Assembly (NCBI GenBank): GCA_015499995.1 | Contig: JADNRV010000002.1 | Location: 434,001-498,000 of the forward strand | Direction: 5' to 3' | DNA length: 64,000 bases | DNA from: Flammula alnicola | Lineage: Eukaryota; Basidiomycota; Agaricomycetes; Agaricales; Strophariaceae | Part shown: positions 1-64,000 of the stretch, in pieces | Numbering within the stretch: position 1 is the stretch's first letter | Layout: every line of letters begins with the position of its first letter | Notes under the pieces: model-generated | What the model was told of the DNA's origin: nothing | Database searches by the model: none | What the model saw: only the letters and a program-made list of their open reading frames with translations | Made by a program: the position numbers and the translations under genes

Positions 1-535
1 GTCTTAGTAGATCGCGGGTTTGTATCCAACGACTTTATTTCTTCGATAAACTCTCAAGCAGAGGAAGGGGAAGTTGAAGTTTTGGGCATGTTGCGGAACT
101 CACAACCTCGGAACGTATTCACTCCTGATAATGATCCTGAAAATGGAAAGTGGTATTGGACCGACGTGGAAAAAATGGCCGAATCTGCAGGTGGGGAGGC
201 CGCAGGTGTTCAACCAGTCTTTGTGGAACAGATTTTCGGTGAGATATTAGCTTTGCCTCAAGTTTAATACGCTCAACCAGTATTAGAGGGACATGCTGGG
301 GAAGCCAACACCAGACTTTCCAAAGGAATTCCCATAGGTCGTACACCAACAGTTGATCTTCGAAATTCTCATCTCTCATACGTGATTACTTGGTACGTTC
401 AGCAGCGTACTTGCGGATTCTTGACTTATTCTGGTGACCAGGTTTTCGCTGTCCGCACTAACAGCTTTCATGTTCTTCCGTGTCCTCGTAAATAAGAGAA
501 AGTCTCCAGGACGACGAATGCCTCGTTTCAAATGA
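1..535 (+). CDS. SHY1: SURF1/Shy1 family cytochrome c oxidase assembly protein (3' part)
   Basis: Partial gene; the 5' end lies before the window. Three exons are visible: 1-238, 281-392 and 442-535, with introns 239-280 (42 nt) and 393-441 (49 nt). Splicing gives the SURF1 C-terminal signature: a glycine-proline-glycine-arginine stretch (GIPIGRTPTVDLRN), then HLSYVITWFSLS, which starts the C-terminal membrane helix, then a basic tail ending MPRFK. Family knowledge: SURF1/Shy1 is a mitochondrial inner-membrane protein with two helices that helps insert heme a/mature Cox1 during complex IV assembly. The N-terminal helix is not in the window. Without the second splice the TW motif would run into an unrelated frame, so the intron is well supported. 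Identification is confident from motif order; exact intron ends are inferred. Confidence 0.9.
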
Positions 536-1012
536 ACATTCTTTAGAAGCGGATTCTTGGAAGGTCATATTATCAAATTTGAATGACATACTAAAATCTC
601 TTGATGCCCATAATATCTGGATTCTGTAGGAAACCTCTTCCGATGTACAGACTTGCTTGTATTTGGAAACGATAAAATAGACATAGAATTACTGCAAGAT
701 ATCACAAGCTAGAGAGAGATCATTACGTAATGGAACGAGTACCACTCTGGAGCATGGCATTCACTGGCACCACAGTGCTGCGCGCCTCTCGAAGGCTGCT
801 AGGCATTCGCCACTAGTGCTTTCTGTCTCCACGACATATATCTACATTGCTATCTAACTCTCAAGCTCTCACCTATACGATACCCCAGCCGTTCCCACCT
901 TCAGTTGGCCATAGAGCAGTAAACCAGTCGAATTCTTGACTTGTATTCAGGTGCTGCAGACTCCAGAGGCCTTCTGCATCCCTGGTTTCTTGACTATAAG
1001 CAGAGTCTGACA
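536..1012. other. intergenic region
   Basis: About 480 bases between the SURF1 stop and the first plausible start of the next gene. No coding exon, RNA gene or repeat is visible. It must hold the SURF1 3' UTR and the promoter of the next gene. An upstream in-frame ATG at 941 exists, but the sequence it adds looks like leader. Confidence 0.5.
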
Positions 1013-4000
1013 ATGGAGAATACGCAATTACCAATAGCAGAAGACGACGTTTTCAGCTCACCAGATACTGCCAGCAAGTCCCCGTCATATCGCATACATT
1101 TCCCGTCAAACGATGCAAATTCCAACCGCCTTTCCCGCACACGCGCCGACACTCAAAAAGGACTGTCCGGCTTGACTCCTCCAGTAAGGAGGGGTTCTCC
1201 CTTGAACCCCCAAAACGTCAATCAAATAGCAGACCCGTGGCGCCGACCTTGGCCCCCCGACTTGCCGTTGTCAACCACGGACTCCTCTTCGCGTCATAGA
1301 AGGAACCCGTCCCTTGGCCTTGGAGGCATTGCACGCCCTGACTCGACCTCGAGATATTCGAATGCGGTACCGGATGGCGAACTGGAAATGGGAGTATTCT
1401 CAGACGAGTATGATCTTTGTAGGTGACATCTGTCAACTCCGGAAGTCCCTAAGACTGAACCATTTGTATAGCTCATGAAGGTACAGATTCTAGACAATTT
1501 ACGATAGCCCTAATTTCATATGAACTATTTGTTCGACGTAGATCCTCGAATTCTTCAAGATGTTCAGCGGGCCCTGAAGATGAAAGCTCGTCGGGAGGCT
1601 CGTTTGAAGCGAGAAACACTGGCGACACCAGAGAAACCCGCTTCTAATTCGCCCTCTGCGTCACCTCGATCCGAAATGCCGTCCAAACCAGCGTCTTCCA
1701 TGCCTTTGCCAGTAAAACCCTCGCCCTCCCCTCTCTCCCTCTTCCTTCAAATCGGAAACTAAGCACCGCTTCATCGGAGGTTGACTTCAGTCCGGCGACT
1801 GGCGCTTTCGATTTCACTGTTCATGCGCATCCCGTTCCCTCTTCAACAGATAATGGAAGAACACTAGAATGGACCGGTACAGTCTCTGACGATGCGGATA
1901 AACGCTGGACGATATCGATTGGAAAGCGGAAGGATAAGGATAAGCTACCTCCTCTTGGAGTTATGATGGCATGATGGACGAACAAGATCAGATATACAAA
2001 GGTAAGCTACTATTATTCACGTTGAAATTTTTGTTGACGAGGATGTCCAGCGAAACTTTCAGATATTAGCAGCACGGCTCGCCTCAAACTCTTCGAAAGG
2101 CCGGCATAACAAGTAACCAACTCGGTAGACGTTATGGTTTAATATATGACGCCGTGAGTCAAAGGAAGACCCGTTGAACCTCGCGAAGATTGCGAGGTGG
2201 CATGATGCACAGCCGGAGGCTGCTAGAAATGCGTTGGAAAAGGCGGAACCGTTTACCTGGCTCAAGCACCTGAGAAGCGGACCGGTAAAACGAGTCGATC
2301 GCGATGGAATATTCGGCATTGACCATGGAACAGACCTCCTTGCCCTAACAATCGTGATCGTATGCAAACAATACCAGAAGATTCGGCCGTGCAAGATTCT
2401 GCCGTTTCATTTCCACGAAAGTCTCGCTCTCCATCCTTCCTCTCATCCTCTCGCGGGGGAATAGGCCTCCATTGGTTCATCGCTCTCAATGGGTCTGACA
2501 GCAGATGATCGAGTATCTTTCGAACCTTTCGCCGAGTCGAAGCGTGATTCACTAGATGCGGTATCGCGAAAGAGTGCTGAGTCTGCCTTAAGCAGCATTC
2601 GCAGCGGATCGTCCAAAGCTGGCATGCCCATCTCGCCAATGTCAAGCCGAACGAATGATGGTGACACTAGGAATCGCGAAATTATGGATTAACGGATCGT
2701 CCTCGTTCTCCTGGTAGCTCTACATCCGATTCCAGTTCCAGTTCTTCAAAGGGCCAAATGTCACCGAATTCCTTGCTTGTCCCGGGCGTATCTATTCACC
2801 CTCCATCTTCGGAACGTCTACTCATAGACGAATCCAACGCTGTTCCTTTGACTCTTACTACTTCCCGAGGGAGTTCGGACTCTTCGCAGAAGAAATTCAT
2901 CGTATCGCCCGCTAGTCAATCGGTCACGTCTTCGAAATCATCCTTGAAGCCTCGTAAAGTTCGGATGTCTCTGCCTCCCACAGACCGTATCCGTCGTCGA
3001 AGCAAACGACACCAAGAAAATAGAGAGGAACAACTTCGCCGTGAATATGAGACCAAGGCCACGTAAGTCGTTTCAACATATTTCCAAAAATATGCGCCTA
3101 ATATTATTGTAAGCCTTTTGCATGAAGCGAATGCTCATAATCATCGGATAAGGCAGTTTCTCAACCGGATATCAACTGGACTGAGGGACTACGAGCTCTT
3201 CAGCATACTTCTGAGAAAATCCCCGGAGCTAATCAACGGAGCATCCCCAAGGATGTTCTGGACTCCTTTTCGCACGACCCTTCCGCTGTCACAGGGGCAA
3301 CTCGTCGATTACGAGGATGGCGTGCTGTTGAAGATATCAATCAACGCGTGTATCGACAGCGGGCGACACTCAGAGCGTTCTTAGATTCCGTCACGGAAGA
3401 CCCACCTAGTAAAGGCTGTCTGTTGGATGAACCCATTGAACATGTTTTGCAGGCACTGGCAGAGATCGAAGTACACAAAGACGAGATCGCAGATGGGGCG
3501 GAATCAGTGGAAAACCTGCTCGAAACCGTCCAACGCGAACACGCATTGGTCAAAGACAACTATAACAAGACAGTCTCTCACGTATCTACTGTTTATCCCG
3601 AGGTAAATCTCTCAGCTTCATCTGTCTGTGGTTTCCGTCAGCTAACGAACGTCAGCTGTCACATATCGTTGCTCTGGAGGAGAGCTACAAAGACCAATAT
3701 CAGCAGTTCTGGGATTTGGGCATGGATGCTTTAACCCTTCTCCTGGACACTGTCACCCCATTTTGGCGAACATACGGCAAGACCATCGGAGAGGACGTCC
3801 GCGACTTCCTCATTATACCTTTATATCGCAACGAATTCACGGGAGAGGCGAAAACATACCCTATCAAGGACTTCCCTAGACGATCACCACGGCATTGGTT
3901 TGGTCTCGGCATATTCTTCCTTGTCTCAGTAGCCGTCAACGTGCTGCAAGTTCGAGCAGCAATCACATCCACTTTAAATTGCCGTTTGCAGCTTATTCCC

Positions 4001-4150
4001 TACGACGGTGTTCGATGGACGGCTTTGCCATTTTTCTGGGTCGGGATTATAATACAGTGGCTAGCGGTGGTGTTCGAATTCGCGATTGTTTTCATGCAAC
4101 TTGGAGTTATAACTTGGTGGACTGGCTGGTCAGTCAAGTTGTTGACATAG
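1013..4150 (+). CDS. large serine-rich protein with C-terminal membrane segments, reading frame broken several times
   Basis: Not recognised as a named family. The ATG at 1013 opens a serine/proline/arginine-rich, probably disordered N-terminus. A 9-nt exon (1472-1480) is spliced to an exon starting 1542 (DPRILQDVQRALKMKARREA). The 3' half (about 3150-4150) is a clean helical region followed by two hydrophobic segments (about 3900-3960 and 4020-4135), suggesting a membrane-anchored C-terminus. Between about 1700 and 2760 the protein-like sequence changes frame at least four to five times (near 1735, 1965, 2100, 2290, 2690). Most changes have no credible intron, and those I could phase are -1. 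Codon use and low-complexity style stay the same across the slips. This points to missing bases in the assembly more than to an old pseudogene, though a pseudogene cannot be excluded. Function unknown. Confidence 0.55.
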
Positions 4151-4305
4151 AGGATGGCAGTTAAGTTTCGGATTGTAAATTATATGTAATGTATTTTTGA
4201 TTTATGTACGTCTATGTTGGGTTTTACGACAAAAACAGGGTTTTACAATATACAACTAAATTACAGCCATGTAACATACAACCGCCGCATGGAAAGCACC
4301 ATCAA

Positions 4306-6102
4306 CTATGAAGTAGTATGGGCGGTCTGAACAGGAGGGGTTGGTGGAGGCACACTAGGTGCCCATTTCCCAGAGTCTACACATGGTCGACAATATCCTA
4401 GTATTCCCTTCAGAAAATAAGAGGAAGAGAGGTCGATGAAGTGCTTACTTCCTCCCAAGATGAGTGGTACATCTGTTTGCTTGCAAGAGACGCACTGAAT
4501 CGGAATAGCAGATGACTTAGTCTGAGACGCGCGAGGTTTTTTGACTACAATACTATCTCCAGAAAGGGTCTTGGAGGTCGTCGTTTTCTTTTCCGCGTAG
4601 GGTTTTCTCTGGCGCGATGCTCGAGATTGTGGAGCTGGACCTTGCCTGAGGGGTTTCATGGTATATGAGGGTCCACATGCCTACAAAATGTGGTCAGTGG
4701 ACGAAATAATAACGGGAATATGAGATTACATTTTGAAGTTGTGTCAAAAGGATCCAGAGGCAATGTAAGCCTAGATACAATCTCTTCGGCTGGATCTGTA
4801 GGATTTAAATTAAAGACCAATGGAAACAGCGAAGTCTAAATACCAGGCTTTCTATTTGCTTTTTGTGGAGGCTATTCTTCTCCTCCCCACCAATCCATCG
4901 GAAATTGTGTCCCAGATAGCCGGAGGGGCGTCCTTAAGGCGCAACGACGCTGGATACAATCCGCTACTTCCTGAGCTTGTATCTGAAATGGTCTGCTCAG
5001 AAAGAGAGACAGACACCTTTCCATCGTTTGAAAGGCATGTCGTCACTAATACATCTATATTCGCAATTGAAGCATTGGGATTTGATATCCTTTCTGCGCA
5101 CACCGAACCTCTTGGAAAGACCCAGCGATCTCCAGGTGTTTCGCGAAATTCAAGGACCAGATCAAAGGGCTTCACAGGAGCTTGAGTTGGCATCCGTTGG
5201 TAATAGTCAACGGTGCCACCAGTCGATTGAGTAGGAGGTTGTTGCTGAGGCGCAGTGGCAGCGGCGAGTGCAGCAGCCGACGCAGTTTCCATGTTCGCCA
5301 AGGATTGAATCAGAAGTCCAAGGGTTTTGAGCTGATCTGGGGTAGCTTTGCCGGCAGCAGCTAGCTGGAGAAGATTGGATAAAATGGGATTTGCAGATGC
5401 GGCGGCATTCACCTGATTGATGAGGCCCGGTGTGATTGCAGCAACAGGAGTAAGCGACGAAATTAATGGGGTGGGAACTCTGTCGGGTTCAGCTAATGAT
5501 GGTGTTGTTGTTCCAGTGGACGCAGTGGCTGTTATTGCTGTGCTATTTGTCGGTTGTGTTCCCTGAGTAGCGGGTGTCGAATATTGGTGGTATGTAGAAT
5601 TATAGGCCATAGTAGATTGCCAATACGGATTACTAGGTGTATTTTGGACAGGAGCTGGAGGCGAGTAGGGAACTTGAGAGGACAGGTAATGGACTTCGTA
5701 GAAAACAGTGTCCGGAAATAAATGAGGTCCAATTTCAAGGTTACATCTCCCTCGGGTTTGGATTGTATGTGGAGGCTGAGTTACTTCAGGCGCCTTGCTC
5801 CCGCGAGTTTTGGTAGAGAACTTGGGAAATGTCTGGAAAAGCCATCGATCTCGAGCTAGCAGGAGAATGTTTCAGGAAGAGAGGTTGATCGATAACATAA
5901 AACACACATTGTTTCAAGGATTTAAGCAGGACAAAACTGGATTCACGAGGTTAAATTGGAATAGTCGTATAATAGGATAGACCCACCTTTCAGGTATACT
6001 TTTGACACGCTGTTCTTCTTCTTCCGAGTAATCCTGGTCCCAGAAAGGCTTGTCTCCAACGGGGAGCATGGGTTCAATTTTTATGTGGCTCGCATTCTGC
6101 AT
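4306..6102 (-). CDS. conserved hypothetical protein with N-terminal acidic motif and C-terminal CxxC pairs
   Basis: Minus-strand gene of unknown function. Start ATG at 6102 (MQNASHIKIEP...). Exon 1 (5987-6102) encodes an acidic/aromatic stretch containing DKPFWDQDYSEEEEQRV. A 29-nt exon (5908-5936) bridges it to a long exon starting at 5855; introns are 50 and 52 nt. The long exon holds an Ala/Gln/Thr-rich central region and a block with the hydrophobic pattern DLVLEFRETPGDRW. The last exon (4306-4659) is basic, then has CVSCKQTD and CRPC, possibly a small zinc-binding unit. The joint between 4659 and 4852 contains a short exon (around 4725-4790) whose phase I could not reconcile. The mix of low complexity and paired cysteines suggests a nuclear regulatory protein; that is inference only. 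Confidence 0.6.
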
Positions 6103-6303
6103 GGCGCCAGATGCTGATGCAGCTGAGTGAGTCGATCAGCAAGCGCGTTATTGGTTGAATGGATCATCCGAGGACAATCAAGGCCAAGCACGAGCACTGC
6201 CACCAGCCCCTCTAGTCAGCTTCAAGTTTAACCATCGCGAGGACCGTGACAAACTTAATCCAAAAGCCCAGCGTAACTTGCCCATAGTTAGAATTATTCC
6301 TCA

Positions 6304-8285
6304 ATGACGAGTCGCGTTCGTGAGTTCTTCTCAACATCGCACCTACTTCATCTACCAACATAAGCGAATTTTGCAGAAAAAGGCGGCACTGTCTTCAGAC
6401 CAGTCGCAAAATCGCGAGCTCGGACCGCACCAAGTGCTTCTCGTCAACCGTCTGTATTGCTCGAACAATTAGGGGGAGAATATGTCAATACCGCCAGCCT
6501 TGACTTAAACTCATCTTTTCCTTCACTACCTTCTTCTTTACCTGCTGCCCCAACCCTCCAGGACCAGCATGGATCAACGACTGAACAACAATCTTCTTCC
6601 ATGCTCTCAGATGCAGCTCCTGGAAACGACGCCGCGGAAAATACTCTCAACACAGTATTTGAAACGCAATTCATTCCCCCTCGCGTTTCTGCCATGCCCC
6701 CCGTTGTTGTATCCTCTACAATTAATATCGTGCGTTCAAGTCCTGCTGTACCGACCATAATGGTAACAAGAAGCTCTCAAACCCCACTCCTGGAATTATT
6801 CACGCCCTCTTTACCTCAAATTTTCAATGACGATGGTATTTCGTCGCCGCGACGTTGACTTCGGGATTGGCGAGAACAGAATCGGCAGAATGCCAATTGT
6901 CATCAACGTTGATCCAAGCCACAATATCGACGAATGAGAATTCAGGAGGATCAAGCTCCTTGGCTGAACCAACACGACATCCGACTACCTTAACCAACTC
7001 TAATTCAATTTCTTCGTTACCCGGCGAACAGGAACATCATGAGGTCCCTTCCGTTAAAGGTGGCACACGAAAACGAAAAATCAAAGATGACAGTACTAAA
7101 AGGCTGAAAAGACGGAGAGGTGGATCGAAAGATGTCGAGGACGTTGAGCACTCGCAAGATGGATTATCTTCCAGGCAATCCCGAGCTTCAAGTCGAGCAT
7201 CAAGTAGCACCCCTCGACCTCGCAAACGCGCTCCCTCACCCCCTCCGTACGACCCGGATGCCGATCCTGGAGAGGACATTGACCCGACTACCGTCACAAT
7301 GGCGGCTCTGTGTAGCGATACTGGACAAGGCCGAGTCAGTCGTAAAGCCGCCGAAATCTTGAGTAATCACGCTGCTTGGAAGATCAAAAATCGAGAAAAG
7401 AGGGCTCGCATGAAATCTATCATGGAAGCAAAGAAGTATGGCAGGGAAGAAGATGACCTGGAAAATAATCAAGAAGGTGAACCGCAGGATGGATCACAGA
7501 AGCCACCTCGCTCGGTGAAGCGGTGGCCTCTGCCTCTACAAATGCGATAGTTGATGATACAGGCAACGACTTCGATTATTCCCAAGGTTTGACTACTAGT
7601 CGATATAATGTGCAAGTTCGCATCGGTCCAAACGGCGAAACTGTAATTGACGAAGAATCTCTTGTCGTGGACCGCGTAGAAAACGACGGGACTGAGAATT
7701 ATACTCATGTCATCGAATCCGACCATACAAAGTTTGTTAATTCCGGGACGTATGGGAAACGGTATCGGGGCTCTAGGTGGAGTGCAGAGGAAACAGAGCT
7801 GTTCTACGATGTATGTGCTTTACTTCCCTTTCCTCAAAATCTCTAAAGTATTTCTCAGGCCCTTGCTCAATACGGAGAAAATTACGAACTCATTGCATAT
7901 GTCCTCCCTGGGCGGGATAGAAAATCCTGTAAAAATAAATTCAAAGTCGAGGACAAGAGGAATCATGCGAGAATCAACCATTGTCTCAACAATAGTATTC
8001 CAGTCGGTAAGTCGATCATTATTGACCCATTGAGATAGTTTGACCTATTCTTTTAACCCAGATATGAAGACGCTGTCTCGAATGACTGGAAAGGATTTCT
8101 CAGGCCCAGTTCCCGAAATTCGTGCCCCACCTCCAATGCCAACAGTCACTCCGAACGAAGAAAGCTCTGAAATGCCCACTGAAGACCCTCCACAGCGAGT
8201 AAAGAAGCGGAGTCGTAGTAAAAGCCACGGGGTTGCCGAGAGTGGGGTTGTTGTGCTCGGCGACGCAGAAAATTTCGAAAGCTGA
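6304..8285 (+). CDS. BDP1: TFIIIB subunit B'' (Bdp1), SANT-domain RNA polymerase III initiation factor
   Basis: Starts MTSRV at 6304 with an intron at 6320-6376, then TVFRPVAKSRAR, typical of fungal Bdp1 N-termini. Other introns: 6836-6879, 7811-7858 and 8007-8061. A basic, Ser-rich central part precedes the extended SANT/Myb domain encoded around 7750-8010, with SRWSAEETELFYDALAQYG, then LPGRDRKSCKNKF and NHARINHCLNNSIPV, and TLSRMTGKDFSGPVPEI after it. These are hallmarks of Bdp1, which binds Brf1-TBP and opens pol III promoters. Between about 7477 and 7550 the frame changes by -1. Either a 74-nt intron (7477-7550) is removed or one A is missing near 7500. The identification does not depend on which. 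Confidence 0.88.
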
Positions 8286-8743
8286 TAAGCCTGGCTGCCT
8301 GATATTTAAGGGTAAATTAAAGAATTTGGTGCCCTCCATGACCTTTGCTGCGAATTTAGATATTCGTCTTGTAATCATCTCCTCTTTCCTAGGAAAACAA
8401 CTATTCCACGATGGCGACTACTGACTTGGAAGCTAAAACAAATTACCGGAAGAGCTGTGCAGTGGAATCACGTTGTTCCTCAGTGGTTGTGTGGCACCAT
8501 AAGAGCTTACCGCACTCCGATAACTCTTCTTTGGACCCACCTTCTTTGTTCCTTTATCTACTGCAGAACATTCATATCACTTGCTTTTTCGTGAGTGTCA
8601 AGGGCTCTTCGTCTTGCGAACTAACTGGCAGTTTCCTTGTAAGTATTGTAAGACACATGTCGACGTCATCCGACTAAGTACTTACATAACATGTTCACAC
8701 TTGGATGCATGCAAGTCAAATCTTTTGCCAGTGTACTTCTACC
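8286..8743. other. intergenic region
   Basis: About 460 bases between the BDP1 stop and the next start. Short open stretches here have no motif or coding bias, and no RNA gene or repeat is seen. It must contain the BDP1 terminator and the promoter of the downstream dehydrogenase-like gene. Confidence 0.5.
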
Positions 8744-9984
8744 ATGTCTTTACAAAAGGTCGTCATCTGCGGGGCTGGGTTCTTAGGTGAATTCTTCAAC
8801 CAAAATTCCCTTAGACTCTGCTCACACGTGCGGTGCGGTGGGAAATTAGGACGCCATATTAGCAAAGCCATTGCCGCTTCGACCGATTCGAGAAGCGCGG
8901 TTCAAGTATCTTCTCGTAACCCCCAGAAAGTTTGGGGAGCTCTTCAAAACGACACAAGCATTCCGCAGGAGCGCCTGTTACCTCCTGTGCCTGTCGACAT
9001 AACTAAACCCTCAACGATTAAGGAGGCATTCAAGGATGCAAGCATGGTGGTCTCTCTTGTTGGCATCATTCACGGTTCTCCTCAAGACTTTGAAGCTATT
9101 CAGTGGAAAGGCGCTGAAAATGTGGCGATTGGCGCAAGAGATGCAGGAGCCAAACTCGTTCACTTCAGTACCCTTGGTGCTGATCCCGCGAGCAATATTC
9201 CTTATACAAGGACCAAAGGCTTAGCTGAGCGATCTCTTTTGACGATAGACCCGAAGACGACTATCGTACGCCCAAGCCTTGTATTTGGGCCCGAGGATGA
9301 TTTTTTCAACGTGCGATCTGACTTCTTGCTCTCGGTCCCTTTTCAAGGTATTTCAAACATATCCTGATTCCTGAAATCTTAGCGCTTCGCTCGACTTTCG
9401 AAAATTATGCCTTTCCTGCCTGTTTTCGGAGGAGGGACTTCTCTCTTCCAACCTGTCTACGTTGGAGATCTGGCTCGTCTTGTCGAAATCATCTCCAGGA
9501 ACAACGCGAGTATTGATCAAAAATTGAGAGGCAAGATCGTCGAAGCCGGCGGTCCTCAAAGTATGCTCGTTTTCCGAGAAACAAGATGTTGACTAAACAT
9601 ATCATGGTTACTTATCTTCAACTTCAGCTTTCACATATCGTGAATTAATGCAAATCGTCTTGGACGTCACGGGCCGCAAACGCCCAATAATTTCACTTCC
9701 TTTCGCGATAGGGATGCTGCAAGGTGCGATCCTCGAAAACTTGCCCGTCAATCTCTTCACTGTAACACGGGCCCAAGTACGTCGCTGCTTTTTCATAAAT
9801 ATACACACTTCTAGATGCATTTATTCATTGTGTACGATATATCTAGGTTGAACAATTAAAATCTGATAACGTAATTAATCCTCACATGCCGAAAAACCAC
9901 CTATCACTTGAAGATGCTCTGTCAACGTTTTCGACCATGCCCCTACGCACCGTCCAGGAGATCCTACCTACCTATCTCCGTTGA
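8744..9984 (+). CDS. NDUFA9/Coq11-like atypical short-chain dehydrogenase (mitochondrial)
   Basis: Five exons with introns 8787-8849, 9311-9382, 9561-9627 and 9777-9846, all in good phase. The protein begins MSLQKVVICGAGFLGRHI, a Rossmann nucleotide-binding turn at the N-terminus. It continues with VSLVGIIHG, HFSTLGADP, a YTRTKGLAE segment replacing the canonical YxxxK, VRPSLVFGPEDDFFNRF and QPVYVGDLARL. This order is shared by NDUFA9 (complex I accessory subunit) and yeast Coq11 (linked to the coenzyme Q synthome). Length about 300 residues suits Coq11-type fungal proteins rather than the longer NDUFA9, so I keep the name open. Mitochondrial location is inferred from family. The stop lies only about 95 bases from the Helitron tip at 10081. 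Confidence 0.82.
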
Positions 9985-10080
9985 CGTCACCCAGGCATTC
10001 GGTTCTCAGTATTCAACTGTGACCTTGAAATAAATTCGCGGTAATTTGCCTTGTGTAACCCTCTGTAACCTTGTGTAACA

Positions 10081-10868
10081 CTAGCATTTGACCCGGGCTT
10101 TGCCCGGGGCGTGCCCCGTGCCCCTGAGCCAATAAATATTATACTATTTGTCTCGACTCTCTAGTTTGTCTCCCATAAACACTCAATTAGACAGACTGGA
10201 TCATGTTGCCACCTCATCCCATGCAATATCCTTCCGACTTGACCATTAAATATTGAATTAGAAGCCCATAGAATTAGAGTCTCAGAGTAAGAGCCCTGGG
10301 CCCCCATAGAGTAAGAGCCCCATAGAATAAGCAGCTTGTAGAATTAGAGCCTCATAGAATAATAAGCTCATATAATAAGAGGCTTGTAGAATAAGCAGAT
10401 TATAGAATAATAAGCTCATATAATAAGAGGCTTGTAGAATAAGCAGATTATAGAATAATAAGCTCATATAATAAGAGGCTTGTAGAATAAGCAGATTATA
10501 GAATTAGTAGCTCATAGAATTAGAGGCTTGTAAGTTGTAGAATTAGAGCTTTGTAGAATTAGAAGTTAGAACTTTGTAGAATAGAAGGCTTGTAGAATTA
10601 GAGGCTCATAGAATTCTCATGAGATACAACATGCCTTTAGTAGCTAAGATGTATGTATGCATTAAGAAATCAAGCAAGCAAAAGAGAGAGAAGAAAATAT
10701 TCTATCTACATACAGATATCCTTATATGGCAATTGTCTAGAGCTCGGCCAGTGCGCGGTGAGTCGAGACATCAGACTCGTTGACGATTATACACCTTGAC
10801 ATTCGCGCATTTGTGTCCCGTTTCGCGCATTTGTGCACGCCCGTGGGAACCGCCCTGCTTTTATAATA
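10081..10868 (-). mobile_element. non-autonomous Helitron G (main body)
   Basis: Read on the minus strand. Its 3' tip is CTAG (10081-10084) preceded by a GC-rich hairpin (CCCGGGC-AAA-GCCCGGG), with a host T following, as expected for Helitrons. Its 5' tip reads TCTATATTATAAAAGC, but its first four bases (TCTA) now lie at 18279-18282 because Helitron E inserted between TCTA and TATTATAAAAGC. The body contains a minisatellite and no gene. The same 5' motif occurs in Helitron F. Helitron structure (5' TC, 3' hairpin plus CTRR, insertion between A and T) is established knowledge; the assignment is from sequence reading. Confidence 0.75.
10282..10620. repeat. AT-rich minisatellite with 48-bp units
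   Basis: Inside Helitron G. Three near-identical 48-bp units (about 10362-10505, each containing AATAAGCTCATATAATAAG and GGCTTGTAGAATAAGCAG) are flanked by degenerate 15-17-bp pieces built from TAGAATTAGAG-like words. There are no spacers and no inverted structure, so it is not a CRISPR array. Confidence 0.9.
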
Positions 10869-10901
10869 CGAGCGCGTGACCCGTGCTTCGCACGGGCGTG
10901 C

Positions 10902-10910
10902 CGTTAGCCT
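10902..10910. repeat. left 9-bp target-site duplication of the DUF6589/RecQ transposon
   Basis: CGTTAGCCT, repeated exactly at 17583-17591. The intact mini-Helitron C has one copy of the equivalent site (CGTTGGCCT), so the second copy is a duplication made on insertion. Confidence 0.85.
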
Positions 10911-11115
10911 TAGGCTCGTCCCCATCCGGCTTCGCCACACATGAGACTAAGTGCACGTGGTTTGTGAGAGTAAACTCGACAACTGGCGAAGCCGGCTGGT
11001 CTGTTCCGGGACACTTTTGGCGGAGCCCGCCAATCTTGTTGTCGGTACTTAGTGAAAAAAGTGGCTTAAGTTCAAAAAAAGGTGTCAAAATTGAGTACAC
11101 AAAAAGTGATTATTT
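10911..11115. repeat. left terminal inverted repeat of the DUF6589/RecQ transposon
   Basis: Begins TAGGCTCG. Shares with the reverse complement of 17370-17582, in the same order: TTCCGGG (offset about 94 versus 87), CCGCCAATCTTG, GAAAAAAG and CAAAAAAAG followed by AAAATTGAGTA. Overall similarity is moderate with small gaps, strongest in the inner 110 bp. Confidence 0.8.
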
Positions 11116-11254
11116 TTTGATTTCAAGTCGATTAGAGTATATAAGATTTTTTCTGAAAAAAATGAAAATGGACTTGGTCATCATTGACAGGCCTGTGCGC
11201 GAGAATTAGAAGCCTCGCGTCAACCGTCGAAGCCACTCAAAACTCTCACCGCTG

Positions 11255-14200
11255 TCAGTCAAAATCAACACCCTCATCCTCTTCCTCACTCTCCTCATCC
11301 TCTGATTCCTCGTCGAGGTCCCAGCCATCCATATCCAAAGCCACATCATCTTCGTCAACACGTTGTAGTGTCGGCGATTCCATCAGTAATATTTCCATTT
11401 CGGGAGTAATATCTTGATCTTGTCGCTCTAAGTTGCCCTCAGATGCTGATTCTTCGTCAGACAGTGAGCTTTCATGTTCTTCATCGCTGAGTTCTTTGTG
11501 TAACAATTCTGTAGAATTTATTCTGATCTCTGCAAGCGCGCCGACTGCTGTTTCTCGCATAGATTCTGGCAGGTCGAAGTCGAGTTCATCCGTTATTGGG
11601 GTAAGCTTTCTTCGCTCTCGCAAACGGTCAAATTGCTGATTGAATTCTGCGATAGGGTTGCTCGAATTTCCGTGCGACAATTGCGCGATTCCAACTGAGA
11701 TAACATCAGGAACGGCGCGATCTTGTGGGTCCACAACACGACCAGGGATGATCTCGTATACATCATGTTCCTTGAGAACATTCATGAGGCGAATTATGTC
11801 CTTCTCGAGATCCGGGATGGTATGTTTTGAGCCTTGCTCTGTCCCCAGTTCGTGATTGATTTTTGTTGCCAGTTTCCGTAGAATTTCGACACACGGCGAG
11901 ACCAACGCAAGCCAATCCCAAGAATGACCGCCTCCCTCAGCTTTATAAACTCTCTTCAAACATATTCTGTAAGTTTTCTTCAATTGAGACATGGAAATAT
12001 GCTTACCTTGATCCAAAAATTCAGATGTTCTTGTACGAGATCAATTTCTACGAAAGCATTTGCTCTTCCTGTTGGATTGAGGAGCCAATTGTCGGTAACA
12101 ACTTTCCTGTAAATATTTATAAGAAACTGATATCAATTTTTTGCGTAGAACATACCGTATTTCCTTGGTCCACACATTAGTCAAGTTGTGCAAGAGGTGG
12201 AGCATCTCGTGCGCATATTTCATGCGACCATTTCCGCGATAGCTGAACGACCATTGTTTTAGTACCAATATCACAAGCCCTGAATCGCCTGACTTGACAG
12301 CATTTGCAAACAACCGTGTGAGCAATGCATCCCTCAAAAACAAACAGCCGTTTTCGAAGACCATATCGCCCTGGAGCTCAGCAGGTAAAGTCTCTGCTCT
12401 GTCATTGGTACTTCGACGCTGCTCACGCCGCCGGTTGCAGCGTCCGTCTTTTTTCTTTTTGCTTTCGCCTGTTCCTTCGCTTTCGCCTGTTCCTGCGCCT
12501 CCGCCCGTTTCGCTGCTGCAAGTCTAGGCTCTCGAAGCTCTTGCACACAATCTGCATTTGCAAACTTGGTGAGGATCTCCTTGGCGTGACCCTTCAATGT
12601 TGCCCACGACTTCATATTCCTCCCGTAATCTTCTAGAGACTCCTCCCCTGAAACCAAGAGCAAGCAGTGCAAAATTCGGGCGTAAAGTGAGATCATTATC
12701 AGATCTCTGCAAGTCCGGAATGATGGCAACGACGTCAAGACAATTGGTATTCGCTCCAGGCAGGTGTTGTGCCATGCCAGACTCCCTGGACTTCGCACAG
12801 ACGATACGCCGAAGTGAGTGAGGAGTGTCCCGTGCACGTCCGCGATCTTTGCGTGGAACAAACCAGTCACTAACACAAAATGTTTCCACATGTTCAGCCC
12901 GACCTCGTGTCCCAATCGAATGCCAGTAATTGCCCGTTGTCGTGCGATTGTAAGTTGGTCTCCGGCGATGAATTTGATGTATTTTTCGTAATCGGGGTTT
13001 TCAGGATCAAGCTGTAGCTCGGCGTTGATTTCTTCTACTACCTGAATATTGCCAGTGATTGTGTTTTCATCGATTTCCATGGATGGCAGAGGATGCAAGG
13101 GGGTTTTGTGAACTTCAATGGTCTCCGAACTCTTTGGTATGTCCTTCGCGAGATCTTGTTTCCAATGTTCAAACAGTTCACCCCCATAGTGCACGATCAC
13201 CGACAGGATAGTATAAACGAGAGCATCATCCATTAATTCGGACTCGTCCTCGGTCAATACAAGATTGTCGATCTTCAATGGCGGCGCATTAATTATTCCT
13301 TCATCTAGATGCTTGGTTTCAATGTCTTCAAGTTTTGCATCAAAGAGAGGTGCAACGGTGGCACATGTGCCGTTCTCTTGAGCGTCTATAACATTTGTAA
13401 GTCCTTTTCATCCACTGAAGTGTAAATTTTCATACTTTTCCGACCGAGAATTTGCTCGGCCACTTTGATCATCATGTTAACATTGTCATATACTGATATG
13501 AACAAATGGGATTTGGCGATCTTGCGTGCAGATTCTCGACATGCTTGTGAGAGTAGATATAATGTCCCTGGTGTTTTTCTCTTGCGCTTTTTGACTTTTG
13601 TGGCTTCCGCATCGCCTTCTGTTTCCTTGTCACTAACGACCTGCTTTTCAGAATGCGGCTTTGTTGCACTGGGACGTGCAATAACACTGTGATATGACAT
13701 GCCGATACCAAGGGCCGAGAATATGGTGAAATGCTGCCGTTGAGCGCCAGTGGCCATTAAGTATGTCCCAATAACGGACTGGGCATAATTATTGGTTCGA
13801 CTTTTTGACCTTAACAGGGCAAGAATGGCCGAGCCTTGGGCCTGAAGAATCCATGTAAGTTTCCTTTCCTTTCAACGTCAGAATTGAAATAAAAATACCA
13901 GTTCCTGTTTCTTCTGTGACTTTTCTTTTAGTTCTTTTTTCTGACGTTGGGTGGTCGAAAATGTGTCAAATATTGCGAAGGTGTTTGGCGCAAGCTCGCG
14001 AAGTCTGGCAGTGATGTTCTCCAGGCTGAACTGCAAGAAGAAGTCTTCGTTAACCACCATGGATGTCTTCCGCAACATCTTTGACTCCGAAATGGCCTTC
14101 GATTCGCGCCCAATAATTTTCTTTGCATGTTCTACTGCCCATTCCATGATAAATGAGTGCGTTGCATGGTTATAACCTGCTCCAGTCCAATAACCAAAGA

Positions 14201-14888
14201 TCTCCTTCACAGTCTCTCTTTGCTGAAAGAAACCTCGCCACCTCCAGTCGAAGATATGCCGTTTATCAGGATTGAACGTGTATTTGAGGAAGTCGGCTAA
14301 TGTTATGCCCTTTCGATGCAAGGAACCCAAAGTCTCGTCAAAAAACCTCTCCTTTTCTTGCGCCTCCCTCGCCTTGTTTTCCGCCATGGTTTGCAGACGC
14401 CTACTGGTCATGAGGTCCATTCGGTATCGCCTTTCAGCTCTGGGCGTCAAAATTGTATAGCCATCATCTGTTGTGGTTTCTGGGACCGGGGTTGGAAGTG
14501 AAGAGCTGCGATTACGGCGAGGGTAATGGTACGTTTGATGTTGGTTGCGTAATAATGAAGCTAATGGTGTGTCGTCAGATGTTGGCTGTACTTCGTTGTT
14601 TTGAAGAGGAACGTCGTCAGATGTCCAGAAGTTATTTTGAAGAGGAATGTCGTCAGACGTTGCTACTGGAATATCTTGAAGGGTATCTTCTTCATCATCG
14701 GTAAGGAATGGATTTTCTTCAGTGGTCTCGATGTAAATAGGCTCATCATCTTCTTCGATCTCTTCAGGTGGATCTGAAGGAGGAAGATCGTCGAAACCTG
14801 GAATATCATTGTCCGAAGCATTGTCGGAAGAAAGCACTATATGCCGTCGTCGATGCTGAGACTGAGGATGGCGGGGCAACATTGACAT
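11255..14888 (-). CDS. DUF6589-like protein, candidate transposase
   Basis: Multi-exon gene read leftward from the ATG at 14888 (MSMLPRHPQ). The first intron is about 13842-13898; later exons fall near 13386-13841, 12400-13380, 12170-12364 and 11255-12116. The acidic N-terminus contains three SDD-P-L-type repeats, followed by a helical region. The core shows motifs I associate with the fungal family DUF6589: RSKSRTNNYAQ, VYDNVN (about 13480), FIAGDQLT (about 12960), VTGLFHAK (about 12860), then NWLLNPTG, DLVQEHLNFWIK and a C-terminal Glu/Asp-rich tail. Conserved acidic residues (YDN, GDQ, QEH) could form a DDE-like site, but this is conjecture. About 1,000 residues. It is the only unassigned core gene in a bounded transposon, which suggests a mobilisation role. 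Confidence 0.75.
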
Positions 14889-14982
14889 AATCAGAAACAC
14901 AGAAATTACATAAAGTTTTATTCTCGATCATCTTTTCCTTTTTCCACAACTGCAAACTCCCATTCTTCCTCATTCAAAAAAA
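14889..14982. promoter_or_regulatory. divergent promoter between the DUF6589-like and RecQ genes
   Basis: Only 94 bases separate the two start codons (14888 minus, 14983 plus). This AT-rich gap must drive both transposon genes, arguing that they are expressed together. No unambiguous TATA box is claimed. Confidence 0.55.
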
Positions 14983-17289
14983 ATGCCTCCAGCATATTCT
15001 CAACCTCCTTTGGGTACTCGCCACAAAGCAAAACGAAATATTTATCTGGCCAAGCTTGCCGCTCTTGAGCGAGAGCTCGAAAAGCTACCTGAACTTATCA
15101 AGACGCGATTCAAGAAATGGACTAATGGTGCTCGCGAGTTCCAGCTGTCTTGTATGCGAGCGCAAGTCCTCAAGAAGGATGTCCTCCTTCAGGCGGCGAC
15201 TGGTTCAGGGAAAACTGGAATTGCTGCTGGTCCACACCTTTTGCCATCAAGTCAGGGCAAAGTAACATTAGTAGTGTCGCCGCTGATCGCTCTTGAGGAT
15301 GAACAAGTATGTCATTTAGCAATATATATATACTGCGGCTGATTTATAAAACCAGGTTTCTACCTTTCAAGATGAGTTTGGTCTGAAAGCGACTGCTATT
15401 AATGCAGCCAATGGGGGCTGTAGCCCATCTGTTATGGCGGTTAGTCAAAGATCTTTCTATCATATCATTCATATGACGGTCACTGAGATATTTTTATAGG
15501 AAGTAGTCGGTGGAGAATGGCAGATCGTCATCTTATCCCCTGAGATGCTTTTGTCCCGCAAGTTCAGTGATGGTGTCCTTCGCAGACCTGAATTTGGCCC
15601 TCGTTGCTTGTCAATTTTTATTGACGAGGCCCATTGTATTTCACATTGGGGTGCTTCTTTTCGCAAAGCATACAGCTCGATTGGAATTGTCCGTGCTTTT
15701 CTACCTCGAAACACACCTATTGTTGCAGTCACAGCGACTCTCACCCCCCTCGTTCATCAAGACATACTCAGCAAGTTACAGTTTGATCGCAGTGAACATT
15801 TATTCGTGAATATAGGAAACGACCGCGCCAACGTCTCACAAGTAGTTCGCGCTATGGAACACCCTGCGAACAGCTTCCGCGACCTCGACTTCCTTGTCCC
15901 AGCATCAAATTCATCTCCCACCGACATCCTCAAAGGTTTCGTCTACTCGGATGATATCAAGGCTGGCGCTTCAATTGTCGATTACCTCAATGAGCGTGTA
16001 GATTCCAAATACCGCTATCTGGGACTCGTCCGACCGTACAATGCAACCATGTCAAAGTCGTATAGGAAGCAGGTTATGCAGCTGTTCCGACAGGGAAAAG
16101 TACGCATTCTGGTTTGTACAGACGCAGCCGGCATGGTATGTTTCACCTTTGGATATTTACATGCTAATACTAATGGCTCTCTTTATTTAGGGTTGCGACA
16201 TTCCTGATATCGACATTGTCACACAGTGGAAAGTCCCCAAGAACGTCTCTTCATGGGTTCAGCGCGCCGGTCGTGCAGCACGAGGACCAGGGCGACAAGG
16301 CCTTGCTGTCATGATCGTTGAAAAGTCGGCCTTCGAAATTGCCACATCACAACTGACAGCAGAGGTGCCAAGCCAGGCCAAAGGGCGAGGACGTGGGCGG
16401 GGCAAGGCTCAAGGTCGGGCTGCAGCCACGAAGAATGGTGCTCATTATGCTGTAGCTCATGGTCAGAGACGAGGGATGTTTGGCGGAGCTTATGACAAGG
16501 TGGTCTCACTTGACGAGACACATATTACATTGGAAACACTTCAGGATTCACCAGGAGAAGGTATTTACTTGTATATTCAAACGACGAATTGTCGGCGCTC
16601 TCTCTTGCGGACAATTTTTCAGAATAATCCTTCGGGTATGCCTATCCTTCTTTGTTTAGTAGATGCTTATTTTTTTTTCAAGCTGTTGGCAAAATGTCGT
16701 GTTGTGATGTGTGCAATCCCCAATTGTTTGATACTGTCCGCCCCAGCAAGCCCCAACAAGCAACACGTCAGACAGCACTCAAACGTGTTGCACCCATTGA
16801 TTCAGTCCGGATGGCGCTTTACAGATGGAGGCGAGAGATTAAGGCTAAGAATTGGCCATGTAGCATGTGGGGCCCACAAGCTATTCTTGACGACAACACT
16901 TGCGAGCTTTTAGCTTCCCTTGGACCTGTTGAATCAGAAGAATTCCTATCTTCAGTCCTTAAAGCGGGCTGGGCATGGTGGGATACACTCGGCACTGAGT
17001 TGTTTTCCTTCCTTCATGGTCTCGACATTCCCCCCTCCCACAAGCTTCACGAGGCACCAAACGACGACCGCCAATCTCCGCACAAGAAACTGGACCCTCG
17101 ACATCAGCTGCTACCCACGAGTCACCAACCAAGCGTGCGCGTACTACAGCACCAACAACGTCATCAACCTCGGCTCAGACTGCACCTGCAGCACCTCGTG
17201 CACGGGGAATGAGAGACCGAGCCCCATTGCAATTTGCACCGACAGGGTATGATGGCTTTTGGTCTTCATTGGATAACACACCGAAGTAG
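14983..17289 (+). CDS. RecQ-family DNA helicase, transposon-borne (telomere-linked-helicase type)
   Basis: Exons 14983-15306, 15356-15439, 15500-16135, 16191-16635 and 16683 to the end. Helicase motifs appear in order: Walker A TGSGKTGIA, VSPLIALEDEQ, IFIDEAHCISHWG, VAVTATLTP, ILVCTDAAGMGCDIPD and SWVQRAGRAARGPG, the RecQ-type motif VI. After the helicase core comes a cysteine cluster (NCRR, then SCCDVCNPQL), like the RecQ zinc-binding region, and a basic Gly/Arg insert (GRGRGRGKAQGR). RecQ enzymes unwind DNA 3'-5' using ATP. The 3' end changes frame once near a run of six C's at about 17030. With one more base the protein would continue to the stop at 17289; as written it would end at 17212. 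Pairing with the DUF6589-like gene suggests helicase help in transposition or repair. Confidence 0.85.
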
Positions 17290-17369
17290 CTACAGTCAAT
17301 AGTCAATATCATACAAGTTTTCAAAAAAAAAATCACCTTTTTAAAAACTATTTTATTCAATTCAAAATG

Positions 17370-17582
17370 TAAAAAAAATGATATTATGTATACTCAATTT
17401 TAGCACTTTTTTTGGAGGTGTGGCCACCTTTTTTCGACGAAGTCGACACATCAAGATTGGCGGGGTCACCTAAAACACGCCCGGAATAGCCCAGTCCGCT
17501 CGCGAGCTCGCTCCTTCCTTGTCATGTGCTCCCGTTACGCTCTGTGACTAGAGCTCGCGAGCGTGACTGGCTAGCGAGTCTA
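17370..17582. repeat. right terminal inverted repeat of the DUF6589/RecQ transposon
   Basis: Ends CGAGTCTA, the imperfect inverse of the left tip TAGGCTCG. Its reverse complement carries TTCCGGG, CCGCCAATCTTG, GAAAAAAGG and CAAAAAAAG plus AAAATTGAGTA, in the same order as the left end. Confidence 0.8.
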
Positions 17583-17591
17583 CGTTAGCCT
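17583..17591. repeat. right 9-bp target-site duplication of the DUF6589/RecQ transposon
   Basis: CGTTAGCCT, identical to 10902-10910. It is immediately followed by mini-Helitron sequence AGATGTCGGCAGAGAGACG, continuous with copy C. Confidence 0.85.
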
Positions 17592-17695
17592 AGATGTCGG
17601 CAGAGAGACGTGTGAGACGGTGACTTGTTTGTCTGTGACCAATTGTGACACATCTTTGTCCGTCACGTGGGAAAGACCCTCTTCGATTTATAGTA

Positions 17696-18274
17696 CTAGA
17701 CTGTGGACCCGTGCGAAGCACGGTCTTTCAATGTTTGTAAATCTTGAGCTTGATCCTTGAAAAGAGTTCAAAATATGTGTCATTAAACTACTCAACAGAT
17801 TGCTACACTCTGAATGAAAAGAATTGTCTAATTTGATTTCCAACTAAATTAAAGCAGAAAAACTTGCAAGAAGTAACCAATGGAAGTAATAGTAATACCT
17901 GTAGCTGTACCCCATGCATAGTATTCCTACCTGTGCATAGTACCCCTACCCATGAGGCTATGCATAGTACACGGTATTACTGTACACCTACCCATGCATA
18001 GAACTCCTACATGCATACCTACCCTGGCCCATGTTTAGCACCCCTTACCCGTGACCCCGAGATGTGCAGTAGTGGATGCACTCGGACGTGAGAACGCAAG
18101 ACGGCGAGACCTGCGCGTGCGAGATCGAGCCGTATGCGCCAGGCATCAGCTAGACCTGCTAGACCGCCCATCGATTCCAAATCGGCTTGACGCGTCAGTG
18201 CACCGCCACTCGTTTGTGTATGACATAAGTTATGTCTTATGTAACTTGTCCCCCATGTCGTTTTATAATATAGA
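17696..18274 (-). mobile_element. non-autonomous Helitron F (579 bp)
   Basis: Minus strand. 5' tip TCTATATTATAAAACG at 18274, preceded by A. 3' hairpin CCGTGC-TTC-GCACGG, then tip CTAG at 17696-17699, followed by T. It sits between TCTA and TACTATAAATCG of mini-Helitron E, a perfect A/T insertion. No gene inside; a stretch around 17890-18040 repeats short CATGCATAG-type words. Confidence 0.75.
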
Positions 18275-18282
18275 TAGATAGA

Positions 18283-18426
18283 CGAGCGCGTGACCCGTGC
18301 TTCGCACGGGCGTGCCGTTGGCCTCGATGTCGAACGGCAGAGAGACGTGACATGTTTGTCTGTGAGCAATTGTGACCAGTCTTTGTCTGTCACGTGTGAA
18401 AGACCCTCTTCGATTTATAGTATAGA
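18283..18426 (-). mobile_element. intact mini-Helitron C (144 bp)
   Basis: Minus strand. Begins TCTATACTATAAATCG at 18426 with A before it; ends with hairpin CCCGTGC-GAA-GCACGGG, a short spacer TCACGCG and tip CTCG at 18283-18286, with T after. Both tips and the hairpin fill most of the element, so it is near the minimum size. It is the empty-site reference for the transposon insertion in copy E. Confidence 0.8.
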
Positions 18427-18515
18427 TGTATACGATAATGTTGTCATTCTCATCGTGAGGCTCAACCTAATCGTCACATCGTTTAAAAGCTTTCAACCTG
18501 ATGATATTATTATTA

Positions 18516-18545
18516 CTAGCTGCTACCCGTGCTTCGCACGGTGGA
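18516..18545 (-). repeat. Helitron 3' terminal hairpin with CTAG tip
   Basis: On the minus strand ACCGTGCGAAGCACGGGT folds into a stem with loop GAA, followed by AGCAG and CTAG, then a host T. This is the textbook Helitron replication-termination signal. Confidence 0.8.
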
Positions 18546-18620
18546 GAATGTCATGCATATGCAAATTTCAGTTTGCATGTAATATATACATAATAAAAAT
18601 ACATGATGCCAACTTGTGGC

Positions 18621-19729
18621 CTACTTTTCTATGGTAGGTACAGAATTGCTTGAGGATTCATCTCCAACTCGGCGTTGGCGCTTTCGCGAAGGACCTTCTG
18701 CTTCCGTTTGAACTGGAGCAACAGCCTGAGAAACAGACATGTGCCTTTTATCAACACGGCTGTAATTGATCAGGCCTTTGTTTTGGGCGTGTGTGTTTGA
18801 CGACGCTGCAAGTTAACGGTTAATGAATAAAAAAGTGGGTAGAAATATTAATAATACTCACTATCCAAGGTATTTGGAAGGGCATCATTCAAATTGGTGT
18901 TGGCCTGGCCCAAGAAAGCAATATGATCCACAGTCACTGTAAAATATTCTACAGTGTCAACAGATTGGTTTTTATAGGCCACATCCACCAGGAAGCCTGA
19001 CGCAGAGATGAATCGTTTGTTGTAAGGAACGGGTTTTCCATTTCTAAAACGGGGAGAGTCGGGAAATACACATAAGATCAGAGCGATGGGTTTGATTGGC
19101 TTCGAGGCCGCATTCTTGATATCTTTTAAAGCGGAAATATATTGTTCTATTTCAAGTGTGAATGTTCCGGCATCCTTCTGACAATTTGTTGCCATGCCTG
19201 AGACATGGATATATGCACGTTGTCGGGGGTCAATGCGGAAGGGTGTAGCTTCCTCCGATGAACAATCATCAGGTTTAGAATCTGAGGGAGGAGCAAGAGG
19301 AATGACCTGGTACGCAATATCAATATCGTTATATTCATCTTAGATGAGGGAAAACATACCCATTGTAGGTCCCCTACAAATTTATATTCAGATATTGCAA
19401 GGTCAGGTTGTATATCCACACCATCTTCCATACGTGCAAACTAATATTTCCTATCAGTGACCTCATTCAGTACGGATCAAAATAGGACTCACAGTAGCAT
19501 AGATTAGATATAGACCTGCATCGCTACTGAATTCTATCTCGGTTCCATTGTAGAAGCGCAGAGCACCAATAAGGGACTCGCATGAGGGTGATCCAACGTA
19601 TACTTGTGCGTCCAGAATTATTGATTTCGAGTCAGGAACATGACGTGGATTTGCGAGCGCTGCGATGGCAAGTATTGTCGCGAGGCCAGCAGCTGAGTCA
19701 GAGCCTGAGGTATTATGTTTCAGTGTCAT
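18621..19729 (-). CDS. intact Helitron-borne protein of unknown function
   Basis: Start ATG at 19729 (MTLKHNTSGSDSA), stop at 18621-18623. Four exons with clean GT-AG introns: after ...LYLIYAT, after ...VGDLQW, and before the C-terminal exon SSNTHAQNKG. About 270 residues. The middle has FRIDPRQRAYIHVSG and ILCVFPDSPRFRNG, followed by alternating hydrophobic strands (RFISASGFLVDV, FTVTVDHIAFLG). The beta-rich pattern and the ssDNA biology of Helitrons make an OB-fold/RPA-like role conceivable, but no diagnostic motif was found. The C-terminal exon ends in a short basic segment (RKRQRR). A TATA-like box (CTATAAATAA, 19791-19800) lies about 65 bases upstream. It shares strand with the Rep-helicase gene and sits between it and the 3' hairpin, so it is probably element cargo. 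Confidence 0.6.
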
Positions 19730-19790
19730 TGTGATTGTAATCAAGTTTGACGATAACGATTAAGTGTTGTGAAGATGGGTAACTTTACAG

Positions 19791-19800
19791 GTTATTTATA
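19791..19800 (-). promoter_or_regulatory. TATA-like box of the 18621-19729 gene
   Basis: CTATAAATAA on the minus strand, about 65 bases before the ATG, just outside the perfect palindrome at 19812-19870. Confidence 0.4.
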
Positions 19801-19811
19801 GGAGGAAGACA

Positions 19812-19870
19812 GGTGTTCGAGGAAAATCGAGTCCATGCGCAGGCCCTGGACTCGATTTTCCTCGAACACC
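19812..19870. repeat. perfect 24-bp inverted repeat with 11-bp loop
   Basis: Arms 19812-19835 and 19847-19870 are exact reverse complements (left arm starts GGTGTTCGAGG and ends CGAGTCCA); the loop is TGCGCAGGCCC. It lies upstream of the small Helitron gene. Perfect conservation of both arms suggests recent origin or a maintained structural role. Confidence 0.9.
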
Positions 19871-19994
19871 GGTAAGGTAGGTTGCGTTTGGTCGCGTCCA
19901 AGTCGCGTCGCATCCATTATCCATGACTGACGTCATTTTGGTTCCAGTCCATCACGGCACAACTCGACTGGGTCTCCTTCACCTCGCCCCTGCC

Positions 19995-20870
19995 TGTCTC
20001 GTCACTCAGCCTCGTCAAGCCTCTGACTTTGCACCGTGTCTCCTCATCTAAGGGATGTGGAGCTGGTATTATCGACTGCGATGGATAGCAGGGGCTTTGT
20101 AGATTTGCAAGCGGAGACCCACAAACCTGTGAGGTATGTAGAAAACTCTCAACACGATAACAATCGTTATCGCGTTGGGTTTTCTCATCTTTCCTTCACC
20201 TTACATCGCCTTATATGCATCATTTCTAGCTCTAAATTGCACCTGAACTCATACTACCGCCTGCGTGTCACTCGCCACCACGCCACCAGCGACCACTCTC
20301 GTCAATCAGCCTCATCGACGCCTCCGACTTTGCGCTGTGTGCCCCTCCTCTCATCTGAGGGATGTGGAGCCGGTATTATTGACTGCGATGGAAAGCAGGG
20401 GCTTTGTAGATTTGCAAGTGGAGACCCACAAATTGGGAGACCTGTGAGGTACGTAGAAAACTCTCAACGCGATAACAATCGTTATCGCGTTGTGTTTTCT
20501 CATCTTTCCTTCACCTTACATCGCCTTATATGCACCATTTCTAGCTCTAAATTGCACCTGAACTCATACTACCACCTGCGTGTCACTCGCCACCACGCCA
20601 CCAGCGACCACTCTCGTCAATCAGCCTCGTCGACACCTCCGACTTTGCGCCGTGTGCCCCTCCTCTCATCTGAGGGATGTGGAGCTGGTATTATCGACTG
20701 CAATGGAAAGCAGGGGCTTTGTAGAACTGCAAGGGGAGACCCATGAATTGGGAGACCTGTGAGGTATGCAGAGAACTCCCAGCGCGATAACGATCGTTAT
20801 TGCGCTGGGTTTGTTCACCTTTCCTTCGCCATACACTGTCTTATGTGCATCGTTTCTAGACTTCAACTTG
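19995..20870. repeat. tandem repeat, about 2.7 units of 307-315 bp, each with an internal palindrome
   Basis: AGGGATGTGGAGC recurs at 20051, 20358 and 20673. Each unit contains the palindrome CGCGATAAC-AATC-GTTATCGCG (third copy slightly changed), followed by TTTTCTCATCTTTCCTTCACC-like sequence. An open frame runs through the repeats on the plus strand, but it only reflects the repeat period. Confidence 0.88.
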
Positions 20871-20996
20871 TCTTTGTTGTACTCTGTATCTATACCGCCT
20901 ATCCAACTCTCGAACACTGTACGAACATGATGAACATCTGTGCCACTCACCGCCGCTGATCATCTTGTACCATTCAACCTACCACCATGGACGCCG

Positions 20997-21380
20997 ATGC
21001 CTTTCCTCGATCGTCTAATAGAAAGAACAAAGCAAAGTACCTACAGGAAACAGAAGCGGTCGTACTCACGTCCAGTAGACCTTTCGAACGACATGTCTTT
21101 CTTTGCTCCATCTTCGAACCAATTTCTCAACCCCTCGGCCCCTTCGCGGAAGAAGAGCCAACGGTTTCGCGATGATGACTTTCTGTCATCCGAAGATCTG
21201 GAGCTTTCATTTCCCTCCAATGTTTCTTTGAATTCTCCTCCACAAGAAAATATCTCATTGTCGCCTAGTGACTGCGAGCCTATGGACATCTCGCCTGCTC
21301 CTATCCTTAAATCCAGTTCGAGACAAAGGCCGCGAGCTCATACTGGTGTTGCTCGCAATGGCTCTATTACTTGTATATAA
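20997..21380 (+). CDS. possible small serine-rich protein in the Helitron, convergent with the Rep-helicase
   Basis: Open frame ending one base before the Rep-helicase stop region. The C-terminal part is polar (RKKSQRFRDDDFLSSEDLEL, CEPMDISPAP) and looks protein-like. An ATG with a better context at 20987 opens a different 62-codon frame, so the true start and any splicing are unclear. No family recognised. It could be an expressed cargo gene or chance. Confidence 0.3.
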   Translation: MPFLDRLIERTKQSTYRKQKRSYSRPVDLSNDMSFFAPSSNQFLNPSAPSRKKSQRFRDDDFLSSEDLELSFPSNVSLNSPPQENISLSPSDCEPMDISPAPILKSSSRQRPRAHTGVARNGSITCI

Positions 21381-22920
21381 ATCAATCTAGTAGAATTTCT
21401 TCATACACTACATTAGATGTAAGAGGCTCTACCGTATCATCTGGAAGCAGAATTTTAATGTTATGACTTGAAGTAGCTCGTGAGAGCGCGACATAGAGCT
21501 GTCCATGGGCAAACACCGGAATCCACACATCAAGGCCTACATATCGTATCGATTGTCCCTGTGATTTGTTGATCGAAAGAGCGAATGCTAGTTGGATGGG
21601 AAATTGGCGACGCTTAAATCGAAAGGTTACATCTGCAGATCGTGAGCTTGGGGTCAGGGTAATGCGGGGAATCAAGGCTATTTCGCTATCGTGCTCTCCA
21701 CCAAGAAGCTGGACCTCGAGAACTCGGTTGTTCATTCTCATGATAATCATGCGAGTGCCATTACAGAGACCTTGAGATGGCGAAAGGTTGCGAAGGAGGA
21801 TGACTGGGCACCCAACTTTGAGGTTCAGTTCACCTGGAGGAAGACTGGAGGCATGAATAGATCTCAAGAATTCGACAGGAACTTGGTCGTCGTCTGCTGG
21901 ATCGGCCCCAGTTTCGTGTATCATCTGGTCTGCACTGATATATTGCCGAACATCGCCGTATATCCTTTCGAGGATTTGGTTGTTGAGATCTCCGACGTCC
22001 GCATTTCGGGGGGCAAGGATCATGCGATTAAGGAAGTACTCCGGCGGAGGTGGTGGATTAGAATCGACACCAGGATATATTGAATCAATAAGTGATTCAA
22101 CGTCATTAACCTGCATGTGGTCAGGTAGACGGACCTGAATACCATCACCAACCATATTTCGGCCATGACCTACATTGAGGAGCCATGCGGCAAACTGCTG
22201 GGCATCTGCTGACCCTCGATCGATGCGCATATTCTGGCAGAGGTGGAGAATTTCAACGTGCTGCCACAGTTGAGATCACTGGATGGTTGCGCTGATGATA
22301 TCTGCCCGTGAACCTTTCGGTACAATAGGGAGTGTTTGAAGGAAGTCGCCACCGAGAACCACAGTGAGGCCAGCAAAGGGTCGGTTATCATTGCGAATGT
22401 CACGCAGAGTGCGTTCAAGTGCTTCAATAGCATGTCGATGTTGAGCGCCAACTTCGTCCCATATGATAGCCTTTGTTGCGCGAAGAAGGTCGGCCCGGGT
22501 ACTATCCTTCGGTATGTTGCACATTGAGCCTTCGGTAAGCATGTCGGTTGGAATTTTGAATGTCGAATGAGCTGTGCGCCCTCCACGAATGAGAAGTGCG
22601 GAAATGCCGGACGACGATACACAAAGAATGATGTGCCCATCACTGCGAAGCTTTGAACAGATTGTGTTGTAAAGGTATGTCTTGCCCGTACCACCAGAGC
22701 CTTGGACAAAGAAGACTCTTCCCTGATCTTGTTCGATTGCGGTAATGATCATTGTGTAAGCCACATGCTGTTCGTCGTTCAACTGAGGAAGTCTTTCCTC
22801 CAGAGTGGCATGTTCGAGTTCTCGGTCATAATTGAGTTGCTCAGTAATCAGAGGATTGACGGTGAGTGCAGTCCAATCACGAACAGGTCTGGGCATCGAT
22901 GGAAAGTCAGCCAGAGAATG

Positions 22921-23153
22921 TGTTGAAATCAAATCTGGAAGTGCGCGATCATCTCAAGATCGGACTGAGGGAAGCAGAGAAATGTTGAATTCCGGTTGGC
23001 CTCTGTGAACATAGGAGGGCAAACAGATGGAGACTAAAGTACACAATGACCGGCTTATGTATGTAGTCTAGCAATGAAAATCATGGGATTGAATCCCGAC
23101 GCACGTTGACTGGTGCATCGCGCATGCTCGCACAACCTCCCAATATTCCAACA
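22921..23153. repeat. LTR copy 1 (233 bp)
   Basis: Starts TGTTGAAATC, ends TTCCAACA. Preceded by duplication GAATG at 22916-22920. Confidence 0.9.
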
Positions 23154-23776
23154 CACTCCCTCGAGCGAAGCGGTGCACCCAAGAACACTCCCTGAAACCA
23201 AAAATCCCCAAAAAGCGAAATAAAAGATCAATAAAAATTCCCCATCAATCTCCAACATGCAAACCATGGTCCATGCTGCTGAGAGCTGCGACAAGCAAGT
23301 TTTAGGCGATAGGGAAGGCAATCGGCATCAAGCAAGGTGAGAATCGGAAACAGAATAAATCGAGCCGAGAATCGAGAGGTAGGTGAATTCAGTGGGTAAA
23401 ACTCTCTGCGGCGGTGTCCAAATGAGAACAAAAACGAGTCGGCACTCGGTGTGGAAACGGAAATCCAAAGCAAGTCGGCAAAATAAAATCCAGCGAGGGT
23501 AAAAATCCAATCCATCGAGGGCAGCGGGGCAGCATACAGCAAATCAATCTGCAAATAAAAATCTTGACCATCGAGCGAAGCGGCAGGTAGGCATCGGCAA
23601 GATGAATAGGCGCGCACTGGCATGCGGGGCAGCGTTCTTCGGCTCTCGAAATGTGGGGTTCATCCAACAAAAAATCCTTCAAAGACTTCAAAACTCGTCT
23701 TGTCCAACAAAATTAATCAAATCTTCAAATACGGCATCTTCAAAAACCGTGCCTCCAAGCCTGAGGACTTAGCGTG

Positions 23777-23883
23777 CGCCGATCTTCAACAGCGACTTTT
23801 CTTCTTCAACATGCGCTGATCGTCGACAGCGACTTTTCTTCATAAACATGCGCCGATCTTCAACGGCGGCTTTTCTTCTTCAC
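23777..23883. repeat. three 37-bp tandem units inside the LTR element
   Basis: Units start at 23777, 23814 and 23851, each beginning CGC(C/T)GATC and containing GCGACTTTTCTTC or a close variant. Non-coding. Confidence 0.85.
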
Positions 23884-24176
23884 GGAATTTCGGTCCAGAA
23901 CTGTCTTCTGCAGGTTTAGAGGCTCTGCAGCCTTCTTCTGCCTCAGCGTCGACATGCGAGGGCTTCAACAGGTGCGCTTCGAGCAAGCGACTTGTCTTCG
24001 GGCATCAGGAAGAGAAAACGGCCCGGCTGGGAGACGTCGAATCGCGAGTCTTCAACTCGAGCAAGATCCGAGAGGTCGAGTGAACAAGTTACGGCGGCGG
24101 CGAAGGAACAAACCAGAGAGCGTCGCAACGGGGTGTATGTGAGACTGACCCACCTGAGAGGACAGGCATCCGTTTG

Positions 24177-24409
24177 TGTTGAAATCAAATCTGGAAGTGC
24201 GCGATCATCTCAAGATCGGACTGAGGGAAGCAGAGAAATGTTGAATTCCGGTTGGCCTCTGTGAACGTAGGAGGGCAAACAGATGGAGACTAAAGTACAC
24301 AATGACCGGCTTATGTATGTAGTCTAGCAATGAAAATCACGGGATTGAATCCCGACGCACGTTGACTGGTGCATCGCGCATGCTCGCACAACCTCCCAAT
24401 ATTCCAAAA
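24177..24409. repeat. LTR copy 2 (233 bp)
   Basis: Same length as copy 1. Visible differences are few, for example GAACATAG versus GAACGTAG, AATCATGGG versus AATCACGGG, and the last bases CAACA versus CAAAA. Followed by GAATG. Confidence 0.9.
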
Positions 24410-27400
24410 GAATGTGCAGAGTCGCGTAGGATCTTGTCGAGTAGAAAGAGCCCATAATCATAAACGTCTTCTTCAGGTGGATTGTGGATTCCCATTGATC
24501 GCAGATGGCGTTCCAGATCATCGCAGATGTGTTGTCGGAATTCAAGCCACAATGTATCAGGCTGCGCAAGCTCTCCGAAAAGCAGAAGAGTTGCAAAAAG
24601 ATACCGGAGTCGGGTGCCAGTCTGCATTTCAGATGCTTCTTGAAGGCAAAGTCGCCATTCGCCGTCATCCTCGAGAAGGCCTCGGGCTAGGCAGGCAGCA
24701 TAGAAGGTGGGAAGTGGATTGTGGTGCCCTGGCACCCTGCGAAGGTCGTCGAATGATTTTGCTCCTTTAACGACGGTAAGAAGTGTACGAAGGTAAAACT
24801 GTTCTCCTGCGGTAGGTTTAATGAAATACATTCGCCCCAGGGCAAAGCCCTTCTGCCTTAGCGTCCATTTCCGCTCATTCACGTTATAGACGAAATATTG
24901 AGGAAACTCTTGGTAAGTGTGTTTGCGAGCTTCTTCACCCAAGGGTCCAGGATCTGCGTTTGCGTCAAAGAAGGCAGTTAATGACGTTTTCTGATGTGCG
25001 CCGCGGTCAAGAACAGTATCGATGTCATCGTTGGGATCGAAAATAACCATATGGTGGTTAGGCAGGTGTATCTGGAGACGAACAACGTTTGGAATCTGTT
25101 CGTGTAGCTCATAGTGGAAGATTCGCCAAATAGCATCCGGTGCGGAAATGTAGCGGCCTTCGATCCAGCGTTTGACTTCATCGTGCCGGTGAAGCTCAAG
25201 GAGAGCACGATCTGGCCCCTTCTGAATATACTTGAAGGCATACTTGAACGTTCCAAGCGAGACCGCGCATTCCATGTTGATATGGCAGTGGAAATCGGCA
25301 CAGAGAAGTGGTGGGTATGAGACAATCCATCGGTTATCCACTGTTACTCCTCCTACATCATATGCCCGCCCATCGTTTGGTCGATAATACAGAGGATAGC
25401 CGTGATAATCCATAGTCGTGAATTCCTGAAAATCCTTTGGGTAGCCCTTGCTGCATTTTCCGTTAACCATGCATGGTGCGGAGGGATTCAAAGGCCCGCA
25501 AGGTCCGTGTATCATGCACTTCTTGACCGTTTCAAACAGAAGTGGCTGCATCACAGGATCTGGCCAACGGGCCCATATACAGGAGTCTATTGCTTCAGGT
25601 GTTAGCAATTTGTAAGGCTCCTTGAGGAAAATGAGGATGTGCATGTGTGGAAGGCCGCGTTTTTGAAATTCAATTGTATACACATACGCGATGGCTTTTC
25701 CGAATACACCATGTTTGTAAATGTAATCGACGACCGCCTTCTTCTTCATCTGAAACACGCGAGCGACTAAATCTGGTCGGTCATAGGCCGTTTGTCCAGG
25801 AAGGAGCTCCCGTTCAATTTCAACCCAATTAGGATTTGTCGTCATGGTGAGAAATATGTCGACCTTTCGGAAATAGCGGGCAATGGCCATGGAGTCCTGA
25901 AAGCACTGAGCCATGTTGCGAGGACCACCCATGTAAGAGGAAGGAAGGATGACACGCTGTCCAAGATCATTGAGATCTAAGTTATTGTCCTCGTCGTTAG
26001 CTGCGGCATCTTCTAAATTATTGAACCTTGCCGCTCGGAAAGTCTCTTGGTTGCGTATAATCCAGAAAAGCCTCTGCTGATCAACAGATGCAAACATATC
26101 GACAGTGTAACAGTTAAAAAGTCGACCACCACGAAGAAGCAAATTAAATTCGTTTGGTCGATAGTGAATTCGGAAGGCCACATAGCGCGTCAACGTAAGA
26201 CGCCTGGACTGAGAAAGTGGGCCTTGTTCCACCTGCAATCCTCTCTCACCTCGTCGTTGTCGTCGAGCATTTTGCTGCTGGAGCCGGTTGTTTCGCTGTT
26301 CCGCAGACTCATGCAGCACCATTTCTGGATACCATCCATTTTCCCCATGTGGGAACAGAAGAGGATACTGAAGGGGCACATATGCCAGATGGAGGTCGCT
26401 AATTCGTTGCAATGGTCCTGCCCGAAGGCGAAGAATGATATCACGGGGTTCTGTTGATGCATTTCCAGGTAAAATAACAGCCACCTCATCAGCTGTTGGC
26501 AGGTTGTAGCGACGATGGTCGAGGCCAGGCAAGAGGCGAAGCCGAATCTCAACATCATTGGCAGGATCGTAGTTGCACAGGACTTCAAAAGCATGACGGT
26601 AAAGAGGAACGTATTGGTGGTGTTCAGAGAGCATCTCCTGGAGTGAACACATGATCTCGCGATCAAGGTCGGCATTCTGTTGCATGCGCAAATCCAATGC
26701 AGCGCGCGGCTCATAAAAATAGAGTTGGGCATAGGAAGGAGGGCGAATTCCTCTCGATATCAATGATCCTGAGTTGTGGTAAAGCTCTCCAAAGATCCTG
26801 AAGACAGGTGGTCCCCTTCCCTCATTGACGGAATGATCCTGTTCGATGCCGAGTGAGGTAAAGGCCAATGCACGGTTGTATTTCCATATTTCATCCCGAA
26901 ATGTCACCGCGTCACGCTCTTCAGACGTGAGAAGCCATCGAAGAGGTTCAGGTGCAGCCTCATGTACCGGAAGGCGAACCTTTCCCTCCATGCAGCATGA
27001 TCCAAACTTGGGTGATTGCTTGGAACTGTCAGAAAGCTTCTCTGCGAGCCAGTGAAGAGCTCCACAGAACGGACACGGAATATTCATCCGGCCTAAATCG
27101 TGTCGGCTGGGCGGTTCCACATATGGATGATGGCCTGCAAGGAACAGCTGTAGTGTCCTTCGTCGGCGCGCGACGGGTTGTTGAGGATTGCCACATGCAG
27201 CAGGGTGACCTTGAGAAAAGAATGAGTAACATATACTCAAGTTAGTTTAATGGACACACCTTCATGTTCTTCGTGTCCTGAGCGCACGAGTGCTGGTCCA
27301 TTTTCTGGTACTTCATCACCTTCCGGGTCTTCTATAGAGTCCGTTAGCTGCAGAGTGTGAAGGATGCAATAAGAATACTGACCATCAGCGAATGCATTAT

Positions 27401-29101
27401 ACAGATTAAAAAGTCGTCGAGCCTCTTCATGTGCGTCATCTAGAAATATTGTTGAAGTCAGACAGCCACGAATATACAGCATAAGAACGACAAACCTTGA
27501 CCTGCCGGTTGTATGGTCTGGGTGGTAGGTGGAGTCTGAAGTTGAGCATTGTTCTGTGTGCGATTGTTTTGCTGATGTGCTGGGGCCACACGTTCTTGAC
27601 CTTGTGCCGTGCGCTGAGACCTTGCTTCACGTTCTCGAGCACGTCGACGCTGCTGTCCAAGAGACCGCGCATTTGTCGCACTTGCTGGCTGTAGATTTTG
27701 CAGAGGCCCTCCGATGTTCTGACACGCAACAGCAACTGAAAATGAAATGGTTATCAGTGACGAAATGAGTGGGAGCAAAATACGACGTACCTTCATTTGC
27801 TTGTGGTAAAGTCTGAGTAAAAGGAGGCGTAGCCTGTTGTATTTGTTGGGCACCCAATCGTTCTTGTCGTTCTCGAGCACGACGATGTTGTTGACCGAGA
27901 GAACGAAAATTAGGTAGTGTAGCAAGAGCGGGGCGAGTAGACGCCGAAGGAGCATTTGCCAGAGAAGAATTTTCCTGTGCTGTGCTTTCCTGCCGCTCTC
28001 GCTCTTGCCTAGCTTGCTGCGCATTCGAACGGGCGGAAGATGCAGAGCTATCTATACGCAATACGGTGCGTGGACCTTGACAGGAGATGGTTGAATCCTG
28101 GCATGAAGGGCCGGCGCACGGTGTGTCATATGAAGACTTTAAAAATGCCAATGAGTCAGAGACAGACAGGATATATACAATAAATGATGTTACGCACCAA
28201 TGGATTGTACATAAAAGCCTCATCTCTCACATCCCTGGAGGCCGAAGTCACAGGTTGACGGTTCACAGCCCTTGAAGTCGAAGCCACAGGTTGAAGGTTT
28301 TCGTCTTGCTGAGGATTCAAGTGTCTTCGTCTCAGAGAGCCCAAGAGATCTGTATCGCGAAGCATACGATTTGATGCTCGACCAGCTGTCCTGATTCTTT
28401 CAATGTATCTGGGTTGAGGTGTAGGCGTTTCTGGTCTCGGAGCAGGAGGGCGACGCCGCGGGCTCTCTTCCACGTTGAGAGCAAGCTCGCGGAAAGCTTG
28501 GCGGGCCTGCTGTTGATGTCGCTGGGGCGTTGTGAGAATATCTCGAGACCTGAACATAAGTGAGCAATGGAGGAGAAAAGAAAAGAATGCCTCTTACATT
28601 AGTTTCAGAGTTACGGGTTGTTGGGTGCATTCGTCGTGTCTTCGTGTCTTCGTGTCTTCGCGTTAAGGGTCGTGACCGATCATGATGATGCCGCCCTGGG
28701 TTTCCAAGAACAGGCACATCTCCGAGAACATTAGATACCATCCCAGCTACAATGATTGCCACTGGACAGTGGAGAGAAGGCCTTTGGGCATAAGTATCCA
28801 GCAGGAGGCTTTACATGCGAGGTAGGCTGGAAATTTTCGCATAAGATGGATCAACATGCTTACTTCTTGAACGACATCTATATAACAGGGAAGATTTACA
28901 TAGAAACCCCTTCAAAGAGGCGAATGACAGAGAAAAGAGAGAGAGACATCTAGAATTCGATGATCGAGAACGAATATCGAAAGGCAGAGAGACGTGTCCC
29001 ATGGGTGTCCGCGCAAAGACGGTGACTTGTTTGTCTGTGATCAATTGTGACAGGCGTTTGTCTGTCACGTGTGAAAGACCCTCTTCGATTTATAGTATAG
29101 A

Positions 29102-29898
29102 CGAGCGCGTGACCCGTGCTTCGCACGGGCGTGCCGTTGGCCCTAGATGTGGGGACGGGCAAGTACGGTTGTGTTGATGGCCCATGACTAAGCTGTACAG
29201 CCACACGAAAAGGCGCCGCTTGCACTCTTGTCGTCCTCTCTTCGTATTTGAGCTCTCTTTCAACTTCCCTTTGCCCTAATTCATGCCAAAAAACCCTCTG
29301 AAGATTGTAATACATAAATAGTAAACATATCCAACTTTCAGATGCAGTAACACGAGGGAAGGCCTTTTTTGGCGTGCTAGCGGACAGGATAATTATGGTC
29401 TGTCACACGTGTGACACCATGTAGATGTTACATTTGGATGTGCTCCGTAAGTACACCTTTTCGACCTGTAGCTATGCTCCGTTTCCTTCAAGGTTTTGCA
29501 GGCATCCTCTTTGTTTAAATATCTATCGATCCTTCGTGCGACATTTTAGAAATTGTGACGTTGAGCTCAAAATTTAAAAAATAACTTCTGACTATGTCAT
29601 ATTCTACCACATGTTTTACAAAGGATCGCAAGCCAAGTTATTTTTGAAAGATTTTGCACCATAGTTGTGCCTATCCAGGTGGATATAGATGTCGAAAGAT
29701 GTACCGGCAGATCCTTTAATGATTTTGGCAGGGAAGCCCTAACAACTAACATGTACAAATAAAAAGGCCTGTTAGAGGCGTTGCCCGTCCCCACTAGATG
29801 TCGAACGGCATAGAGACGTGACTTGTTTGTCTGTGAGCAATTGTGACATGGTCTTTGTCTGTCACGTGAGAAAGTCCCTCCTCGATTTATAGTATAGA
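29102..29898 (-). mobile_element. non-autonomous Helitron B (797 bp)
   Basis: Minus strand. 5' tip TCTATACTATAAATCGAGG at 29898 with A before it; 3' hairpin CCCGTGC-GAA-GCACGGG plus TCACGCG and tip CTCG at 29102-29105. The 3' tip touches the 5' T of the large Helitron at 29101 with no base between. No coding region seen inside. Confidence 0.75.
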
Positions 29899-30101
29899 TA
29901 GATAGATTAGAATTGTCGGCGCCTTCGTAAGTATTGCTATTTTTAACAGCGGAAGCATTTATGCATCGGAAGTCTTCCCGGCCGCTCTTACGAGGCTTTG
30001 GCTTACACACACACAGGCTTTCACAGGCACTACCATGTGCGCTGTATATCTTCGTTGTCGTTTGGACTTGTATAATTCGACAACATCGCCTTCCTACCGT
30101 A

Positions 30102-32214
30102 ATGACCAATAACGAAAAGAAACGAAGCAACAAGGAAGAGGCCACTGGGGTCTCAGATAATCATACCCCCTCCAATCCCCCGACTGCCTCAGACTCGGAT
30201 CACATCAGATTTTCGAGGAGAGAGAAATGGTTTATAGTCTGTTTTACTTCGTTTGTTGGGGTGTTCAGGCAAGTTAGAGCGGTATTTCTACATGATGCGC
30301 CAACGCTAAACTCGGGCTCTCGCCTTACAGTCCACTCACGGCGAACATTTACTTGCCAGCATTGCCTACCCTCTCTCAAGCTTTCCACAAGTCAACGGAA
30401 CTTATTAATCTCACAGTATGTTGCGCACCCCATATCTTGTCTTCCCACCTCATCTTCATTCTGAATAGGTCACTATTTATATGGTCCTGCAAGGTGTTGG
30501 TACGTGACTATTCTCTACCCAGTGTAATGCCCATTTGCTAACGGGAACGCAGCACCCATGCTATGGGGTCCCGTTTCGGACCACATCGGTCGAAGGCCAA
30601 CCTCTGCCGCGTGCCTGCTAATTTTGTCCTTATCTTGCGTCGGATTGGCCCTCGTTCCCACTTCTGATTTTTGGCTTTTAATGCTTCTCCGTTGCCTACA
30701 AGCCACAGGGTCAGCCAGTACGATTGCAATCGGTAATTAATCTTTCTGAAGTGGCCATAACAAATAGCTAATTTTTTATGTAGGCGCCGGTGTGATTGGT
30801 GACATTTCGAGCCGAGCTGAACGAGGTGGGTTCTTTGGAATTTTCACTCTTGGTCCCACGGTACGTTGGCAAATCAAATTGTGTTAGTATGTTTATGGAA
30901 CTGACTTTGGCCAGCTCGGACCCGCTATCGGCCCCGTCATAGGTGGTGCACTTGCTAACAGTCTTGGTTGGAGGTTTGTTTAACTTCCTTTTACTCGTTT
31001 TAGTGTTCATTCATAACAATTTACACTCAGGTCTATATTCTGGTTTCTATGTATATCGGCATCTATTTGCTTCATGATAATTATTCTGTGAGCCCTCCTC
31101 TACATTCGACGACTAAGAGTTGATCTTCATGTTTTTATTGTCTGCAAGGTTTCAGCCGGAGACCCTACGTTCAATTGTTGACCGTGGTCGTGACCAAATC
31201 TTTATTGTATACAGACCGGTTATACCCATCATCGGAGGTAGCGCACCGACTAGAGCCCCAGTAGCGTCAAAAGTGAAAATTCCTCGAAACCCGTTCCGAT
31301 TATTCCTCAATCCTGATGTAGATGTCCTGTTGATAATCAGTGCTATCGCATGCACCGTATATTATGGTGTGATTGCTACAATATCGACTCTGTTTGTAGC
31401 GACGTACCCATTCCTAAGCGAAACAACAGTCGGACTTTGCTTCTTGGCCATAGGAGGTGGCAATATTCTTGGAAGCTCGATAACTGGCCGCGTCCTAGAT
31501 ATAGAATATCGGAGGTTTAAGAAAAGGGTGCAATCTCGTTTGACAGGTTCTACAGCTCAGGTTGATTTGAACCAAGAAGAAAGCTTTCCGCTTGAACAGG
31601 TGAGATCTATGTTTGAATATATGCAACATGTAATTCTCACTGAATTTAGGCTCGTCTTCGACTGACGCCGTATTACATTCTGATTATGGCTGCATCTTGT
31701 GCAGGATATGGTTGGTGTCTCCAGAAGAAAGTTAACATCGCCGGTCCTCTCATTCTGCACTTTATTAGTGAGTTTTCTTCAAATTTGTAACAGATTTCAT
31801 ATCGCCAGATTGTTTATGCCCTCTCCCTATCTTTTCTCAGTTGGCTACATGAGCACCTCTATAATGAACGTTTCATCAACCTTGATGATTGACTTGGTGC
31901 CAGGTCAAAGCTCCTCTGTCACTGCATGCGTAAGTCTATGGTCACCCACAGTACCTGTTGAGGATGACATTCAATATTAAACACAGAACAATCTCATCCG
32001 ATGCACCCTAGGTGCCGTCTTGGTTTCTGTAATCGAACTGATCCTCAAAGGTATCGGGATTGGGTGGACGTACGTTCTTCTCGCCGGCATGTTACTGCTG
32101 TGCACGCCGCTGGTTTATCTTGCCATTCGAATCGGACCACAGTGCCGCATCAAACGGCAACGCCGTAGGGATGAAGAGCTAGCTCGCATTGTAGAAACGA
32201 GCGACAATGCTTGA
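30102..32214 (+). CDS. major facilitator superfamily drug:H+ antiporter (DHA1 type)
   Basis: ATG at 30102 (MTNNEKKRSNKEE) begins a cytosolic charged tail. Helices follow; the spliced start of helix 1 is FSPLTANIYLPALPTLS, a DHA1 signature. Loop 2-3 motif GPVSDHIGRRP (about 30565-30600) and the helix 5 motif GPTLGPAIGPVIGGAL (about 30850-30960) identify a 12-TM proton-coupled exporter of the QDR/Tpo kind. A hydrophilic central loop (about 31140-31300) and a second six-helix half follow, ending in a basic tail RIKRQRRRDEEL. The first intron (30269-30330) has a GC donor (GCAAGT); others are GT-AG. Probable plasma-membrane exporter of small toxic compounds; substrate unknown. It is the first gene right of the Helitron island. 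Confidence 0.88.
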
Positions 32215-32330
32215 CATATATTAGATGATCTATCTCTTAACCACCAAGTTAGATTTCTCAACTTAACAACAAAACTTCTGTACTATGGACAACAAAGCAT
32301 CTACATATTTGCGGACCAATTTATCAAACC

Positions 32331-33964
<1,634 letters not shown>

Positions 33965-34203
33965 GGTTAGGGATGAGAGTCAAGCTGAAAGTTGAAATAT
34001 ATTTGCTATCATCTGGGATTAGTCAACCGCATTACCGAGCACGCCATGGCCAAAGGCTCATGGCGGTGAGAGTGAAGGAAGCACTGTCCGGATTTGATCC
34101 CGTGCCGATCTTCCCATATTGCTTCCGGACCCTGTAATAGCTTCCGGCCCGCCTTGCTCTTATGTGACGTATGTACTGCCATGATCAATCTTTCTAACAA
34201 GCC

Positions 34204-35374
34204 ATGTCATCCCATATTCCTCAAGCCATACTCCAGAAACTCCGAGAGCTAGACAGCAATGCTTCGTTTTCAGGATCTTTGCCACGGGTCCAATCTTCGT
34301 CGGGCGCCATCTTTTATGCCAAATTGGGCTCGCCGAGCGATGATGTACAATACACAGGCGAAGCAGAATCTCTCAAAGCGATAGCGGAGGCGGCACCATC
34401 TCTCGCACCCCGTATTCTATCTTTTGGAGTCCTAGACTCAGGCGCACCTTATTTTATATCTGAGTATAAAGACATCGGCCTTCTCTCCTACGGGGCTTCA
34501 GATATTCTCGCAAAACGGATGGCCACAGAATTGCATGCTAAACCAAGCTCGTCTGGACTCTTTGGATTTTCCATTCCAACTTACTGCGGTGTCACAAGAT
34601 TACAAAATGGATGGTTTAGAACCTGGGACGAGTGTTATTCTTCTATGATTGGGGATTTACTTGGGCAATTAGAAAGAAAAGGCCGGTATCAGAATATGTG
34701 TCGGAAAGGAGAGTCCATTAAATCAGAGTGAGACTCAAATTTATTATAACCGGAGTTCCACAAAATTAATATCCTTGAGCCAGAGTGATACCGAAACTGC
34801 TTGGTGAGCCGAACTTCTTTGACATCCAATGTACCGTAGCTTCACGATTGGGAGTATAGGCTCCCTCGACATAAAGCCAGTGATATTACATGGTGATCTA
34901 TGGGTATGTCAAATTTCTAGCATGCTGCAATATTTAAGCCTTTATCCGATAACCGTTGAATTAGAGCGGAAATGCTGGGGTAGACAAGGCAACTGGTCAA
35001 CCCATAATCTTCGATCCTGCTTCATATTACGGCCACAACGAAGCCGAGTAAGTTTGGCTTATTAATTCGCTTCAGAGAGCGATTCTGAACTTTCTTCAAG
35101 CCTTTCAATTGCTAGGATATTTGGAGGTTTTCCAGACTCATTTTTCAAGACGTATCACCAACACATACCGAAGACTGAGCCTGTTGACCAATACGAACTT
35201 CGAATGGATTTGTATGAGTTATTTCACTACCTGAATCATACATTGATCTTTGGGGTGAGTGCATAGACGCGTATAGAGTAGAATCACAAAGACTAAGCTT
35301 GATTTAAGGGCCACTATTCAGGAAGCGCTGAGAGAAAGATGGACAAACTCATGGCAGCACTACCCGAATTGTAA
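34204..35374 (+). CDS. fructosamine/ketosamine-3-kinase
   Basis: Starts MSSHIPQAILQKLREL at 34204. N-lobe: FYAKLGS and EAESLKAIAEA, matching the glycine loop/Lys region and the conserved Glu of the family. Spliced catalytic loop IKPVILHGDLWSGNAG (about 34855-35000), then FDPASYYGHNEAE, the metal-binding Asp segment. The C-terminus ends KMDKLMAALPEL. Three introns near 34730-34860 and two later are needed, and all phases fit. The enzyme phosphorylates fructosamines on protein lysines, destabilising them and so deglycating protein. Intact and of usual length (about 300 residues). Confidence 0.88.
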
Positions 35375-35767
35375 TACGAAGTAGAGACTAAGAAAAGTAC
35401 TTAGCGGTAATACAAAGAGTCTTTGCTTAATCGACCTCGTTTCCATATAGCGCTCTAATTTTCAATGATTTTGGGATACATTTCGACGAGATGGAGGACC
35501 CAAGGAGGACCTGCAAGTTTGAAGCAAAGTATGACCGGGCCGCGACTGCCGTAGAATGGACCAAATAGACAATGCCCAAACTTCCAGTTTTAACAGAGCC
35601 AAACACCGCTTGGTAACTCGACCTTCAACCGTTTAGACCAAGGTTGTCGTCCTTCTCTCCCCTTCACGGAACGATTCCATTGTACCTCAAGAACCTCTCG
35701 CGTCTGAGGACTATATAGCGCTCTTTCGACAAAGCATTCTGTCTGCTGGCTAGATTAGTTGTTGACG
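35375..35767. other. intergenic region upstream of RPB2
   Basis: About 390 bases with no exon, repeat or RNA gene recognised. It should contain the RPB2 promoter. Confidence 0.5.
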
Positions 35768-38700
35768 ATGAGTCAAGGTAGCTCTTACTCACTAATTTCA
35801 ATATATCATACTCAATCCGCCCCGAGATCCCAACGCAACGCAAGATGCTTTCTATGACGAAGCTACTTATGGCATGGAAGACGACGAAGATTCTTACGAG
35901 GAGATAACACAGGAGGATTGCTGGACCGTCATTTCCAGCTTTTTCGAACAAAAAGGTCTCGTGCGTCAGCAACTAGATTCCTTCGACGAATTCGTGCAAA
36001 ATACTATGCAAGAGCTCGTGGACGAAAATGCCGACCTTATACTGGATCAAGCCGATCAGCATACGGGACACGACACGGATATGACTCGTCGATACGAAAT
36101 CAAATTTGGGCAAATCTTCCTGTCGCGTCCAACAGTCACTGAAACCGATGGTTCAGTGGTGCCGGTATTCCCTCAAGAGGCCAGGTTGCGTAACCTCACG
36201 TACTCCGCACCATTGTACATTGAGATGACGAAGAAGGTTCTCATTGGTCGCGAGGATCCAGATGGGATGCCGGGAGATATTGCCTGGGAGCCAGAGAATG
36301 AAGATGAGTCGGCAACTAAAGTCTGGATCGGAAAGGTGTGTATGATTGTTCATTGGAACTAGTGGAATTTCCCATCTTTCGGAAAGGTTCCTATTATGCT
36401 GCGGTCGACGTTCTGCATTTTGCGCGGACTCCAAGACCAGGACCTATACGACCTCAATGAATGCCCATACGACTCTGGAGGCTACTTCATCATCAATGGC
36501 TCTGAAAAAGTGCTTATTGCTCAAGAACGCATGGCAACCAATCACGTCTATGTCTTCGCTAAGGCCCAACCATCACCGATCAACTTTCTTGCTGAGATCC
36601 GTAGTGCTGTGGAAAGAGGGGGAAAGACCATCAGTCAGTTCCAAGTTAAGATGTTCCATAGGAACCAAGAACGCTCGGTGAGTTTTATTGTTGGTATTTG
36701 GTGTAGAGCGCAATTCATTTCTTTCCAAAAGCTCGGTAACGTAATGAAGGCGACAATTCCATACATCAAGGTCGATATACCCATCTGGGTCGTGTTTCGT
36801 GCACTTGGCGTCATATCTGATCGCGATATCTTGGAGCACATTTGCTACGACATGCAAGATAGCCAAATGTTGGAGATGTTGAAACCTTGTATCGACGATG
36901 GCTTCGTTATTCAAGACCGAGAAGTCGCTTTGGACTTCATTGGCAACCGTGGCACCACAACGGGTCTCTCGCGAGAACGCCGCATTCGATATGCCCAAGA
37001 AATTTTGCAGAAAGAGATGCTCCCGCACGTATCGATGGGCGAAGGATCCGAATCGAAGAAAGCATACTTCTTTGGCTATATGATTCATCGGCTTCTGCTT
37101 GCTGCGTTGGAACGCCGGGAATTAGATGATCGTGATCATTTTGGAAAAAAACGTCTTGATCTCGCTGGACCCTTGCTGGCCAATCTTTTCCGAATGCTGT
37201 TTAGGAAGTTAACGAAGGATGTTTACCGCTATCTCCAAAAGGTACGAATTAAGTCAAACTGAAATGCGTGACTGGCATGCTAATGTTGTCCCATGCAGTG
37301 CGTCGAGGCACACAAAGAGTTCAATCTTGCTCTAGCTGTCAAGCATCAGACAATCACCAATGGTCTCAAATACTCGTTGGCGACCGGTAACTGGGGTGAT
37401 CAGAAGAAGTCAATGTCTTCAAAAGCCGGTGTGTCGCAAGTGCTGAATCGTTATACCTACGCATCTACTTTGTCACATTTGCGTCGCTGCAACACTCCAC
37501 TTGGACGAGAAGGCAAAATCGCCAAGCCTCGTCAACTTCACAATACCCATTGGGGAATGGTATGCCCTGCGGAAACACCAGAAGGTCAAGCTTGCGGTCT
37601 CGTCAAGAATTTGGCTTTGATGGCATGCATTTCCGTCGGCTCACTGTCTGCACCCGTTATCGAGTTCTTGGAAGAGTGGGGTTTAGAATCGTTGGAGGAG
37701 AATGCCCATTCGACAACCCCTTGTACGAAGGTTTTCGTTAACGGTGTTTGGATGGGTGTTCATCGTGATGCTGCCAATTTGGTCAAAACCTTGAAGAAGT
37801 TGAGGAGAAGGGATGACATCAGTCCTGAAGTGTCGGTTGTGCGAGATATCCGAGAGAAGGAACTACGACTATATACCGATGCTGGTCGAGTTTGCAGGCC
37901 ATTATTCATCGTGGAGAACCAGCAACTGGCTCTGCAGAAAAAGCACATCAAGTGGCTCAATAGCGGTGTCAATGACCAAAAAGAGGAGTACAAGTGGGAG
38001 CACTTGATCAAGGGCGGTGTCGTTGAACTATTGGACGCAGAGGAAGAAGAGACAGTCATGATTTCCATGACTCCGGAGGACCTGGAGAATTCACGACTGC
38101 AGCAAAGTGGTGTAGATCCTCACGCGAACGAGGGAGAATTTGATCCTGCTGCGCGGCTAAAGGCTGGGACGCATGCACATACATGGACGCATTGCGAGAT
38201 TCATCCTAGCATGATTCTCGGTATTTGTGCCAGCATCATTCCGTTCCCTGACCACAACCAGGTAAGTTGATCCATATCTCGAATGTCCTTCCACCCATAC
38301 TCAGTTACTTTTTATCAGTCCCCTCGTAACACATACCAATCTGCTATGGGTAAGCAGGCCATGGGAATCTACCTCACCAACTTCTTGATTCGCATGGATA
38401 CGATGGCAAATATACTATACTACCCCCAGAAACCTCTTGCGACTACGCGTTCTATGGAATATCTCAAATTCCGAGAATTGCCCGCCGGTCAAAATGCCAT
38501 TGTCGCCATCCTGTGTTACAGTGGCTATAATCAAGAGGATTCCGTCATTATGAACCAGAGCTCCATTGATCGTGGTCTTTTCCGAAGTATCTACTACAGG
38601 AGTTATATGGACCTGGAGAAGAAGTCGGGAATTCAGCAGCTAGAAAATTTCGAGAAGCCGACCCGAGACAATACTCTGCGTCTTAAGCATGGTACTTACG

Positions 38701-39919
38701 ATAAACTTGAGGACGACGGCCTCATTGCTCCTGGAACTGGTGTTGCAGGCGAGGACATCATCATCGGGAAAACAGCCCCTATACCTCCCGACAGTGAGGA
38801 ACTTGGTCAACGTACACGAACCCACACTCGCCGTGACGTGTCTACTCCTTTGAAGAGTACAGAAAGTGGCATCGTCGATCAAGTTCTCATAACCACAAAT
38901 TCCGAAGGTCAAAAATTCGTCAAAGTCCGGGTTAGGTCAACTCGTATCCCTCAGACCGGTGATAAATTCGCATCTCGCCACGGTCAGAAGGGTACAATCG
39001 GAATCACATATCGTCAGGAAGACATGCCTTTCACTTGTGAGGGTATCGTCCCCGACATTATCATCAACCCTCACGCTATCCCATCTCGTATGACCATTGG
39101 ACATTTGGTTGAATGTCTTCTATCTAAGGTCGCCACTCTTATTGGAAATGAGGGTGACGCAACGCCGTTTACCGACCTTACCGTTGAATCGGTCTCCACA
39201 TTCTTGCGACAAAAGGGATACCAATCTCGCGGCCTAGAGGTCATGTACCACGGTCACACTGGACGTAAACTACAGGCTCAAGTTTACCTTGGCCCAACTT
39301 ACTATCAACGCCTCAAGCACATGGTTGACGATAAGATCCATTCTCGTGCTCGAGGCCCAGTCCAGATTCTCACCCGACAGCCTGTCGAGGGAAGAAGTCG
39401 TGATGGTGGTCTGCGGTTCGGGGAGATGGAACGTGATTGCATGATTTCTCATGGTATTGCTGGCTTCCTCAAGGAGCGCCTCTTCGAGGCTAGCGATGCT
39501 TACCGGCTTCATGTTTGTGATATGTATGTTTTATTTTACATTGCTTATGTGTCCAACCACTCACATATTCCTCAGATGCGGACTGACAGCTATTGCAAAC
39601 CTTGTGAGTCGTTTTATCATCTGTCCTTACATATTATATAACTTCTCTTTTTTATATAGAAAAAGCAAAGCTTTGAAGTATGTGAATTTCTACACCTTGC
39701 AATATCTTTACTAAATCCATTATCAGTGCCGCGCTTGCAAGAACAAAACTGCTTGCTCGCAACTCTATATTCCTTACGCCGCGAAATTGCTCTTCCAGGT
39801 ACGTTATAAATTCTTATCATCAAGTGGCGTCTCTGACTTTAACTTCGCTACAGGAATTACAAAGTATGAACATCGCACCTCGTTTATATACAGTTTCTTC
39901 TGGTCGCATAAGGGATTAG
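35768..39919 (+). CDS. RPB2: RNA polymerase II second-largest subunit Rpb2
   Basis: ATG at 35768 followed at once by an intron, then [16 protein letters not shown]. The full-length order of RPB2 motifs is visible: protrusion and lobe with [20 protein letters not shown], fork region [49 protein letters not shown], the hybrid-binding [15 protein letters not shown], and [13 protein letters not shown]. The C-terminal zinc clamp is spliced from small exons and has two CxxC pairs (CDICGL and CRACKN), ending SSGRIRD. About 1,230 residues, eight or more introns, no frame slip. Rpb2 forms the active centre with Rpb1 and transcribes all mRNA. Convergent with the next gene (81 bases between stops). Confidence 0.97.
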
Positions 39920-40000
39920 ACTCGCTTATGTTGTATTCTTGTGAATGTATTGATATAATAATTTACATATTATGATCCTAAGTGAATTCGCGATAACTCT

Positions 40001-42472
40001 CTAACCCATCATGAGACCTTGACGTTCTTCGGGACCTCGCTGATTTTCGCCTGAAAGTCGTGCAGCTCTTCGCTTTTTTGAGGCATCTTCGTCGTCGTCA
40101 TCTTCATCACCGATTTCGAAGACAACCTGATCTTCTGAATGCGAATGGAGATTGCCTTGTCGACCTCCTACAAGAGTGGCTGCGTCGTCGTCGTCATCTT
40201 CGTCACGCGCTCGGGAGCGATTTTGGATGGCTTCGAGGTCATAGTCTTCTGCATCCTCTTCATCTTGGGCAATTTCATCCGACATGGCTAACGTAAGGAA
40301 GAGAACACAGGATCAAGACCCATGGTAAAAGATTTAAACAGAGGGACTTATCTTCTGTTATTGGCGCTGGGACGCCACAAGAACGCGATGCCAACAAAGC
40401 CCGATAGGTAGAGTAGAGCCAGCCATCCATCCAAAAGCCACCAACGGTAACGCCATGTTTTCGCGGAATAGTCTGGAGAACATAATAAGAATCAATGATT
40501 GACAGATGTCGGAAGAATATACCTTCAGCAAGTCTTCCAGAAAACGACATTGTAGATACCACGAAGAAGATGGCAATCACAAGAACCGTGAAAAGGAGGA
40601 TGTAATATAGCCGCTCAAACATCTTCAATTTGTAGCGTTGCTTTCTTGCACGTAAGTGTGCAATAGTAGCTAGGAGTGGTTTAGACGCAAGGTACGGCGA
40701 TAAACGACTCGCACTCACCATTTAAAGAGTACATGATCCAGAGAAGGAAGGTACTGAGGGTAAATGCAAGAGGGATGATGAATATCAGGAGTATCAACGC
40801 AGATGTTGATTCCAATTCGAGTTCAACTATGCCTATCGCATAGAGAACTGAATGGGGGTTAAGGTGGCTCGAAACTGAGGATATTACAAGAGTACGCACT
40901 TCCGAAGATGAAATGAGCAACGGCAAGAGCTTGACATTTTAACATTGTCCGCCCAAGAGACTCTCTAACGACACTTAAACCCAGGGCAACGACAAGGAGC
41001 ATGAAAAATGACATAGAATTACGGCCAGCATCCAGAATGGCCACTACAACCATCGCGTTATAAGAGTGTCAACATGATAAGTCACAGGAAAATGTATCAT
41101 AATAATACGTACCAACAATGAGGAAGACCGTGGAAGCTGTACTCTTGCCATGGGCGTTGAGGTATCGATAGTAAACTGATGAAGGAAGTTACGGTCAGAT
41201 TCACATATAAAAAAGACCAAAATTACCCCAATTTGCAAGCATTTCAATAACCAAAAGGCCCACCAATCCTGATAGATAGTACTTTGGCCACAAATCAATG
41301 CAAAATCGTAATTATAGTGGGATTGCTTACCTGGATGGGTAACAGCTCATGGATGTGGCGATAACAAAACCATGCCCAGACCACGCCAAAAGTGGCATAC
41401 ACAATGAACATCGTAAAGTAGAACTGAATTATTGTTAGCACTTCTGATAGTCTTAAGAAATGGCGAGACACCTACGTTGACTTTGGGATAATCTGTTGCG
41501 GGAAGTTGGCCATTGAAAGTGTTTTTGAAGAGGACTGAACCCGTGTATGACGGATGGAAAGGAACGTCTGTATCAGATCTTCGGCTGGAAGAACCCTGGA
41601 CAGTTACAGGGATGGCCGCTAAATAAATAAAAATTAACCAAGTTTCAGAATCAAATCTAGAAAATAGGCCGTACCAACACAGTAGAATCCTGTCTTTTTA
41701 ACAGGATAGTGAATTGGTTCATTATAAACCAAAACTCCAGTAGAGGATACTTCAGTAACCTGTCGTGCAATACGGTCCGTATAAATATTTGCACTTCGAC
41801 GCCAAGGTGACGTATTTGAACTGTTGGGAGGTGTCGGATTGCCTGCAGGATTGTTCCAGAGCCCGGCAGATGACGAAGAGGTTGGTGCGGTTTTATTGGC
41901 CGGGAGTTCGACACGGGCCGACCAAAAGCTGGTAGTGTTGACGGATTTACTTGCCGGAAGGTCAAGAATGAATCGACCTAATTGGTCGGCCGTGCAATAC
42001 CCAGAATTCACGGCGCCCGAAGTGCAAATGTAGGTCTTCTGCTATGTTTTATGTTATGAGATACAATATAATAAAAGAGGAGTTGTGCTCACAGGCAAAT
42101 CCTGGTCTGTTTCCGCAGTTGTGACTTTGCCAAGATATTGCACATCCGCCCACTCATATATAACCATAGCAAGATTGCCTTGCGAAGTACTACCGAAAGA
42201 AACTTGGGAAATAGTCAGAGCCTGATTATTAAAATTGATGAGAATAGGTACCATTGATGTAAGCTGAAGGACCACCCCACATCCCACTGCATATTTGTCG
42301 CGAATAGTCTGAATCCGGGAGTCAGCGTGTGCCTTTAAGGTGAAACGTGGCTCAGGCAAGTACCTGTGTCAACGATGGGGACTTGAAATGCAATAGAAGA
42401 AGGTATTAAGGTAAGAAAAACGAAAGACAGTAAGAGAATAAGCGGCCTGAGGGCCCACAGTGGATGTGCCAT
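40001..42472 (-). CDS. PTM1-like membrane protein, lung seven-transmembrane receptor domain
   Basis: ATG at 42472 gives a signal peptide (MAHPLWALRPLILLLSFVF...). A luminal beta-rich domain follows with N-glycosylation sites (NTTSF, NKTAP). Then comes a seven-helix domain starting FYFTMFIVYATFGVVWAWF and continuing with VEILANW-like, FFMLLVVALGLSVVRESLG and FAHFIFG-like segments, SLNATIAHLRARKQRYKL and WLALLYLSGFVGIAF. The cytosolic tail is very acidic (DEDDDDDAATL). This is the layout of yeast Ptm1 and animal GPR107/TMEM87 proteins of the Golgi/endosome, thought to act in trafficking. About 600 residues; many short introns. Divergent from SNX4 with 116 bases between starts, which fits shared control. 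Confidence 0.85.
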
Positions 42473-42588
42473 GCCAGTGGTGAGAAGGAGAGGAGAGTGT
42501 TATTGATGCTTGTTGAGTTTGCAGGCTGTCACTCCAGGATAACTCGCAGCAGATCGTTATGTAATTGCTCAATTGCTCTCCGCACATC

Positions 42589-44420
42589 ATGCTCGGCGAC
42601 GACGAGGATGTCTTTGACAGTGTCACTTGGGAGTCTCCCAATACGCAAGCCTACGACGTCGACGAACCCATTGCGTCAAACGGTCCAGGATTCAGACAGA
42701 CCACTTTCGACTCGCATGAAGATCCTCTCCACCCTAAGTGGGAGGGCTATCTCATTACCTCCGTTCGCGATCCTGTGAAGGAACTAGCAGAGACCAAAGA
42801 TGCCTACGTCTCTTACCTGGTCTCAGCGAAGGTACATAATATTTCTGCTATTTTCCAGAATTCTTTGTGCTCATTCCTTCTTAGACAAACCTTCCAATAT
42901 TCTCCACCCCTACTCCTTCCTCTCGTCGGCGCTTCCAGGACTTTGTGTTCCTCAGAGACCATCTTGTCCGAGACTTCCCAGCATGCGTTGTACCCGCACT
43001 ACCTGATAAGCACCGTCTAGGTAAGGTGCCTTGGAACCCAGTGATACCACACGACACTGACGATCACTTTAGAATACGTCACTGGTGATAGGTTCAGCCC
43101 GGAATTTATGGAACGTCGACGTTTAGAGTGCGCACTTCGTCCTAGATATGCTGCTGTTATCTTATTTAATATTTGTCGTCCAGACTGCACCGTTTCTTGC
43201 AGCGGTTGGCTCGCCACCCAACTCTACAAAGGAGCACTTTGGTTCGCGCTTTCTTTGAATCAACGGAATGGGTATGAATATTCGCTGCGCTCTTGTCGTG
43301 CCGATGAACTGACATGTTGACCTAAAGCATGTACATATGCACCAGCATGTTGCACATCCACCCACCAATGAGCAGTCGCAAAGCATCATGGACAATATCT
43401 CAGATGCCTTACTGAACGCGTTCTCTCGTGTCCGCAAGCCTGACGAAAGGTTTCTGGCCATGAGAGAGAACGTCGACAAGTTCGAGGAAAGTCTTGTTGT
43501 AAGCGAGCGTCTATTTGGTCGTGTCAGAGGTAGAACGAGCGGTAAGTCTTCGTATTTCATTTTAATATGCTGGTTTTTGGTCTGAGGCTAAATGAGATGG
43601 CAATCCTGAATCTGGTGAAGATCTTACTGCGGACTACCACGACCTAGCCGTCGCTGTCCAGGGTCTCGGATTCCTTGAATCAGGCATAACCGACCCCCTG
43701 AATCACTTTTCAAACACTTGCTAGAGTTTTCCGCATTGCTTAGGCACATGGTATGTTTCAGTTGTCTAATTAGACACGCCACTATTGACAACTTTTCAGA
43801 ACCAAACGACAACGGACCCTCTGCTTACCCATCTTCATTCATTGCTGACTTACTCCCATGCAAATCGAGCTGTACTGAAACTGCGAGACCAGAAACAACT
43901 TGATTTTGAAGAGTTGTCCGATTATCTATCTGGTGTCACGGCAGAGAGGGACAGATTGGCTGCAGTTATTAGTGGTCATGCGGGCAGTACAGGCTTAGGT
44001 ATCGGTGCATACCTTAAAGACAGAGTGGACGCTATCCGCGGTGCCGACGATGATCGCAGTCGCGTGGAGAAGATGAAGAAGCTTGATTCCAAAATCAAGG
44101 AGGTCAGTGTATCAATAAGCTATAGCTATAGCTGCATTTCTGATTCCCGTTAATAGCTTCAAGACGCAGTAACAACAGCCCATGAAACATCTGACGCGTT
44201 CAGCGACGAAACTCTTCGAGAACAAGCTGTCTTTCAGTATTCTAAGGAATCTGAAATGAAGGAGATGCTGGGAAATCTAGCTGATGGACAAATTGAATTT
44301 TATAAAGCTGTACGTCCCAGCCTCACAAGCATGATTTTTACTCGCTGACGAGTATCATAGGCGATGGAAGAATGGGACAGAATTATACCCGTAATACAAC
44401 GCATACGCGTGGACGTCTAG
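42589..44420 (+). CDS. SNX4: sorting nexin 4 (Atg24-like), PX-BAR protein
   Basis: ATG at 42589 (MLGDDEDVFDSVTW). The PX domain begins WEGYLITSVRDPVKE; its lipid-binding core RRRFQDFVFLRDHL and DRFSPEFMERRR follows across two introns. The C-terminal half is a coiled BAR region (FAMRENVDKFEESL-like, RDQKQLDFEELSDYLSGV, EEWDRIIPVIQRI). Snx4 binds PI3P on endosomes and retrieves SNAREs; it also serves selective autophagy. The exon junction between about 43140 and 43200 could not be phased with a canonical donor, so a base may be missing there. Stop at 44420, facing REV7. Confidence 0.85.
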
Positions 44421-44596
44421 CGCAGTATCCCTATTTCTTCTATGATCTTGCTTTGCTTCCTTATGTCTGTTATTGTAATTTCGATTCCTTATTATTATCA
44501 TCAACTGATTTCTTTTTCTTGGGTTGCCTTTTTCTCCGTTCTCGTAGTATCTTCTCGCCTGATTCTTGAACTGCCAATGAAAGCTGGAAATTTGGA

Positions 44597-45571
44597 TTAG
44601 TGCAAGACAGATGACGGAAGAGGCAGCTCAATCCCTACATTTATGACGCCGGTGTTGACGGCACGAACCATATGCAGTTCTGCATCGTCGGAGGTGCCTG
44701 TGCTTGTGTGCTGTGTCACGGCGGGAATCCATGGTGGCGGGTCCTGTGAAGTCTTTCAGTAAAGGGCAAGATGTGCATGGCATTCTAATTTACTTTGGTG
44801 TTGGAATGTGTGGGTGCGGCGTCCTCCTTCAGCTCTATTACCACTGCAAATGAAACGTCGTCTAATTCAATCAGTTCTTTTATCTTGAAATATGAATGCA
44901 GCTGGCCTACCTCCAAGGTACATCTCTCCGATTTGGGCTTCAATCATATTCAGCTTGATGAGAAATGACCGAAAATATTGCGTGAGCGACGTGGGGATCA
45001 TCGCCTCCTCAATGCTAAGGATCATTAAATGAGTTCAACCTTCAAGACTATGGTTCGTTCCACTGACCTAGTATCCTTGTTGAAGCCGTCCACCTCGATC
45101 ATGGTCTCAATCGAAAAATGAACCTCTCCAAAGCTACCTGCTCTTTATCCTTGATCACGACCACGACCTTGTCAATTTTACCCTGTATAAAGATGAGCGA
45201 CAATTGACGTTTATCACATCGAGGCGCGCATTTACATGAACGAGCTCATCGCCTATGGCCTTGACAGCACCAGAAATATATTCGTTGAGTGCGGGATGCC
45301 GCGATTGGAAGACGGGGTATCATATTTCTTTCGCCTGACAAATATGTCTGCAGGATATACTTGTCGAACGTAAAGGATGGTATGAATCGCGACTTCGACT
45401 TGATGAGGAATTTTAGCCTGATGTGCCGTATGGAAAATGGAAGTCGACTGGCGTACTGAATTCTGTTATCGCATGCACAGTCTCTGATGCGAGTAATTCT
45501 GCAGTTAGGTGGTTGCTCCAGAATTGCACTTTTTGAAGACTTACGATTGAATGTCAGAGGTTCTTCGACAT
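44597..45571 (-). CDS. REV7: Rev7/MAD2B, HORMA-domain subunit of DNA polymerase zeta
   Basis: Read leftward from about 45571 to the stop at 44597. Spliced pieces show the HORMA fold of Rev7: [87 protein letters not shown], then [12 protein letters not shown] and the beta-strand end [14 protein letters not shown]. At least five introns fit. Two -1 slips break the frame: at CCCC (about 45315) between YDTP and VFQSR, and at TTTTT (about 45135) between RFIF and SIETM. The start exon also has a frame problem. Rev7 bridges Rev3 and Rev1 in translesion synthesis. Intact motifs on both sides of the slips argue for sequence error rather than a dead gene. Confidence 0.8.
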
Positions 45572-45857
45572 GCTGTGGTCAATGGAGGATGAGGTGCTGC
45601 TTTCTCGCTGACAACCCAATAGGAATAACGCTGAGCTCGCCACGAGTCCTGGCTATGACGAGGACGATCGTGAATGTCGAATGAGTGTGCAGAGGTGTGC
45701 AGTGATAGTAAGATACTAGATTGGCTGCGGCCTAAATAGCTGCGGCCCGGTGAACATGCCCCACACGGTTTCTCATGATGATGATCATTACATAGCTTCG
45801 GTCCTGGACTCCTGTTTACATACGCACTCGCTCAAACGTAAGTACGAGTCGCAGAAA

Positions 45858-47930
45858 ATGGGCCACCCCGAATCCCAGCCCCCGCGCCTTTCCCTGTGCA
45901 GAAGAGATCTCGTGCCATAAAATGGGTGGGATGCCTAGCTTGTCTCGCCATTTTATCTGTGGTACTTAGCCCGAGTCCTTCACACCGAACATCCTCTCCC
46001 TCGCCAATGTCTCCAGCTCTCTGTGGAACCCGAGGTTTGCCTCAGGCATTACCTGCCAACCGCCATCCCCAAATCTCTTCGCGTATAGCCCACCTCGTCC
46101 TCGAACGACCACATAGTGAAAGCTTCTAAAGACCTCGACAAATATCTGTCCAGCCGGGCCTCCAAGTCGGACATTGACAGTATCGCCGTCGCCGTCGTCA
46201 CCCCTGCGGGTTCCATCTTCGAAGCTGGGTATGGTGTCCTGAAAGCGAACGAGACGGACGCGGAACACGCGCAGCCCGTGGACCGCGATTCAATCTACAG
46301 AATTGCGAGCATCTCCAAGATGTTTACCGTGCTGGAGACCTTGATACTCAGGGAACGAGGTGTTCTGAATTGGTGAGATTGTTTGGTCAACCCTGCGATT
46401 CCTACATACTAATTGTTTAAACTTTGACCGCGAATAGGGATGATCCTGCAGACAAGTATTTGCCTGAATTTACGCCCCCTTCAAGTTCGTATGGATGGGC
46501 TCGCTACCTAGACGGGCAAAACCAGCTTGTCGACTCTGACAGACCGCGTATCACGCTCCGCCAGCTTGCCAGTCATCTTGCAGGTTCGTATCGGTCGATT
46601 TTTTATCTTCCAGGAAAACTAATTCAGCATTTATGCGTCAGGTATCGGGCGCGACTACCCTCCAAGGGACATCGGAGAATGGCCTATTCCCAATCCAGCA
46701 GCAAAGAGCCTCCTGCCCGACCAAAATCGCACGTACGACGAAATCATGAAAGCAGTCTCCCAATATCCTCTCGTGAATGTACCGTACGAATATCCCATAT
46801 ACTCCAACACAGGCATAGACGTCCTGGGCCTCGCCAACATCGCCGCCAACCAGATATCCAGCGTAGACCCGTCGCGCGAGCCCGGAACGCACAAGGAGCT
46901 GGTCAAGCGCGATATATTCGACCCGCTTGGACTGAACAGCAGCTTCTTCCGTGTGCCCGCCGCCGACGCGACGCTGCGCGGGCACATCGCCGTGCCGTCC
47001 AAGGACGCGGAGTGGGCTGATGTTTCGTTGGGCGACATGGGCGATGCGGCTGGGGGGCAGTACAGCTCGCTCGGGGATTTGGCGAAGCTTATGAAGACGC
47101 TCTTGTCGCCGACGGCGCGGACGGCGTCATCCCGGCGAGTGTTGTGCGCGAGTGGCTGAGGCCGCTGCACGTCTGGGGCTCTACTTCTCAGGAGGTCGGC
47201 GCGCCATGGGAGATCCTCGATCTCTCTGGCTCGAAAGCATACACCAAAGGTAAAATCAAAAATTAAATTATGCGAAACAGTTTTGTAACCATCATCGAAC
47301 CATGTACAGGTGGAAATCTTCCAGGATACCGCTCTGAATTCGCGCTCGTCCCTGAATACTCCGTGGGCATCATCGTGCTCGTCACCGGTACGTACGCCGA
47401 CACCGGCACCATCCTCAAAGAAGCCGCCAAGCGCGTCATACCTGCCTTGGAGAAACTCCACCAGGACGAGCTCCAGCGGCGGTACGTGGGGACCTGGATA
47501 AACGGGGAGGACGTAGCGGAGGTAGTCCTGAGCAAAGGCGCGCTGACGCTGAAGAAGCTCGTCGTGCGCGGCGTGGACGTGCTCAAGCTCGTGCAGACCT
47601 GGGGCTCAGATTTGGCGCAGAGCAACGGATCGCCCGTCGCGCTTTGGAGCACTGGGAGGATTGGCGAGTTTAGGTGGGGATTTTATTTTATGTTTGTTGA
47701 TTTGATGGGATGGTCCTGACTCGGAACCACGTTTCTCGATCTGTGTGTATAGGTTGGCTTTTGGGCGCCCGGAACTCAACAACGTGCGCGATATTGGATG
47801 CTGGCCGTATTGGATAACCATCGACCCCGGAGTGAACAGCCGTGGGTCGCCTGTTGACCTTATCTACTGGAAAAATGGCGTCCTGACGTACCCGTCCTCT
47901 GGAGTCAGCTTTAGCAGGAAAAGACATTGA
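45858..47930 (+). CDS. beta-lactamase/penicillin-binding-fold serine hydrolase with N-terminal membrane anchor
   Basis: Start at 45858 (MGHPESQPP). The frame that follows is off by one at a CCCCC run, then enters KWVGCLACLAILSVVLS, a membrane anchor or signal. The hydrolase domain begins about 46110. The nucleophile motif SxxK is ASISKM (about 46300-46330), the second motif YxN is YPIYSNTG (about 46790), and a third motif like HxG/KTG is YTKGGNLPGY (about 47250-47330). Active-site serine and lysine are therefore present. One -1 slip occurs at about 47120 (SPTAR/DGVIPAS). The C-terminal domain is beta-rich. Fungal members are often secreted or vacuolar peptidases or esterases; substrate unknown. 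It is not evidence of antibiotic resistance. Confidence 0.8.
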
Positions 47931-48485
47931 CGTAGGTGATGACGTTCGCGTTGATTGGGTGTTGAAAGCAGGCCTTGAAGGGATCATGGATCATGGACAT
48001 TGACATAGGCTTCTGTATAACACCGTGTACTTTTATTATTTGAACCGCAAAACGAAATAGCTGGAGCATCTTCCGTTCTAATGCATATTATTCCGAGCTC
48101 TAATAACTAAACAACACAAAGCGTGGATGCAATATGACAAACCCTTGCAATAACGACTCTAACTAACTAATAGGCAAACACGTCCTGAATAGTTTGACTC
48201 TGAGTAGGGGATACGTACAGTTTTATGCACTCCAGTGCGGTGGCGCCTGACCGACGTCGAGGCTTATTCTAATTTTGAGCGAGCCGAGCTGACGGCCTGC
48301 CTCTAATTCTGCCTTGTCGATAAGGCATGCGGTGCAAGGAATAGTCGAAGTGAGACCGAGATCTCCTTCCGTCCAAGACAAACATTGAAGTCGGAACTGT
48401 GCGATCATATACTAGGTGACAACCTGAGGCGCAAAAAAAGATCAACAAGGCGGAGATAGGTAGAAAGAAGAGAGACACCCAAAAC
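47931..48485. other. intergenic region between convergent genes
   Basis: About 550 bases, both neighbours ending here. No exon, RNA gene or repeat recognised; it should contain two terminator/poly(A) regions. Confidence 0.5.
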
Positions 48486-50664
48486 TCACATGTCGTATTT
48501 AACGAGATCATCGGCGTTTACAATGGCTGACGTGATGAACGAACGCGCCTCTATCCACATCCAGATCTAAAATATCACAAACAAAAATATCAGCGCCCCG
48601 AAATAAAACGACGCGAACAAAAGCAAGCAAGCGAGACGTCTGTCAACGGTCATCACGAAAAAAGAAACCAAACGCACCTTCAAGAACGCGCCCAAATTCC
48701 TCGTCGGCAAATCCCCCCTCATCGTCTCCCTCGCGGCCATCTGCCCCCCCAACGTCCTCAAAATCGGCAACGCACTCGCGAACAAATCCAGCTGCGGATC
48801 CAACCGCCTCCCAATGCCCTCCAACAGCAGCACCGAAATAACCGTATTAATAAAATCGCCCTCCATCTTCACATGGTGCACCCTTACATTCCTCAGCACC
48901 TCCGTCAGGATATCCGAGATCTTGATCTGCCCGAGCGAGAACGTCTTGCGCTTGACGCTCAGCACGAGGTGCTGCATCTTCAATGCAAAGGTCTCGGTGT
49001 CGATGGCGAGTTCCGGGAAACGCGAGCGCTCGACCATGAGTTGGCCCGTGCGGTACCCGTCAAACTCGGCCACGGCGCGGAACAAATCGAGGAAGTTGGT
49101 GCGGTTCTTTTCGTCGAGCGTCGTTACCAGCCCGGCGTCGATGAAGACGATCTCTGGGACGTAGCCGCCGTCATGCAGCTCCTCCAGCTCGTCGAGCCAC
49201 AGCTGCGGTGACTTTGAGAGGGCGCTGAGACGCGCGACGATGCTGTCCGAGTCCGTGTAGTCTGCCTCGACGATTGCAGATGTTGGTAGACCGTGCTTGT
49301 CGACGGGCTCTGTGTGGAAAAAGGTGTTGTAGAGGTTCCTGAGCAGCATGCGTGTCGTTGGAGGTTTGCTAAACTTGATCATGATGTTGCCGGGGTGGAG
49401 ATCCGAGTGGACAAAGTTGTCGAGGAGGAGCATGTTCTGTGGATGGCATGAGTGGGAGAAAGTTTGGACGATGGGATAGAACTTACAAGAAAGGCGTCCA
49501 AGCCGACGGTGGCAATTTGCTCGTCGAATGAACCGCCGCCGTTGCGCAAAAATGCCTCGAGCGGAAGAGCGTTCATGTACTCTTCGACGAGAAGGTCCTT
49601 GGTCGACCAAACCTTGAGTGGTCGCGGAAAAGTGACAGGGACCTTTCTCGGGGCGAAATGGGATTCAAAGGCCAGAAGGTTGTCTGCTTCATGCCTGAGA
49701 TCGAGCTGCTGGTTCATCATGGAGCCAAAGACGGCAACTTCCTCTGGGAGGGATATCCACTGCATTCCGGGAAAGAGGTTGATGAATCTGGCGAAAAAGG
49801 ACATGATGCGGAGGTCGCGAGCGATTGTGGAGGATACATGGGGATGGAGAACTTTGATGGCGACGGAAGCGGTAGGGACGGAAGGAAGGGGGTCGTGGAG
49901 GATGACGGGACCGAGAGGACCTCCCGGAGTTTTCCTGGTGCGCCTTGGGCCGAGATAAGAGGGAGGGATGAGGTCTTGTTTGAGGGTTGCGCGGTAGACC
50001 TGAGCGATGGCACCAGAGCCAATGGGGGATTCATCGAAGGACTCGAAAACGTGATGGAAGGGGCGTTGAAAGACGGCCTCGATGACGGCTATAGTGTGGG
50101 AGAGGGCATGGGGAGTGGCTTGGGAATGGAGAGAGCCGAGACGCTGACACAGGATGGTAGGAAAGAGATCGGCGCGAGATGCGGCCCATTGAGCGAGCTG
50201 GAGAAGGGGTGAATGAATGGGCGGGTGCAAGAAGGAGGAAGGCATACCTTGATAAACGTGGGGCCAGCTGCTTCCATGCGCGAGACCAGGAGGCCATACC
50301 ACCAAACAGCACCCCATCTATCGCCCTTTGCAGGACTTCCGACGAGAAGCATGGGGCTGGAGAGGATGACGGGGGCAAAGAGGAAGAACAGATAGATGAA
50401 CCGCTTGGCTGTTAGGATGGGCTCCCAGATGCGATCGTGCAGTAATGCGCGGATGGCGGCGGAGAGCGAGCGGTCTGGCTCGTACGGAGAGAAGATGGTC
50501 GGGCGTATGGGCGGAGGACATGGGATGAGCGCAGGTGAGGACAGGAGAGATGCATGCGATGATGGACGGGGCAGGACGTAGAGGGAGAGACCGGTGGAGA
50601 GAGGGACGGCCCAGAGCGCATGTCGGCGGATGGAAGGTAGGGCACGACGGAGGACTAGCAACAT
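48486..50664 (-). CDS. ABC1/ADCK (UbiB) family atypical kinase, ADCK2/Cqd1 type
   Basis: ATG at 50664. The N-terminus is hydrophobic and basic (MLLVLRRALPSIRRHALW), suiting mitochondrial targeting plus a membrane helix. UbiB motifs follow: AGPTFIKLAQWAASRADLFP, the family-specific KxGQ region with A in place of G; the Ala-rich loop IGSGAIAQVYRA; VAIKVLHPH; LVEEYMNALPLEAFL; catalytic NFVHSDLHPGN; and metal site FIDAGLVTTL. The last exon is IWMWIEARSFITSAIVN ending KYDM. UbiB kinases influence coenzyme Q production and distribution in mitochondria. Length is about 640 residues with three introns. Its start lies 156 bases from the glycogenin start on the other strand. Confidence 0.85.
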
Positions 50665-50820
50665 GAACAGAAGGGAGGAACGTTCGAATGACGTCCTTTT
50701 GCTATCGTGTTGACACCTGTTGTCGCCTTATTTTCAGTCGCCTTATTTCCATCTCCCTCCTCTCTTCAACACCCAACAGCGGTCTGCGCTCTTTCGCAGT
50801 ACTCGCACAAGTTGCGGTCC

Positions 50821-52401
50821 ATGGACAGCTCCTATGCTTTTGTCACCCTCATCTCCTCAGACAGCTATCTGCCAGGTGCACTCGCCCAGGTCGCCGCTAT
50901 CAGGGAGTTGCACCCTGTCCCTCATTCTCCCCCGGAGCTCCCTTTCCAGACCGTCTGTCTCGTCACTCCAGAGACAGTCGATGTATCTTCAGTAAGGCGC
51001 CTCAGGAAGGTATTTGACCACGTCATTGGCGTCGAGATTCTCGAACAGGATAATCCTGCTGGCCTCAAACTCCTTGGTAAGCAGACGCGTCTTCCTCATA
51101 TATGCGCGTCTATTCACCGTAATTTCTTTCAATAGGCCGTCCAGACCTTACCACTGTCCTTACAAAGCTCCACGCTTTCCGTCTCGTTCAGTTTTCAAAA
51201 ATCATATTTCTCGATGCCGACGTCCTCCCTATTCGTCCCATCTCCCACCTTTTCTCCCTTCCTTACGATTTCTCTGCCGTACCGGATGTCGGTTGGCCCG
51301 ATATCTTCAATTCCGGTGTCCTTGTCCTCACTCCAGGAGAGGACAAGTTTGAACAACTTAACCAGCTCGTCCACTCAAATCCCTCTTGGGACGGTGGTGA
51401 CCAGGGTATTCTCAACGAGTGGCGAGGCTCCGACTGGAACAGACTCAGTTTCACCTACAACACTACTCCCACAGCCGCATACACGTCCGTACCCCTTCTT
51501 TTTATCTTTACGGCACATCTAACCTTTGCCTTCCAGATACGCCCCTGCGTACGAACGTTATGGCTCCCAGATAAAAGCCATCCACTTTATTGGCCAAAAC
51601 AAACCGTGGAACTCGATCGCCTATCACGTCCCCTTTTCCGGTCGTCAGCCTGATTCTTCTGATTCTATCCAACGCGCTTACGATTACGACTCTCTCGTCG
51701 ATCGATGGTTTGACGTGTACGATCGCAATTACAGCTCCCGCACCATTCTTCCCCAAACGCCCTTCCAAGTCCAACGTTATACCTCGGCATGGGACCAGTC
51801 CACCGAGCCTACTCAGCCCGCACCCCCGCCTGTACGTGCTCTTGACCTCGACCAACTCAAACGACTTGCCATCGAGGGTATTAATGCCTCGGCCGCCGAT
51901 ATCCGATCAGGAGAGGGCACTTACAAGAGTTTGCCTCTCAAGGGCCGCGTTGATTTGATGCGCCCCAAGAAGCAGCTCACAGAAGCAGAGCTAAAACCAC
52001 AGTCGGAGCAGCCGCGGCATGGATTTTTTATTCAGCTGCCGGACACCGTGGAACGTTCAGCGTTTGATTATGAAGATTCGCTCTCTACCCCCATCGCGCG
52101 CCCAGTCGCTCTGGGCTATGAGGAACCACGTTGGTCAACACCTGGGCCGGATGAAATCCCGTCTAGCCCTCGTTTGCGCAGAATCTCTCTACCACCGACG
52201 CCATCTGTTTTGCCGCCTCTGATAAGGACAGCACCCGATTTTTATGCCAGTGAGAGCGAGCGGGAGCAGGAAGGCCTTTTGCTGGCACGTAGTGAAGAAT
52301 ATCATAAACCACACCACCACCACGAATCACCACCACCGGCTCATGAACACCACCACCATCACGGACACGAACATGCTGGACAGGAACATCAACAGCAGGA
52401 A

Positions 52402-52452
<51 letters not shown>

Positions 52453-54219
52453 GAGCACCAGCACCACCAGCACCATGAACAGCCACAACAGCACCACGAG
52501 GCGCCTCCACGACCGCGGTCTCCACCCATGATGCCCTGGAACCCGGCAGTAGAGCCTCCGCCCAATGTGCCTCCCACGCCCAATGCATTCCCAGCGGACA
52601 CGTATTTTGCCAATGTCTGGGATCAAACACCTTCCAGACAGAACGACCAGATACACCTCGGCCCGTCTCCACCGGATTCAGGGGGGTTTTTCCAACCGCC
52701 TCCGCCTTCTGTGATCCCTGAGACGTTGATTCAACAAGGGCATTACCGCAATGTCACCGGCGATTCGCAGCTGGGTGCTACCCCCAGTCCCGATCGAAGC
52801 AAGCTCAAGAGCGTTTTCCCATGGGAGGAGCGACCGCGACATATGCCTGCGCGCGTTTTTCCTGATTCGGACGCGCCGCCGCCATCGTTGTTTATGAGTC
52901 CGTCGAGTCAGAGCCAGACGACGACGACGGCGCCGAGTACGCCCGAGACCAAGGCCCCGACGCACCCTGCGCGCACTATGCCGTTGTCGCCGTTGTATGG
53001 CTTGCCCACGACGTTGAATTATGCGAATGCGTGGGATAATATACCCAGCATCCAAAAGTATGCTTCGAGGCTCGTCAAGCCGTCGTCGCAGCCCCCGCCG
53101 CCTCCTTTGGCGCCGGCGTTTGATGATGAAGCGTATAGGAAGGGCCGCAAGAAGAGTTGGGATGAAAGGGCGGAGATGAGCAGTCGGGATGGAGATGATG
53201 AGGATAACGCGGATGAGGAGGATGAGGATGGGCATGCCGCTCCGTCTGCGACCAAGTGGGATGACGATAGCGATGGCGAGTCGGCCAGGCGGCGCTCGAG
53301 ACGCGGCTCGGTTGTTACTGCGAGTGCGTTGGTGAAGGGGAAAAAGAAGGAGTATAGGAGCCGCGGGGTGCAGACGATCATTGTTGAGACGAGGAGCCTG
53401 GGCGTGCAGGCTGATCCGCCTCAGCCTCCGCCAAAGCAGGAGAGAAAGAGGAGCTCGATGTCGTCGACCAGGAGGCAGTGGGCGCCAGCGACAGGCGCGA
53501 CGGTATTGGCGCCGATGATGACGATGAGAGATGTGAGTATTGGGTCTGGAGGACATGGGTTGTCCGTCGACACGGCTCCTGCTGCTCAGCCTCATCCGCC
53601 AAAGTCCAGATCGTCCAAGTCGCCTTCGGTTTCTCCCTCCCTGAGTTCGAGTTCGCCGTTGAAGTCGCCGAGGGAGTTTATCGCTCCCTCCGTCGGCGGA
53701 GGGAATGCGCCCAAGACGGTTGTTCGTAAGCCTGCGACGCCGCCTTTGAAGCCGGTGATACGCACCTCGGGTTTGGCGTCTGCGACCGCACAGCAGGCCC
53801 AGTTGGGGCAGCTGCTTCCCGATGCTACCACCACCACGCCGAGTAATTTGTCTCCTGTGCCTTCGCTCGTATCCGTTTTGCAGAGCCAGGCCGCGGTTGC
53901 GCCTTCGCCTCTGGGCACCGTACCCGCCCCGCCTCAGGCTGCGGCGGCGCCCTTCCAGCCGCCGTCCGCCAGGCCCTCTGGCATCAAGTCGTCGCAGCTG
54001 TCCATTGCGCGCAAGGAGTCGAACGAGTCTTCGCTTGGATCGCCTACGTCGTCTATTGGGCCGGTGTCTCCCCCGGAGGTGCATACAGTGTTGTCGCCGA
54101 TGCGGACGGGCAGCCGGGTGTGGGATCCGGCGAGAGGTGTTGAGCTGTTCAAGCGGGGCTCGGAGGAGGTCCTTGCGCGGTTTTTGAAGATGGGATCTTG
54201 GGAAGATGATGCTCATTGA
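50821..54219 (+). CDS. glycogenin-like glucosyltransferase (GT8) with long disordered, Gln/His-rich tail
   Basis: ATG at 50821; introns 51077-51135 and 51485-51536. The GT8 domain starts YAFVTLISSDSYLPGALAQV and has LHAFRLVQFSKIIFLDADVLP (the DxD metal site), PDIFNSGVLVL, GGDQGILNEW and AIHFIGQNKPW. Family role: glycogenin self-glucosylates a tyrosine to prime glycogen for glycogen synthase. The remaining ~800 residues are low complexity: a His-rich tract, about 18 Gln in a row (52400-52455), Pro/Ser-rich and acidic stretches. Two Trp-containing repeats (YFANVWDQ and YANAWDNIP) stand out. The last ~35 residues (WDPARGVELFKRGSEEVLAR) are a conserved-looking helix, plausibly the glycogen-synthase-binding end. 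Much longer than animal glycogenin but usual in Agaricomycetes. Confidence 0.88.
52300..52505 (+). repeat. CAG/CAA and CAC repeats coding poly-Gln and His tracts
   Basis: A CAG/CAA run (about 52386-52455) preceded and followed by CAC/CAT-rich codons. Pure coding microsatellite, likely variable in length between strains. Confidence 0.9.
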
Positions 54220-54774
54220 GGTGGAAGGATGATGCACTCACTACATAGCAAGTGGAGAGCGGTTTTGAATATCCCTGAATGGACACTTTTTCTCTGTTAT
54301 CGATTTTTATTCGTTTCGTTTCGTTTCTCCTCGCTTGTTTTCTTGTCTTGGCCACTATCACGTTCTCTTTTTTCTTCATTCTCACATCCGTCCCACCATG
54401 CGCCTCCTTTCTTCGGCTCTTTTCTCGTGCTATGCATACGGTGTTATACCTCCACTTCCGACCTTTTCTTTCTTTCTTAGTTTCTTTCTTTCCCTTTTTT
54501 CCCAATAATGCACTGCACATCACCCAACATACCCCCTCATACATAAGCACGTCCACAGTCTCCCTTTCTTCTCTGCAACTTACACAGTCTGTCTGTCATG
54601 CAACCTACCCCGACCCTTGCCCCCACGCGCCCACATTCTTTTGATTCAACAATCTCTGTCTCTGTTTCATGCAATGCACTTTCTCTCAAGCTTTTTTCTG
54701 ATTTGGTTCTTGCAGTAGTTCTTGTACTTGAGTATTAGATTGATGTAGGTAGATACGTCTCTGTTGTTCGTTGT

Positions 54775-54805
<31 letters not shown>

Positions 54806-55027
54806 AGGTGTGCAAGTACATTCATCGATACCTCATACATACTACTGTAACGCCATGCCATCCAATGCAACATTCCGCTTGTCCCCAGGAAGCCTAGGCG
54901 CCTACTATTACGTGATACTCGTCATCGGTTCCAAGGGCGGCAATGACATCATGGTCTATTGCGGGGTAATTGGCCAGGTATAAAAGCAAAAACAGGTTGG
55001 CCAACTCCTATCAACATACAATTCAAC
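54220..55027. other. intergenic region with a (TGTC)n microsatellite
   Basis: About 800 bases. Pyrimidine-rich tract in the first half (runs of TTTCTTTC), then a TGTC repeat of about seven units near 54777-54805. No exon or RNA gene recognised. Confidence 0.6.
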
Positions 55028-55780
55028 ATGACATCCGGTGACAACAAGATTTTCAACGTCGAGGAGGTTTCTGGGAAGAGGTACGTACTTTCTTTCGATT
55101 TCCACCACGAGGAGCAGAGACTGACGGACTGACGGACTGGGTCAATCGTTGCCAGACACTCTGCACTCGACACAACCGTAGTCGAGGCCCGCCTTGATGC
55201 CCCTAACCCGCATATCGCATACCAAGTAGGAGAGAATGCCGAGAAAGAGCACGAAGCTGCGAAACAGGTTGCGTCTGTGGCCAAGGTTCGTCGTTTTGGA
55301 TTCGGGCAAGGCAAGACTATTTCGCAGGCTGACGATGTTTGCAGATGATGGGACCTAAATTGACAGGCGAGCCTGCTACTGCTTCAGACAAGGTCCGCGA
55401 CGACAAGGTCCGCGATGAGGCGTCGCGGACGATGGATGCTGCTGTTGAGGAAGGAAAGAGAGACATCGACAGTGCCAAAGCGGCGGGTGCTGCATACGTC
55501 GAGCAGGTGAAGGCGCTTGCGAATTCTGCCATTGAGACCGCACAGGTATTTGATGGCCTTGTTTTTTTTTTGTGTTAGTTGAAGAATACTTTGTTAATGC
55601 ATATGGATTGAACAGGCGTACCTTCCTGCATCTGTCGGTGGAAAGCCCACGGAGACGACGCAAGGAACCCAGGGTTCTTCTCATCCGACTCCGGCGTCAT
55701 CCAAGGATATTCCGGCCACGAGTGCGCCATTGGAGAGCGGACCGCATACTGTCGACACACCATACCCTCCGACCAAATGA
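55028..55780 (+). CDS. small charged helical protein, LEA-like in composition
   Basis: ATG at 55028 (MTSGDNKIFNVEEVSGKR). Four exons; introns start at about 55082, 55285 and 55546 and keep phase. About 180 residues, no signal peptide or membrane helix. The central part is a long amphipathic, Ala/Lys/Glu/Asp-rich helix with the word KVRDDKVRDEASRTMD and AAGAAYVEQVKALANSA. The C-terminus is Pro/Thr/Ser-rich. Composition recalls LEA/apolipophorin-like stress proteins, but I do not recognise a defined family. Confidence 0.65.
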
Positions 55781-56027
55781 ACGAGCATCGCTGCGAGCGG
55801 CGGGGAGTCGCTTGCCAATCGCAATTGATTACTTCTGCTGATCAATAATGGACGTATATAATATGTAGCATACCTGTACTATTATCATTGCTCGCAGAAA
55901 TGATTTGCTGCTTTCTTGATTTCTTCAAGATGTGAGTGAACGAATTCAACTTGCGTGCTCGGTCTTTTCGGACAATTATAGCGTGTGAACGACCTCAGTC
56001 AGCATGCATGCAATGTTGCTCTCCAAA

Positions 56028-56810
56028 ATGTCACTACCACCTGTCCTATATCATTACTTTTCGCATCCTTTACCCTATACGCAAACATGGAACCTTCAGG
56101 AGCGGATACACCAATTGCAGCTCCTGCTTCGTCGCACTTCCGAGCATCCGGACGTGTTGCTTCTCCTCCAACACCGCCCAACGTATACTTCAGGTCGTAG
56201 ACAGACTGAGCCCGATATCCATGACGAGCGTATACGACTGCAAAACCTTGGCGCCGACTTTGTCCCCGCAACGCGTGGCGGCCAACTTACATACCATGGT
56301 CCCGGCCAAATTGTGGGATATCCCTTGATCGACCTCTCGCGGTATACACCCGTCATGGGTGCGCGCGATTATGTATGTCGCATCCAAAAAATACTGCAGT
56401 CACATCTGAAAGACGCACATGGAATCGCCCATGCGCCCTCGGAGCACACGGGCGTATTCTTGGACTCTACGACGAAGATTGCGAGTATTGGCGTACAAGT
56501 GCGCCATCGACTCACGTCTCATGGATTCGCTATCAACATCACGCGGGAACCCCTTCCATGGTTCGATAAAATCGTGGCTTGTGGACTGGATGATGTGAAT
56601 GCCGGCTCGATAGAGTCTCAATTGCAGAGAGCCGTCAGCGTAGGCGACGAGATACCAGGATTAGTCAGACAATTCGGGGACGCGTTCGAGCGGGATATGG
56701 CGAAAATGGACTTGGAGAAGGCGGGAGAAATAGGAGAAGCTATTCTGAATTTAGAGAAGGAGGCAGAGGAGATTGGAAGTTGGCCAAGGGAACCCAAGGA
56801 AAATAAGTGA
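56028..56810 (+). CDS. LIP2: lipoyl(octanoyl) transferase (LipB family)
   Basis: Intronless. ATG at 56028 (MSLPPVLYHYFSHPLPY) is chosen because similarity begins there; an in-frame ATG at 56004 would add eight residues. Conserved LipB motifs: LQHRPTYTSGRR, TRGGQLTYHGPGQIVGYPL, a Lys-containing TKIASIGVQV (catalytic lysine region) and the HGFAINI...VACGLDD segment with the catalytic cysteine. The enzyme moves octanoyl from acyl carrier protein to lipoyl domains in mitochondria, the first step of lipoate synthesis. About 260 residues, normal length. No clear targeting peptide precedes the first motif. Confidence 0.92.
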   Translation: MSLPPVLYHYFSHPLPYTQTWNLQERIHQLQLLLRRTSEHPDVLLLLQHRPTYTSGRRQTEPDIHDERIRLQNLGADFVPATRGGQLTYHGPGQIVGYPLIDLSRYTPVMGARDYVCRIQKILQSHLKDAHGIAHAPSEHTGVFLDSTTKIASIGVQVRHRLTSHGFAINITREPLPWFDKIVACGLDDVNAGSIESQLQRAVSVGDEIPGLVRQFGDAFERDMAKMDLEKAGEIGEAILNLEKEAEEIGSWPREPKENK

Positions 56811-56936
56811 GTATTGGTGACAGTTTTTGGAATGCATCAAGATAATAGAAGGTGCCTATGCGACACTGTCTTATTAAGTACTTGTAGAATAAATCATTTA
56901 TATACTTTTTCTTTGCTCTACGTGCAAAGAACACCA

Positions 56937-58169
56937 TTAGATTGTCAACTTAGAGAACTTCAAGAGTTCCTCCCACTTGAAATCTTGTGGTGTCTCGTGG
57001 AACGCGCGAAGCAGACGTTCCCCTTCTGAAGGCTGCCCCGAGTCTTTTCCTTCATTCCATAGATAGAATTTCTGCAAGGCCAGCGTCAAAACTTGAGCGT
57101 CAGACTGATTCAACATGTATCTGTCTGCAGTGCCATGTCCGTTCGAGGTGGACGGGGTAATTTCGCCTCTTAAGAGCACAACTCCATGACTTGCTGCCAG
57201 GTCGGTGTACAGTGTCAAAACAAGATACGGAGTGGCGAAGCTACCGCGTGACTTGTATTCTTGCAGAGGAGTAAATAGAATGGTGCAACTTGGCGGGTTC
57301 GATCCCTCTGGAAGACTTTGCACTGGCTTCGCGAAAGGATCGTCCGAGGGAGATGGAATAGGAGGGCTGGCGTGGAAATCCCATTGGAGGTAATAAAACT
57401 CGTGCGCCATTTCTTCTTCTGGTGGCAAAAACCCGGCAGTTGTTAACTCGGCCTGTATATGAGGCACTGGCACGACAAAGGAAGGGTAGAGTTTTCCGTT
57501 CTTCTCCAATTTATGGAACTGGTCCAGCGGTACGGACGCGCATACGTATCCGCGACCTGTGCCACCTGAGCGCGAGGCATGATATGCTGTCCAAAGTGCA
57601 GATATCTGGTCTGCTGTGTGAGGGGCGGAGAGGATCCGTGGAAGGTTCAAGATGCTTGATAAAGGCTACCGTCGTTTCGTCAGCTTCTTCAAGAATTGTA
57701 AACTTTTAGAGAGTAAACATACTCTGAACGGTGGAGCATCTTTTCTTTCAGTCAGTCGGGCAGAGGGTACGTTCTCTGTTTTGGGTAAAGATGCCTGGGC
57801 ATTGGAAGGTTTTTGAAAGGCCGCTGCAGCAGACTTCAACTTCTCCGCCTCAGCCTTGCGTCTCTCCGCTTCGTCCGCTTTGGCTTTCTCGAGCAATTGT
57901 GTCACAGACAGGCCTGTCCTAGATAACATTCATTTTGAGGATGCACGGAGGTTAGAGACATAAAAAAGCCGTCAGATTTACCACGTAACAGACGAAACTA
58001 AACATGCATCTCACTCCTCTGCCTTTTGGTGCAACTTCTCCATATACTTCGACTTGCGTTCCTCTGCATCCGTCGAGATAGTCCGTCGAGATAGTAGACA
58101 CTTTGCGTTTGTAATGCCTAACGCTTTTGTATGGGCATTGAGAGACCTGCTGAGAAGTCGAGTGTACAT
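56937..58169 (-). CDS. ATP11: mitochondrial F1-ATPase assembly factor Atp11
   Basis: ATG at 58169 gives a basic, Ser/Leu-rich presequence (MYTRLLSRSLNAHTKALG...SRRTIS). Exon 2 holds a Lys/Glu/Ala-rich coiled segment (LLEKAKADEAERRKAEAEK). Exon 3, entered by PLSSILNLPRILS, carries the ATP11 domain: ISALWTAYHASR, YPSFVVPVPHIQ, EFYYLQWDFH, LVLTLYTDLAASHGVVLLRG and a C-terminal SKLTI. Atp11 binds free F1 beta subunits and prevents aggregation until alpha joins. Two introns (one about 100 nt) fit in phase. Divergent from the zinc-finger gene at 58335. Confidence 0.9.
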
Positions 58170-58334
58170 TCTGAACGTTTGGCGGAAAGACGCGAAGGCG
58201 GCGACGCACCGAAAAGGCCGATGTGTCCCAAATAGTTCTCTCGGGGTCCCTCGTTCCATATGAGGAAGGCAAAAGACTGAAAGCAGCCTCGGAATGAGCT
58301 CCGCCAAAGAACTGACTTACAATGTTGACCACAA

Positions 58335-58935
58335 ATGCCTAGGAGAGTGACCCCATACGCGGCAGTCCCTCTGGACCCTGCGGAATATGTGTCTTTCGAC
58401 ATCCCAACAGGAAAAATCGTCCAACTGCCAGTATTTGTCGATCGCGTCACCAACAAGGAGCTTGTGCAGTGCGATATATGTGGTCGATATTGTCCGCTGA
58501 CCAGCAAAAGATCTACCGTCACCTTGCGCAAGCATAGGGGCACAAAGGGATGCTCTAAACAAGTTCAGAGGAAGCGGAGACATGAGGAGCAAGATCAAGT
58601 TAATGCGGAGGCCAACGCGGCCTTGGATGCATTGTTTAAGGTCACTGGCAGCGCTGAGCAACCAGCGCCTCGTGGGCGTCCAAGTTCACGCTCTCGCATC
58701 TGTGAGTTGAGTATATCTCCTAATGAATTCTAATCGAAAGCGTGGTTTATTAGGCAGTTGAAAGAGTGCATGATACAAATGTGGGGGCCAAGACGACACG
58801 GAGGATTCTGAATCAGAAGCAGACGACTTATCGAACACAGAATCACATCATGAAAATGGACAACCCGCACCGGACAACCTTCCATGGAAAAGGGCCACCT
58901 CCGTCACTTCTCAAATTTCCGATAGCTCCGCTTAA
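58335..58935 (+). CDS. small BED/C2H2-like zinc-finger protein
   Basis: ATG at 58335 (MPRRVTPYAAVPLDPAEYV). The finger is CDICGRYCPLTSK...LRKHRGTKGC, with two cysteines, then His and Cys at a BED-like distance; a coiled basic segment RKRRHEEQDQV follows. An intron at about 58702-58757 joins FERVHDTNVG. A run of five G's (about 58780) then needs one more base to continue into DSESEADDLSNTESHHENG, a serine/acidic tail ending at 58935. BED fingers are common in transposase-derived and DNA-binding proteins. No catalytic domain is present, so this could be a captured or truncated fragment. Function unknown. Confidence 0.55.
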
Positions 58936-59329
58936 CTATCGATATCGAAGAGACCTAAAACCGTCATAAACGACTCAGTAACTCTCCAGTCAGGAACATG
59001 GCGACAGAGAACGCGGTCGTGGTGGGGTAGAAAGACAGTATAATATGAGTATCCACCAAGTAGAAATTCTGTTAATGTCTATCGCTAAAGCCTGAAGGAC
59101 GAAGGCTACTCCAACAAGCATGCTCAAGCGTTCACAGCACTCAGGTGAGGGGTTACAATAATGTGATGAATTTCCAATTGTACAATTAGTAGTAATATTA
59201 CATGCATGCTAATAATGAACCAATAACCCAAAAGGATACTGGATAGTGATGGCAGAAGGAAATGCCTGTCGTCGAAAAGTCCCGCACTTATATGAGGAGG
59301 ATCATGAAATACAGTGATTATCCAGATTA
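58936..59329. other. intergenic region between convergent genes
   Basis: About 390 bases with no recognised exon, repeat or RNA gene. Contains 3' ends of the zinc-finger and ABC transporter genes. Confidence 0.5.
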
Positions 59330-62249
59330 CTATCCGGTCAAGGTCTTGAGCTCAGCTAATCTAGCCTTCATCTTGGGGCTGCAGATATATTATCAAAGCA
59401 CGGTCAAGATATCAAAGAAGAAGAAACTCACACTTCCAGCAATCTAGTCTCCAGATCCTGTTTCTCTTCTTGAAGAGCCAAACGCTTCTCGGCGTCGAGT
59501 TTGGTACTAAAAGTTTGGTTAGAAGATAAGACAACGTTAATGTTAAGAGCAACGCACAAAACGTAGCCTCCTTGTCCGTCATAATGCAGGATAAGAGCAT
59601 GGTATTTCCATAAGGATGGGCGATGAGAGACGGTGAGGAGGGTGATGTTTAGCTTCGCAGCGTATTCCATCATCATTCCCTCTATTTCTGGTGGTACCAG
59701 CGATGTTGCTTCGTCCAAGACAGCATACTACGGTCCAAAGTCGTCAGAACTAATATTGACAATGAATAATTGTTACACCTACTTTGGGCTTGTGATAGAA
59801 CAGTCGCGCCCACGCGATCCTCTGCTGATCACCCCCGCTTAGAGTTTCACGCCACTCCTTGACAGCATCCCATCCACCCTCACGTCTGATAATGTCACCC
59901 ATTTGGACAACGGTCAAAATTCGCGACAAATCATCGTCTGTGACGCCACCTAATTTCTGACTCAGTACGGTCTTGTCTAACAGCAAAATGTAAAACATAC
60001 GTTTGTCCATGACTGCTTTGGAATGAGGATAGATCACTTGATCTCTCAGCGTGCCCAGCGGAAGATATGGTCGCTGAGGAATCAAGATGAATTGCGATGA
60101 CGCCGGTTTGTGCACGACGCCTCCATACACAGGCCACAGGCCACCCAAAATCCTGAACAACGACGATTTTCCACAACCTTAAAACAAAGGTCAACTTTCT
60201 ATAGGAATTAATATGACCATGCGGACAAACCGTTAGGTCCGACTATAAGTAGATTTTGCTAAAGACTCAGGTTATTAAAGCATACGTAGATGATCTTGGA
60301 ATGAACGTACACCAGGTTTTATGTGGAAACTGAGCGCCTTGACTAGAACATCGCCATTCGGTGTTACAATTGGTACACGGTCAAATCGGATATCTTCAGA
60401 TTCAATAACCTCTCCGCGACCTTTCAGAACTAATGATGGATTCTCAGCCACGGGATTGTTTCCTTCTGCGAGCACTCACTGATCTCATTTCCATCCTTGG
60501 CTGCGCTGTTCACGAGCGCTTTCTGGAATTTGCCTTGGCGTACATCTTTCATCGTATCGAGGAGTTGAGACACACGCGCGGTGTATCCCGCCAACTCTGA
60601 GAGATCCTTGTACGAGTACATAACCCGACCGAAAGCATCTAATTTAACAGATATTCATAAGCATCAGTTCACTGCCAACGCGAGAGAAGTGAATGACCTC
60701 ACCAGACGAGGATAACAGAAGACGACGATTTGTTACGAATCCTAGACGATGGCATTTAACGCGAGCAAGGGCTGACGATGTATAAGAATTACCCTCTGTA
60801 CGTCCTCCCAGGTCCAGCTTTTCGGTACCAGGAAGTTGACGAATACAGGTATACCGCACAAAATAAGCTGAGAAGCTGTTAGGGCCATTTTTTAAAACAA
60901 CCGTCAAGACGAAGAAACGCACTCCAAAGCTTCCCCACAGCCATTTAATGATACCTTCCTCCACGCATCCAAACCACCAACGCCGGCGCAAAACATTATT
61001 CTCGTGCGCGATCAAAGAGGCATACTCTCGTTCAATAAGCATCTTCTCAGTTTCCTCGCCCCTCATGAAAGCAATTTCTTCTGAGAATTCGACAAGGCGA
61101 GAATGCGTATGGCGTAACGATCCAGACATTTGCGCCGACAGAGCAGTGTACATGCCAAATGGTGGTGTCATATAGCGTACTGCCAAGATGTTAGTATATA
61201 GTTAGCCGCCATTATATTGAAGCTCACACAACATAGCGGATAACTGAACAAAGAATGTCAGTGCCATAACACCTTCGGCACCGACATTCTGTGAGAGTTG
61301 ATAGTTATAGAGGATGACATCAAGAACGGGTTTTGCCAAATTCGCATACATGGCGGCGAGATGGTTAGAGAAGCGCTGGATGTCGTGGGTGATCATTCTG
61401 TAGAAGACGGGTCATTTTTGCGGCTACTGTATAGAGTATTTGAAAATAATCACTGGTCGGGATTCTTTATCCTATCGTCCAAATTGGCTGTTTAAAAAGT
61501 CAGATTGTGCTAGGTTGAAGAACAATGCAAGACGAACATAGTTTATAATACACCTTTCCATCCGGACCTTCTCCTTCCTCGCCAAGGTACTGTTTCATCA
61601 CCTCTGTCGTAAGGCGAGTGCGATATGCTATAGAGAGCTTGTTCTGAATGTATGAGAGCCAACTATTTGTCCAGGTCGCTGGAATCGCAACGAGGAGCCA
61701 GCGAAGTATATTCCAAAAGAACTGAAGGGGTTGTGCCCGCACAAGGCTAGCTACTATCCTATTGAAACCGTTTAATATAAACTTTGGAAGAAAGTACGCT
61801 AGCGTACTTTCCATCAAGCGCTGCAACATATAGGGAAATCGCTGTCCTGAAGACCAGCAAACTTGAGTGCATGAAGAGAAGTAGCGCTTCTTTCGATCTT
61901 ATGCTGGGTATCACGATACGCAATATTTGCCGGAGCCGTTGAAAAAATAGGGCGTCTACCTGCAAATGGAATTATGATGAAATGTAATCCAGGAGAGCAG
62001 AAGAATACATACTGCTACCCGTTCTGGTTTGCCCTCTTCTCCTTTCCCTTGCTTGGAACGACCTTTCTCAACTGAGGAGGTTGAAGGTTTGCTAGAGAGT
62101 CCTGCATAGGAGGCACCGAGAATATAGGCGATGAAAGATATGTTCAAGAAGCGTTGGACCAGGGGACGGTGAACCGAATACACCTTTAGAGCATTGGTTA
62201 TCTTTTCGTTGGAACTCTTTGAAAGTCGCAGAGAGGGAAATGAGGCCAT
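59330..62249 (-). CDS. peroxisomal-type ABC half-transporter (ABCD/PXA family)
   Basis: ATG at 62249 ([13 protein letters not shown]). The N-terminal half has membrane helices, and the ABCD-type EAA-like segment [19 protein letters not shown]. The nucleotide-binding domain has VDRF-like strand [20 protein letters not shown], Walker A VGPNGCGKSS (split by an intron), Q-loop [18 protein letters not shown], signature [16 protein letters not shown] and Walker [12 protein letters not shown], then [10 protein letters not shown] (H-loop). The C-terminal joint near 59450 is uncertain; a likely end is at 59330 ([12 protein letters not shown]). Family members import very-long-chain fatty acyl-CoA into peroxisomes as dimers. 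The many exons keep frame. Confidence 0.88.
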
Positions 62250-62878
62250 CACCCAAGCCTACTAAAGAGTGGGGACGAAAGATGTGGCGTCGATTTGGAG
62301 ATGGCTAGGGTGCTTTGAGGGCGCTGTCAATGATGTTTAAAGCAGAACGGATCTACATACATAGTGCTCTTTGCCATGTGATAATCATTGCATCATAGGC
62401 CATGGTAGAAACTTGGGAAGAAACACTTACATACGATCAGCATATATCAAGTGACATATGAAGAATTATTGAGAAAGTCCAGTGTTTGAGGATGACGAAA
62501 TTTTATAGTGTACTTATACTAGTGACATTTTGCGACTTGGACTTGGACTGGATGGGCATTTACAAAAGCCAAGCGCCAGTGAGTGAATCGTGACAGAGCC
62601 TCATCGATGACGTAAGTTCTCGGAATTCGCCGAATGCCGTTTCAACGGCAAGGCGGTCGGTTTATCTTACATTTCGGATAATTCCGACATATGCGTTCTC
62701 GGCGACGTCGTGTTCCAGGCCCCAGTTCCGACGGGTCAGACTTTGCGCCACGCCTCTCTTCTTTCTCATTCCCTTTGGCGCCCAGGATTTCGAGCTGGTT
62801 AGAAGAACGTCTTTCCAATCCATTGAAGGACAGGCTTTCACGCCTTTTAAGTGAAGTGTTGGTGCCGTCCTGAGGGTC
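62250..62878. promoter_or_regulatory. divergent intergenic region
   Basis: About 630 bases between the starts of the ABC transporter (minus) and the PRELI gene (plus). Short open stretches show no motif. Probably both promoters; no specific site claimed. Confidence 0.4.
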
Positions 62879-63691
62879 ATGAGATTCTTCTCACAGTCCT
62901 TCGTTTACGAGTTGCGTTTTTATCTTGCTTAAATTTCTGAACTACCCGCTCACTCTCTGCGACAGTGATTCCTGGTCAATCGTCGCCTTAGCCTTCTTCC
63001 TTCGATACCCAAACCCTTATGCGTCGCATGTTATTTCATGTGATGTCATCTCGCGCGACCACACTCCTTCAGGCTCCTTAGTAACTACTAGACTCATCCT
63101 CAAGAAAGGAACTATGCCGAGATGGTTTCCAAAAGGCATAGTCTCAAGGGCTGAGTCTTGGGTTATTGAGGAGAGTGAGGTCGACCCATACGGAAAGGTG
63201 GTACGATGTGTGACCAAGAATTTGGATCATGTTAAAGTCATGCAAGTCGAGGAATCGGTCCGTTTTGCTCAAAATACGGAGGGGTATGTCCTGTCAACTC
63301 CCCGCATCAGTTTCTCTCATCTGCATTGTTAGAAAAACCTTGCAACACACGGAGGCCAGGGTTGTATCTAGATTCGGATGGGGACTCACTAAGAGAATCG
63401 AAAATCATGGCTTGACACGCTTCAAAGCCAATATGCAACGGGTATGACTTGAGTTATTATCATATGCTTTTGCATTTTCTAACCCACGTCTTCCAGTCTC
63501 GTGAAGGAGTTAGTCTTATTCTCAACCTCCTTCGACAATCACGTCTCCAGCCCATGACACTTGGCGCAGAAAATCTACACGAAACCTTACCGGTGGCTGA
63601 AATGAAGGTCGATGAGAGTGAAAGCGCAGGAGACAAAACCATGTGGACCAAGTTCAAGATCTGGATGCGCCGGCCCCCACCCACAGTCTGA
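62879..63691 (+). CDS. PRELI/MSF1-domain lipid-transfer protein (Ups family)
   Basis: ATG at 62879 (MRFFSQSFVYDDSWSIVALAF, spliced). The PRELI/MSF1 signature follows: FLRYPNPYASHVISCDV, SGSLVTTRLILKKGTMP, ESWVIEESEVDP, VRCVTKNLDHVKVMQVEES and RFGWGLTKRIENHGLTRFKAN. Introns near 62917-62968, 63282-63331 and 63439-63497 fit. Ups/PRELI proteins act in the mitochondrial intermembrane space with Mdm35, moving phosphatidic acid or phosphatidylserine. Which Ups (1, 2 or 3) cannot be told. About 210 residues. Confidence 0.88.
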
Positions 63692-63887
63692 ATAACGAAC
63701 AGTCTTCGAGATTCAAAATGCATACGATTCGCAGTTCGACTCAGACAATCCTTTGATATCTGTACTATTAGCTTGTTTTACTGCAATTAGTCCTTATTTA
63801 AATAATGCGCTGTATGAATGTAATTTCTCTCCCCGCTTACCAACGACGTGTTACACGGCAAGAACCCATGAGAAGTTAACTGCGGGT

Positions 63888-63988
63888 ATGAGAAATACGG
63901 ATGTCATGGTGTGTATATTTTTTGCTCTTTCCCTGGTAGTCTCATGCCGAGCCGCTGAGTTGCCGGTCCGTGGGCTGAGAGTGACCAG
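63888..63988 (+). CDS. 5' exon of a secreted-protein gene (partial)
   Basis: ATG at 63888 encodes a signal peptide (MVCIFFALSLVVSCRAA core), then ELPVRGLRVTR and a GTAAGC donor at 63989. The gene continues beyond the window. Product unknown; a secreted enzyme is plausible. Confidence 0.6.
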
Positions 63989-64000
63989 GTAAGCTATTTT

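Follow-up and report, generated by a model that had tools for sequence, protein, structure and literature searches.

The element analyzed here is probably an apparently complete AcademH-like DNA transposon that carries a DUF6589 transposase, a judgement that covers the element, the transposase and the name jointly. It lies in the window, the whole stretch of 64,000 nucleotides of Flammula alnicola that was analyzed (contig C112, 434001-498000), and the genome searched comprises 74.4 Mb in 861 contigs.

Limits and gene content of the element

The element spans 10911-17582 of the window and is 6,672 bp long, as had been claimed in the original prediction together with matching tips and 9-bp duplications, all of which prove exact to the base. 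Its left tip, TAGGCTCG, begins at 10911, and its right tip, which reads TAGACTCG in reverse complement, stops at 17582. The remaining features are collected in Table 1. Three empty sites (L045 on C301, L046 on C334 and L047 on C559; 3 rows aligned out of 51) agree with these limits, as in each the junction is uninterrupted and a single CGTTAGCCT is present. L047 is identical to the window target in 119 of 120 bases, and the small gaps seen in L045 and L046 lie off the junction. Because these pre-insertion sites carry one CGTTAGCCT, the boundaries of the element are proved. The target is itself a dispersed repeat (window 10817-10910 and 17583-17668), with neighbouring copies on C501, C168 and C247, among others, and a further copy about 700 bases downstream of the element.

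Table 1. Features of the element and its target site, in window positions
Feature	Position	Strand	Basis
Target site duplication, left 9-bp copy CGTTAGCCT	10902..10910		1 copy in 3 empty sites
Left end, tip TAGGCTCGTCCCCA, imperfect inverted repeat against right end	10911..11160	+	end-to-end alignment
DUF6589 gene, 1,122 codons, six exons	11255..14888	-	Pfam PF20231; GT..AG sites and frame
DUF6589 exons	14888-13899, 13841-13436, 13385-12427, 12370-12156, 12106-12007, 11953-11255	-	predicted splicing
Gap between divergent start codons, 94 bp	14889..14982		gene-model coordinates
RecQ-type SF2 helicase gene	14983..17289	+	DEAD, Helicase_C; PDB relatives; predicted exon model
Helicase exons	14983-15306, 15356-15439, 15500-16135, 16191-16560	+	splice-site model and 3' reading frames
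Right end, tip (reverse complement) TAGACTCGCTAGCC	17335..17582	-	end-to-end alignment
Target site duplication, right 9-bp copy CGTTAGCCT	17583..17591		perfect match to left copy

The imperfect inverted ends that had been predicted are also found. Alignment of the two ends of about 250 bp gives 171 identities in 262 columns (65%) and a score of 215, whereas 200 shuffles of one end reach 103 at most; on these controls, an origin of the ends by chance is rejected.

Two divergent genes lie between the ends, again as predicted: a six-exon DUF6589 gene on the minus strand and a RecQ-type helicase gene on the plus strand, separated by a gap that is presumably a two-way promoter. The helicase assignment, likewise made in advance, is upheld by matches to DEAD (E 3.8e-19) and Helicase_C (E 7.9e-18) and by the best solved relatives in the PDB of its 471-residue core, which are WRN, RECQ5 and RecQ. 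The 3' part of the gene encodes a CCDVC cysteine stretch, and its splicing in that part is uncertain. Elsewhere in the window, a Helitron-like gene occupies 21385-27246 on the minus strand (Helitron_like_N at 24340-27246, E 4.8e-59; Pif1 2B domain at 21385-22275), and domains 3, 4 and 5 of an RNA polymerase second-largest subunit (Rpb2-type) are found at 37284-38267 on the plus strand.

Copies of the family and related loci

The left 290 bases of the element have at least 25 matches in the genome and the right 283 bases at least 31, counts that are lower bounds and include cross-match between the two ends. Perfect 9-bp duplications flank 12 of the 14 family copies with both tips, and all 12 differ in sequence; the copies on C823 and C113 have both tips and no duplication, and L025-L028, with a single or poor end, were left out of this score. 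Five of the 14 copies are derivatives of 531-572 bp, too short for either gene. The derivatives on C218 and C201 are identical across 572 bases and have different duplications, and a longer derivative on C223 shares 480 identical bases with them. Because these short copies are identical while the C218 and C201 duplications differ, the family appears, from its sequences, to have been mobile recently. The derivative on C34 lies in a repeat, and its joined target is spanned whole by 28 of 62 matching rows (3 aligned). This copy (L018) and the one on C165 (L009) are short derivatives in copies of one repeat, possibly a favoured target.

A genome search with PF20231 gave 74 exon matches, which merge into 36 clusters. 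RecQ pairing, scored by matching against a single exon of the helicase in the window, is frequent: such a match lies within 9 kb in 27 of the 36 clusters, with 20 pairs convergent, 6 divergent and 1 with both genes on one strand. Because some are near-identical copies, the 27 cases are not all independent. The gene order varies by family, the divergent pairs including the window's family and a nested element on C261 and the convergent order accounting for 20 of 27.

These pairings bear on the reading that DUF6589 moves the element alone, with the helicase as a passenger or as a gene that formerly belonged to the host; this reading is compatible with a transposase role for DUF6589, and we consider it unlikely. 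It would accord with the short derivatives, which hold the ends only, yet could borrow a helicase, and with the 9 of 36 DUF6589 clusters for which no RecQ match lies within 9 kb. Subtelomeric RecQ genes, moreover, are described in passages of one report (PMC7473861) for fungi that include Agaricus bisporus var. burnettii. The window's helicase has a RecQ-type core in common with these, but sits in a bounded transposon within a 1.4-Mb contig. Against a passenger stand the 27 paired clusters, even with near-identical copies among them, and the small size of 7 of the 9 clusters without a match, which span <450 bases. The paired helicases outside the window's family are 28-52% identical to the window's, and because the pairing is kept though the helicases are only this similar, a selected partnership between DUF6589 and RecQ is suggested.

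Flanks were analyzed at 14 loci that do not belong to the window's family (13 with DUF6589 and RecQ, and C612 with RecQ only), a part of all such loci. The original prediction called for 8-9-bp duplications and related tips to be shared by other DUF6589/RecQ loci, and this is the case at 8 of the 14 (C201, C623, C667, C545a, nested C261, C279, C848 and C443), where tips of the form YAGNY, a pattern fixed after tips had been seen, accompany a 9-bp duplication. First-order Markov shuffles yield such a combination in 27 of 4,200 cases. At the same 14 loci, YAGNY-tip duplications of 8, 10 and 11 bp are found at 0/14 and those of 7 bp at 2/14. The predicted signature is retained in its 9-bp duplication; tips in the other families start CAGACTCC, CAGGCTCC, TAGTCTCG or TAGGTTCG, and YAGNY describes the tip better than TAGRCTCG does.

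The loci differ in strength. The 14-base tip match is 14 at C201, C623 and C667, 13 at C848 and 12 at nested C261, each reached in 0 of 200 shuffles; it is 10 at C279 (2/200) and 8 at C443 (56/200, with a rival candidate scoring 9). C545a fails this match (92/200 shuffles) and is supported by an internal inverted repeat and its duplication. On these sequence comparisons, five or six of the 14 loci are strong and two are weak. Ends were not found at the other six, namely C114 and C12 (inverted repeats, no duplication), C545b, C64, C323b and C612, which may reflect decay or ends outside the fetched flanks. On C261, one DUF6589/RecQ element is nested in another (L012, L013), with duplications GCTAAACCA (outer) and CCCTGTTGA (inner). 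A scan of viral contigs gave 37 pattern matches, of which 0 were confirmed.

The predicted DUF6589 transposase

The spliced DUF6589 reading frame, an exon model built from splice sites and frame, runs through 1,122 codons without a stop. Pfam DUF6589 (PF20231) matches three minus-strand frames of the element (E 1.5e-63, 1e-29 and 4.1e-9) in a scan of 9 frames picked out of 28 with at least 80 aa. The family had been predicted from motifs, and the Pfam match bears out the family; the YDN motif, however, falls outside the Pfam domain, its D being residue 449 and the Pfam match starting at about residue 499. Two homologue searches returned 254 and 273 proteins, and among the matches listed (120 each) nearly all are named "hypothetical" or "DUF6589 domain-containing". 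A search for long fusion proteins with an artificially doubled query gave 2 matches, from Meripilus lineatus and Amylostereum chailletii, both without a helicase or XPG domain. No paper naming DUF6589 (PF20231, IPR046496) was found in the literature searched, and the letters pf20231, where inspected, were a dated database name.

The proposal that the modelled fold would be nuclease-like agrees with AlphaFold models of two distant DUF6589 families, for both of which the best matches are DDE transposases, with weak Foldseek E-values. The predicted fold has an RNase-H core with a long all-helical insertion preceding the last acid. A D, D and E are invariant at the RNase-H positions of secondary structure in both families, and D449, D608 and E883 of the spliced protein are the predicted catalytic residues. 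The models point to the same arrangement as in the transposases of hAT (Hermes) and the P element, in which a large helical insertion likewise precedes the last acid of an RNase-H core. Unlike these, the window element has a 9-bp duplication and an extra helicase gene, and a profile search of PDB sequences with DUF6589 gave no match to them (best E 0.52).

Could DUF6589 instead be an accessory protein, for example one that binds the ends, with the catalytic transposase supplied by another element? The remote fold match, from which the catalytic role is predicted, leaves room for this, and the presence of DUF6589 at 13 of 14 distant loci is no evidence on its role, because those 13 were selected for having it. 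That D, D and E are conserved at RNase-H positions in both of the distant families nevertheless argues against an accessory role, as does the Pfam scan of the 9 chosen element frames, which contains no other transposase domain, and we regard such a role as very unlikely. From the models, DUF6589 is very probably a transposase, and the prediction that it serves a group of helicase-associated DNA transposons is well supported by the ends and duplications shared at other loci together with the DDE fold.

In the mechanism that we propose, DUF6589 would act as an RNase-H-fold DDE transposase through its three putative acids, bind the ends of about 250 bp, cut at the YAGNY tips and join them to the target with a 9-base stagger, repair of which would give the 9-bp duplication. 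Movement would be by cut-and-paste rather than by copying. The divergent RecQ helicase would serve as its partner and most likely open the DNA of the ends or of the strand-transfer junction, or aid gap repair, and the short derivatives, which retain only the ends, would have been moved in trans.

Relation to AcademH and other superfamilies

The name AcademH, within the Academ superfamily, reportedly comes from Kojima 2020. AcademH is described as a lineage that encodes a helicase, occurs in fungi and animals and makes duplications of 9 or 10 bp, against 3 or 4 in AcademX (PMC10045372); among fungi it is placed in Basidiomycota, Ascomycota and Mucoromycota (PMC10799480), and Academ is listed among the DDD/E superfamilies. 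For fungal Academ, recognisable domains such as DEAD/DEAH helicase and recQ_fam are reported in 81% of copies (PMC6416283), and putative non-autonomous Academ elements are described as widespread in the mushroom Marasmius oreades (PMC8290104). The window element likewise has an SF2 (RecQ-like) helicase, 9-bp duplications (12/14 copies, 8/14 outside loci and the empty sites) and, by prediction with weak Foldseek E-values, a DDE transposase inside the same element. It fits AcademH, and is filed as AcademH-like, by this published description (helicase-encoding DNA transposon, fungal host including Basidiomycota, 9-10-bp duplications) and not by transposase sequence. The unrecognised superfamily originally proposed is not borne out, since AcademH with its helicase and 9- or 10-bp duplications is already in print (PMC10045372).

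We consider it improbable that DUF6589/RecQ elements form a separate superfamily that resembles AcademH just in helicase and 9-bp duplications. The AcademH likeness rests on description rather than on an Academ transposase sequence, DUF6589 is absent by name from the papers found, and the YAGNY tips do not occur in the literature passages, all of which would suit a separate group. Helicase, 9-bp duplication and fungal host, on the other hand, all match AcademH as described in those passages, and a separate superfamily is less economical because two unrelated groups would share all three features. A bolder version is likewise improbable: a superfamily of its own, not Academ, in which a hAT/P-like DDE transposase is paired with RecQ and the insertions show YAGNY tips together with duplications of 9 bp, and which would be common in mushroom genomes and have left some fungal "subtelomeric" RecQ genes as its relics.

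Other known groups fit the AcademH-like element less well. AcademX carries an XPG nuclease, and is ruled out by the 9-bp duplication and by the lack of an XPG match in the 9 chosen frames. Helitrons make no target duplication; they are ruled out by the duplication present here and by the lack of a Helitron_like_N match in the same 9 frames. Their nuclease is of the HUH type (PMC12730594, in part). That source also gives hAT duplications as 8 bp, with 5, 6 or 7 in some lineages, and hAT is ruled out by the 9-bp duplication and the lack of a hAT Pfam match, though the fold resembles Hermes. KDZ/Zisupton and Plavaka, fungal DNA transposons that may bear an extra enzyme gene (TET/JBP), are treated in the same text, in which "RecQ" occurs 0 times; Zisupton duplicates 8 bp (PMC12730594, in part), and KDZ/Zisupton is ruled out by the 9 bp of the family and by 8 bp at 0/14 other loci.

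KolobokH, the fungal Kolobok lineage, shares a RecQ helicase with the window element and is described as confined to fungi (PMC9587614). In the window element, however, the helicase is a separate gene on the opposite strand. Kolobok is described as duplicating TTAA, and because the element family has 9-bp duplications, of varied and unrelated sequence, KolobokH is excluded; we regard it as extremely improbable.

Within the literature searched, three points appear to be new: the DUF6589 assignment, tips of the YAGNY form and a predicted fold like that of hAT and P transposases. DUF6589, a Pfam family of unknown function, would thereby gain a concrete likely function, and YAGNY tips with 9-bp duplications would be diagnostic for DUF6589/RecQ elements. 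Annotation of DUF6589 and adjoining RecQ genes would be corrected; fungal Academ elements are easily mistaken for host genes and often annotated as such on account of their domains, as parts of PMC6416283 report. The two-gene element, with its apparently recently mobile short derivatives, would offer a system for testing the role of a transposon-borne helicase.
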